In this document: positions 1 through 64,000 of the stretch, piece by piece | Position numbering within the stretch: position 1 is the first letter of the stretch | How the letters are laid out: every line of letters starts with the position of its first letter | From: Adineta ricciae | Taxonomy: Eukaryota; Rotifera; Eurotatoria; Adinetida; Adinetidae | Direction: 5' to 3' | Assembly: GCA_905250025.1 (NCBI GenBank) | Contig: CAJNOJ010000106.1 | Location: 1 to 64,000 of the forward strand | DNA length: 64,000 nucleotides | Notes under the pieces: model-generated | Told to the model about the DNA's origin: nothing | Databases searched by the model: none | The model's input: the letters and a program-made list of their open reading frames with translations, nothing else | Position numbers and translations under genes: made by a program

Positions 1-649
1 AATCAAAACATCGATCAGAGTTACTAAATCTCATTAAGTAAGGATCAATCTTACATAGAGAAAGATGCATTGTCGCAGCAACAGTAGCAGCAGTACTAGA
101 CATTTGATCTAGCCAGATGGTTGCAATTGTTGAATTTGTCATTACAAAACGTAGTATATAACAATGCTATTTTGCTTTCGAGATTTGGAAACGCTAATTT
201 ATTTTATATCAGAAATACTGTGTTGGTTTATTCCAAGGTAAACATCTGATAACAGATGTAAAGGACAGAAGTACGAAAGAAAGCGATAAAAAGAATCTTT
301 TCGTCGTATTTTCAGAAGAGAACGAAAAACTCATACGGCGATTATTTATCGGTAAAGCAAAAAAGTATTTCTTTTTTTTCGCGATGTTGATGATGATATG
401 CGTTTGGCTATAAGTAATAAAAATGAAACATCTGTCCACTCTCACCCTCTCACAAAAGGGAATAAAATAATAATTTGAGTATTGCTAATTATACATTGAT
501 CTACCACAGCAAAAACGACATATTTCACACTTGAGCAATGCACTTACTACTCAAATAGCTTGTGAAGCGTCAGAAAACGTCACGAGTCATTCTTATTGCG
601 AACAGAAGAATAAAAACACGCTATTCCACAACCGATAAATTATACTACT
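1..649. other. Intergenic, no gene recognised
   Basis: AT-rich sequence with only short chance reading frames. No recognisable protein, RNA gene or repeat was seen. It lies upstream of the broken F-box-like gene and may contain its former promoter. Confidence 0.4.
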
Positions 650-1659
650 ATGACGATGTTACCAACAAAATTTGAATTATTACTCAATGAAATCTTATTT
701 CAATGTTTTCATTATCTCAATATCATCGATATTTTTCATTCATTGATCCATTAAATTCTCAATTCAATATTCTCATCAGAAATAATCCATTCGCTTTAAA
801 TTTACAAAATCTTCAAAATAAATTTCAATGTGAACAATTTTGTAAGAAATTATCAACTGATGAAACAATCAAAAAACAACTTTATTCGTTAAATTTATCA
901 AATGAAAACGCATGTTATCCAATTGATTTATTTCTTTCACGATTTTAACTTTTACAATTTTCTCATCTTCGTTCGTTAACGATAGGCAAGTTAACAAACA
1001 ATAATTCGAGATTAATTCAATCAGAATTATCTTTAATACCACAAATATCTTCTTTTCATTCGATTGATTTTCATGAGTTATCTGCTAATATAATGCCTAT
1101 CTTACCAGTGTCACAAATACAAACATTGATCACACCATCAGCATCAATCCCTGAAACGATTTCAGGTGGTCAATGGTCATCGATTGTGCATTTATCGATC
1201 TCTGGCTGTGGTTTGGATGATTTATTTGTTCTATTCACTAATATACCCGAACTAAAGTATTTGCGAATAGAAAATGTTTCAAATAATGTGACAAATGTGA
1301 CAATAAATTCTATTGGAAATAATAAGAGTCTTGTAAATAATATGAAAACGTTACATATTGATTGCTTAAACAGTAGCATTGATTATCTATTTCAGTTATT
1401 AGAACGGGCACCAAATTTAGAAAATTTGATACTATTCAGTTTTCATGATCCGAGTATCATAGATGCTTCTAGAAGGCAAATTTTGATAGTATCTTCGTTA
1501 CGATATTTAAAGAATTTCAAATTCAAATTTCACATCGCTAACATTTTGCAAAAAAGCATCAATGAAGAAAATTTGAAAGAATTTCAGAATCAGTTTTGGT
1601 ATAATGAGCGTCGTTGGTACACCGAATATTTCATATCGAATATTTTCGATGTAGGATAA
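650..1659 (+). pseudogene. Broken F-box-like / leucine-rich repeat protein gene
   Basis: The start at 650 reads MTMLPTKFELLLNEILFQCF, resembling the degenerate F-box opening (LP.E.L..EI..) of large F-box-like families seen in bdelloids. That frame stops at about 750. Sequence continuing the same protein lies in another frame from about 703, implying a frameshift near 700. It then runs to an in-frame TAA at 946-948, and the same frame reopens with a leucine-rich stretch (LLQFSHLRSLTI-like) up to 1659. The later part keeps LRR-like spacing (LSISGCGLDDLF, LKYLRIENV, MKTLHIDCL). Seen: a frameshift plus an internal stop. Inferred: a former single-exon F-box/LRR gene, probably a substrate adaptor for ubiquitin ligases. 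The family name rests on the N-terminal motif and the leucine periodicity only. Confidence 0.55.
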
Positions 1660-2210
1660 ATTGGACACAGATTCGACCTTTTCTGGAACGAATCCGCACA
1701 CGAGTGTATTCCAACTCTGATCACATTCATTCCAAGTAGAACTCGATGGGCTCTATCAATTCCAAAAAAAATATTCAGGGAAAAATCTTTCCTTACCTAT
1801 AAAAAATGCAAAAAGTTGCAAAAACAACCAAAAAAAATGAAAATTGCAAAAGACAAGCACGGATTTGTTTCTTTACTTCAAACTACCATTCCGACACTTG
1901 TTACAGATACAACTCGATGCGCTCTATCGATTCCAATCATAAAAATAATTTTCACCCACCCACACCCACACCCTCAAGATCGAATACGATCTGAGTGTGT
2001 ACAAGAAGGAAACTTTGTTTCATCGATTTATCATCCCAACTGCTCCTGCCTGACATCTACCTATAAACGAAGGTTTGAAAAGACAAGCTTATCACACGAT
2101 GATTTTCAGCTAATCATTTTCTGAACGCTCAGTGTATTCATTCGAACCTTTCACTTCTCGTAAAAGTATTGACAATCCATTCATCTGCTTCGATTGATCT
2201 TTTATTTGAG
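1660..2210. other. Intergenic, short local duplications and telomere-like motif
   Basis: A 25-26 bp stretch (aactcgatgggctctatc...) at 1738-1763 recurs with few changes at 1911-1936, suggesting a decayed local duplication, possibly of the F-box gene tail. 1959-1973 carries 2.5 units of CCCACA. The DYW-PPR reading frame is open from 2169, but the preferred start is at 2211. Confidence 0.4.
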
Positions 2211-4565
2211 ATGGCTGTCTCATTTGTTGTTCCATTCCGCCTAGTGAAATCATACTATTACACCATTATACGTACAATCGTGAGTTCACCTCAACTGAAT
2301 ATTGAATTGGAAATGAGAAGACTTAACCAGAGAAAACAATTCACTAAAACACTTGATCTCTTCGACAAGCATCAAAATCGTGGAACATTAACAGATAGAA
2401 TTATTGTTCAAGCACTTAAAGCTTGTACTCAATTGGGTTCTCTTGAACGGGGTCAAAACATTCACAAGAAGCTCTCAAGTCAACTTAAAAATGATATCTA
2501 TGTTCAAACGTCACTTATACATTTCTATAGTAAATTTGCATTGTTCGTATGAATTCTCATTGCTACAGTTGAAATCTTACAGTGCAATGTGGTCGAGTGA
2601 ACGATGCTCAACGTGTTTTCGATTCATGTGTCAATAAAAACATGGTTCACTATGGTGCGATGATGAAAGGTTACCAGATTCATTCTATCTATTATACTTA
2701 TATGGAAAGTATATTTCTTCCTTAGGTTTTATACGAAATAACATGCCTGAAAAATCAATCGAGACATTCAAAAATGCGGATGACCAAGATGCAATTGTTC
2801 TCGGTCTTCTGTTTAACAGCTGTGCTCAAGCTCGAACTGCTGAAGCATTAGATTTTGGCAAACGAGTATGGTTTTCGACTTCAGACATTCATCGTAAGCA
2901 CGAGTATACTGTGGTCACTGCCTTTGATATGTTCATCAAGTGTGATGACATTTCAAATGCAGAGAAAGTATTCAATCGAATGAAACGGATTGTAGTTACT
3001 TATGGACAAATGATGAAATGTTATAATGATCATGATATGCCTATGAAAACTATCAATCTCTATGAAAAAATGAAGAATGAGAAGATTGAAGCAAATCCAA
3101 TCATTTTTCTTCTGGTGATTAGTGCATGCGCTGAACTAGGACTGGAGTCTCGTTGTCGATTGATTGCAAGTCAAATTCCGTCTTCGATGTTATCTGATCC
3201 GGACCTTCAAACTACCTTAATTCATATGTGGGTAGGGGATGTCGTATTTGTTTATTTTTGTAATACTTTTCTGTAACTAATCAGGGCAAAGTAGCATGTG
3301 TGAAGGAAGCTAAACAAATCTTTGATCAAATCGATACACCTAATTGTGCCCTGTACACTGCTATGAGTAAGTTGCCTTGTTAATCTGTCGATTTATTAAT
3401 CGCTTTAATTAGTTAATGCATATGGGTTGAATGGAATGGGCTATGATGCAATTCAGCTGTATCATCGAATGCCAGCAGAAATGAAGAATGAAAAAACACA
3501 TGTCTGTGCGTTGAATGCTTGTTCACATTCAGGTCTTGTTAACGAATGCCGTTCAATTTTTGCGAAGATCTCAATCAAAAGCAATTATATTTACACAGCG
3601 ATGGTAACTAAATCGATATTGACATCAAATGTCGAAACTACACGTTTCTTTATTTAGATAGATTGTTTGAGTCGTTCGTTTTTCTTTGATGAAGCAAAAC
3701 AGTTAATCGAAGAGTTTGAGCGACATCAGCCCCCTTATCTACTTATGTACAGTAAGTTGTCCCATATGAGAAGATGCTTATTTCATGTTGAATAATCAAG
3801 GTCAACAACGTTGTTCTTTCAACTTTAGTGTCCGTGCTGTCCGGTGCACGCAATCGAAACGATGTTTCTCTTGCAAGACAAATCACTCAACGAATCAGAC
3901 AACTGGGTCATGTTGACAACGATAACCTGGCATCGGCTTCGGTGCTTTTCACAAACATATTAGCATCGTCAGGTGACTTGGAAGAAGCATCACAGCTAAG
4001 GTTTGAAATGGAGCAATCAGGTATTAGGAAAAAAAGTGGGTTTATCTTGGACGGAAGTCAACGGTGAAATTGTGGTAAAGAGGAATTTTCTGTTAGATTG
4101 ATGCTCGTTCATCTACGTATTTATCATGCGGGAGTTTCGCGTCAAAGATCGAACCCATCCACGAACAGAAGAAATCTATGATGAACTTCATCGAATCGAA
4201 AAAGAACTCATTGAACACGGCCACAAATTCGATTCAAGTTGGATCACGCGTGAAATGATGGCCGGTGAAACTGTCGCATCCATTCTCAACAGTCACAGTG
4301 AAAGATTAGCACTTGCATATAATTTTATTCAGCGACCAGTTCCACCGCGAATTCAAATTGTGAAGAATCTTCGCATTTGTGGTGATTGTCGTAAGTGGAG
4401 ATTAGGATAAATGGAAAATATGTTTTTCTCTTTGGATTTCTGCTTGTTACAGATGCTGCAATCAAGTTGATCAGTCGAATTCGTCGATGCGAAATTTTCA
4501 TTCGTGATGCGAATCGTATTGATCATTTCTCAGATGGAAAATGTTCGTGTAATGATCATTTCTAA
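2211..4565 (+). CDS. DYW-type pentatricopeptide repeat (PPR) protein, putative C-to-U RNA editing factor
   Basis: PPR tracts bind single-stranded RNA one base per repeat, and the DYW domain is a zinc-dependent cytidine deaminase that edits organelle transcripts in plants. Nine exons can be joined across introns 2530-2582, 2670-2725, 3232-3284, 3367-3412, 3604-3657, 3752-3828, 4075-4134 and 4391-4452. The start at 2211 gives MAVSFVVPFRLVKSYYYTII, which is basic and lacks acidic residues, so it could be a mitochondrial presequence; an upstream in-frame ATG-like start at 2169 is the alternative. PPR repeats follow (for example GRVNDAQRVFD, DISNAEKVFNRM, ACVKEAKQIFDQI), then an E-like region (SSGDLEEASQLRFEMEQSGI) and the PG box GLSWTEV. 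The DYW domain contains the deaminase HSE (4294-4302), the zinc-binding CGDCH (the H is split by the last intron), AIKLIS, FIRDANRIDHFSDGKCSC, and ends in DHF instead of DYW. One defect is visible: seven A bases at 4029-4035, where six would keep the frame. It may be an assembly or sequencing error or an early pseudogene lesion. Confidence 0.88.
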
Positions 4566-4727
4566 TAGATGTTCGATTCGTTGTTTCCTATTACTCTGTT
4601 TCGAGTATTGTTGTCCGAATATCATGGTATAAGGTTCATCGTTTAGCGGTCTATTTGAAATCCAAGATCCAATTATATTTTCTATAAGAAGCAGAAAAAT
4701 GAAAGTTTCAGTTTTGTTGAATCATGT

Positions 4728-5690
4728 TTAGATGGAAAGAATGATCTGTAAAAGCTCTATTGTTTGAATAATTTCTGTGAGTGCCTTGTCTTTCTCATTA
4801 ACGATATCGAATTCAACTTTTTTCACGTCTGTTGATAAAACTTGAGTTGTTCTTTTGGCTAACGTATAACCATTTTGTTTAAACAAAAATCAAGAATAAA
4901 CAAAGTAATCTCCGGTGAACCTTTTTACTTGTTTGATCGAACACCAGCAATTTCCTACGGTAAAAAATGATCCAGTTTTTCGTTTGTTAAAACATACATA
5001 TTGATTTACTACCCGAATACAAAGCATCACGGGCTAATTGTTTGGCTTCTTCTTCTTCCTACGAAAATGCGGTTTTCTAGCAATTAGGACAAGAGTATGT
5101 AACCGCTTGAATCTGATGTGACAAACGGAAGTACCGAGATAACCTTGATCCCTGAAAGAAGGAAGATTCGTATGGAAAAGTGAACAAATAAGAGGAAATA
5201 TTGGCCTAAAGAGATGTTGTTGAATTTTTCTAGCGGCTGTTGCAACACGAACTTGTCGATCTTGATTTAATTTCAATAGTTCAAATTGAGATTGAAGTAA
5301 ATGTCTTTGAAAATCACAATCAGTTGATCATCCTGCACCAAATGCATCGATATAGTCGGATAAACGATGGATTATCAAGACATAATTAATCAGCAAAAAA
5401 GATCGTTTCGGTAGTACATCGACTATCAACAGCAACTATGACAATACCATCCTATTAAAAAGATGAAGTGAGATTTTCTATTGAATGCGATGCTGACATA
5501 CTTTGCATATACATGAAGCAATGGTAGTACCCGTTATGTAAATCTTGCTTGGTAAAACGCCATTTTTCAAGATAAGTTCGTTTCTAGACGGATGTTTCCG
5601 AATGCCAAGACTAAAAAATAAACGAACGATTATTGTCGACAGGTGTCAAAGACAATTCCACCAGTTGGTTGTTCGAAGGCGAGATCAGAG
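4728..5690 (-). pseudogene. PSMB7: Decayed proteasome subunit beta type-7 (beta-2) copy
   Basis: Read on the minus strand, pieces match the beta-2 subunit in order: TGGIVFDTCRQ near 5650, the mature N-terminus with catalytic threonine ITGTTIA near 5530, DGIVIVAVDSR after a 50-bp intron, then DAFGAG, then LLKLNQDRQVRVATAARKI near 5240, GYLGTSV near 5140, and a C-terminal tail (NGYTLAKRTTQVLSTDVKKV) ending at the stop at 4728-4730. The pieces lie in different frames and are interrupted by stops (for example TAA after IFFAD and TGA after DAFGAG), so no continuous protein is made. Introns are still recognisable, so this arose from genomic duplication or an old allele and not from a retrocopy. Recognition comes from the catalytic threonine motif and the order of the segments. 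Confidence 0.72.
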
Positions 5691-6236
5691 ACAATACTTT
5701 TATTTTATATGTTTCTTACAAATAAGCTAACACATCTTTTTATCGACAATAAAGAGACACATCCATATAAACCATTGATGCATTGTGACACATGTACAGT
5801 CAAATTTTATTTATTTTTGAAATCAATATCTGATGATGATGATTTTCCCAATTTCGAACAAAGCTTGATCAAATGACACACAAATATCCCATCTATATCA
5901 TCCATTTGACAAAAGTATTTCTTCATCATACAGTGCTTTATTACATGTATTTTATATAAAGTTTTTTTTTACTTTTATTTATTTAACCCAAAGAAAACGA
6001 ATCCAATTAACGATTCACTGGAGTGTCGATATCGAGTGATTTGTTGTAAATCATGTCGTATTTGCGCATTATCTAATATCTTTTCAGCACGTTGACAAAT
6101 TCTTCACTGTCGTACATATCTGTAAGCTCTGTTAAATAGTTCCAGATCCAATCGACTAAGACGTTTTTCCAACATGAATGAAATATATGAATTCAATCAA
6201 GGTAAATGTGACTGAGGGTGAAGGTTTAGAAGTAGA
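5691..6236. other. Gene-poor stretch with fragment shared with 9.87-9.98 kb
   Basis: 6049-6180 is an unrecognised minus-strand coding relic (reading like ICQRAEKILDNAQI). It resembles 9868-9985 at the DNA level (shared tatttgcgcat.atctaatatctt core). Nothing else is recognisable. Confidence 0.4.
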
Positions 6237-7096
6237 TAATTAACAAATCTACTGACAATAAGCAAAGCTGACTGATTTACGTTTAAATTTCACATTCTCA
6301 CTTCTCAATCATTTCCAACAAGAAGACGCTTTACAACATGCTTTTTCTCAAATATTGTTTGCAAACCTTTCTCTACTATTTTATGTTTCATGTGTTGTGT
6401 AGTGAGTATCGAAATTAAAGAAATTTTCCTCAACATGAAAACATTCACTAGTCGAATCTACACCGCTCATTATTCAACTAATTACATTTTTATTTTTATA
6501 CAATTTGTTCCAGACAATCTGGACTACACACTTTTCTCTTGATTGGAAAACAAGAAACACAATGAAACTATCTGACATGTTATGATAAACGATCGAGCTT
6601 TCGTTTTGGCGTCGTAGGAGTCGAAACCCGTCGAGAAGAATTGATTTCCATCGGTTTCAAACGTCGTTCAATGTCAGTGAGCACAGGCTAAACACACAAA
6701 AATACGAACACTCAAAACTTCATTGTTGAAATCTTACCATGAGATACTTTTTCCATGCTAAATGCTCTTCTTCATCATAATCATCTTCAGTCTGTCCATT
6801 CGTTTCGGTAACATTTGGAAAGTTCTCTTTCAGTATACGATACGATGCCAATGTTTTGATATTCAATTTGCTGAGACAAAAAGCGATATTTCCTCGTTTC
6901 CGATCATCACCACTAAATTCATAGAAAAGGGAACAACAAGTTAATGCGATCTTCTATGAGGTTAGTTTATACCATACTTGTTTGAATTGTCTACACAATC
7001 GTTTGACTAAAATCTCACAATGACGATCATTTTTGATATATGAAAACAAATGCGAAATAATTTGTTGAAAACTATCCTTCGAACATATGGTATTCA
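6237..7096 (-). pseudogene. NCAPD2: Partial duplicate of the 3' end of the condensin gene NCAPD2
   Basis: This segment is a near-identical copy of 11231-12091, offset by about 4994 bases, with only scattered substitutions. It carries the last exons of condensin subunit 1 including the terminal residues and the stop at 6580-6582, plus downstream sequence. The copy ends abruptly at 7096 (tggtattca is shared, then the sequences diverge), so the rest of the gene, about 4 kb, is absent. With no upstream coding sequence it cannot make the protein. Its exons carry no new stops, which points to a recent event. It lies in the same orientation as the parent gene. Confidence 0.9.
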
Positions 7097-7631
7097 TTGA
7101 AAACCGACATATAATTTAGTGAAAAACGTGAAAGTCATTTATTTGTTGATCCAATCTACAGAATAAAGTCTGAATATGTAAAAAATATAAACATGCGAAG
7201 ATATTCTTATGGTTAATATTAGACAAATCATTCTCATCATTATCTTACGCAATGAATCTGTCTGCTCTAACTCTTTTTTGTTCTTCAATTAACTAAATGT
7301 ATTGTTCAATGTTCTCTCTCTTCCTCTCTAGTTTATAAGTTCATGTTGTACGTGAAATAGTTACATTTGGATATAGTACACAGCGTAATAAACATCAAGT
7401 CCTCGACGATTGTTCGAAGATATAACTGAGTATGAGAGTAATCATCATTATGCATGTTTCACTTTTCTCAAACGAATTTGTCGTTGTCTGTATTGATGCT
7501 TGACAAACATTGAAGATTGGTTACCTTCTCTAATGAAAATTAGTTTATTTTCACATTTAATAAAAAAATTCAACAAGGAAAGATTACTAGGCATTGAACA
7601 ATTCATAATCGCTCAATGCGTTTTATATAGA
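7097..7631. other. Intergenic, nothing recognised
   Basis: AT-rich sequence following the duplication breakpoint at 7096. No coding motif, RNA gene or repeat could be supported. Confidence 0.4.
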
Positions 7632-8089
7632 TTATTTCATGACAATAGACATCAGACCAATAACATCCTTGAAGAATTTGAAGAGATCGCTGTCACATGA
7701 AGCAAACTGAAATGTTCGAGTAACTTGACCTAAATAAATAATAGAGTGAAACCTTTTGACATCAAACGATCTCAGAATGACTTACTAATTTCCATCAATA
7801 TCTCTTTGACAAATATTTTTTTCGTATCCAATTCATCTGTATTTGCTTTTAATTGTTCTTCAATTATTCGTACACTTTTATCATCGATACAAATATTTGC
7901 GACGATTTTGGCTAAATGTGTACGATTTTCTTCAGTGGTTACTTCACTGACAGCATTGAATATTTCTTCTAACAGTTCCCGATCAGCTATTAATTGTTCA
8001 ATCGCAGGTGTAACGTCCATATCAGCCACTAGTTTCTTAAAAAAACGTCGAGTATTCTTGGAGTATTCAGCTTGCATATTTTGTATTTC
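7632..8089 (-). CDS. Orphan gene fragment, two exons
   Basis: An open exon (8089-7786) has an acceptor (tttcag) at its upstream side and a donor (gtaagt) at its end. A 56-bp intron (7785-7730) joins it in frame to a second exon that stops at 7632-7634. Together they give about 133 residues, largely helical and charged (EIQNMQAEYSKNTRRFFKKL at the start of the first exon; TEENRTHLAKIVANI). I do not recognise the family. The start exon was not found, because the region above 8089 has no clear ATG exon. It may therefore be a truncated gene, which would fit the decayed surroundings. Confidence 0.45.
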
Positions 8090-9369
8090 CTGAAATACGA
8101 GCAAAAGTTTACTCTCTCCATTATTAAATACAGAGAAGGAGAAAAATAAAGCACAATGAGGTCAATCTTTTCAATGACTTGTCTATTGTAGCCAGACAGA
8201 ATCAATAAGAAGAATAAGTGAGCAATGATCAGGATCTAAAAGAAAATACGATTTGATCGTTTTTTTTGTTGAAAAAAAATGTACGTGCATCTAACAGTTT
8301 CATTTACCCAGGTTATTATGGCACGGTCGGAATCCGGCGGCAAGGAGCCTGCTGGAATCGGCGAAAACTGTGCCGGAATCAAGAAGGGCTGTACTGGGTC
8401 TGACTCAGATGTCAACGGATCCAGTCGCCGAAATGATCGACCTGGGTAATTTATCAAATAAGTGTTTTAACTTTGACTTATCAAAATCAAACATAATCCG
8501 TCAGTTACAGCTACCAAAATTAACTAATATATCATCTTCCATAAACACTTCGTTTTTTGAACCTAATTTGAAATAAAATAAAGTAATTGAATGAATAAGT
8601 TTTCTCTTTGATATTTGTGATTTTGCCGATTTTAAAACCAACTAAATTGTCACCATAGGTAGACTAGAATGGTGACAAAAAACTTCAATGACACACTCAC
8701 CATCGCTTTCAAGTGCAACAATGTCAAGAATGGAATTCTGTACAATACTTGATTCATGGACGTTATCACCAAGACAACTATCTACATTTGGTGCTGAGGA
8801 ATACATTATCGAGGAAGAAGATAGAACTGAAACTAAAGCATACATTATTTGACCAATTGATCTAATTAATGATTGGTTACTTTAGAGTCTGCATGATCGA
8901 TCATTCGAAAAATATTCTATTGATTTCCTATTTAAGTAGTAAACACATTACTTCTGCCAGAATTCTAAAAAAAAATAGTATCGGGAATATTATTTATCTA
9001 ATTGTCAATCACAAAATAAAAGAGAACGCTAGTTATCGGGACCGTTATCAATGATAGATGAAAAATTCACAGGAGAAGCACAGTTATGGAGAGACTGTTT
9101 CTGTTCTTCGATTCATATTGTTGATTATTCTCGGATGATTCGTTTAGTACAAGAATGATCGACTAAGAAATACATTTAGTTATTATAGTGAGCATGATCA
9201 TAATACTGCTAATACGACTTCTAATTATCGGTGTGAAGCTATAGCACCAGACAAGCAAAAATCATCTGTTCAAATTCAAATGAATTCCTGTCTGTAGAAT
9301 TAAGCTCATTCGAAGCAGAATTTAATTCTCCATCGAACGGTGTCATTCTTATCGATGGGAAAACGACTA
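8090..9369. other. Gene-poor stretch
   Basis: 8320-8450 is GC-richer than its surroundings and contains repeated ggaatc/ggatcc-like words, similar in style to the hairpin repeat at 34.3-34.5 kb. A serine-rich 67-codon minus-strand frame at 8642-8845 and other short frames are unsupported. 9239-9368 reads open on the minus strand and may be the displaced tail of the gene interrupted by the element at 9370. Confidence 0.35.
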
Positions 9370-9699
9370 GACATGCACCAAACCCAAACCCAAACTGTTT
9401 GGGAGTTTGGGTATTGAGTTTGGGTTTGAGTTTGGGTTTGGGTTTGAGTATGAGTTTGGGTCGGACATCGCCCTAGGCATGTACCACACCTCAACCATTT
9501 TCATTTTGATACTTTCAGTATTAGGCAGAGTTTGTGTTTGTGTTTGGGTTTGGGTATGAGTTTGAGCAACAATCTATGTCATGAGATGCTTGGATACATG
9601 ATCATAATAAAATCTAAGCCCAAACTCATTCAAACTCTACCCAAACCCAAACTCCAAACCCAATCTCAATACCCAAACAGTTTGGGTTTGGTGCATGTC
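9370..9699. mobile_element. MITE-like element with TTTGGG-rich inverted repeats and TA target site
   Basis: The ends are inverted copies: gacatgcaccaaaccc at 9370 and its complement ending ggtgcatgtc at 9699. The similarity extends inward for about 90 bp as AAACCC/TTTGGG-rich sequence. Both sides are flanked by TA (9368-9369 and 9700-9701), the target duplication typical of Tc1/mariner-type elements. The unit is 330 bp and has no transposase, so it would be non-autonomous. The TTTGGG-rich arms look like simple repeats, but the mirrored ends and TA flanks favour a transposon. Confidence 0.7.
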
Positions 9700-9990
9700 T
9701 ATGAATGAGGTGGCATAAAGAGAATAGAAATCACTGGACGTCACCGGTTTTTCGCCTAATACACGCAAATCTATACCATATTCGAATGTCTTTGAACTGA
9801 CAACTAGTGAACTAAAATGTTGCCCACATTTTTCAGCCATGCATCTTCTCTCTTGCAAAGCATGTGTCATATTTGCGCATGATCTAATATCTTGTCCGTA
9901 CGCTGACGAAATCATTGCTGCCGTAGATATCTATAAGGTCGGTCCAACAGTTTGAGCCCACTCGACGAAGATATTTTCTCATGAGATGCC
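9637..9990 (-). pseudogene. Unrecognised coding relic interrupted by the MITE-like element
   Basis: The minus strand is open from 9915 into the element (ALQERRCMAEKCGQHFSSLV, EYGIDLRVLGEK). Real similarity to the 6.05-6.18 kb relic lies in another frame (QRTDKILDHAQI), so frames are already broken. Removing 9370-9699 with one TA lets this frame continue on the other side for about 40 codons (VVFPSIRMTPFDGELNSASN) down to about 9240. The family is unknown. This is judged a decayed gene that later received an element. Confidence 0.4.
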
Positions 9991-10445
9991 CAATTCGACT
10001 TATAATATAAGTCGACCCCCGACAGGCTAGTATCAATTCGAATATAAATAGATATCTATATCACACTTATAACAAATGAGTAGATAGGAATAGAAATAGA
10101 TTTAGTTTCAGTTATACATATATACCCTCACACCCTCCTTTCAGTCGAGGGAATAAGCGAAACAACAAAAAATACGCCACGATTGGTGTTTTGATTTTCT
10201 TTGAAGGAACTCGAGGTACTTTTGACCCTAGTAGATANTATCAATTCGAATATAAATAGATATCTAGATCACACTTATAACAAATGAGTAGATAGGAATA
10301 GAAATAGATTTAGTTTCAGTTATACATATATACCCTCACACCCTCCTTTCAGTCGAGGGAATAAGCGAAACAACAAAAAATACGCCACGATTGGTGTTTT
10401 GATTTTCTTTGAAGGAACTCGAGGTACTTTTGACCCTAGTAGATA
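9991..10445. repeat. MITE-family-2 fragment and 207-bp duplication joined at an N
   Basis: From 9991 (attcgacttataatataagtcg) the sequence resembles the left end of the complete element at 33622-33940 (shared ...gataggctag, ttcgaatataaatagat, aggaatagat.g.aatagattta). 10031-10237 is then repeated as 10239-10445 with a single mismatch (10059 against 10267). A lone N at 10238 separates the two copies. The N and the near identity suggest an unresolved contig overlap more than a biological tandem repeat. Confidence 0.75.
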
Positions 10446-10679
10446 AAGAAAATTGTTCGCAATCGAACTGTGCTTTTGCATGTGTGGCGCCCTAAAATTT
10501 ATCTATTGGTTATGGATTGAATGGGTCATCGAACGTATGGAAGGAAGGTACATATAATATGAACCGAGAACGAGAAATGACCATTGATAAACGGTAATAG
10601 GTTTGTTTAATGATCAGTGTAGAAAAGAGAGAAAGCAACCAAGACTATATTACATAATTGACACATAGATTCTTTTGAA

Positions 10680-11215
10680 ATGGCCATAGACATGGAATGT
10701 GTGAGTTGTGTTCGTCGATATTTTTTCTTGTTAATCTTACTACTCATGTTTTAGTTCCACCAACGGATGGAAAGGGCTCGTTTATACGTTCAGTATATCG
10801 TACAGTTACTTGAAGATAGTGGAAAGATAGCGTCACCATACGATGAAAATCATGCTTTAAAAGTCGTCAAGTTGATCTTACATAAGTTGTCTTATAGTGG
10901 AGAAAAAGTAAGTTTTCGCTAATTTAAATAAAAATAATATTACAATTTGTTTCCCTAAGACGCCAGGTGAATTTCTTGCTGAGACTCATTCGTTTTTTCA
11001 TAATGTTCAAACAAATGAACAATTAATATCGATGATAATAAAGGTAAGCAGTATCGATAGAATTTCGTTGTACAGGTTTGTTGTTGTTCTAGTCTCATTC
11101 TCTTGTAACTGTTATTGATACAGATACGGGTAAATATATTTTTTTCTACTCATAAACAAATCGCTATCTTTCTTTATTATATTATTTTGAAGATTCAACT
11201 GGATGGTTGCATTGA
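10680..11215 (+). CDS. Small orphan protein, five short exons
   Basis: The ATG at 10680 gives MAIDMEC, followed by a donor (gtgagttg). The next exon begins FHQRMERARLYVQYIVQLLE and runs to SYSGEK, followed by gtaagt. Another exon reads TPGEFLAETHSFFHNVQ to IIK, followed by gtaagc. Two small terminal exons can be joined (SHSLVTVIDTDT, STGWLH) with the stop at 11213-11215. All introns are short with GT..AG ends. The product is about 108 residues and the family is not recognised. Its 3' end abuts the left edge of the duplicated condensin segment. A diverged version of the last exon can be seen near 6185-6220, so the duplication may once have included it. Confidence 0.5.
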
Positions 11216-11573
11216 GGGTGAGGGTGTGAATAATTAGTAAATCTACTGACAATAAGCAAAGCTGACTGATTTACGTTTAAATTTCACATTCTCACTTCTC
11301 AATCATTTCCAACAAGAAGACGCTTTACAACATGCTTTTTCTCAAATATTGTTTGCAAACCTTTCTCTACTATTTTATGTTTCATGTGTTGTGTAGTGAG
11401 TATCGAAATTAAAGAAATTTTCCTCAACATGAAAACATTCACTAGTCGAATCTACACCGCTCATTATTCAACTAATTACATTTTTATTTTTATACAATTT
11501 GTTCCAGACAATCTGGACTACACACTTTTCTCTTGATTGGAAAACAAGAAACACAATGAAACTATCTGACATG

Positions 11574-14500
11574 TTATGATAAACGATCGAGCTTTCGTTT
11601 TGGCGTCGTAGAAGCCGAAACCCGTCGAGAAGAATTGATTTCCATCGGTTTCAAACGTCGTTCAATGTCAGTGAGCACAGGCTAAAAACACACAAAATAC
11701 AAACACTCGAAACTTCATTGTTGAAATCTTACCATGAGATACTTTTTCCATGCTAAATGCTCTTCTTCATCGTAATCATCTTCGGTCTGTCCATTCGTTT
11801 CGGTAACATTTGGAAAGTTCTCTTTCAGTATACGATACGATGCCAATGTTTTGATATTCAATTTGCTAAGACAAAAAGCGATGTTTCCTCGTTTCCGATC
11901 ATCACCACTAAATTCATAGAAAAGGGAACAACAAGTTAATGCGATCTTCTATGAGGTTAGGTTATACCATGCTTGTTTGAATTGTCTACACAATCGTTTG
12001 ACTAAAATCTCACAATGACGATCATTTTTGATATATGAAAACAAATGCGAAATAATTTGTTGAAAACTATCCTTCGAACATATGGTATTCACGGATAGAC
12101 GAGATATGATATCAGGCAAAACATTGAATAAAGCCATGCCACGCTGTCGTAATGATAGTTCATCGAAGAAATGTTGAGCAATACTTGATATGGGTGTTTG
12201 AGGATGAAATAAACACAGTGCGATTTCACTGATATAACCACGAACCTGAGTTCAAAGCAACTTTTAGTGCGAAGGAACAATTCTTCATCTTCTCGTAACT
12301 TACTTTGATCATTTCTCGCAAGATGAGTATCGCAATTGTACATAAGGCTGTTTCACCCACATTCAAATCTTTATCATGAATTTGTGCATAGAATTGAGGT
12401 GTAAATGGTTCGATAATATTCGGATGTCTACATCGAAATCCTCATGCTTATCAAAGAGTGTCGTACAGTTGACAGACTTACCGAAGAAGTAAATCGCCGA
12501 GTGAAACAATCAATGCTGAACGTACAGATGAATATGGACACGACTTTGCGATTTCAAAGATTCGATCGACATTTTTCGCGCATAGACTTGGTGATACGTA
12601 CATCATTCGAGTACATGTTGAAATACTTGTTAACACAAGATTTTCGTCATACAAGGAATGATCTTCATGAATAAACTAAAAACAAATCGTTGGAAGGTGA
12701 GAATATCGAGATTTATACTTACCGATTCCATCCATTTATCAATCGAAAAGAACAGTGAATTTGATTGAAATAATTCTTGTTCGAGATGACTCAGATCAGA
12801 ATGTTGTTGTTGCATAAAATGATTGTCTTTTTCGTGATTATCGTCTGGATGAGGACTTTCTTCATCTTCGTCGTCGAATAACTGTCGCGAAACCGACGAT
12901 GATGTTTCACGTTCGATATCATTTTCATCCTCGTTAGGTGTAACATGAGGCTTTTCTTTTTTGATCTTTTTTATCGATGATAAATTTGTACTTTCATATT
13001 TTTGCACTTGATGACTTAAAAATGCATTCACCGATGCTAATAATCGAATTAGTTTTGTTCGCCATGACGCATCGGTCAGCTTCGATTGATAATCACAGTT
13101 TTCTAAAGGCCAATTCAACTCATCAGATAAATGACGAAGGAATTTCATTATAAAATCATTCGCTGACATATGAGTGGGTTCTTTAAGGTAGAGAATATTG
13201 AAGATCTGCTTCATACAATTCACCCACGACTGATGATTGGATTCAACAGGTGAGTCCGACAATCGTTTGATCATTGAGTCATAAAATTCACTGGGAATTT
13301 CATGAGATGATTTGATAGTCAATAGATTTGTGATAATTTGCATTTGATAGTGGAAATAATCGAGACTATTTCGACCCATTTGATGTATGAGACTTTGAAT
13401 AATCGAAGGTAAACGTGATGATAAACGATGTTTTGTATCGTGTGGGATAACGAAAGAGATTAGCTGTAAAAATGAATTCTGCCGTTGTTGAATTTGTTTG
13501 AAAAATTCATCCGGTAGATGTTTTTTCGACGATTCAGTTGTTAATTTCAAATAGTATTCAACAAGAACCTCGATAAACGATAAGAAATTCATGCTTGTCG
13601 ATGTTGATTCACCAAGAAGTTGTTTGAGGATATGTTCAAACGTTAACGTTAGATTTAGATCGATTTGATCGAGAAGTTTCTCAATGATTCGTTTGGATGA
13701 GATTCTAAAAGAAACACAAGACATTCTTCATTTCTAACAAAACATTTTCTTACTTCTCATCCGTATTCTCTTCATCAATTTTCAAACATATTCGTTTGAA
13801 TGCATTGATAACTGCATTGGAAATATTCTTATCAGCCGACCAGATCAAGGAAAACAAATGTTTTTCAAGCTTTTTATAAACATTTGATTGACATTCGAAT
13901 GTTGACCACTAATTTACAAAGTACAAGTGCAAAGTTATCTCAAGATTAGCATATTTCTTACCAAAACAAGAAAATCGATGATTTCAAGAACATCACTCGT
14001 CACCTTTGAGCTGAGCAGATAAAAAGCATCTTTAGCCAAAAATCTTCGTAAATGATTACAGAAATCCGTGGCATTATGCAAATAAGTTCTAAAAAAGTAA
14101 CAACCACTTCAGATCAGAACTATAAACACGGCATTTGTCTCCTACACAAGCTTGGATTGCTTAACCATATTATCAAACAATCGTTTTGCTTTTTCCGTTG
14201 GTTCTTCATCATCAATCACATCATTGCTGATGCTGATTGCCAAACAAGTATTCAATCGACTTTGTAATTGCATCAATTTACTCATTTCTGCATTATAATG
14301 TTCGAATGATGCTAAGGATTCATCAGCTGAATACATTGCACAAACCCGCTGTTGTTGTTCAACAACACGTTCGAATAAAAGATGTTGATTATCCAAGTTA
14401 TTTTCTTTGTCATTATCAGCGATTTTATCGATATCGATCGGAACGTTCTCTAACTTCAATGTCTGTCCCAAGAGTTTCTGCAATTGAACTAATTTATTCA

Positions 14501-16168
14501 TTTCCGTATTGTATTCGTCCAGCATAGTATCAATTGGAAGAAACTACGACAAAACAATCAATGATAAAGTCACTTTCTCTATCAGACTCCTTACTCGATC
14601 GGTGTACGGATTAAACTTTAGTAGTTTGGTTGCTAATTGAATGGCATGTTTCCTGACAATACATGAAGTGTCATTCATTCGCTCGATGGTTGCTTGTGTC
14701 AGATGGCAATAGAATTTAATTGGGATTAATTTTGCTTCAACTAAGTTCATACAGAGACCGATGGCATGTGAACGAACGTGGACATTAGAATCCAGAAAAT
14801 ATTGATCGATGATTAAGAAAAATAATTCGCCACGGAGTTCTTTGTACTCGGGTAAAGATGAACAGTAGCGAATGATGTTGACACAAACATTTAATAGACA
14901 ATTACGCATTTGTAGACAATCGCTATCGAATAAATCGAGTAAACGATTGATGTAAATTATCAAGTGATCGGATATGTGAATGGATAGTTCATCGAGTAGT
15001 TTGGCCATTGTACGAGAACTGTTTGTTTCAGATTGAGTGTTAGCGACGGACGTGTTTGACCGAGAAGAACTTATCGGTGTTGATAATTGAACACCCGAAA
15101 GTGAAAGGCAAAGATGACAAATATCGCTAAAAACATCGAATTTTTATTTCTTCTGTTGATAAATTTATCTTACTTGATGATTCGTTCTAGTAGAGTGTCC
15201 GTTCGAAAATGTTTGACATGACACACGATAATTGCGGAGAAGATCGTTGCGGTATGCTCTTGGATTTGTAACATTTGAATCATCTTCATACTTGTCTCTG
15301 TAAAATTGAAATAATACGGTTTTATATGAAGACACATTCGCTCGAAAACTACCTTCTTCACTACGAAATTGCCCAATCGTAACTGCTAAGATAAATGATA
15401 GATAATCTTTCACTGTTCTCGCTCGTGAGGAGAATTGATTATTTCGAATAATTGTCAGGCAAACATCCACAATGGTACTAAAATATTCGAATGTAATCAA
15501 GACTTATCGAAGAAGAGTCACAATCATACGTTCCGATTTGTTGATCTTCTAATCTTTCAGTTTCATGCCAGAATTGTCGAAGATCAAGTTTGATAAAGTT
15601 CGTGAAGAGAAGAAGTATTTCATCTCGTTCATTTATATACCAATCGATTTGACACGTTTGATTAGATTTCTTTTGTTTTTTCGCTGGACTTCCAAGATGC
15701 TGTTGATCATTACCAGTTATTAAATGCTCGAGAACAAGTAAATATCGACAAAGAAGATCGAGTGAATAGAGAATCATTTGACGATGAACATTATCGATAT
15801 TGGCTTTCTGATGAGAACTGATCGAATCAATTTCACCTTGTATCGCTACAAAACCAAACAAATCGAACGTAACATATTGATCTTCAGAAAATATTTACCA
15901 TCTTTGAGAAGATTACTGAATACTCTTCGAATGTCATGTGACCGTTCAACGTGTCTAGAAACATAGTATAGAGACAGTCTTTGGATAGAAACAAAACACA
16001 TACGTGATAAGATCATCCGCGATTGTACTTAACTTTGATAGAACAAACGAAGGATCACTATACTTGTTCAATTGACACTCTGAAATAGAGGAAAATTTTC
16101 GACGCGTGAGATCAGTTTTTACACTTACCTTTAAATAATAAATTTAGCTCTTCTTTGCTAATAACCAT
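11574..16168 (-). CDS. NCAPD2: Condensin complex subunit 1 (condensin I, CAP-D2)
   Basis: NCAPD2 is the HEAT-repeat subunit of condensin I, which compacts mitotic chromosomes. The start at 16168 reads MVISKEELNLLF. N-terminal HEAT segments follow (15861-14544; for example DSNVHVRSHAIGLCMNLVEA and NDTSCIVRKHAIQLATKLL, matching the family's hallmark repeat). A central helical block with an acidic linker lies at 13724-12700. The conserved Cnd1 region is at 12660-12000 (CTRMMYVSPSLCAKNVDRIF, SSVRSALIVSLGDLLLRHPN, ALFNVLPDIISRLS). The C-terminal basic tail ends TPKRKLDRLS with the stop at 11574-11576. Many introns of about 50-60 bp interrupt it. An apparent in-frame stop near 11950 disappears when a 60-bp intron (gtataacc...gaatttag) is removed. 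The 3' end is duplicated at 6237-7096. Confidence 0.9.
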
Positions 16169-16233
16169 GACTATCTAATAGACAATATTTACATCTAAAG
16201 TAAACGAAAGCGCCATTTTTTAGTTCTTTGTAT
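16169..16233. promoter_or_regulatory. Candidate bidirectional promoter
   Basis: Only 65 bases separate the start codon of NCAPD2 (minus) from that of the orphan gene at 16234 (plus). Any promoter elements and 5' leaders for both must lie here or overlap the genes. No TATA box or known motif stands out. Confidence 0.5.
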
Positions 16234-16851
16234 ATGTCAATGGAAAAATCGAAAATTAAGCAACGCTCTAGTTTAACGATAACTTCGTCGAACAAGAGTA
16301 TTGCCGATACTAAGAACACCGCGTCTCAAGTGATTCATTTCGGTTGCCAACTACATTCCGGAACTGAATTATGGAATACCTCTTATTTTCTTTCGATACT
16401 TTTCGAACTTCTCGATGAATACAAAGACAAGACAAATGAAGAATCCCGTTTGACCGCTTTTATCCTTTGTCGTCTTGATGAAATTCATTTCAACAGACGA
16501 ATTCCTATCAAACTAATCATCGAAATACTAAAACACTTTACGAACATCCGAATGAAAATTCTTCTTCTACTAGAATTGTTAAGTATTTCAGAGCCGATCG
16601 ACTGTCCTCGAGCACTTATGTTACTGTGGCAATTCTCTGCGTATGGTTATCTGACATTATTCTACGTTTTGGATCGACTAAAATTTTCGATTACTGATAA
16701 AGACCTCGAATGGAAATCATTATTAACAATTTTCGAGCCATTGGAAAATAAGAAACATGCGGCATATATTCTATTAGACAAAACGAACTTTTACAAACCA
16801 AATCAAGCAACGATTGTTTTTGGATCTAAAAAACTTACGCGATATTTTTGA
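16234..16851 (+). CDS. Orphan protein, 205 residues, single exon
   Basis: The reading frame is uninterrupted. The ATG at 16234 (MSMEKSKIKQRSSLT) is preferred; a second ATG follows at 16240, and the frame is open further upstream from a TTG. The N-terminal 35 residues are basic and Ser/Thr-rich. The rest is Leu/Ile-rich and looks helical (FLSILFELLDEY, MKILLLLELLSISE, ALMLLWQFSAYGYLTLFYVL), without a clear signal peptide. I do not recognise the family. It is divergently arranged with NCAPD2 across 65 bases, so the two are probably co-expressed. Codon use resembles the neighbouring core genes. Confidence 0.7.
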   Translation: MSMEKSKIKQRSSLTITSSNKSIADTKNTASQVIHFGCQLHSGTELWNTSYFLSILFELLDEYKDKTNEESRLTAFILCRLDEIHFNRRIPIKLIIEILKHFTNIRMKILLLLELLSISEPIDCPRALMLLWQFSAYGYLTLFYVLDRLKFSITDKDLEWKSLLTIFEPLENKKHAAYILLDKTNFYKPNQATIVFGSKKLTRYF

Positions 16852-17118
16852 TTTGACCTTATCGTTCCTCACATATTATCATTGTCATTCATTCATTCTT
16901 TATCCTTAACCGTCATTGGATTCTTCTCTAAAATGGCATGAATCAGTGATAGCCGACAGATGTCGCTTGTAGACCGAGACGTTTTTTCCACATTCTTCTG
17001 AGTCTGTTCTTTTCGTCCTTTTCTTTGTGAACGGGTACTTCACCCATCTATATTTGTTAAACTGACATAGCATTTATTTCATTCGTCATCTGTCAATGTA
17101 CCGACATATATCGACGAG

Positions 17119-18092
17119 ATGCATCGTCATGCTTACATTGCACTAAAAATATCACTTCAAATAATCGTACTACTTTGCGCAGTAGGACACATTCATTATC
17201 CAGTTTATTCAGAAACAAACATGTCTCAAACCGATCTGCCCGTAATCTATGTGACACACGGAGCGTAAGAAAAAGAAATTTTCTAATTGAAATCTCATCT
17301 GTCTTTTCTATTTTTAGTGGTCCGATGATGTTTCTCGATTCACCAGCAATTCCAGTACTCGGCGAAGTCGGTCGACGTAGTCCAGCAGCTCTATGGTATA
17401 GTCAATTGTCGAAACAATTAGCTTTACCAACAGTACCAAAAGCTGTCCTCGTTGTCACAGCTCATTGGGAAACCGCAAATAGTGTTCATATTAGTGCCAA
17501 AGAAAAGTACACGGAACTCCTTTATGATTATTACGGATTTCCACCCGAAGCATATGAAATTCAGTACAATCCGCCCGGTGATGTTAATTTGTCTAAACGT
17601 GTTAAATCACTACTTGATCAAGCTGGTATCTCAGCTAAACTCGATGATAAGAGAAATTTCGATCACGGTGTTTTCATTCCATTGAAACTGATCTATCCCG
17701 ATGCCAGTATTCCTGTTGTTGCTATTTCCGTTCTTAAAAGTTTATCTCCTACTGAACATTTAGCTATTGGTAGAGCTCTTGCGCCATTACGAAAAGAAGG
17801 AGTGTTAATTATTGGTTCTGGCTCGTCTGTTCATGGATTTGAAGTAAATGCAAAGCAATCACATGCATTTATGACTGAATTAAAGAAAGTTCTCGTGGAA
17901 GATAATCCACAAGATCGTGAAAAGGCATTGATGAACTGGGACAAAGTTTTACCATTTGCACGAATGAATCATCCACGTGAAGAACATCTCATACCGTTAC
18001 ATGTGATTGTTGGTGCAGCTGGTTCAGATCGCGGACAATTATTAAATCCCAATGTGACAGAGGCACAGGCGTCTTTTAAATTTGGTATTTAA
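17119..18092 (+). CDS. Extradiol ring-cleavage dioxygenase of the 4,5-DOPA dioxygenase family
   Basis: Class III extradiol dioxygenases of this family (bacterial YgiD, plant DODA) open catechol rings such as that of DOPA using a metal held by histidines. Exons 17119-17264 and 17318-18092 (intron 17265-17317) encode 306 residues. A hydrophobic N-terminal stretch (ISLQIIVLLCAVGHIHY) looks like a signal peptide; an internal ATG at 17221 (MSQTDLPVIYVTHGAGPMMF) would give the usual cytosolic start. Four histidines sit where the family has its metal ligands: VTHGAGP, VTAHWET, SGSSVHGF and HPREEHLIPLHV, and FDHGVFIPL is also conserved. The domain is full length. These enzymes are common in bacteria, fungi and plants but unusual in animals, so acquisition by transfer is plausible; the intron shows adaptation to this genome. 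The true substrate cannot be told from sequence. Confidence 0.9.
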
Positions 18093-18208
18093 AATTTGAT
18101 TATTTGCATTTTTCTTTCGTTTAAAAGTTGTTAATAAATATTTTCATACATTTTCTCTGTACATCTTTATCTGATTATGAAAAAAGAAAAAAAGATAGTT
18201 CGATAGAA
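18093..18208. terminator. 3' intergenic gap between convergent genes
   Basis: These 116 bases lie between the stop of the dioxygenase (plus) and the stop of XRCC3 (minus). An AATAAA at 18133-18138 is a likely poly(A) signal for the dioxygenase. Confidence 0.5.
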
Positions 18209-19591
18209 TTAATTTTCGCTACCAAAGACACCTCTATCCACAATAAAATAATTACATCGATTTGTTCTCGGTATGTAATAACAGTAATCGATTGCTAATG
18301 AACGCAAATAAACAACATTCGTTTTGATACTTGTCATTGCTTTCCGCTCATCAAAGACAACTTGAGACTGCTGAGAATCAGGATGATGTTCTTCAATATT
18401 TTCAGTTTTACTTAATTGTATACGACAGTGGATAAGAAATGCCCATGTTAATCCTAATGCAGGACCTAATTTCATCGATTGAGGTAATAGAGAGAAACAT
18501 GTGTTCTGTGCGAATTGAGTTTGTACCTAAAGAAAATAGAGTAGATCTTCTATGACGAGAAAATGATCAAAATCGATTACTTGATTAACACACACGATAG
18601 CGAGGTTATATCGCTGACATAATGTATGCATCGCAAAGCCAAAATATTGTAATGTATTGGCTTTTGTATGATGTTCGAACATAATATCTTCGGAACGAAA
18701 GAGAGCGGCTAGGGAATCAATAATAATTAGGCGAATATTGTTCTCTCGACTGAGTAATAGAGGTAATCGATCAACAAGGGTCATTTCTAAATGACGCTGA
18801 GAACGAAATAAGCAGCAGTATGAAAATAATATTCATTAGCGACAAACATACATAATGTCGAATAATATCGAGATAAATATTATCAAAAAATTTCTGTTGG
18901 AGACATCGAGCATCAGCAATATTGAATGGCTTATCGGCTTTGGCACGATAGTATGAAATATGTTTTAAACGTTTATCAATTTTCTCAATTTGAGATTCAG
19001 TATTGATATAGACTACCTCTATTCACAACGAGGATAGATCAAAATATGCCAATCAGTGAAACAACTTACTGGCTTCTTCTCCTCGACTTCGAAATGTTCG
19101 TTGTACCTCCAATGACAATTGAATGCAAAATTGCGTCTTTCCACATCCACTTTCGCCGTACAACTCTGTGATTTGACCAAGCCGTATTCCACCTCTAAGC
19201 GTTCTATCAAGAATTGGACAACCTGTCGAAAACACTCGAATTGTATCACGTTCATTCTCTGTCATTTGCCACGCTAGACAAAAAAAGCTTTTTATATCAT
19301 GAATCATATCTCGTATTCATTAAAAACAAACCAGTTGTCTGCCGTCTAGAAAAAGGATAGAATGCATTTGCAACACATTGAAATGCAAGATCAACGTCTG
19401 CCGGCAACAATCGCGCCGTACGACCGACTTGTTCTGGATCCAATTCCAGAAATTTTTGTAAGGAACATTTCGATCCATAAGCTAAACAAACAATGGGTAT
19501 AAAAGAGACAAAATTGACATGTCAATCCACCTCGAGCAAGTTTGCCTTCGACACTTGGTGGTAAATCAATATCATTCAAAGTGAGAGGCAT
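18209..19591 (-). CDS. XRCC3: RAD51 paralogue XRCC3, homologous recombination protein
   Basis: XRCC3 pairs with RAD51C in the CX3 complex and helps RAD51 in double-strand break repair. The start at 19591 reads MPLTLNDIDLPPSVEGKLAR. A helical N-terminal domain follows (LQKFLELDPEQVGRTARLLP, 19480-19330). The ATPase core has GCPILDRTLRGGI, the Walker A GESGCGKTQ (near 19145), a conserved VYINTES strand, and the Walker B RLIIIDSLAALFR (near 18720). VCVNQV follows, then LGPALGLTWA, which is typical of XRCC3-like members. The C-terminus ends VFGSEN with the stop at 18209-18211. Six or so short introns are present. No lesion was seen. RAD51-family paralogues are alike, so the assignment to XRCC3 rather than a sister paralogue rests on the spacing and the LG.TWA motif. 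Confidence 0.85.
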
Positions 19592-19787
19592 ATTTCATAT
19601 TTCTAGAAACAAAGTTCAATCGAACATTAAAAGCGGTCTTTTTACTCTTTTTTTTTCTTATTCGACATGAATATACTGGTAAAAAACAAAATCAGCAAGT
19701 TTACATTAATAAAAAGAATGAACAAAACACAAAACAATAAAATTTCTTTTCCTTGAGAAAGTAAAAATGTAACGAATGGCACAGCTC

Positions 19788-22700
19788 TCATTCCACAACA
19801 ATCGCTTCGCTTAGCTTTTCTTCAATGATTAGCTTTTCATTGAGATCATCCTCGAGTTCATCCATGTGATTATCAATATCATCATCTGTGACTTGATCTA
19901 ATTGGTATTGGTCAAGTTTGATGCCTGCCGTGACAACAATATCTTCATCGTCATTATCGTCGCTTGTCACTGCATCGTGCTGTTCGATTTCCTATAGAAT
20001 ACAGAAAGTAAAGAGTCAGATTTGAATGAAATAAAAAAGAATTTGAATTCGAAAGAAAGCCATGCAAACCAAATCAGCATGCGAAGAAGAGCGCAATCAA
20101 AAAAACTGTCAAATGAATTGGCGTTTTTTTTTTGTCATGCCCATCATTCAGTTTTCATACCTTTGCTGTCAGCCGACCTGCTAATTCCTCTCTAAATTTT
20201 TCCTTGGCCCATTGAAGAAAATGAGCAGTGTCATAGGCGGTTGTCTGATAGATAACATCGATTAGATTTTTGTATAATTTTATCAAAAAAATTGAAGATA
20301 AAACAACGTCAGAGACGTGTACTTACTTCTTTATTCGAAGCTAAGAATTCGCTTGTTAATTGATTTTCCACTGCTTCTTCAAATTTCAATTGTTGTTGAA
20401 GTTTATCAAGTGATTCGATAATATTATCTGAAAAGTAACTTGTTTTAACAATCGGATTGAAAAAGAAGATCTTTTACTATCTGTAATGGATGCATCCGAT
20501 GGTTGATTGACCGAATCATTAATCGATCGATTGTTTTCATCATCGTCCAATGTCGATTCTTTCAAGTGCATACTTGTTGACAACGAACTATTTCCACTAT
20601 CATCAACTGTTGTTGTTGTTTGAGAATCGAGATTTGTTTGTGTTTGATTCGTACCAATTAACTCCGGATTATCGTCTTCCCACCATTCTTCGATCAGATC
20701 AATATCGTTAGAATCATCGATTCGATTCGAATTAGCATTGTTGTTATTGTTGTTATTGTTAAGTCGTCGATTCGAATTTGATCGATTATTAAAATCATTT
20801 CGTCGTGAATAATTATTATTAAAACCATACTGACGAGGATCATACGAAGATAATGGAAATTGATGTTTATCCTGATGATAATTACGCTGTTGTTGGTTCG
20901 ATCGTCGTCGTTGATATGTTGACGTTCCCCAATAACTATTTTCATTGGAATAGGAGTTTTCATCTGTGTTCATATATGCAGAGAGTGGAAGGCTATTTGT
21001 ATTATTATTATTTCGTTGGTAGCGATTGCTCAAATTGTTATTATTATTACTTGAAGAACGGAAGAAATTATTTGACGGTTGTTGTTGTTGTTGTTGAGAT
21101 GAGAAATCGTAGAATGATTGTGGACGTGATTGATAGCGGTTCTCATTGGTGAATCGTGAAGAAGAATTTCGTATTTGATCGAAATCGCCCGACATTGGCC
21201 GTGATTGAGAATATTTGTTATCTTGATCGGATCTTTTCAATCGACGAAATCGTGGTGGAACTTCCATGGAAGAATTGTCTTGTTGCTGATGAATGTGAGA
21301 TGACGAGGAGGATGGAGTCAGAATTTGAGCAGGCGGAACGGGAGGCGTTGGCTGAAAAACAGGTGAGGATTGAAAATGAGACGAATGATGAAATTGATGA
21401 CGATTCGAATTTTCGAATGTACGAGTGGGATGGAATTGATGAAAATGCGTTTGCGACGACTGAGCTGATGGTGGTGGAGCAGCTGCCATAGGTGTAGCAG
21501 GATGAGCAAAATAAACAGTTCCATTGCCGTTGAAAGGAGTTGATTGAGCAGATGATGTGTACATAAAATTATGCATATAAGCTGATTCTGCAAGAAAGAC
21601 AGTAATAGTAATAAAAATTGAGGCAAAAAGCAGTGAAAATTTACGATCAAGCTGTTCGCCTCCATTGTTCATCAAATGGTTAAGATCTGTAGGATGGCCA
21701 TTCATGTTTGTTGGCAATAATTGAAGATGCATTGGTGGAGGCGGTGGTGGCAAGGAATTATTTTGCCACATGGGTATTTGTGGTATATCGAGGTGAAATT
21801 CTGAAGGTCCTCCAGGATGACCGTTGTTGTGTGCACCAGTTCGACGCATTCGTTCTATTGATGTATGAATGAAACGACTTTTTATTAATATTTTTGGCAT
21901 TGACAAAACAATAGTATTTTACCTTCTCGCCGACGTTGTCCTTGTTCTTGACTTCGTTGTTGTTGTTGATTGAAACGTCCACTACCGATGCGAGTAGCTG
22001 TAAAATGAGACAAAAAAAAAGTAATAGTGATACTGTTATTTATTTCGTCTTATGAAAGAATAAGTTAGCCGTTCCGTGAGTATGTACGTGCAGATAAACG
22101 GAAAGAAAGAAAACTATTCATGCAATTAGGTGATTCATCAATATAGCTGGAAAAGTATAATCTTTCAATTGAAGGCTTTTATTTTTTGGAGCAAAAATTA
22201 GTAAATAAAATTCTTATTTACATCGTTAATTTGCTTACTTGACTGATATTTATCTGTTGATTTTTAATAAGACGATGGTCTATGATGGAGTGTGGATTAT
22301 TTCGCTCTTCGTTCTTTTGTCTATACAACTGCTGATGATCGTTAAATATGTATATACACATACACACGCAATATACATTACGCTCCCGTCTCTCTCGTTT
22401 TTCATTCTTTCCCTCTATTCTTTTCGTCCATCGCCAAAAACGTGCACATCGATCATCAAGGTGCATCCATTATTCCCTCTCAAATGTATTTATCTTTCTA
22501 TAAGATACATCTATAATCGCTTTGTGCTACGTTCAAAGGCATTTAATCAGCTGATTTCGCAAGCATACATCAATAGCGTCATGCATTAGAAAAGAAAAGA
22601 GAAAAAAGAAAGGAGTAATCCGAACCGAATGAAAAGAGAAAAAAATACCGAGCAGCAAGTCAGTCAATCAGTTATCAAAAGAGACGATTACCCACCTTGA

Positions 22701-23978
22701 TTGTTCACAATGACAAGTTTTTTTGCGTGTGCCGGCTCGTCGGCATCTACGCACAAAATTGATTCCATAAGAATTCAACAGTTCTTTTTCTACTCGGTAT
22801 ATCTTTCGTTTCTCTCGCACATAGAAAGATATCAATCATAGATAACAATCATATCCTACCATGGTTATTTTCTGATTGATAATAACAGGGATATGCATAT
22901 TCGCGCAATTCTGGACTGATGAAACTGTTATTGTGTTGGTGAATTGTGGTTTCGTGTGCTCGTTCATGTTTCAGACGATTGTAATCAACCTTTTGTACAC
23001 GTGGAGTCGAATTCTCTGCGCGGTCCTACGATTGAAACAGAAGAAGACAGTTAAAATCATTGATTCAAATCCGTAAATTTACATTGTCAAATTTTCGTCG
23101 TACTGGAGGTTGATGAATTTGTTCGTGTTGATTTTCCTTCAAAACAAAATTCGATCTTTTCAAGTGCGAAATTTTAATATAAAATCAACAATACTTGAAT
23201 ATGTTGTTGCGTTGTATTATGTCGTCCACGAGTTTTCGTCGTCTAAAGAGAATTTTATTGAAATCAAAAAACTATACATTGATTCTTTCAACTTACACCT
23301 CGCATCGTGTCTTTTGTATATTCAACTGTAGATGTTGTCGCACCTGATTGTTCGGCTAGTTGTCGGTCTTCTTCGATTTCCTTCAATAAATATAAACACA
23401 TCGAACAGAGTTATATTTCAAGATTAAAAGCTAAATCTCTTCAATGCTCTTCTTTGTTCGCTCGAGGTAACACTTTTATGAAGACATACATCTATTCGTA
23501 CAAAACACAATTTTGGAATAAATGACCAACTGTTCGAAAGTGAATAGAAAAAAAACCCTTATTCCACACAAGCAGACACGACATGTAACATGCGCTCGTG
23601 ATGTTTAATGAAACTCTATATTCCTTGTTCTGTACATATGTCTACTTTTGCTTAGAACAAGAGAAAAACGAAGTAAAATTGTCAAATTTTCTTTTTCTTT
23701 CTCTCATTTCTCATTACAATGACATTTGGAGTGCAGAAAAGAAAGAGTAGACCCGTTAATCGACGAATATCAATCGTACGTTTCCCTTCTCCTCCTTCTC
23801 TCTTGTTCTTATTCTTTCACTTGCTTCGCGTCGAGTCGTTTACTTTCATACATTCACCAGACAAACAATTAGTACATATTCAAGTACAAACCTGATGACG
23901 TTTCAGTAACTCTAAATTTTTTATGCGCATCTCTGCCATCTTTTGATCAATTGTCGTGATAGACGAGATCCCATCCAT
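19788..23978 (-). CDS. CCDC9-like protein with long Asn/Gln-rich low-complexity region
   Basis: Exons were joined by splice sites. The start at 23978 (MDGISSITTIDQKMAEMRIK) leads to LLKRHQ, which splices to EIEEDRQLAEQSG (near 23380). The pattern ..LLKR.QEIEEDR..AE is the hallmark coiled-coil opening of the CCDC9/CCDC9B family. Small basic exons follow (23260-22690; HEQIHQPPVRRKFD, DADEPAHAKKLVIVNNQ), then ATRIGSGRFNQQQQ. A large exon block (21900-20480) is rich in Asn, Gln, Ser and Pro, with poly-Q and poly-N runs, SYDPRQYG and RRRSNQQQRNYHQ. A C-terminal helical segment (AYDTAHFLQWAKEKFREELA, near 20200) and an acidic tail end in EAIVVE. The apparent membrane helix near 21620 is an intron (21586-21644). 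Human CCDC9 has been linked to the exon-junction complex, so an RNA-related role is likely but inferred. Confidence 0.6.
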
Positions 23979-25635
23979 CAAGTTTCGATGTTGAGATTAT
24001 CTAAAACAGACGAACTCATTAAATGAAATAGACTCCTCCTGGACAATGGACATATTCACACATACCTCTGACCATTTACATGATTTATTAGACGAAGAGA
24101 AGAAGAAAAAGTAAACGAGATCTAATGAGGTCACAAAAATGCGATCGAGCAATTTACCTTGTCAAAGTAGCTGTATAGGCTTGAAATTTCTATTCTCCTT
24201 CGATACATATTAGTTCTAGATGATTGAAAAAGCGTTCTATTTATCGACCTCACACATTTTTCACGGTTATTATTTGCTCGACTATGTAGATATGATGTGA
24301 CAAGCAGTTGAACACTTCTTTTTTCTTTTGAGTTTAAACACACAGCTAACAAATCTCTTCTCGCGATACATATTTATCCATCAACAACGCCAAATAGTTC
24401 AACACCTAGTGATTCTTACATTTCTATCTCGGAAAGAACGATTGATAAGTATCGATATGTATGCAGTAATACGATTAACATTTACCAAGAGAAAGGGAAA
24501 GTGTTCTATCTCGCGATATCCGCTCGGAAGGGCAAAGATATGACGAAAGAATATCTTGATGCATAAATACTTTCACATCAATGGTCATAACATACTCGAA
24601 AGGAAACTCTTGAAAGACTAACTATCTGTTCTTCGTCTTCTTCTCGAATGAATACTCGTCAAATACAGTAAGAATAATCAAATGTTGTTTGCTCTTTATT
24701 ATAACAAAAAAAAAGAAATTCTCGTTGTAAAATACAATACCTTATTTGAGGTCAAAAGAAGATTAAATTTCATATGATGAAACATATGCTTCACGTATAC
24801 ATTTTAGCACTATAAACGGTCTCAAAACTCCTTAGGTTTTCAACATTTGATCCATTTGCGAAATCCTCAATGTTAAATTCAAATTGAACTGTTGATATAT
24901 TTGTAAATATTGTTTTAATGATAGGCGTTCCATTTTTCCATGGGACAAAGTTTAAATAGCAGGAAGGAAATTCATTTACCGATGCCTTTTCTATGCAACT
25001 TACTTTACTGATAAAAAAGGCAGAAAAAACATTTTCTTATATTTTAAATCCGATTGTGAATAGACGATAATCATCAGGTGAAGAATTTTTTTCTTCTCTG
25101 TGTCGTTTTATAACTTGAGAGAATACAATAAAAAAGCCGTTAATTGATTTTCTTTTCAAATGTTTCAAAACTCACTTTGTTTCTTTCATTGGAGAGCGGA
25201 GCGACCAACTAAAGTCACGTTCAATAGATCCGATTCTTAGTGAATCAGATGTCGCACTGAGAGAATTGCTTCTGGTGACATTCACACTCATTTGTTTGTT
25301 GAACCTTATTGACCAGATGGTCGAATCTAATCAAGTTATCTTCAGTCTCATCTGCGTTGTGTTCACAAAGGAAACTGTTTGTTATCTTTGATAAATGTCA
25401 TCTCGCTATGTTATTTTGTCACAAGAGATTCTCACATTGATGATGAAACAATTCTGTTTAGTTCACAGGTGATAAATTCATTGCTGATCTTGATAAAATA
25501 TTCAATCATGATGCGTTCTTAACTCAAGATCTTTTTTATAAATAATCAGTGAGGAAAAAAGTTTTTCTTATAACCAAACAGAAATGAACAACAGCAAGAT
25601 ATGACAATGACAAGAAAACGAAAACGACATTAACA
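23979..25635. other. Intergenic, no gene recognised
   Basis: About 1.65 kb of AT-rich sequence between two minus-strand genes. It probably includes the 5' leader of the CCDC9-like gene and the 3' region of the LDLa gene. Short frames on both strands lack splice support or recognisable motifs. Confidence 0.4.
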
Positions 25636-26672
25636 TCACCGATTTGTTATAGGCATATGTTCATTCGCATCGATAATAATATTATCGATATGGTTTCCTG
25701 TATTATGACGTTGATTAGTTGTCCAATTGTCGAATAAATGATAACCAGTACCGGATGGCTCCCAATCATCGCTTGTTGACTCAAGTGAATAAGTAAATTG
25801 TCTTCGTCTTTGGCGTTTACGTTGAAAATAAAGAAATGCAATTGCTATACTAACTGAACTAATTATCAATAGGAGACCAAAGATAATAATCGTTGTGACT
25901 ACTCCGCCACTAATTGTTCGTTTCATTTTTGGCAGAGTTAATCTCGACATCGATTCTATTCAAACGAAATATATCAAAGATTAGAAAACGAGACTTTTAT
26001 TTGTCATATACTTGGACAATTGTGTTCATCATTGCCTTGTGGACATGAATAATAACCATCACAATGAAATGTTTGATCACTACACCATTGATCTTGATTA
26101 TTGATCAGACATCGATATTGATTTGCAAAGCATGGACCTATAAAAATGAAAATGAAATAATTAAAGAAGTTCACGTGAGTTTTCCTCGACCTTTAGTTAT
26201 GTTTGTGATGGTCATTTCAAATGGTTGAATATTGAAGTGACACAAACTAAACGTTAATGGTAGATCCAAAATGTTACTTCGAAAATACGTGTGATTAAAT
26301 AACGAATAATTGGTCAAGTCGATCGTTTGGAATTGTTTATTAAATATACGAAACGACGGAATGATCTGTGTAATATTCATATTGATTAATATCTGTTCAG
26401 ATGAATTTATTGCCGATGGTTTAATCAGAGTTAGATTACAACATGATAAATTCGCTAACGAAGATGGTGTGAAAATGATTGACAATGGCGATGACATATT
26501 GATCGTTTGATTACAAAAGGACGTCCATTGAGCTAGGAAAGAAAAATGAATTTTGCAAACTTTTTCTTTTTCCTTTGTTTTCATATTTACCCGAAATCGA
26601 ATTGGAATAAATCGTTTGAATAAGCGCGAGAAACGACCAGCACCAGAGTAGAATCCTGCTTGTGTTTGTCAT
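25636..26672 (-). CDS. Type I membrane protein with one LDL-receptor class A domain
   Basis: The start at 26672 gives MTNTSRILLWCWSFLALIQT, a clear signal peptide; an in-frame ATG at 26705 adds 11 residues before it. The ectodomain (26530-26180) has many N-glycosylation sequons (NQT, NMS, NLT, NIT) and spaced cysteines resembling a divergent CUB-like module. An LDLa domain follows near 26130-26010: CFANQYRCL, then WCSDQTFHCDGYYSCPQGND and EHNC, including the calcium-binding acidic residues. A membrane helix (VVTTIIIFGLLLIISSVSIA, near 25880) is followed by RKRQRRR and a cytoplasmic tail of about 65 residues ending at 25636. Introns are short. The role is likely cell-surface ligand binding; the specific orthologue is unknown. 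Confidence 0.75.
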
Positions 26673-28017
26673 GGCTTGAAAATTAAACATATATTGTTCA
26701 GTCATTCAATCGTGTGTTTGACGAGCTGAATGGCAAACAAAATTTCTTCTTTCGCTTTCTCTCATTCGGAGATGTATTGTAACGTATCTTGAATGCTGTT
26801 GCTGCTTCTAGTTGATTGTCAAATCGGCTACGCATGTTTCTCTCTCTCTCTTTCTCGTTTTTTTCTCTTTTCTTTCGACCTAAAGTAACAAACATAGACA
26901 TCGGGCAGATTGTTTCTCTTTCTTTGTTTTGCGGACGATGAGTCAGCGCGAGCACGAACGAGAGAGAAAGAACGAAGAGAAGAAAGAACGTGCAATGCAT
27001 CCACCTTCAACAGTTTCTATCGTATCATCACTAAATAACAACATTGAAAAAGGGAATGAAATATCAGAATCAATTGCTGGATGAATATAAGATTAGATTG
27101 ACTGGTATATCAAGTGGAATGAATCAACTAGATTTCCCTATGGAAGAAGAAATCTCGAATTATGTTATGTAAAAGAAAAGGAAAGCGTAATCCATGAAGA
27201 TTTATTTGAGATATAATCAATTGTTTGTTTGATATAATAATTACTAACATTGATTTACTCGTAACGGAAAGAAAGAAATGATTAGGAAATCGAATCCATC
27301 CGGTATTTAACAATCGAGTGGAGCTCACGAGAATAATTATACACAGATTTTGTTCTAGTGATTTTTCTCGAAGTGGAATCTCTTTAGTGAAATCGTGACC
27401 GGTATGATGATTTTTACGAGAACTTGATTTTCTTTGAAGGCCGCTTAATGTTCATGTCAAAAAATCTAGATTTTAGATAATTACCGAAGATTTATTCTCA
27501 CGCATTTCGTTAGGATCTAAATTTGAAAAAGGAAAAAGCGGAACGAATACAGTTGTTGTTAATTGAGCTAATAGAATATGAGCAAACTTAGGTGTTTCAT
27601 ACATACTTTCATTGAATAATCGTGTGAAAAGTCTGCTTAGGCTCTCAATTAATTTAGAGAGTCCATATTGATTACTAATGAATAAGTCATGTGCAAATCG
27701 TCCTGTGAGACACTTCGATTATCTAATATCGCTGAAAATCGAATAAATCATAAGTTTTAATCTATATTGATTTGACATAGAGTTTCTTCCCACCTTCGAT
27801 CGTCCTTGAAAATGATGACGATTGAAAGATACTGTCTTTTTTCTATCTAAATGGTAGGTTCTTTCAATATTCTTTCGCATTATTCATTTTATTAAACCCA
27901 CGCTTTGTATGTATCGTAGGAGGAACTTGATCTATATGTAAGGATTACTATTCACAAATATTCGACAATGCTATATAATCTATTGATTTCTGATCATTGG
28001 TTAAAAACACGACTATT
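26673..28017. other. Intergenic with one gene relic
   Basis: Pyrimidine-rich simple sequence (tctctctctctcttt) lies near 26840. On the minus strand 27715-27482 reads open as about 75 codons (GRFAHDLFISNQYGLSKLIE, TTTVFVPLFPFSNL) and ends before gtaattat, which could be a donor. Upstream, stops break the frame. It looks like a single surviving exon of an unrecognised gene. Confidence 0.4.
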
Positions 28018-28851
28018 ATGTTTCACATGAGTTTTTTATTGATTTTAATCGTTTTGCTCACGACAGTCAATGCTAATGGTAAGTGAAGAAACGTGTTTTT
28101 CTCGAATTTATATGAGTGTTCTTTAGCAATTCAATGTTCGGAAAACGAAGAGTATAATGAGTGCGGCACTGCTTGTCAAGAAAGTTGCACTTATAAACCA
28201 CCGTTTTGCACATATCAATGCGTTTCCGGATGTTTCTGTAAAAAAGGTTTCGTACGACAAACCGATGATAAAAGTAAATGCGTACCACAAACACGCTGTT
28301 CATGTGGTGTAAATGAATATTTCAACGACTGTGGCTCAGCTTGTCCTGACACATGTTCAGCACGATCTCAATCATGCACAAAACAATGTGTACCGGATTG
28401 CTTTTGTAAAGATGGTTTTGTTCGTTTGAATAATCAAACTGGAAGTCCATGTGTACCCGAATCCTTATGCAAAATTACTCTATGTGAAGATCCAAACGCT
28501 GAATATGCGGAATGTGGATCATCGTGTCCAAGGACATGCGAAGATGAGTTGAACCCCCTTCGGAAATTTCGAGTTTGTGCATCAGCGTGTCGACGCGGAT
28601 GCTTCTGTAAGCAAGGTTTTGTTCTTAACAAAAACGGAAAATGTGTCAAACCTGAAAGTTGTTGTCGATCAATCAATGGACTGTATCAATCATGTGGTTC
28701 ATTATGTCAACAAACATGTGCAGACGAAAATAACTTTACTTGTCTTCTACCATGTGCTCCTGGTTGTTTCTGTGCGACAGATTTCGTACGTGAAAATGAC
28801 AATATCAATAGTTCTTGTATACATAAGACAACATGCCAAAAGAATCAATAA
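28018..28851 (+). CDS. Secreted cysteine-rich protein with four TIL (trypsin-inhibitor-like) domains
   Basis: Exon 28018-28078 encodes the signal peptide MFHMSFLLILIVLLTTVNAN. After a 48-bp intron (28079-28126) the second exon encodes four repeats of about 60 residues, 261 residues in all. Each repeat has the TIL cysteine pattern, for example NEEYNECGTACQESC ... CVSGCFCKKGFVR ... C. The repeats open with EYNECGTAC, EYFNDCGSAC, EYAECGSSC and LYQSCGSLC. There is no membrane helix or other domain. TIL domains are mostly serine-protease inhibitors, with the reactive bond between the fifth and sixth cysteines; they also occur in mucin-like and vWF-type proteins. An extracellular inhibitor is the best guess; target proteases are unknown. 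Confidence 0.85.
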
Positions 28852-29591
28852 GTAAAAGATATTTCTTTATGTTCGTTGAAAATATTCTTATAAATAAAGG
28901 ATTCAATTCTATTTGCGGTTGCCAATAGAATTTGTGCAATACTTTCCGAGACCTTATAAAATACATGTTCGGAGAGTAATCGTTAGTCAGAACGAAAGAA
29001 ATCACTACAAGATGTTTTAAAAAAATAATCAAAACTGGTTCACAACATAAGTATACACATCTCTTGCTTTTTCTCTCTCTCCAGAATTTACATTCTTCCA
29101 ACTGATTATGAGACTCGAAGATCAAGATTTCGGTGAGAATATCTACTAATTCACACTGTTTGCAAACACTTAAGATAATTATTATCCTTTTTCATTATTT
29201 CGATATGCGTGATAATGAAGCATGATATATCAATATCAACAACAATCTTTCTCCACTCGTTTTCCGTTCCGAATAAAACTTCAGTGACGTTACTTCGTTG
29301 TATATACAAATGAATTTTATTTCATAGCATAGAAATTCATGACTTGAGAATGAAACATCAATTATGACATTGGCGATGCTCATTTACATAATATAGGAGA
29401 TCGGTCATTTATACATTTTTTTTTCTTCACTTCTTTCCTTTTTTTTCGAAATCAGCCAACCATATCCTCCATATATACAAAAAAAAACCGTGTCTTCATA
29501 TACGTATTCATCGACAAGTTCGTTTCGATGTGTGTTGTTCTCTAATATTCGACAATTTCAACGATTATCTCTAGTTGAAGATTTTCATACA
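28852..29591. other. Intergenic / 5' region of ZDHHC16
   Basis: An AATAAA near 28891 may end the TIL transcript. The ZDHHC16 frame is open upstream of its first ATG back to 29457, directly after an acceptor-like atcag. An upstream coding exon is therefore possible, but the nearby ATG at 29109 does not splice in frame. Confidence 0.45.
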
Positions 29592-30796
29592 ATGTTCTCA
29601 TGGAGCGTTCAAACACGCATACGGCTAGCACTGATGATGGGCTATATCTGCATCACCGTATTTTTTTCATTGACTACATATATCGTTTACGTTTTCTATA
29701 AGCACATTGCACCAAGTGTTATCGAAAAGAAACAGTATGGACTTCTTATTTTTAATCTAATCTTCGGTAACTGGCTTGCAATAAATATTTATTTCAATTA
29801 TCTAATGGCATGGCTAACATCGCCTGGTCTAGCGAGAGATTATCAAGAATTAGCGTCGCAGTATCCCATGTGTAAAAAATGTTCAATGAACAAACCACCT
29901 CGAACGCATCATTGCAGTTGGTGTGATCGATGTATATTGAAGTTCGATCATCATTGTCCTTGTAAGCAAAGATTTTCATTGATTTGCAAGTATGTGTTGA
30001 TCTGCCTCTCTTAGGGTTGAATAATTGTGTTGGCTTTTATAATCATCGATATTTTTTTCAATTTTGTTGCTTCATGGCTACTGGTTGTATGTATGCAGGC
30101 ACTTTCGGTTATCGACAGTACCAAATCGCTCTACTTGGAGATCAAATGTAAATGACAATGAACATTGGTTGCACATGTATTGCTCTTATGTTTTCATTTA
30201 GATTCTCTTATTCGGATTCAATTTTCTCACCATTTGATATCCTCGATGAAATGGAAATACCTGGTTTTGTAACATATTACATATTTCTAGCTGGTTTTAC
30301 TATTGGTTTTCTTTTGGTTGGCTTGATTCTCTGGCACGGACGAATGATAGGTCGTGGTGTGACTTCATTAGAACGTGTGCTCAATCACTATTATACTCAT
30401 CATTATCACGAACAAGGTTTTATCTTTGTCAATCCATATGATTTTGGTTTCGTGGAAAATTGGAAACGGTTTCTCGGTGTGCGAACATTAGGTGAATTCA
30501 TTCGAAAAGTTCTTTTGCCAAGTACACATAAACCCGAAGGAAATGGAATCACATGGGATGGTTACAATGTTAATACTAATTTACAATTGCATCGACCTGG
30601 TCCAAATCAAATGGCACGACCAATTGCTTTTCCTCCGGGTGTTCAACCGAATTTTCCAGGTGGCTATCCAGCCAATCGTTATCGAGCAGCGGTCGTGCCA
30701 CCATGGGAAAGACAATCAAGACCACCGAATGCTTCTCATAGTTATCAACCAAAACCATTATCAACTGAAACAACAGATGATAGAAAAGATCAATGA
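29592..30796 (+). CDS. ZDHHC16: DHHC palmitoyltransferase, ZDHHC16 type
   Basis: DHHC enzymes attach palmitate to cysteines of membrane-associated proteins; ZDHHC16 acts at the ER/Golgi. The start at 29592 reads [20 protein letters not shown]. Two membrane helices ([38 protein letters not shown]) are followed by the cysteine-rich domain [20 protein letters not shown], then FDHHCPWLNNCVG, with the catalytic Cys intact across an intron starting at about 29959. Later helices include [17 protein letters not shown]. The stretch [20 protein letters not shown], followed by [13 protein letters not shown], is characteristic of ZDHHC16 among the family. A Pro-rich tail of about 70 residues ends at 30796. 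The frame is open upstream to 29457, so the true N-terminus may be longer. Confidence 0.88.
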
Positions 30797-31231
30797 AAAG
30801 AAAAAGATTGTTTTACTTTGTTTTGAATCAATGACATTTCATTATAGATGAATAAAATACGTCAGAAATGAGTGTTAGAGACAAGAGGTTCGTGTTTCGG
30901 TATTTCTTAGTTTATTGTGAAAATGAAAAGTTACACGCGTGGAAAAACACTCCTCTCGTTGCTCTCTCTTCACGCTATCACACGTACATATTTATATGCA
31001 CACATACAAAGAAAAGTGAATAGATATCACAGGAACAAAGAAAGATATCACTAATACAAAAGATCTAGGGAGATAGAAGGTATCACAATTGATCTAGTTA
31101 GAGAGGGGGAGAGAGAGATAGAGAGAGAGAGAGAACAAACGTATATGTATATGAGAGAGATGTCGCCTATAACAATGAGTTTGATCGAGTTTTTTACTGG
31201 CGGGTAGGCACGAGCTCATTATCGTAACTTC
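30797..31231. other. Intergenic with GA-rich simple repeat
   Basis: A purine-rich (GA)n tract occupies about 31100-31137, 95 bases upstream of the TAF6-type start codon. It could be a GAGA-like promoter element or a neutral microsatellite. Confidence 0.45.
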
Positions 31232-32444
31232 ATGTTCGAGTTACTTCGCTATGTATGCGAACTCATATTTGGTTCATCGTTAGCCTTATCGCGTGAGAGT
31301 TTCGAATATCTTTCCGTACACCTTCATAATATCATTGTTCAACTTATACAACAAGCGTTCACAATTGCATTGAGAGCAAAACGAACTCAACTGCTAGGTG
31401 ATGATCTACAGATAGTTCTCAAGTGTCGAAATATTCCTCCATTGTTTGGTTATTGCCATTCATCAACTACAAATAGAGCATCATCATTCAAGAGTGTATA
31501 TCAAGGTGCACGTACTCTCTTTTATCAGAATGATACGATCATTAATTTCAGTGAAATACAGTCGATAACAACAAAGTAAATAAATGAGTTTGGAATGAAT
31601 TTTAATATGTTAATAAGCTGACACTTTTCAGCACTTTACGTGATAAAATACTTTTGGACGTGGAATGGTTAGCTATTGAAGGAGAACAAAAACTTCCACC
31701 AATAAAACTGTCGTACTTTAATAACTCCATATTAAAAGTGGAACAACAGCTTTATCTATCATTTTTGCAGTCAAAAAACTTCAATGAAGAAATTCAAAAT
31801 GCACTAAGTAATGATCAAATCGCTTTGAATACTATTCTTCCTCAATTGATCGACTGGTATCGAAATAATATCTGTGAATGTTTAATACATAGTTGTCGAT
31901 TAGAAAAACGCCGACACCTTGCCTATTATCTAACAATGATCAATTATTTACTTCAAAATTCGGCGACTGTCATTGACCACTATCTATACATCATCTCACC
32001 GATAATTCTCACATGTTTCTTGTATGAATATGAGGTTAGAAAGAAAAACCTGTAATTCCATATATCGAGTTTGCATTTTAGGTTGATGATCCGTCGGATT
32101 TTAACGTCAACAACGACGAATCAGTTATCAATACTGGTCATATCTGGTCACTTCGTATTTTATCTGCTCAAGCTTGCATTAAAATATTACGACGTTCGAA
32201 TTTCCTTATTTATGACACTTTTACCGTTCGTATTTTTTCTCGACTTATCTATTCATTGACTCTTTCAAGTACACCATCTTCTCTCATCTATGCTATTCTC
32301 TATTTATTCGAACGATTAGGTTGTCGTGTATGTCGTACATTTCTTTTACCATATCTGGTAGACATAGACTCAGTAAAGGTATTTTCTTCAAAAGCAATAC
32401 TTAGTATACTTGAACGTATTGCTTTATTGACCACAATAAAATAA
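31232..32444 (+). CDS. TAF6: TAF6-type TFIID/SAGA subunit (histone fold plus HEAT)
   Basis: TAF6 pairs with TAF9 through a histone fold in TFIID and SAGA. Three exons (31232-31575, 31632-32034, 32082-32444) give 369 residues. The N-terminal histone fold spans residues 3-75: LRYVCELIFGSSLALSRESF, then an alpha-2 helix, AKRTQLLGDDLQIVLKCRNI, ending PPLFGY, which matches the family's LR..N..PLYGF. The linker DVEWLAIEGEQ corresponds to the conserved HWLAIEGVQP segment before the HEAT region. HEAT-like helices fill the rest (for example SLRILSAQACIKILRRSNFL). The C-terminus is shorter than in vertebrate TAF6, so the tail is missing or diverged. The close relative TAF6L is an alternative identity. 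Confidence 0.8.
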
Positions 32445-33621
32445 CAGAGCTGCACTTCTCGATCAATAAACATCGTCCTGTTGTTTTAATACCGATCACA
32501 TTCATTCACCATAAACGGTTTTAGTGAGGGTCTTAAGCCTTTTATGGTCCTAGATTTATTTGCTAAAAACTTTAAAAGGATCCGAAATTGGTTCAGTATG
32601 ACACCTTTTTTCACAGAGTAGCAAATCAGAAAAGAGTTTCGCAGTATGTGATGTTGTAACTGATTTTAATTGCGATTCATGTAAAGTTCCACGGTATACA
32701 ATTGTTCTGATCGACAATGGATGGACATGAAACAATACCTGATGACGACGGATTTAAACAACATTCAAGGTTCGGTAATGAATAAGAAAACATAAGATCA
32801 GTTGTGGCTATGTGATCATAAGCTGTTGACTTCTTCGGTGAGAAGATAATATCTTCACAGTCATTACTATATAATTCGTTCCAATCATTGTCGTTGTTAG
32901 CAGCATCAGAACATGATATTTGAGTTATTTTACGTGCTAAAATGATTAGATTTACTTCTGAATGTTTTTGATAGTCTCCTATTACTATTACTATTTTCTT
33001 CGCTGGATCCCAACGAAGCCGATGTGAAGTCGTAATTTATTGATTTTTTTACTATGCTTTGATTCATTTAGTCACTTCGCTCGGAAGCGCTTGCGACTAC
33101 TGAATGAGATACATGATAAGCTTACATTTTAGGCATACATTGAAAGCGTAGGGCACGACATGAGAGGATAAGCACCGTCCTTGACCTATTGTCTTCAGAC
33201 TGGGAAAAAGGTAAGCAAAAGAAAAAGAAAAGAAAAGGGTTTAATACCTCCAATAGTTTTCAGTTTTGGTTTTTCGATACAGAAAAGATGAAGCACAAAG
33301 AAGCAGATATGAAAAATGCTAGTGCAGCTAAAGCGTCTTGATCCAAGACGATGAGAGACAAATTGAGTTAATTTGGGAATACAACCTAGTAACTAGTAAA
33401 GAACGACTGTTACTGCTGGTAGAGCTTGAGCCAGGAAGAGACGTTCGACTGCATCTACTCATCTTGTTCATTCTCCTCAGCACATTGCTTGTTCTTTTCG
33501 TTTGTAAATATGATGTACGGTTTTTCTTTGTTTTCAAAATCATTTATTGATTCCATAAATGATGCTTGTTCCATGACAAAATGACGTAAGTGAATTTGGC
33601 AGCGGATTCGCATGAGTTGCT

Positions 33622-33940
33622 TAATTCGACTTATATTATAAATGGACATCTGATAGGCTAATCTCAGTTCGAATATAAATAGATGTATATCTATATAAAC
33701 CTACAAGTTTAGTTTAGGAATAGATAGGGATGGATTTAGTTATACCTATGTGTACCGAGGGACATAGGCTGAGACATAGCGCAGCTGAGAGTATTCCTGA
33801 GACTATGTATAACAAAATCTATTTCTATCTATTCCAAAACTGGCATGGGTGAATACGCACAGCTAAATCTATCCCTATCTATTCCTAAGTATATGTAGGA
33901 GTGTATCAGGAATTCGTCACTTATATTATAAGTCGAATTA
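33622..33940. mobile_element. Complete MITE with perfect 20-bp terminal inverted repeats
   Basis: The left end TAATTCGACTTATATTATAA (33622-33641) is the exact reverse complement of the right end (33921-33940). Inside, both halves carry inverted copies of a motif aggaatagataggga.ggattta. The 319-bp unit has no coding capacity. A related left end and interior occur at 9991-10160, so this is a family. The terminal TA or TTAA suggests TA or TTAA target preference, but the exact duplication cannot be told from one copy. Confidence 0.8.
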
Positions 33941-34315
33941 GGCAGCTACTCTAACTTCTATGATATTCAACATAGTATTACAGTTGGTTCAACAATGTAA
34001 GTAATTAGAAATACCATCACATAGGTCCTATGAATAAAAACTCCGATGTGAGCTACTTTAACAATAGCGTGGAACAATGCTTGAACGTTATTAGTATCCG
34101 CTTGAAATAGTTTTTTATGGAATTGATCTAAATCATATCACTGTAGATCTATACAAAATTATAGTCAAGAAGAGAGTTTTTTATGTATTTAACGTCTGGT
34201 TTCCTAAATTGTGAACGACTTCGAGACATCAAGTGATAATATTTCTATTCAAAAACCAAACATAGGTAATCTGTCAGTATTTTACGAAAAATATACATCC
34301 CAGGTCAACAAATCC

Positions 34316-34500
34316 GACAGGATTCCTGGTGACAGAATTGCATTGGAATCCGACTAGAAAAATCCCGTCAGTTGTTGCAAATTTTACGAGCGATCTTTTT
34401 AGCTATGTTCTATGATGACCCTTAAAAAGCCTGGGAAATCCATGTTTCGGATCCGAGACCGTCGGAATCCAATGCGATTCCGTCACCAGGATTTCATCGG
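34316..34500. repeat. Imperfect hairpin repeat
   Basis: The left arm 34316-34354 (gacaggattcctggtgacag...) is the imperfect inverse of the right arm 34461-34500 (...ccgtcaccaggatttcatc), with a spacer of about 105 bases. GGATCC-like words extend beyond the arms. It is probably a small palindromic transposon remnant. Confidence 0.5.
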
Positions 34501-34934
34501 ATCCGTCAAATTCCTGTAGGATCTGGTAAAATTCTATATTGGATCCGAGTATGGGATTGTTCGACCTAGGGAACTCCACTATCAGAAAGTGAAACACCTC
34601 TACACCCAATGGGAGCAATTGTCTTGTGTTTATGCGTTGGTCTCGCATTGGGAATGGTTTTGACGCACAAGGGATGATAAGGTTCATCCTGGTTTTTTGT
34701 TGTGGCGCTGTCACTGTCTTCGTCTCACGGTGTTTTTCTTTTCTTGTGTTTGTGTAATGGAGATTGTTAATTGATCATGATTTATGAATATTGTTCATGC
34801 GAATAAATTTATTCAATGAAGAAAGAAACAATAAATGACTCTTTTTTATTGGCAAAACAAATAAATATATTCTCAAGATAGTTTTCCAAAAACAAAACAA
34901 GAACAAATAGAAAAAAGAACAAGCATTGCCACAT

Positions 34935-37900
34935 CTATGGCTTATTCAATGCTGTCATGTAATGATACTGTTTGTGTTTAGTTATTTGTTTCAATCTAGA
35001 ACTACCGGATCTTCGATCATAGAATCCATTTCCATAAAAGATGAAGATGAAGAGACGATAGAGTTGCGCTCGACAAAAAATGATGAAAGCGCACAAAACA
35101 CCAAATGAGCCAAACAATATTGGAATAAACATTGGATTTCGTAATGAAAAGAAAGTTTTTCTAAAACGTGATGATGTTTCACTTGTATCAATCATAACGC
35201 TAGCAACAACAGTGTCATCTTCATTTGGCATCGACGGATTTTGATATTTCATGATGTTCCTAAAATAAAATAGACAAACATAGCTTCAAATCAACATTCA
35301 AAAGAATATTTTATTACATATTCGATGGGAGAGTATTGGCCAACGGTTCAGAAGATTTCACTGGTTTACTAACAATACATTGAGGCAAAGGTCTTTGTCT
35401 AGTCGTATTATCTAATGGATTCTTTTCAATAACACGTGAAAATATATGTAGACGACTTGTGTTTAACTGTTGAAGTTCAGGTACATCGAGATCCATTTGT
35501 CGATTTTCATCCAATTGTAAAAACAGTTTTGGTACGCGGCTCGATGTCGTAAATTCTAATAATGCGAGTAAGAGCCAGTAGCAATCACGAACAAGATGAA
35601 CTGAATCGATGCAATTTGAATCACCATAGACAGCAATGCGTCCACCACCGGCAGATTCGACTAGGCCAAGAATTGGCATTGAAATTGGATGAGGTTTCAT
35701 AATGGATTCAATATCGATCTGTGGTTTTTTTGGTCTTTCATGATCTTCGAGATTCAAATGCCGCTGTTGAGGCATATGCGGTGAGACGGGCATCTGTATG
35801 ATTGTTTCGCCTTGATCATTCAATGGACGATAAATTAGGTAGCCATCGGCAGGAAATCGAACAATATGTGTGCCTATGTGTAACGATATACGTCTGTTTA
35901 GTTCTCATGTTACAAATCATTGATAAACAATCGTTTTTGTTACCTGATGCATAGTAAATCATATGTTCACCAAGTTCATAGTTTCCTTCCAAAACCGTAT
36001 CGCCAAGAGCAATACCAAGTGGCTTCATCATTTTATTCAACGCTGGTAAATTAGCACCACCAGTTTCTGGCAACCACCTACAAGAAGGATAATCATGAAG
36101 TAGAGAATGAAAATGCTTGTATCATACCATTGTCGGGTGTTTTCATCGTAGAATTGAACACGTTTCATCACTGATGCATTATACCAATCAGCAAAGACAA
36201 TCAATGAAAGAGAGTTATTCACAACATCATTATGCAATTTAGCAATCTCCTGATCAAAAAATTCTTCTTCAGGATCAACCACCAACAATGTTCCTTTGAA
36301 AAAGTTAAAAAAAAGTTTCACTAGTGAAAATGAAAGTAAACCATTACCATAGAGCGAAGCATCGAAACAAGTATATGGTTGGCCCAATACTTCAACAAAA
36401 TATCCGGCGTTTCTTAGATGCTCGTAAGCATGACGAAAATTCGTGTGAATATGATCGCCGTTCCAATCCAACGGGTCTTTCTTTTGTTTTAAATCATCAC
36501 GTGGGAAATAGCCGGGTGGGTAACCAATCGAATGATATTGATCCCATAGTATACGATGAGAACGTACAGGTGTTGGAATGATTCGAACACGAATGGGTAG
36601 TACCAGATCACTTCGTTGCGCAAAACTTTCCGAATCCTAGAAATTCAGTGAATTTTCTTTGTCAGACGAAAAAAGCAATGAAATTATGCAAATACTTTAG
36701 CAGGTGATTCAACAGTTAATGTCACATGACCTTGAACAGTTCCTTCAAATTCTGCAGCGGTTCGGTGCACCGTCATTGATATTGCTAAATAACCTGACCA
36801 TGGCCATAATTTCGTTGAAAAATCAAATGATAATTCGAGATGTTGTCCATTTGAATCTTGTGGATGCCATTGTGGCTAAATATACATTATACTTAATTCA
36901 TTGTGCCGATCGTACGTGCGAGTCTTACTTGTCCAACAACTTCTCCTACAACATCCATTCCATTTAAAATTGTTACATTGACAATGATTGGCATAGCACT
37001 ATGATAAAGTGGTTGCAAGCAATAAGGCCAAAAATATGGACATTCAGTAAAATCAATGTATGATGGACTTAGTCTGTAAGAAACAAAATAAATGACAGAA
37101 TTTGCTCGAAAAGAATATTACGATGCTTGAGGTACGTATTGATTCAAGATACGAAATGCACGTAGTAGATTTAACTTTCCATGTCCTTGTTCAAACATAT
37201 TCGCATGTCGAAGACGGTGTGCAGATGCTAATAAAGCTTGTTTTAAGCTCGCTGGGTTGATTATATTTGGTGTTCGATGAAGTACAGAACTTTAAAAGAA
37301 AAAAACGATTTCTTTTTTCTATAGAGAAAAAAGGGAGAATTAATGTCAATGTATACCTTGCTAAAAGTGCAACAGCACCAGCAACAACAGGTGATGCAAC
37401 ACTTGTTCCTGAGAGCACTTTGCAACCAGAAACAAGATTTGAACCCCGTACAAATGAACCGTATGTTACTAAATCAGGTTTCATTCGACCATATCCAGAT
37501 GGAAGCTAAATATCAAAGAAAACAAAAGTATGAATAACTATTAAATAGGAAAGGGATGTTTTACCTCCCATGTTGTCATTCCTCGAGATGAAAATCGTGA
37601 TATGGCATCATCGACAGTTATACTTCCAACGCCGATCACGTCCATTTGATCTGCAGGATTATTTAGTGTGCTAGAAAATGAATTTACATAGACATAACGA
37701 ATACATTAGGAAATACTATACCCATATAATGGTCCATCATTTCCGATAGCGGAAACAAGGATGATACTATTCGAGGTTAAATCCCATACCTAGAGAATAA
37801 ATTTGTAATTCGACTCAGTTTTGATCAAGACAACTAAACGTACTTTATCAATAAACGGTTGATCCATAAAATCTGGTCCACCGATACTTAAATTCAGAAC

Positions 37901-38984
37901 GTGTACTTTCTTTACAATAGCATAATTAAATGCATCAAGAAACCAAGATGTATACGAGATCTAAATCATATTCCGTTTTTACAAAATCAAAGTAGTGAGA
38001 GTTCTTACTTGATTATTTGTGAAAACTTTAAAGATATGTAGTTGTGCCTCTGGAGCTATTCCAAGACATTCTTTATTACTACCGATAACACCGGCAACAA
38101 ATAGTCCATGGCCAATTGCTGCAAATGAATACAAATATTGAAAGAATGTTGTACGATTTACGAAATTCCTACTGTCATGATCATTCTTTTCATCAGTCCA
38201 ATTTGTCACTTCTGCGATGTTTGGAAAATGTGGGTGGCCATCTTGAATACCAGTATCAAATATAGCTACATGAATACCAGCACCTCGATGGCCCATTTTC
38301 CATAGTTTTGGTGCTTGTAAACTTTCTGCTATTCGAATATGATTCGGTGGACTACGATGTAGTTTTCTTCTGTTTCCATTGACATCATTGTCACCTTCAA
38401 CTGAACATATCGAGTTGCGATTTCCAGAAAAGTATATAAAACTTACTCTTTGCATGATGAATATGACGAATGATCTGTCGATGAGCATTGACAGCTCGAA
38501 TAAGTGGATGTTTTTTCAGAGCTTCGATAACCTGATCGTCATTATTGAACTACATTTGAAAAACAACACATTTGTTTCGATGTTATTTAGACATTCGTTT
38601 CGAAAAGAATTTTCATACGCGAACAATGTCAAAATCGGACGGATAGCGTTGCATTAAATTCTTTCGCTTGACTATTTCATAATCGAACACATGATTACGT
38701 TGAAAAACGTGTGCTAAATAATTTGATCGTGTTAGTTCGTTGTAATAACCCGTGAATTGAACAATAAATTCTTGAATAGAATAACAACAACAAATCAGTT
38801 TTTTTCCAAACACATATTTCATCTATACTCTACCATCTTGTATCGCTTTCGCTTCGTATTGAACGCTAAAGTTTTGTTCATCGATATTTGCAGTTAGATT
38901 ACAGGGAAAGACTTCTTCAGTGTTGATTGTCGTAATAAAGAACAGAAGACAAAGAAATAAACTGTTGTGCAGAACACTGACCAT
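34935..38984 (-). CDS. MBTPS1: Membrane-bound transcription factor site-1 protease (subtilisin family)
   Basis: Site-1 protease is the Golgi subtilase that starts cleavage of SREBP and ATF6. The start at 38984 gives a signal peptide, [21 protein letters not shown] propeptide follows ([17 protein letters not shown]), then the S8 catalytic domain: Asp in [14 protein letters not shown] (near 38250), His in [12 protein letters not shown] (near 38110), the oxyanion Asn in [11 protein letters not shown] (near 37750), and Ser in [14 protein letters not shown] (near 37400). The [15 protein letters not shown] and [13 protein letters not shown] segments are typical of this enzyme. A long lumenal region is followed by a membrane helix ([19 protein letters not shown], near 35140) and a basic cytosolic tail ending at 34935. 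All catalytic residues are present and about 14 short introns were seen. Confidence 0.93.
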
Positions 38985-39201
38985 CGTGGTCCATGCTGAA
39001 TCGAAAAGTATTGTGCGCAGCAGAATTTTTTATTTCATTATCTAAAAGTTTAATTTAATTAGACGAGTTCCACAATAGAAATGAACATAAGAAAAAAAGG
39101 GACAAAGAGAAGAAAAAAGTCATTATTCATTTTGTACACATGTCAAGCAGATCGATGAATCATTATTCCTAAAACAGAAACATTCGTGATAGATTAGTTC
39201 C

Positions 39202-39662
39202 TCATCTACACGAGATGAACACGTACATATTTATTGAACAATAAGGACAATATGTCTTATTACATTGCGAACACGATGTAAGATGATTTGAACAGTATTG
39301 TTTTTCACAATAATCACATGTAGATATAATTGATACTGTACAATGCATTGATGAACACAATGATACCATTGGATTAGATTTTGTTCCTAGAAATTCGATA
39401 AGAGTGTGTGAAGATGATGAAAAACATCGAGTTACCATTGTTTAAAGCAGCATCTTTCAGTTTACGAAAGAAATTTTTTGAACCATCGTATAACTTTTGC
39501 TGAGTTGTTTCTATTTTAATGAAAATGGCTGATACAGATTCTCGAATATAACATAGATTACATACGAAAGATGTTATTCAGATGATAGGTTGTCATTCTT
39601 TGTCGTTGTTTATTATCGTGTTCATTATTATTACTATCTGAATTCTTTCTTTTTCTCGACAT
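39202..39662 (-). CDS. SIVA1: SIVA1-like cysteine-rich (apoptosis regulator Siva family) protein
   Basis: Three exons give about 117 residues. The start at 39662 is MSRKRKNSDSNNNEHDNKQR, a basic N-terminus, followed by IFQTTQQKLYDGSKNFF, which resembles the Siva segment around its amphipathic helix. The C-terminal half is a zinc-binding cysteine cluster: CSSMHC, CDYCEKQYCSNH, CSQCNKTYCPYC, then ...MYVFISC at the end. Human Siva, which binds TNF-receptor family tails and p53-pathway proteins, has the same order of elements and ends in a similar ..MYEK..C..C motif. The match is in pattern rather than sequence, so a generic zinc-ribbon protein is the alternative. It lies 217 bases upstream of MBTPS1 in the same orientation. 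Confidence 0.6.
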
Positions 39663-39834
39663 GATCTGAAAACACAAAATTCTCACGCATTTAAACTAAA
39701 TATTAATTAAAAAGTATATTGTTAGTGTTCACAAACTTTAGAAAAAAAAGCAAAGAATACCAATTAAGATTTAGGTGAATAAAAACGCAAAGCTGAGAAA
39801 GAGAAATCGTTCAATTATCACAGAATATTTCAAG

Positions 39835-41224
39835 TTAAAGTTCATATTTAACTTGCGCAGGAGATTTCATATTGATATAAACATCACTCTTCGATGAACC
39901 AATGACTCGAACTGCCTAAATATCAATCACATATTTTGTATACAAAAGAACAGAAAGTGTCATATGATCGTACCATATAATTCAAAAGTGCTTCGACATT
40001 GAGTCGCATCTTGTTTTTCAATTCAACATACGCATCTAAATATATCGAAATTTTCGAATCAAATCATTAGACAGATATTTTTCTGTTATTCTTACCCGTT
40101 TCGCTTTGATATCGCGCTCGAACAGCTTCAGCTTCAGCATCGGCCCTATAGGAAAGATATCTTGTTAGTGTATATCTGGTCGGAGAGAGCTCACTGATTT
40201 AAAATAATGTTGCTGTCAGTGTCAGCGCGTTCTTTGATGATTTGAGCTTGTTTTAACGCTTTTTGATACTCAGTACGGGCTTGTGTTAATAGTTTTGGTC
40301 GTTCGTTTTCTGCAATCTATGAATACGCGATCGTTTTCGAAAGAAAAGATATTCGATTTCGTCACGAACTTTGATGTTTTCTTTGGCTGCTTCTTTATCT
40401 TTAACAGCCGTTTCGAAATCTGCCGGTCGACGAACATTATTCACCTATTCGAAAACTCAGTGTTAAATACAATCTTCACGAACAGATTTAGTTTACTTGT
40501 AAATCACGAAGAATAGCATAGAATGGATTAAAGGTATTCTTCATCTCCTACAAATATTTTCCAAAGTCACACTCAAATCCCTTTTTTCATAACAATTTCA
40601 ATTTACTTCAAGTAATTTCACTTGAAAATAGCCACGCATACTTTGGAAGGCTGTCGTATTAAAACTAAAATCAATATTGAGTATTTTCATCTTTCAATCA
40701 TTGGAAATTTACTGTGCACAAGTGTCATGAACCGCAGCTCGACCAGTAGCATAAAGAATCTTTTTATATCCATCAAAATCTGTGAATTGTAAAACAATAT
40801 CATACAGATATTTTGGATCCGCTTGAAATTGCAAAGTTACATCCAAATTAATCACCACTCCATCTTGATTCAAACACTAAATGTTCGAACATTTTCATAA
40901 AAAAAAGTCAGCCGAAATCCTCTCATACTGATATATCATCAAATTCCATCGATGTAAATACACTTGGAAATTTGATAAATCGAAAACCTGGCGCATTCAG
41001 ATGTAAACCAGAAGACTGAACTTCTCGACTAAGTTTCTTGGAAATCGTATTGTATGAAATGGCAACTAGAAGGAAAGATTCTGTAAACGATGTTCGAAGA
41101 CTTTCATAAAATACAAACTCTCATCGGTATTCAATCGACCCAAACTTGCAATCAGGAGAGAGACGATCGTAATTAATGATAGAGCGATTCCAACAGAAAC
41201 CACAACGAATGAAATACCTGACAT
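39835..41224 (-). CDS. SPFH / band-7 domain membrane protein (prohibitin/stomatin superfamily)
   Basis: The start at 41224 gives MSGISFVVVSVGIALSLITI, a single N-terminal membrane anchor. The SPFH domain follows: AISYNTISKKLSREVQSSGL, HLNAPGFRFIKFPSVF, and a CLNQDGVVINLDVTLQFQAD strand pair that is the core band-7 pattern. Then LLEEMKNTFNPFYAILRDLQ is followed by VNNVRRPADFETAVKDKEAA, a long Ala/Glu/Lys helix (RADAEAEAVRARYQSETD), and a C-terminal segment ending AQVKYEL. SPFH proteins oligomerise into membrane rings that organise lipids and proteases. The arrangement is prohibitin-like, but it is not a clear prohibitin 1/2, stomatin or flotillin orthologue. Short introns divide it; no lesions were seen. 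Confidence 0.8.
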
Positions 41225-41526
41225 GTTGAAAAAATTCTTTTCTAAAAAGAAACATGAAGATTATCCAGGAGATTTTATTCAAAAGAAGAAAAATTCTTGC
41301 GAATTGTATATTGACGACTAGCAAGTAAGTAGATACGAAAAGAAAACAAAAAACTGACAAATGAATTATTTGAAGATAAAGAGATTATGTGAATGAAGTT
41401 TGGAGTGTCTATGTAAATTACACAAAAGAAGAAAGAGAACAGAAAAACGAACATCTGACAGACAGTCATCTGATTCTATTCGTCGAATACATATCTGACT
41501 GATAATATGTACATATCAGATCATTC

Positions 41527-44500
41527 CTAAGGCTTGGGACAACTCTAAAATAGAAGAAATTAGAAAGAAAAAGTCTTTTCGTTCAACAGAATACGCACTT
41601 GATCCCGCAAAACTTCCCATTCGTTATAGGCACGTTGATAATTTTCAAATTCTTTACACCAATCGTTGTATTTTTCAATATATTTCTCAGCTGTTAAGCA
41701 ATTACATTCACCATTGCCTAAAGAGATGCAATCGTCAGAATATGATCATGAAACGTTTCGTGTGAAATTTTAATTATCATATACTATTCGATTCCCTTTG
41801 ATGTTCTCCCGATGAACATCGACAGGTCATAATTATCATAAAAAGGAATACACATAGGCAATCGAAGGAGAAATTTGATCGCGTATTAATTTCGTTTGAC
41901 TTACGTCGCGAGAGATTTGTAATTGTAGTTGATACATCACCATAGACATATGCTTCTAAAACAAATGAACCGAATAGAAAAATGATTTGATGATTATTTC
42001 TATTGTCTTACCACGATCTGTTTCGAGTGAATAGGAAACAATTGGCTGATGACCTACGAAACAGGTATACTGGCCATTGAGTGAATTATTCATGTTAATG
42101 ATGATTAAATCTAAGAAATAAATGAAGATGTTTCGATGATTTATAAAGATCAATTTCGTTTACTGTGTTCTTTAGTAAGAAGGTAATTGTTGAATAGAGT
42201 TTCTTGAATATTTCGACCATTCCAACGCCATTCAATTGACGAACGCAAATATTCGCTAACATCGCATTGTAACCAGACGGTTTCTCCTTTCTTTCGTGTT
42301 AATTGAAGTATTTTACCTATGAAAAACCCCATAACTTTCATTCTTTTTGCGAAAGCAATGATAGACAGAAACATACTTGGACGTTGTACGGACTTCTTAC
42401 ACCATGATTCCGGTTGTAAACGAGCAATTGCTGATTTGACATGACTGAAAACAAATGTTCAACATTGAACTCTGCAGAAATTCTGTACATACTTTTCATC
42501 AACATTTGAGCAACGATTTTGTTGAACATCATAATGACATAATGGATCTCGTTCACATTCCGTGCACAGCATATATCGATTACATTGATTTACTGAGAAT
42601 TGATAAACAGCTGCATCTGTTGAAACGTACAATTGTTTTGTATCCTAAGAAGAAGAATTACATACAAATAGTAACTATTCGTGTCATATTTTCAATTTAC
42701 CTGAGCGAGAACCATGTTTCTAACAGGTGACTTTTCATTTATGTTTTCATCTAAGATCCATGAAGTCAGCAAGATGAATTTTTCTCCTGCTTTTCTTTGT
42801 ACTAGTTTTAAAACTTGACCATCTTGTGTACCAGCATAGATCAATGTCATTGGATAATCAGTATTTGGGCTAATCGAGTCTGTCACAAGTCGAGTGATAA
42901 TTGTATCTGACGTTTGGAAAGCAATTTCCATTGGCGGAGAAGAGAAGATGTTTCCGTTCATAAGAACATGTGATCGAAGGAAACTTAAAGCTGTGTCGGA
43001 CAACGAGCCATTAGATTCGCACTGCACAAAGATATATTAAGATGAAATGACGATTGGAAGAAGATTGCCAACTCACATTTTTTGCTACACCTTCAGGAAC
43101 ATGATCACGTGGTAATTCTCTCCAGAAACTAGTCGAGTCAGCTTCTTTGAAGTTTCCATCAAGCGCTGCATCGATATCTCGTCGAGAATATTCACAAATA
43201 ATTGATGTTGTTAAATCACCACTATTAAAAAAAAATAGTAAGAATCAAGTGATTATTCCGTTGAGAAAATAGTGTTTACATACGGTGTGCTGGTAAATGA
43301 GATTATGAATCGATCATCTGCAAGTTTGGCTACGGAATCTGGATAAGATAAGTTTTTTTTTATACAAGAAAAACTACTTTCATTAATTTAAACGTACTGA
43401 TTTCGTTGAATACGAAAGGTGATTCATTTGTTCCGCTTAAACAACTGATTCTTGCTTTGCGAAATGTTGTCCACGTATTGGCCATGATTGTTGCCGTGTC
43501 GACATCATTCTAAAATCGAATTTTGACATTTACCTGTTTCTATTTATTCAAAAGAATTTACTTTGCACAAACGACCAACGCGAGAATAGATTTTTGGAAA
43601 GATATCACGTTGTTCTTCAGCCTTTTCTCGAAAAAAGAAATAGATATTTGAACCAACGTCGAAAGATGCGATAAATTCCGGTGCTAAACAAAGAATAAAA
43701 CGATAATAATACAATATCATCAATCCAGGTCAATTTTACCGCTTAACCAATCTGTATCATATTGAGGTGTACGTAAGAATTTCACAGTTCCATCGTCAGA
43801 TGGTGGCCGATAAATGATTGGCTCAGTTTTCGTATAATCAATCACAGCGCCCGTATAGAAAAATCCAAAATTGTGGGGATTTCCTTCATCTAAGCAACGA
43901 AATAGTTCCTATTTACATTCAGTGAGGTCTTCTTACCTGACCAAAGTGCAGTGTTATTATGTCGAGGATCACGTGAACAATAACCAAAACCTTCTTTACT
44001 TCCTTGTTTTTCCGTTAGATCAGGCTAAATTAGTTTCCAAAACATTAGATAACGCGGTATAAACGTGAATTCAATTTCTTACATTAAAGTAGTATATTTT
44101 TGGTGAAAACGCATTGGTTGAACATGCAAATACATCATTGTATTTACCCTTTCGACGTAATAATACTCGAACGTGGTTTTCGCAATCAAATGCCTTTAAT
44201 TTCAATGAAAAATATTTATTTTTTCACAGGAAATATTTCATACCTGGTTTAACGAATGTGACAAGCATTTTTGTACTTCATCACGTTTCGATGGAATGTC
44301 AATGGATTTATAAACCTATTCGGATACAATGTTAACTGTCCTACAAATTTGAACATAAAACACTTACTGAGCTGGTTCTGTCTTCAATATTATCCCGATT
44401 TAATCGAACAATCATATTTCTATTGAACAAGAACAAACATTAAAATGAAAATAAAGCAAAGTCTCACTTACTGTCCACCAACATAAAGACTATCATCATC

Positions 44501-44703
44501 GAGTAATAAATTCCAATAATAATTCAGACCTGATGTATACTTATGAATAGCTAAATAACAAAACCCAATGACACATTTCTATCCGCACAATCAGATATGT
44601 ATGACTTACAATTTGGAACATATTTTGAACGAGGAATGGTTGATGCAGAAATACAATCAACTAATGTAATACCAAACAGAAGAGCAACAGCTAGACTAGT
44701 CAT
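41527..44703 (-). CDS. Secreted semaphorin (sema, PSI and Ig-like domains)
   Basis: Semaphorins signal through plexins in axon guidance and cell migration. The start at 44703 gives a signal peptide, MTSLAVALLFGITLVDCIS. The sema domain covers most of the gene, with hallmark pieces in order: LLLDDDSLYVGGQNMIVRLN, ENHVRVLLRRKGKYNDVFAC, GFGYCSRDPRHNNTALWS, FFYTGAVIDYTKTEPIIYRP, APEFIASFDVGSNIYFFFRE, IYSRVGRLCKNDVD, and NTDYPMTLIYAGTQDGQVLK. A PSI domain follows (QCNRYMLCTECERDPLCHYD), then one Ig-like domain (ETVWLQCDVSEY ... NGQYTCFVG). No membrane helix was found; the C-terminus ends SCPKP with the stop at 41527. That layout fits secreted class-2-like semaphorins. About 15 short introns. Confidence 0.92.
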
Positions 44704-45985
44704 AATATCTGAAACAAAAAAGTAACAATCTATGTTACTCTACAGCCATATAGATAGGCGAGTGAAAATTAGATGTTAGAAATCTTGATTGCATCGATTC
44801 TCTTCTATTGTTGGATGAGATAGGATACGATAATGTGCTGTCATCAAAAGGATATATGATTAAGTCGAACGTCTTACGCAACGTTCAGAAAAGTAAGAAG
44901 TCTACAGTTCATCATGAAAGAAAATAAATATCACTGATAATAGATTCAACGGTTCAATAAACTCTGCATTGTCATGATTCGTTTCCAACTAAACAAAATT
45001 CACTGTCGAAAAAAAGAATGAAAAAAATTCTCCTGAAACTAAGGAAGGGCACTTGAACTGACTTGTACTGACGATAAAGAATATTAGAGAACATGAAAGA
45101 AGTGCAATAAATGATAACAGTCTCCTTAACACACGATTGTCATTGTTTCATATCTGTCTTTGTCCTATAAAATGTTTTACAAACAAGGTACGATTATTAA
45201 ACATGAAGATTTGATCGTTGGTATCTATGTCAAAGTAAGATGTCAACATAAAACAATGCGAAAAGGAAAAAAGAGCAAATCATATGTCGACTTAACGTCA
45301 ACAAACACATTCTAACGTAAAATGTTCGATTTTTCGTAGGAAGCTTACATAGTCAAATGAGATGATACGATTAGGAAAAGAGACACAACAGGTTCGATTC
45401 AATGTCAAAACGAAAGTATGTTTTTTCTCTTTCATACGAGTGACAATGACCGTCTCGTTCTCTATTTTTACTAATAAAGTATGTGTGAAGGACTAATGAT
45501 AACATATAATTATTCGAATGACTATTAGCGACAACAGGTCAAGTGATTTCATCCTTCGGAAAAAAATTCTTCGATCTTTTCTCCAATAAAATTTGTAAAA
45601 TATGATTTAAAATTTATTTGTATGAGAATTTAGAAAGAATTTATCAAAACTAAACACTAGCGCCCTCTATCTGAGAACCTTGACATTCGGATTGTACATG
45701 AAAGTAGACCAACGCTAACGGAAGAAGGAAAAGAAGACTGGCACGAGATAAATACATGTATTCTTTTTTTTGTTTTAGCTTTGATGATCAGTATCAGAAT
45801 ATGTCTTCGTGAGAAAATCTTAGACGCGTCATGAGTACATTCTTTTCATTGACGTTTTTTTCTGCATGACATTTTTCTGTTGACTCATGTGATCATTTAA
45901 CGATTGATATACTCTAGAAAATCTTCTAATCAAATTTATTTCCTAATCGTTTTGGTTACGTGCTAATTTGAACGGCTCATCAATT
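44704..45985. other. Intergenic between divergent genes
   Basis: Carries the upstream regions of the semaphorin (minus) and the RING ligase (plus). No gene, RNA or repeat was recognised. Confidence 0.45.
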
Positions 45986-47935
45986 ATGATGACCGTTCTA
46001 TCGATGATTATTTGGTGTCTCCTTTTATCTCTTATTCCACGTGCTTCCTCAGATGTTTATGTGGTAAGGATGAAGCAAAAAAATTAACATTTAAAGTGTA
46101 AAATATGATTCGCTTTCACAGTATACTGAAGGAAATAGACTCATAGAAGAATATGATGATCAAGCAGCTAATTTCGGTCCGGCACTTACAGCTGACGGAA
46201 TAAAGGTAAGTCATTTCTTTGCTTCAATATTTTGACCTTATGTAGTTTTTTCATAGGGCTATGTAATATTAACTAATCCAAAAAATGCTTGCACTAAGGT
46301 AGCAGCGGCACCTAATATAACGCTTGCTGGTTACCGGTGGATTGCATTAATTCCTCGAACGAATTCAGTTGATGTGTGCGATTTCGATCTTAAAGTAAGA
46401 TTTCTATTTGTGAAAGATTCTTTCGAGATATCTATGAACCTATTCGTAGGTCTTAAATGCTCAAAATGCAAATTTTAGTGCAGTTATTATTTACAATTAC
46501 GATGATTCACTTATATCGATGGGTGCACATGGACGCAGTGAGTTGAATAAAAGCAAACAATTTTCTCTACATTGATTTCTCAATTTTGCTTTATTAGATA
46601 TTCAAATTCCATCAACATTAATAACCCATTCCGATGGAGTATCAATTATTACGAATTACTTGTACAATCAAACAGCATCGAAGTCATCTTCTCAGTAAGT
46701 AAACATGCCGTTTATTTCGAAAATTCCATTAAATTGTGTGTCATTCTTCTCTTAAAAACAATAGATTTTATATCAGATTGACCGGTGAACAGTTATTCAA
46801 TTTTCGTCCTTATTTAATACCATTCCTTTGTATTATTGGTATATCACTTCTTGGTTTCATCAGTTTTATGGTAATAACAAAAAAACATATCTTATGGAGA
46901 TGATTGTCGCCTATGATTTGTTATAGATGGTGAAATGCTATTTGCAACATCGTCACACTCGTCGTCATCGCCTACCGCGATCAGCTTTGAAACAGTTGAA
47001 AGTTAAAAAATTTGTCAAAGGTGACCGATGGGAAGTTTGCGCTATTTGTCTTGATGATTATGAAGATGGTGCAAAATTACGCATATTACCTTGTGATCAC
47101 GGTTCGTGTTCTCACAGTGTGACCAGTCTTTTTTTATTATTTCGTTTTTTACTTTTCTCTTCTAGCTTATCACATGAAATGTATCGATCCTTGGCTATTG
47201 AATAATCGACGTCAATGTCCTGTATGTAAACGTTATGTATTTCCAAATCATGACAATTCAGATGAAGAAAGTAACGAGCATACTACAACAGAACGGACAC
47301 CATTGATACAGCCCTCGAATGATGATTCAATACCTGAACCTTCTCTGACTGGTCAAACAGGTAGATCTGAAACATTCACAGCGAGTCAACAATTAATAGA
47401 TTTATTTATAGAACGTCGAAGAACTGGATTATTCCGTTCTGGTGCTTCTAATAACAATGGTCGTAATGATGCTTTTGATTCCGAGGGAAATGATGATGTC
47501 GAAGATATTTCTGTACTGCCAAGACAGTCAACAGCCAATCGAATAACTACAACCGATCTTGTATTCGATCAATCGGAATCAAATTTTCAACGTCATTCGC
47601 ATCCGCAACTGCCACGCATTGTTCTACGTCAATCAAGCACTGACGAACGAAATAATAATAATAATACAAACACAACATTAACATCCTATGGAAGTTTTCA
47701 TGAATCTCCATCAGGATCGTTTACTACGCCGCGTGCTGCAAATTTCTTCGTAGGTTCTCTAGGTGGTACTACTGATAATACCAATGTATCAGCGCGTTCA
47801 GTTATCGAAGATGTCAGTGATGTTGAACCAGACGAAGATGACGAACGAATGCATTCAGTGTTGACTGATGTTGAAATAAACCAAGCATATGTTCCCGATG
47901 AAGAAAAGACGGATGTACTTCGAACAAATGTATAA
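45986..47935 (+). CDS. PA-TM-RING E3 ubiquitin ligase (RNF13/RNF167 type)
   Basis: These ligases sit in endosomal/lysosomal membranes and ubiquitinate proteins there. The start at 45986 gives a signal peptide, MMTVLSMIIWCLLLSLIPRA. A protease-associated domain follows (LTADGIKGYVILTNPKNACT, YRWIALIPRTNSVDVCDFDL, AVIIYNYDD). A membrane helix (YLIPFLCIIGISLLGFISFM, near 46840) is followed by the conserved RRHRLPRSALKQLKVKKFVK. The RING-H2 is CAICLDDYEDGAKLRILPCD-H, then H..C in AYHMKCIDPWLL, then CPVCK, split by one intron near 47104-47165; all zinc ligands are present. A long Ser/Asn-rich acidic tail (253-residue final exon) ends at 47935. The choice between RNF13 and RNF167 cannot be made. 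Confidence 0.9.
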
Positions 47936-50900
47936 AGTTGTCTTTTATGTTCACTTTTCTTGGCTTGTCTTTCGAAGTATTCAACAGTGTATACCTTAAC
48001 TTTCTTCGCTCTTCTCCTCTCTCTTGAATTCCTTCAATCGAGTCAATCGACGTCTCAATTCTATGTTCAAACAACAAAACACATGATGAACTGCGATGTT
48101 AATAATGAAGCGGCGTTTCATTGCCAACAATGTTCTATTTCTTTTCTGTACTTCTTTTTTTGTAATTTTCTGTGTGATTATATGCTAATGAGACCAAATT
48201 CAAGTGAAAAGTTATTCATGAATGATGTATAGTCAATCAGTTTACTCGCTTTAGAAGTATGGAGCTGGCTATCAGCTATCTACTGAAACTAATCATAAAC
48301 AGATATCAAGGTAAAAGGGATACAGTAAGACATTATCGAAAATCCTACCATTTCAAATGAAACATGGCAAAATCAATAATTCTAAGTGTATTTTACTGAA
48401 TATACAATAAAATGCAAAGATAATGAATGAAACAAAGGTCATTTTTGTTATTTCCTTATTACGGGAATAGTCAACAGCAAGTATCATTAGACCACATATA
48501 TCAATGTATTGTTTGCATCGTCGGCGTACCACTCTCTGTTTTCGTGGTTTGCTCGCTCGTCCGCCTGTCACGATCTATAAAACGACAGAAAGTCGTTTGC
48601 TTTGAACAAATTTTTCTTTGTACGTTGTCACTGTTCGATGTGCCTTCCTTGAGTGTTCGAAAGAATTAGGGAGTCACACGAACAATGCAAATGCGCATAA
48701 GAAACAATATCGTTAGTTATTTTGAACATCGAACAGCAGTATATTTTTTTGGACATCAAAAACACCGATCTGATTGTGCTTCGCTTCTGTTCCTATTTAT
48801 GATTGAAAGCAAGTAATATCAACGGTCTGAGATTCATCGGAAAGTTCGTATGGGTGTTAAACCATTTGATATCTAATGAGCAGAAGATCCAAAATTTGTC
48901 GTACGAGGTCATATCAGCTGAAATAGAAAAATTATAGCTCATTAGAAATTATAATGTAGTTAGCACCAGTAGTAGCTCTCTTAGTGTCTGGTACTGTTGT
49001 AGGCAGAAATATTCATTTCTGGCCGTTATTTCTTCTGTTAGGACGGTTTGCAGACCTTGTTAGAGGCTTCTATAATAAAGTGAGCGAATATAGGACATCA
49101 ATGTGAATATACTGAATATGAGAAAATATCTTCAAATTATTTCGCTCCTTTATGGAGGAATGTGCGCTATTCTACTGTGTATAGACGTGGAAATTCCCTG
49201 TGACTGTTCCTAATTAGAAAAGTTTTCCGGTTCGGATGCAGTTCATATTTGAACTATCCGTCTTGCTCTTTCCGAAGAGTCTCTTTTTCATTAGTTATGG
49301 TTACGTTTTTGCGTCTTTGAAAATATGCCCTATTTTTTGCATGTTGTATTCATTCTGAACATGTCACTGATGGATCATTTTTCCATAAAAAAGAAAACAA
49401 AAATCCATATCTTAAAGACTATTACTTGTATGATACAAGAAGTATTCAACGATTCTTCTCTCTCTCACTCTTCTACTTGATCGTAAACATGACGCATTGC
49501 ATTAATATTTGTATGTTTTGTTGAGTCGATGGGAAATGGAACCTTGTCACTATTAGTGTGTCGCTTTTCCATGCCGGAAAATCAGCAAAGTTGTCAGACA
49601 TTTATTTAAAGTATACGTGTCAATGATGTTTTATAAAGTCAAGAGCGACAAGTTGTAGACATGTAAATCAATAAGAGTTGTGTTTAGATGGCGTTATCGA
49701 TATTCAATATTAGAATTTATGAAAGAAATATTTTTAAAAATATTCTTTTTGCCCGTTCACTTCTTCCAATATATAGGAAACGAGATTTCGACTTTTGAAG
49801 TTAAAGATAAATGATGATTTCTACTAAGAATTGAATTTCATCTGATCGCGTCCTCTCATGTGAAAATTCCTTTTGTTTTCATTTTGTTAACAAATGACTA
49901 ATAGAAAAACAAAAGAAATAGTTGAATTCAGGCTGTAAAAATTTTATACGAAAAGACGAACATCATCGATATGATTGTATCGAAGGGCAAATTCGTTTCT
50001 TACAACAACGAATCGTGTCAGTCGAACAGAAATATTCGGCTATTTATGAAAATCAAAGGAAAAAATTGGATATTTTCTATGAAAACTATACGATTGTCGA
50101 ACAGAGTTGCAAACTGATGATTAAGTTGGGAGTTTTTTGCATCATTGGTAATTGACATTGAAACTCTACTTTTGAAAAAAAAATGGAGAATCAACTATAA
50201 ATTGATCTCCTCATATATCCAAGAAAATATTTTCCCGTCTGTTTAAGAACGTATTCCTAAGAATACATATCTTTCATTTTTCACGATAATGTTGTATTTA
50301 TGAAAGAGTTCCATTTGCTAACAAAAAAAATGTTTGCATAGTGTAACGTATTCTCATACATACAATAATAAGTGCCAAAATTGAATGATTAGAAACCGGT
50401 AAGTATTATTCGCGTAATTGGAAAGTTTTTCAGTGAAAACAATTTGCTATCTCTAACAATCGAAGAATCCATTTGATAATCAGAATCAGATATACAACTC
50501 AGACGTAACAATGACGGTTTTCATTTACAAACCAAATTTATTAACAGATAATACTTGACCAAGAAGTTTTATTCCATGGATCAGTTTCTCTTTCAATAAC
50601 AATATAACTCCATGAACTTCACCGGTATCATAAATAAAGCTAAAAGACGTTTTCGTTTAGTTGGAAGTTAAATGAAATTGTGCTACTTGACTTGGAACAA
50701 TAAGATAAAGTTGTTAGCTCTTGATTCACAGCTACAATTATATCGTTAACTTCGCCCTTAAGAATTTGGTATACGGAGAAAATATTGATGGGAGATAAAC
50801 ATAGACGCAATATTCATTTGTCTTATTGTTCTACGATATCTATACGCTGTCGTTCTCTACGACTGTTATTCGTGAATAATATGTAAAACTTCCGAAATAT

Positions 50901-51144
50901 CACTTTGGCAGAGTTTTTGACAATGTACTACACTGATTTGAAAAAGAGCAAATGATCAGAACTGAACATCTTTCGCTGGAAGGATCATATTTTACTTTTG
51001 TGAAAAGTGTCTACTCGAGTACATTGTAAGCTGTCACTCGATATGAAAGCGCCTTCTGAAAAAGCGCATGGATCTTCCTAGATTCATCCGGATATAAATT
51101 CGTAGAAAATAAGTACAAGACGAATAACAAAAGTGAAAAAAAAA
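47936..51144. other. Large intergenic gap with possible orphan frame
   Basis: About 3.2 kb without a recognised gene. A plus-strand frame at 49922-50155 (QIRFLQQRIVSVEQKYSAIY) has coiled-coil character but no ATG or convincing splice partner. Otherwise only AT-rich sequence was seen. Confidence 0.4.
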
Positions 51145-53571
51145 TCAGTAATATACATCCAGCATAGCATTACTATTGGTATTTACATTGTTAGATTGAA
51201 ATATGTGGTCTCGTGATGGGCCCGACAATGGCCGTGCAGGTTGTTGATAATTATTTAATAAATTTCCATTCGATGCACGCAGTATAAATTCATTTGTATC
51301 AAAATATTTGAATGGGGGCGTTTGTTGCTTACTAATATATGTAGATGGTGTTGGTTGTTCGAAACGTTTTGGTGGACTTTCGTGTTGGTAGTATGTCACA
51401 GATGATTTGGTATTTGGATGAGCTGCATAGAGAGGATGCTGTAATGGTATCGGAGCCACTCTTCGTTCCGTTGGTGGGCTCAACATACCATAGAATGGTG
51501 GTTGCAACGTCGGACTATGATTTGTTAATAGATTAGGCTGTGAACCGACTGTCGTAGGTGATGTCGATGTCCATAACGGGTTCGTGGGAATAGGTGCACC
51601 ACTCCCACTGGCTAGACGACTTTCGTAACGTGGACTAAGGTGTATTCTATGCGGTGGTTGAATATGCAAGTTGGTCTCGGAACGAGCTCGAATTTCATTT
51701 GGTTTTTGAAGTTGTTGCTGTTGCTGTTGATGATGATGATGATGATGATGATGGAGACGAGTATTATTATAGTAAGCATTTAAATCGTTTTGTAACTCGT
51801 AATTGTTGCTCCGTGCGAAAAGCTTTCTGCAAGAATGAATAGGGCAAAATAGAATAACGTTGAAAAAAAGAAAAGCACGAACTTAGTAATGGCTGTAATA
51901 GGCGGTGGTCGAAAGCGAAACACTGCTGACTTATCTGGTTGCTCGATTTCGAGAGGTTCGATGTTGCCATCATTATCCGTCATTATTGAATCTGTTTCAT
52001 CTTTGAGAAAATCGAATGCTAAGCTCACGGTTTCGACCTATGGAAAGAATAAGGAATAGGTTTCGCGTAAATTAAGATCGTAGATTGTATACCGGATCAA
52101 GAGATATGTCACTTCTCTGAGAAGAAAAACGTATTCTTTCAGGATTTTCAAAGCCATTACTGCTATTATCGGATATTTTTATTCCATCTCGACTTGACTT
52201 ATTGTTAGACGAGTCGTGATTCGTAAACGTCGGCCGTTGTCGTGGTCGCTGATTATCTTGATCAATTGATGTATAACCAACAATCGATGGCTAAAGCATG
52301 AAGAGAAGAACAAGAATTAGTTTGTTCATTTTCAAAACTCTGTCAGTGTTCAAGATTCCTAAGTCACCTTTGCTCGAAAACATAGTCCACAATTAGCTCG
52401 CAGCTTTGCCGTTAAATTAGCAGTGAAACTGGACGACATTAATTTGTCATGTTTGAGACGAATCATCGTGTCAGTTGAAAGAAGGAATGAATGAATGTGG
52501 CAATGGTCATCATTCAGTTCTCCTCATTTAGATGGAATAAAGCATAGAACAAATGTTGGTGGTTACCTCAGATGGATAAACACAGAAAAAGTGATCGCTC
52601 ATTTAAATTGACTTCCTTTCATTTCTTTCTCTTTGTCTGTATGATCGGCAACAAGTCTTTTGCTTGAATAATACCCTTTGTTCAACACATCTAATGAGCT
52701 ATTGATCGATCACAGGAAGTCAAAAAGTGAACAACAAGCGTAGACGTACTGAACAGTCATCAAACAAAAAATCTCTCATTTACCTCGGTACTTTTCCATG
52801 CTTGAGCACGTTGAATATTTCCACGATGAGCATGAACTGTATCATAATCTTTCGGGGGGAATAGGAGAGGTTCTTGAGAATCGATTTTCTTCTGTAGTTC
52901 TTGTGTTATTGATTTAACAGGATCGATCCTGTCTGGCCGACTACTGCTACTTCCCGATGACGATGAAAGGCCAGTATTAGTTCGATTAGATTCTAGAGTT
53001 GTTGTCTTAGGTGACTGTGATGGTATTTTCGAAGAATTATTTCGATCTGTGGTCAGTAGACTCTGTTGAAGTAATTCTCGTTCAAGTCGGAGAACTTGTG
53101 ATCGATGATCATCGAGGAAAATGAACGCACGGAAACGAATTAACAGTTTTTGAGCCGCACGCGATGAATCACACCGGTACGCGTGTACAAACGCAGGATA
53201 ATGACGACCTGTCAATGGTGATATGTAGACAATACCTAATAGGAACGAGAAAACCAATCAACGTTTCTATTCATCTATTCTATCGTCAATAACATACCAA
53301 CTGTATCATGCGAAGATTTACTAATAGTTGAACCAGCGATCATTGATGCCGGTACGAAAGTGGAATAGTTTTGTTCATCTTCATAAACAATTTTGATACC
53401 ATCCCGAGATACTGATAATTTCGTTTTCACAAATTCACGTTTCGATTTCGATTGTCGAACTAAATTAATCGCTTCGCGTATGGATGGCTCATTGAGAAGC
53501 AAAGCTGCGGCTGTACAACCACAGTAATCGACATGAAATGTTTTAGGTTTCGGAAATTTATGCAAAGCCAT
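51145..53571 (-). CDS. PTB/PID-like domain protein with alternative first exon
   Basis: The start at 53571 reads MALHKFPKPKTFHVDYCGCT. The N-terminal region (LNEPSIREAINLVRQ, FVKTKLSVSRDGIKIVYEDE, FVPASMIAGSTISKSSHD, then IVYISPLTGRHYPAFVHAYR and AAQKLLIRFRAF) has the strand order and the terminal helix of a PTB/PID phosphotyrosine-binding-type fold. A Ser/Thr-rich linker reaches QRAQAWKSTE at about 52785. An exon at 52438-52370 begins with its own ATG (MSSSFTANLTAKLRANCGLC) and ends in the same phase. Both exons can splice to PSIVGYTSIDQ (52293), so they look like alternative first exons. The remainder is low complexity, with a poly-His/poly-Gln run near 51730 and a Pro-rich tail ending MLDVYY at 51145. 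Probably a signalling adaptor; the family member was not identified. Confidence 0.6.
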
Positions 53572-55481
53572 TGCACAGAACTAAATATACGCACATATGT
53601 ATGTAGTACTCTGATACAAATGAGAATGAAAGTGACTGTTCATATACAGTCAAAGTTTGTCAATAAAACAAAGGAAAGAACAATATAATAAAAAAGAAGA
53701 AGCTAATGAACAAGTTGTATTCGAAAAGATTGGACCTTGAGACAATAGCCATGTCGACAATTCTGTGTTGACTTTAGAGAACGTGACTGTTACCTTATTT
53801 ACGATAAAGAGAGGAGAAAGGGCAAATCTGACCTATTAATTGAGACAAATCAATACATCTATCTATCGCCTTGAACAATTCCGTTTTCTATCCTTTTCTT
53901 TCGTTCTCACATATCTCCTTTCATTCATTTTAAGATGTCAGTCAGTTGACTTTACCTACTTTCGCTAATTAATTAATGACGATATAAACCATCTTGCTAC
54001 CAAAACATCCAAACAACTGTTACTCATCCTCTCAAATCTCACTACAATTACGATACAGTATTGAATTTCAAAAAAAGGCGAAATCGACCGACAAATAATC
54101 ACATTTTAATAAATGACGATCATATATATATATATACACACCTATGGATGACGAAAACGACAACAACATCGACGAAAAAAAAATGAATAGTTAATAAGAG
54201 TATGTGAATAGAATCTTATTCTCTATAGTTCGTAATTTCATTCTGTAATTACTAATCAGACACTTGAGAAGAAAGAGAAAGGCGGTATGAAATGAATTCG
54301 CCTACAATTTCTCTCTCTTTTCATCGTCTTCCAAGTGCACACATGTGGGTGTTTGAGATTAAAAAAACAACACGATATTTTATTTCTGCTTCATTTATCA
54401 TCAACTCGAACTTCGACGATTTGTTCTCGTTTAACAAAAAAACACGATGCCATTCAATTACACACATAAAATGTCAACTGACTAAATATATATATATAAA
54501 TTACGAGTAATACAATTTTTAAGGTCACTCGAAAGAAAAAAATTACAATATACATACTTTATATAAACACTATTTTATGTTTAGATCTTTGTCAATCGTA
54601 TCATATATGCAAAGCAAAAAAAAAGAGTGTTGAGTTGGTAAATAGATAATAAAAACTTGATGAAAAAAGAAGAGAAAGAAGGATGTATATTGTTCAAATA
54701 TCATTACGTCAAACAATGTTTGTTTTTTACATATAAATGTTCTCATTTCAATTACATTTTCGAATATTCATTGCTTTCATTTGACATAAAATTCGATTAA
54801 ATTTTCGAACTAATAACAACACAAAGAATCAATACACTTCTTCCACCTCATTTCTACGCTATTTTATTTATCTTGACAGTGAACTTTGCTGATCTACGTC
54901 ATGTATGTCCGTAATTTACCGTTCATTAGCTGGTTTTTTTTATAGATGTACTTTGCTCGATTCGTTAATAACTTTATGATAGTACTTACCGTAGAGTTTA
55001 TAGGATGACAAGGACAACAGGATGGCCAATGTGTTATCGACTAGATGATATCGTACTTTTGGTTGCTATTCATTTCGCATTTTTATCTTTCAGTTGTCAA
55101 CACATTCTTGAATCTTTACGTAAATGATTATCAGTTTGTTTTGTATTCTTTTCTCGCTTTTTGAAATACAATTTTCATTGATTTTAAGAGAATGTAATTT
55201 TATTTTATGTCATTATATCAATATTAATAAACATATATATATATATGTATATACGTGAAAAGAAAAGAGAATGAGAAATAATCCCAGAACTAAATTCTAA
55301 GTTTTTCTTTTGATAAAGGGATATCGTATTAGAAACCAAAGCTGAACTTAAGAGAGATATGTCTATATACAGAGAAGAAGTGTGAACAGCACGATGAATT
55401 AGAGTGTACAAAACAAAAGAAAATAAGATGAAAAAGAAAAACGAAATTGCACATGAAATCGAATTAACAAGTGGATAGAAT
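53572..55481. other. Intergenic, nothing recognised apart from simple repeats
   Basis: About 1.9 kb of AT-rich sequence between two minus-strand genes, with (TA)n tracts near 54123 and 54488. It likely includes the upstream region of the PTB-like gene and the 3' region of afadin. Confidence 0.45.
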
Positions 55482-58400
55482 TCATTCTTGTTGATCGGGT
55501 GGTTTGCGAAAGAATTTTAGCTTGTCTCGGAACGACATGGTTTCCGTTGACACTCCACTTGAATCATCATTATTCACATTTTCTTTATTAATACCATTCA
55601 TATGACCATTTTGTTGTTGAAAACGTTTCGAACGGAAACGTGGATCTAAGTAAACTTCTTGTGAACCGATAACAGAAGGTGTATGATGATTGGTTGCATC
55701 ATCATTCGTGTATAAGTCATCTCGACGTGTTAATTCAGCAGTTATACGCTCAACAGCATGAAGTGATGAAACAGGTATTGCAACAATACTCGATGTTGGC
55801 GACGTTTCATGTGCTGGCGGCAGCGGTGGTGGAGGCAAAGGTGGACTGATTAATTGATGCTCACTAGAAATAAACGAATCAACAATGGAGGACTTTTCAG
55901 TTGTTTTGGAAAATGCTACTTTGATGCTCGTTGCATTAATGATTGTTTGATGTTGTTGGCAACTGCAAAGGAAATATCTCTGGCTGGTGGTGGAGGTGGG
56001 ATCGGTGGCGAAAATTGATAATCGATATTATCTTTTGAAATTGGAATATGACCAGATGATGACGAATGTTTCATTGAATCATTTGGTACAGGTGGTGAAT
56101 CGGGTATACGCTGTAAAATAGAACTTATTCGAAGAATTTGTTATAGTCTTTAGCATCTTACAATATGTTTGGATAATCGAGCTTGTTCTTTCTTCGCTTC
56201 AATTGATCGATCCTCTTCGGACATTCGACGTATTTGTAGATCACGTATATCGCGATCAGCACGATCCTTGAAGAACGGAAATGTTGATTAATATCCTTTT
56301 GTGAAAACATCTTTCGGTAGAATAACATACTCGATCTTTACGTAGACGAGCTTCGAGATCAGCTTCTCGTTTTGCTTGTAAACGATTGGCATGTGCGCGT
56401 TCAACTTGTCGATCGTGTTCGTACTGTTCCAAACGACGTTTCAATCTACACAGTAAAATACAATTCTATACGAGCCAAAGGACATTTTCTTCTTATTTAC
56501 TTTTCATCGAATTCGTTCATGTCATCATTTGCATCTGATGATGGTGATACCGTTGAAATCTTTAAAGAGAAATTATTGATACGCAAGTTTTGATGATTGT
56601 GTTACTTACAGGAATAATATTCATACGTTCTTCTTCAATTTCGGCTCCATTTGTTTGGAAAGTGAACTCTTCAACACGTCGATCAAATTCGTGTTCCAAT
56701 TTCAAATTACTAAAACAACAAAGTTTTAATTTGAAAAGAGTTTTAGTGTCAGGAAATATACTTTAATTCTTTTTCTTCGAAATCTGTGCGTTCAGGACGA
56801 CTTGATAGGTCGTTGATACGTTTTAAACGTAATTCACTGATATTATTCTGACGAGTATGTGCCAACTTAGGTGCTTCAGGTTGTGGTGTACGCGGTTTTC
56901 TAGATGAATAACAACAATTTGAATGGATTAGATGAACATCTTTGTAACCTACCGTATGGGTGGGGCTAATTGATCTGAAGATGAGGATAAGCTTGCTTTC
57001 GATAATCGATAGGCGATATCATTATCATTATTGGTCTGAAATGAAACGAGAAGGGTTTCGAATAAAGTTATTTGTAAATTTGACTTACTGTATTTGTATT
57101 TTTGATTAGTGCAAGAGCACTAATCATTGGTTTAGGTAAGGGTTTTGGTGCTATTGTCGGTCCAATAGCGGATTGTGTATGATTTATAGGTTTGGATTGA
57201 TGATTGCCATTGGTATAACCATTTTGAGGTGGTGGTGGTGGAATATCTTCACGAAAGATCAATGGTGGAGCAGTCGATAAATTTCGATCACCGAATGATT
57301 GTCGTTCACTAGCTGAACGAATGAAGTTAGTTGGTTGCAGATCTTCTTCATCTTCTTCAATCTCTTCATCTTCCTCATCGTTTGTATGTCCATTGTGATG
57401 ATAATATTCATTTCCATTCATATGATGATTATCATGATCGTAAGGTCGTTTAGGAATATCGAATGTTTGGTTTCGATTGTTGATGGATGTGTATTGAACT
57501 TGATTTGAATGGAATAGGTTCGGGTTCGATTGATGTTGTTGAGATGAGAGATAATTGTGTAATAAATCATTATTATTGCTTTCTTCAGCGAGTAGTTGTG
57601 CTGAACGTGCTGGCTGAATTAATCGATGAGGATTTTCATGTTGAACCAGACGTTGTTGTTGTTGTTGTTGTTGAGGATTTGAATTGGTAATCGGAACACT
57701 TTTAGCATTATAGACAAATTCATATGATGATGAAGTGGCAGGTAATTGCGAACGAGAGGCCGGTCGCGGTTGTGTTGCAATTGTTGGTGGCATTTGAGGA
57801 GGAAGTGGTTGATGGTGATGATGATGGTGCGGTGGATGAGCTAAGGTCGCAAAATGATTTTGATGGTGTTGAGATGGACCATTAGTATGAGTTAACAGTC
57901 GTTCATGGCTACCAGCAGACTTCAAAGGACCTGATGAAGATGATATTGGAAGATGTGGATGCGATAACAATGATGGATTTGATGTTGAAGGAAAATGAGC
58001 GAGTTGTTGTTGTTGTTGTTGTTGATGATGGATATGATGGTGATTTTCAGATGGTTTAGTAAGTAAAGCAGAAAGACCTTGACGATTAGCTGCATCTTTA
58101 AGAACTTGTAATGTAACCATTGGCCCACATTGTTTCAATGCTTCTGCGGCTCTAAATTAAACAAACAAATTCAGATGAAACATAATTAATCTTTCCCGTA
58201 GACTTGTCTACATACTGTTCTTGTGTAATATCAATAAGACTTATTTTATCTACACAAAGTATTTGATCACCAGCTTGCAGACGTCCATCATCTTCAGCTG
58301 CGCCGCCTGGCACAATGGCTTTAATATAAATGCCTTGAAATTGTTGCGATTCGCCCTGACAAAGAGAAACTACATTGAACACAGCGATCTTCTTGACTGG

Positions 58401-61400
58401 AAAACTTACTTTTGCTGCAACAATACTTAAACCAAGACTATTTCCTTTTTTATTCAATGTCACCGTTTCCACACTGTGACTTCCATCATTACTATTATTA
58501 TGCCCATTTTCCACCTAAATTAAATCCAGAAATGATTTCAAGAAAATGTTTTTCACAAAAATTACATTTGATATTTCCATAAATTCAGTCCACATTCCTA
58601 AACTATGTGGATTTGTAAATAATCGGCATAATGATGAACGGCTCATTGGTTCGATAAATTCGAACAATTGTTGAGGTATACCGCGTAGATTTTCACATGT
58701 ATAACCATCTTCAGGTAACAGAAATGGCAAATTCAATTCCGGCTCTTCAGCTAGTTGAACAAGTACACCTTCGCGACGTAAATTTTCATCGACATGTTTA
58801 TAAGCCGCAGCTAGAAGACTAAATAAAAGAAAAGTAAGTCGATGAACTGATTAGTCGTGATTATATAAAAGAAAAATGCCAGTAAAACAAGTCATTAATA
58901 TCATGCTCAATTGAAGATTAAACAACTATCAATATCGATGAAAGATATCATCAATCAACGACTCAGATACCCTTGATTCTCTCTCTTTCTTCTACACAAT
59001 CTTCTATTACAACGCATGAACATATTAGACATGACTGAGAAAAATGACATGTGTATCTTTGATGAGTATGATCATCGTTTCTAATCAATTTGTAGTGATA
59101 GAATGGTATCGCTAAGTTATCGGTAACATGTCGGAAAGAATAACAAGCTCGTTGGTATTGAAAGATCTACTTATTTAACATTTATTTGATGTGTCATGTA
59201 ATATAAATCAGAATGTTGCATTTCTCCTCGTTACTAATCTCCTTTTTGAATATTAAACAAGTAATCCGATCTGACGTTGTTTTTAAACAAACGAAACCTT
59301 AGTCGAATAGTTCTGTTTGTGATGGTCAACACGATTTTAATCCTTCAAAAAAAAAATGGTTCAATTTCTCACTTACGCTTGACTGAATGTCGATGAGATC
59401 GGTGTTTCATTTCGATTTGACATATAATTATTCAAGATTTGCTTCACTTGAATGGAATTCAATTTAAAATTGTTATTCGATATTAATTGTTGAACATCAT
59501 GCGCATCACGTTTATTATTTTGCAATAGTAAACATATTTGATTAACCTTCGTTAAATGACAATCCGATGCTAATTCGAGACCTTGCCGTTGTGCCCAATC
59601 ACTAATCGATTTCAAACGTACAGATAACTTTTCTCCCCAGAAATGCGAACATAATTTCAACTCTGGACAGCAAACCATTCGATTGAATAACCAAGTGTTG
59701 ATATAATGAAAGATCTGAGAAAACATTTGGATCGTTAAGGCAGCATTCACTCGACATTTACGTAATAAATCCATAATTGATGAGAGTGTTGCAAGAATAT
59801 CACCTAATGTCGCTTGGTGATAATTATTACCATTCATATCCAATGACAACCACCGTGCATCGGAGAGTTCGACATTTGTCGAACTATTTTCTTCTAGCAA
59901 AACCGCATTTTTGAAAGATTTCAAGACAAAGATTTCTCTCCTTACCGAAAGCAATGTACACATCGTGTTCGACATCATCTTGTGGATTGGTAAACGAGGT
60001 TAAATATTTGTCCAATTCATTTTGAACAAGATGTGTTAAGTAACGAAACAATCGCTGGACACATTCAGCTAGACGATCTTGAACATCGTGCGAGATTTTC
60101 GAAATATCACGATCTTGTTTGATAAAATAAAGTAATTCCGACGTATTTGCAATCCAATATGCTAAGTAACCACCATTTTCATGACATTCCTTTCGAAAGG
60201 GAAATGTTTTGAAGAAGAAATCAATGAAATTCAAAGACATACTTCGATTTTCTTACTTATCATATCTTCGATACGATAAAGTAATGAAATAATATTTTCC
60301 TGTTTTTGCACCAATGGAAGATTTGGTTTTCCATAGGGAGAAAGACGATGTCGTAATGCCATATAGATTGCGTACACAGGTGAGAGACGAAATTGAATGT
60401 TGCTTAATGGATAGTTTTCGAAAACAGTATGGAGAAATCGACTTTCAGCTAAAAAGTTTAGATATTAGATTTCCTTCGTCCATCCATTAACAATCAACAT
60501 TAATATCAATCTTCTGTAATCTTAGATTTATGTTTATACTCGACAGAATTCGATCTGCATGTTTTTTAGGAAAGATTTCGAATGTCTTCTTCACTATTTA
60601 ATCCGATCAGAAATCAAAGTCAGATTCAGCTGTTAATTATTAATCTCTATTAAACAACTTAAATACATCGTAATCCCTTGAGATGTTGACTTTTGCTTTG
60701 CTTACTCAACTACGTTTGTTCCAGATTGACACATCTGTCAAAAACAAATCATATCTGGAAGTATTCTATGCTTATCTTAATCAGTTATAAGAAGAGAGTT
60801 AATTGCATGTCTTTCGCTTCTAATGACTAGTAGAAGTCAGAATAAATATTCTTACTTTCATTAGGAACTTCTAATAGACCCGGAAGAACGTCGATCATTG
60901 TTCTGAAAAATATCAACAAAGAAATCTTAATCAAGGACATCGACAAGGTGACGTCTTTTTTTACCCAGGATCAACGTTTGGACTGGGTTTTTTCGCTGGT
61001 AAATCTTTTGCTGGTCGAATTTGCAATGTATTCGATTCAACTGAACTAGATTTCTTCGCTGCAGCCATCGGTAATGTTGAGAGAGAACCGTGTGACAATG
61101 GTTTGTCACCATTTAATTGTACTTTTGGTTTGACGGTTGTTTTATTAACGAATTGTGGATCGCAATAACGAAATGTAGAATTTCGTCCGAAACAAACCAA
61201 TGAACCATGTTGAAGAACAAATGGTGTGGAAACAAGTTTGCCATTTAGCCATACCTCACCACGAGGAGTTAAAGTGACAATCCCATTTTGATTGTGAATG
61301 GTACAATGATCGCGATCAATACCAACTCCGTCGATCTAAATATCCATTCAATTCTTTTCTTGAGCATAGAGTTTTTGCGTTATTTACATAGAAATATTGT

Positions 61401-63657
61401 TTGCCAACACCTGCTTTGGCATCTCGACCAACATATGTTGTATTAGGATGAATTTTGAAGACACGGGGTGTGGCGAGATCAGTTCCGTCTAGGAGAAATT
61501 TTCATTTGTTTCTTTTCTACGGTTTTTTATTCAAACAAATCTTACCATTTTTCACTTCAACAAACATTGACAAATGATCGTTGATGGTTCGATCTTGAAT
61601 CGATGGCGTTGGAGCTGAATCCATCGCTGATTCTTGTGCGCGAAGTCGCTTACGAATTTCGATATATTCCGGTGGACATTTAACGACTTTGAACATGATT
61701 GAACCTAAACAAAAGATTTTCGTTGAAAATGCGCCGTATGTTTTTTACGACCAGACAAACCTTCGTTTTTCTGAGCGTGATTTAAACAAATACTTAATGG
61801 ACACTCTTTGTCGTGAAGAATAACTTCTTTTATGGTTTTATTATCCATTTGATCACGTGGTGGAATAACAATCTTTAATAAGAAAAATAAATACCTGAGA
61901 TGTTTCGCGAAAAAGACGCGAAAGGAAGAAAAAGTATTCTCATACTTGAAGAAGGCAATAATTCTGAGGGTCTTCATGTTTTAATCCGTATTTCTCCAGC
62001 ATTTCTTTCACAACCCATTCAGCTGTATCTTTGATGGATAAAAGAAATGTTTTGTATGGAATCGATGGATTTAATGCATCACCAAACACTTTCATTGTAC
62101 CACCTTGACGAACAACAAAAACACAGACTACGAACGAATGATTCAATCAAGGACTACCTCCTTCTTTGGTGCTAATTTTGATAAATTTTTGCTTTAAACG
62201 ATCTTGTTGAATTTTTTTCACCATTTCAGGATTCGATAATGAACGAGTAAATTTGTTCGTTTCAGGAACAGATTTGTATAGTGATTCAACAATCGCAGTT
62301 GGTGTTACAGTCGATGGTTGATTATCGTTTTCATCGACACCATTTTTCTAGACAGACAATGAATAATTTTTATACAACGAAGAAAAAAGTTCGACAAGAA
62401 TTATGTTTCTCGTTCTCGTTTTCGAATACCTATCGCAATGTATAAAGATACGTTGAAGGTGTCTGTACAATAAATAAATAAAAAGAGAAAAAGAAAAAAA
62501 TATATCGATATGATTGGACACATATTTGATTTCTTGTACAAGGTGAAGTGTTACACTTTTTCGTTTGACTTAATAAGTTTTGAGTGATTCGTCTCATTCG
62601 ACGATTGAATATGAAGACTTTCAACTATTTAGTCAAGCATTAGAAAGGACAATTTTGAACCTCGATCGTTAATGGACTACTGCACTCGCATATAGTTATA
62701 TTGATCATTAACCCTCAATATCTATGTAAATCTTTCCCTAAAAAGTTTCGCAAATTATGGTTTCGTTTGGTCAGATGAGGTCATTTCGCTGACTCGTAAG
62801 TATTTCTACACACAACGGTTAATCAGATAGTACGATGAATTTTAAGGATAATATTAGAACTGAATCATCCACAACACCAAGGAAAAGAACGAAGTAAGCG
62901 ACAAGCGTACATTAAAAGCAGAGCATTATGATTACCGATGAACTCTCGTCGAAGGAAATCCTATTATGAAAAGAGAGAGAGAGACATGCAATATACCATG
63001 CGTTTGAAATATTCTTATCATTTCAATTAAAATTACAAGGAGAATATAGTTTGAAACATACTTTATCTTGCTTTTTCTTTTTCTTTGATTCGCGTTTGGA
63101 TGATCGTCGTTCTTTGAAACTTCCGCCGATTGGTTTTGATAACTAAGAGACGAAATCGATTATGAAAATAGAAAACCTTTTCGCCGAATACGAACTTTAG
63201 GTAATTTGGCATTTTGTAGAACGAATCGACCTTCTCTTTGATCTTTACCCCAATAAAGTTGAACCCACAATGGTCGTTCATCCATTTCTAACTTTCGTCC
63301 ATCTAGTAACAAAGAAATACATCACCATTCATCTTTTTCCGATCATCGAAACATACCTCCATTCGGATGAACTTCATAAATACAATAATCCCTTTCGTTT
63401 GGTAATGTTTTCATATCCGGTCTTAGTTTTTCCATAAGAACACGGATAACATCTAATGTTGTCGCTGTACTTGCTACGCGTATACATTTGGTTGTCACTT
63501 TATCTTCGGCATCTTGGAAGTAAAATCTCATAACCCCATAGAAATCGAGAACTTCATTAGGTTCGCTGATTTTAAATAAATCCAAACGAGTTGAATTCCA
63601 CTCGTTAATAAGATTGAGTATTTCCAAACGGTCTTTCGGCAATCCGTTCATGGTCAT
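55482..63657 (-). CDS. AFDN: Afadin (canoe), nectin/Ras/actin junction scaffold
   Basis: Afadin links nectins at adherens junctions to actin and binds Ras/Rap1. The start at 63657 (MTMNGLPKDRLEILNLINEW) directly follows an acceptor, so an upstream non-coding exon is likely. Domains in order: RA1 (GVMRFYFQDAEDKVTTKCIR, VHPNGG, DQREGRFVLQNAK); RA2 (LNPSIPYKTFLLSIKDTAEW, EKYGLKHEDPQNYCLLQ); FHA (TYVGRDAKAGV, IDRDHCTIHNQNGIVTLTPR); DIL domain at about 60460-59373 (IANTSELLYFIKQDRDISKI, RKCRVNAALTIQMFSQIFHY, INTWLFNRM, QGLELASDCHL), then LPFLLPEDGYTCENLRGIPQ; PDZ (KGNSLGLSIVAAK ... GGAAEDDGRLQAGDQILCVD, near 58450-58250). A long Gln/His/Pro-rich region (58138-57068), a charged coiled coil (RRLEQYEHDRQVERAHANRL) and a Pro-rich tail complete it, with the stop at 55482. 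All family domains are present. Confidence 0.95.
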
Positions 63658-64000
63658 GTCATATCTAGAAAAAGAATATTTGTCTAATGCAAGAGAAAAG
63701 AAAGGAACTAATATCATCTCCGGCCTTCGCCATACAACCGACAATCGATAATAATAAAGAATGAAAGATCTTTATCGACGGTTGCTTTTTTCTAGGGATG
63801 TTATAAACATGTCGATTGGAAAGTTCAACTGACGAGCAATTCTTCCTGTTATGTTCATTCATTTTTTTCTCTCTTTACCGTCCACATGAACGAACGAAAC
63901 AATGACCCAGAAAGTGAAAATAAACACAAATCAAAATTCGCTCATAGATGTCGCCAAACACGTTGTACATGATTGGTTGAATGACCTATGAAATCATTCG
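63658..64000. other. Upstream region of afadin
   Basis: Contains a pyrimidine-rich acceptor (tttttctag, minus strand) just before the first coding exon. An ATG at 63733 on the minus strand (MAKAGDDI) does not splice in frame to the start exon. Nothing else was recognised. Confidence 0.45.

Follow-up and report, generated by a model that had tools for sequence, protein, structure and literature searches.

A large PPR-DYW protein family and an editing-type signature in mitochondrial cob suggest that bdelloid rotifers may use plant-type C-to-U RNA editing

On balance, our data favour the view that bdelloid rotifers run plant-type, site-specific C-to-U RNA editing in their mitochondria. That is, an anciently acquired PPR-DYW family would have grown to about 81 loci in Adineta ricciae, T-to-C mutations would drift into the mitochondrial DNA and the RNA would be repaired, codon 273 in the PEWY loop of cob being one target. 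It is the occurrence of a large family of plant-type editors together with cob cytosines apparently in need of conversion to U which indicates that such editing may work in an animal. The scale of the family and the conservation of its PPR code are new, and so, most importantly, is a signature of the editing type in the mitochondrial cob of an animal. The protein encoded in the window, i.e. the whole stretch of DNA analysed (64,000 nucleotides of A. ricciae contig CAJNOJ010000106.1), is itself a member of a known family that is already recorded in rotifers.

As claimed in an earlier note made from the letters of this DNA, the window carries a spliced PPR-E-DYW gene with eight short introns. 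The gene is located on the + strand at 2211-4565 and consists of nine exons separated by introns of 46-77 bp:

2211..2529, + strand: exon 1, basic N-terminal extension (MAVSFVVPFRLVKSYYYTIIRTIVSSPQ...), first P and L motifs, start of an S motif
2583..2669, + strand: exon 2, parts of S and P motifs
2726..3231, + strand: exon 3, end of the P motif, then L-S-P-L motifs and start of an S motif
3285..3366, + strand: exon 4, parts of S and P motifs
3413..3603, + strand: exon 5, P2-L2 motifs
3658..3751, + strand: exon 6, S2 motif
3829..4074, + strand: exon 7, E1/E2 motifs and PG box, with a run of seven A at 4029-4035 and a literal stop at 4065-4067
4135..4390, + strand: exon 8, DYW deaminase with the HSE active-site motif and the first part of CGDCH
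4453..4565, + strand: exon 9, remainder of the DYW domain through CSCNDHF and the stop

The basic N-terminus, the HSE and CGDCH motifs and the C-terminal CSC that had been noticed before are all present; the C-terminal tripeptide of the gene is DHF rather than DYW. Comparison with a homologous copy on contig C751, which is 93% identical across 4.45 kb, revealed one extra A in the window copy just before the PG box (A7 at 4029-4035 as compared to A6 in C751). Due to this frameshift, the previous description of the deaminase as apparently complete holds for the exons and for the homologous copy, but not for the frame as printed, which ends at the stop at 4065-4067 ahead of the deaminase. The same applies to the PG box (GLSW), which is present in exon 7 and in frame in C751 but out of frame in the window copy. 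Moreover, the intron-7 acceptor of C751 is gone from the window copy (CAG to CGG, base 4130), which must therefore use an AG 3 nt downstream with the loss of one Glu. The C751 counterpart (L009) is intact and encodes 630 aa with the PG box in frame. It matches the Pfam profiles PPR (5.9e-37), DYW_deaminase (2.4e-32) and E_motif (7.4e-7), and among solved structures it is closest to the synthetic PPR-DYW 9kfx, the alignment covering residues 43-629 of 630 (E 3e-108). A dN/dS of 0.13 between the two copies implies either that both were constrained for most of their history or that the extra A is an assembly error; a sequencing error in this homopolymer is possible. Thus, the window copy may be decaying or misassembled, in which case its C751 counterpart would carry the function.

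Eight large ORFs of the window were also scanned for domains. Two of them gave domain matches, as follows, whereas the RING matches of a third were weak and below the cut-off:

17061-18092: LigB-type dioxygenase ORF
28087-28851: protease-inhibitor ORF with multiple TIL domains

Searching the A. ricciae genome with the PF14432 profile yielded at least 127 exon matches, a lower bound, which were merged by hand into 81 loci, many of them in tandem. Because of this family size, we reject the reading of the window gene as a single editing factor. The earlier proposal of a domesticated editing factor is in keeping with the editing architecture, purifying selection and a C-to-U-type signature in cob, but has to be widened, as this gene is one of about 81 loci. 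We read and modelled 50 of the 81 loci using a purpose-written profile-based spliced aligner, which reproduces the L009 model except for one Glu. The HxE..CxxC signature is kept in 44 of these 50 loci, in one case with CGDCR. No frameshift is needed in 36 of the 44, although the aligner disfavours stops, so that stop-free models are partly built in, and the 36 include at least five partial models (190-330 aa). Of the remaining six loci, five gave stubs (30-54 aa) and one was modelled with four frameshifts. In an alignment of 29 proteins, H563, E565 and C594 are invariant, and C591 and H595 are nearly so. Parsing of 121 proteins revealed mostly P-L-S triplets followed by E1/E2 motifs, the commonest arrays having 11, 14, 17 or 23 motifs ahead of the E block, and in C751 and many relatives the PG box (GxSW) follows the E motifs in frame, ahead of the DYW domain. 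P-L-S arrays, E1/E2 motifs, PG box and HxE..CxxC together uphold the claim of a plant-type editing architecture. The DYW tripeptide is absent from the C-terminus of most family proteins, which end with CSC-x-D-[YH]-F; we did not treat this as decisive. An AlphaFold model of one protein (P0117; mean pLDDT 90.9) matches 9kfx with TM scores of 0.69-0.71 as well as the DYW domain of OTP86 in both of its states. Neighbouring tandem genes were seen to differ in motif number, with 15 and 18 motifs on C311 and 18, 21 and 24 on C322.

The family is common to Adineta and Rotaria. Among the best 120 of 399 homologs, the species found were A. ricciae, A. vaga, A. steineri and several Rotaria species, and many of these proteins are named DYW domain-containing protein; across the matches listed in two homolog searches (120 each), the named relatives were rotifers or land plants. 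Related genes lie on megabase contigs of A. vaga, one of them 16.9 Mb in length, and the family is spread across many contigs. We thus reject contamination, and the assignment to an animal genome stands. One gene (C45:186.4k) has 665-aa orthologs, 71-80% identical, in A. vaga, A. steineri and three Rotaria species. In contrast to the expanded family, this PPR-DYW gene (locus C45:185400-191000, minus strand) has kept its length in both genera; it is adjoined by an ORF that by eye resembles a carbonic anhydrase. In a quick DYW-domain tree, 31 plant-like rows stand apart from a group that holds 58 of the 59 rotifer rows (SH-aLRT 99). The exception is a match near C131:200007, whose branch of 2.5 changes per column falls outside both the rotifer and the plant groups. 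It belongs to a very divergent DYW-like gene (C131:196500-201300) with HTE..CNECH and a single intron in the model.

These proteins are under purifying selection, as dN/dS ranges from 0.07 to 0.47 across the 40 closest pairs. To judge from charge statistics, their N-termini are mitochondria-like throughout the family: in the 82 proteins whose first motif is preceded by at least 15 residues, taken from 121 proteins starting with Met, the first 25 residues carry a mean net charge of +3.2, and 68% of the proteins lack any acidic residue there, as compared to 2% of 2252 control windows starting at internal Met residues. We also asked how the PPR code residues, defined as positions 5 and last of P and S motifs, behave between copies. 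In eight pairs that we took to be homologous copies, 2 of 146 code residues are changed as opposed to 225 of 3541 other PPR residues (p 0.008), and in the C63/C309 pair (dS 0.29) none of 14 has changed versus 39 of 337. Among 34 disjoint protein pairs with at least 75% identity, P and S motifs differ at their last residue with a frequency of 0.18-0.19 against a motif mean of 0.095, while the last residue of L motifs shows no excess (0.09); 24 more distant pairs display no such contrast between P/S and L motifs at the last residue. Comparison of the six C45 orthologs shows differences at 1-3 of 14 P/S code residues as compared to 119-165 of 628 residues overall, i.e. there is no extra code conservation in this gene.

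COX1, cob and COX3 each have one match in the assembly, all within the final 12 kb of contig C55 (478,188 bases). This location (C55:466000-478188, loci L051 and L052), at the end of a 478 kb contig, could reflect a misjoin or a nuclear copy. The mitochondrial DNA that we read comprises cox1, cob and their edges (3.4 kb), and a cob search for further mitochondrial DNA in the viral_contigs collection returned no relative. Both genes are T-rich (~48% T, 7% C) and intact in the invertebrate code, with 511 codons in cox1 and 361 in cob.

For cob, 120 matches supplied 83 rows which together with A. ricciae make 84 bdelloid-type sequences, and 34 outgroup rows; three of intermediate identity were dropped. 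Where A. ricciae cob deviates from residues strongly conserved in bdelloids, a C-to-U change would mostly restore them. Codon 17 is TCA (Ser), codon 273 is TCT (Ser) and codon 356 is CTT (Leu), whereas bdelloid-type cobs have Leu at 17 in 100%, Phe at 273 in 88% and Phe at 356 in 99-100%; the same residues occur in 21%, 88% and 97% of outgroup cobs, respectively. C-to-U conversion would restore all three codons (S17L, S273F, L356F). At residues conserved in at least 80% of bdelloids, three of five departures have C where T is expected (binomial p 0.003), and at 90% conservation this is true for both of two; thin columns and the codons AGA, AGG and ATA are excluded from these counts. The bias extends to the bdelloid-type cobs as a group, in which 48 departures over 241 conserved columns were explained only by C-to-T and 8 only by T-to-C, as compared to 2 and 7, respectively, over 203 conserved columns of the outgroup (p 0.0003 for the contrast); these statistics have to be read knowing that the rows are related and that T-to-C mutation finds more targets than the reverse among conserved residues encoded with T. 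Counted as distinct sites, the numbers are 20 versus 4, and 2 versus 3 in the outgroup. Phe-to-Ser and Leu-to-Ser account for 33 of the 48 bdelloid C-to-T departures and for none in the outgroup. Purine transitions in the bdelloid cobs are even (48 A-to-G, 42 G-to-A), and C-to-T is exceeded as a departure class by A-to-C (77). The named, separately deposited cob of A. vaga has Ser at 219 and, as in A. ricciae, at 273 in the PEWY loop, whereas six named cobs from Habrotrocha, Macrotrachela, Philodina and Rotaria showed no such site.

cox1 lends no net support. With bovine COX1 as the sole reference and no correction for base content, C-to-T would convert three codons to the bovine residue: aa 375 within the HFHYVLSMGA motif (L to F), aa 378 (A to V) and, weakly, aa 110. 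T-to-C would do so at 11 codons. As the opposite changes are more numerous, we reject cox1 as an edited gene.

The PPR code table and the register with the S2 motif at position -4 allow arrays to be scored against candidate sites. We scored 41 gene models against the 248 Cs of the mitochondrial DNA read, and used 32 distinct arrays of at least nine motifs for the tests. Some arrays indeed ranked restorable cob sites first among the 248 Cs: the C63 and C309 arrays, which share the same code, chose the C of aa 273, and C311:96173 chose that of aa 356. With permuted arrays, p was 0.02 for aa 356 (before correction for three sites), 0.32 for aa 273 and 0.93 for aa 17, two or more first ranks had a p of 0.10 and the summed best scores a p of 0.24; by best score over all arrays, aa 356 ranks 12, aa 273 ranks 33 and aa 17 ranks 200 of 248. 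At register -4, the 32 arrays reached higher best scores than order-2 Markov controls did (combined p 0.007). The same test gave p values of 0.05-0.97 at seven other offsets, 0.43-0.97 for other target bases, 0.12 for the antisense strand and 0.43-0.99 for five nuclear stretches. However, at 13 of the 15 best-scoring sites looked up editing would not restore a residue, and at 12 of these 13 it would alter one that agrees with bovine COX1 or the commonest cob residue. Thus, while the code places two of the three cob sites first for some arrays, the match of arrays to sites is only suggestive, and we reject a code-based target assignment per array as too weak.

Taking proteins and cob together, we consider it probable that the bdelloid family represents nuclear-encoded, mitochondrially imported PLS-type PPR-DYW C-to-U editors that restore conserved mitochondrial codons. 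The PLS-type proteins would be made from nuclear genes and imported into mitochondria, where their P and S motifs would bind single-stranded mRNA, residues 5 and last of each motif reading one base. The zinc deaminase would thereby come to lie on a C located four bases 3' of the one that the S2 motif reads, and the targeted C would be converted to U, thereby restoring conserved codons such as those for S17L, S273F and L356F in A. ricciae cob. Import, RNA binding and deamination are the steps that we infer here.

Alternatively, these proteins could be mitochondrial RNA-binding PPR factors kept for another task, such as transcript stability, cleavage or maturation, with a deaminase that is structural or rarely used; the Ser and Leu residues in cob would then be tolerated substitutions. 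Such a role would agree with the 13 of 15 best-scoring sites that editing does not restore, with a cox1 that reads as a normal protein without editing, and with the surplus of about 81 DYW loci over visible candidate sites, an excess also raised for Acrasis and Naegleria (PMC4202320). It accounts poorly for the retention of HxE..CxxC in 44 of 50 modelled loci, the invariance of H, E and the last C in 29 aligned proteins and the lean of cob pyrimidine departures towards the editing direction, and we regard it as unlikely, albeit worth keeping in mind. The cob signal could also be an artefact, if the mtDNA-like end of C55 were a nuclear copy or erroneous and the environmental cobs included pseudogenes. 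We give this little credence: even though the only COX1, cob and COX3 matches of the assembly sit near the end of that contig, both cox1 and cob are intact, decay of a copy would not be expected to produce predominantly T-to-C changes at conserved codons, and the separately deposited A. vaga cob likewise has Ser at 273.

A further possibility is a role in defence or conflict, in which the family would diversify against RNAs of transposons or other RNAs from outside the mitochondria and tandem copies would gain new specificities. The mitochondria-like N-termini and the code kept between putative homologous copies speak against this idea, which we hold to be improbable, while the tandem arrays would suit it. 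Comparison of nine paralog pairs, some of which share members, would suit it as well, as code residues differ in 34 of 172 cases versus 494 of 4170 for other PPR residues (p 0.004), but in five disjoint pairs the excess is not significant (14 of 93 versus 254 of 2247, p 0.25). Diversifying selection at code positions, seen in the overlapping pairs and not significantly in the disjoint ones, was rejected for this family.

Should RNA data confirm mitochondrial editing by the PPR-DYW family, this would establish C-to-U editing by plant-type factors in an animal mitochondrion. It would be built from genes thought to be horizontally acquired. The system would then be shown to be transplantable between kingdoms and expandable along with its mutational targets, and bdelloid mitochondrial proteins could not simply be read from DNA. 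The old question of which came first, the editor or the sites it repairs, would become testable.

Parts of this picture have precedents. PPR proteins are among the expanded families of A. vaga (PMC3846280), and the earlier note was right to mention DYW proteins in bdelloids, as these are already published (PMC4202320, PMC5295000). In PMC4202320, A. ricciae and Philodina roseola are the rotifers named as having DYW proteins, and Naegleria is grouped with rotifers; these rotifer proteins are of the same family and in part of the same species as ours, and the passages that name them give neither gene count nor code analysis nor mitochondrial target. Mitochondrial sequences of A. ricciae have been obtained from transcriptome libraries (PMC3426538, with GenBank accessions JX183989-JX184083 and JW861079-JW861112), the word 'edit' in the relevant portion of PMC3426538 referring to sequence editing, and the term 'RNA editing' is absent from PMC2784805. 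Among the matches listed and the literature searched, we recognised no report of mitochondrial C-to-U editing in rotifers or any other animal.

Closest in scattered non-plant lineages are Naegleria and Acrasis, which likewise show lineage-specific expansion, with 11 and 12 DYW proteins as compared to about 81 loci in A. ricciae (PMC4202320). Editing is verified there, with two mitochondrial C-to-U sites confirmed in Acrasis and two cited for Naegleria (PMC4202320), whereas for A. ricciae it is what we deduce from genes and codons. Moss factors are reported to edit in human cells, in a paper that also names assays of such factors in E. coli (PMC9508816). The land-plant PLS-class PPR-DYW factors (OTP86 DYW domain, 7o4e/7o4f; synthetic 9kfx) share with the rotifer family the P-L-S triplets, E1/E2 motifs, PG box, HxE..CxxCH deaminase, code residues at positions 5 and last, and a mitochondria-like N-terminus. 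Unlike them, the rotifer proteins have an animal host, are encoded with 8-15 short introns in most full-length models, mostly end with D-[YH]-F and group apart from plant-like rows in the quick tree. They also make an unusual choice at code position 5, which is Gly in 372 of 652 P motifs family-wide.
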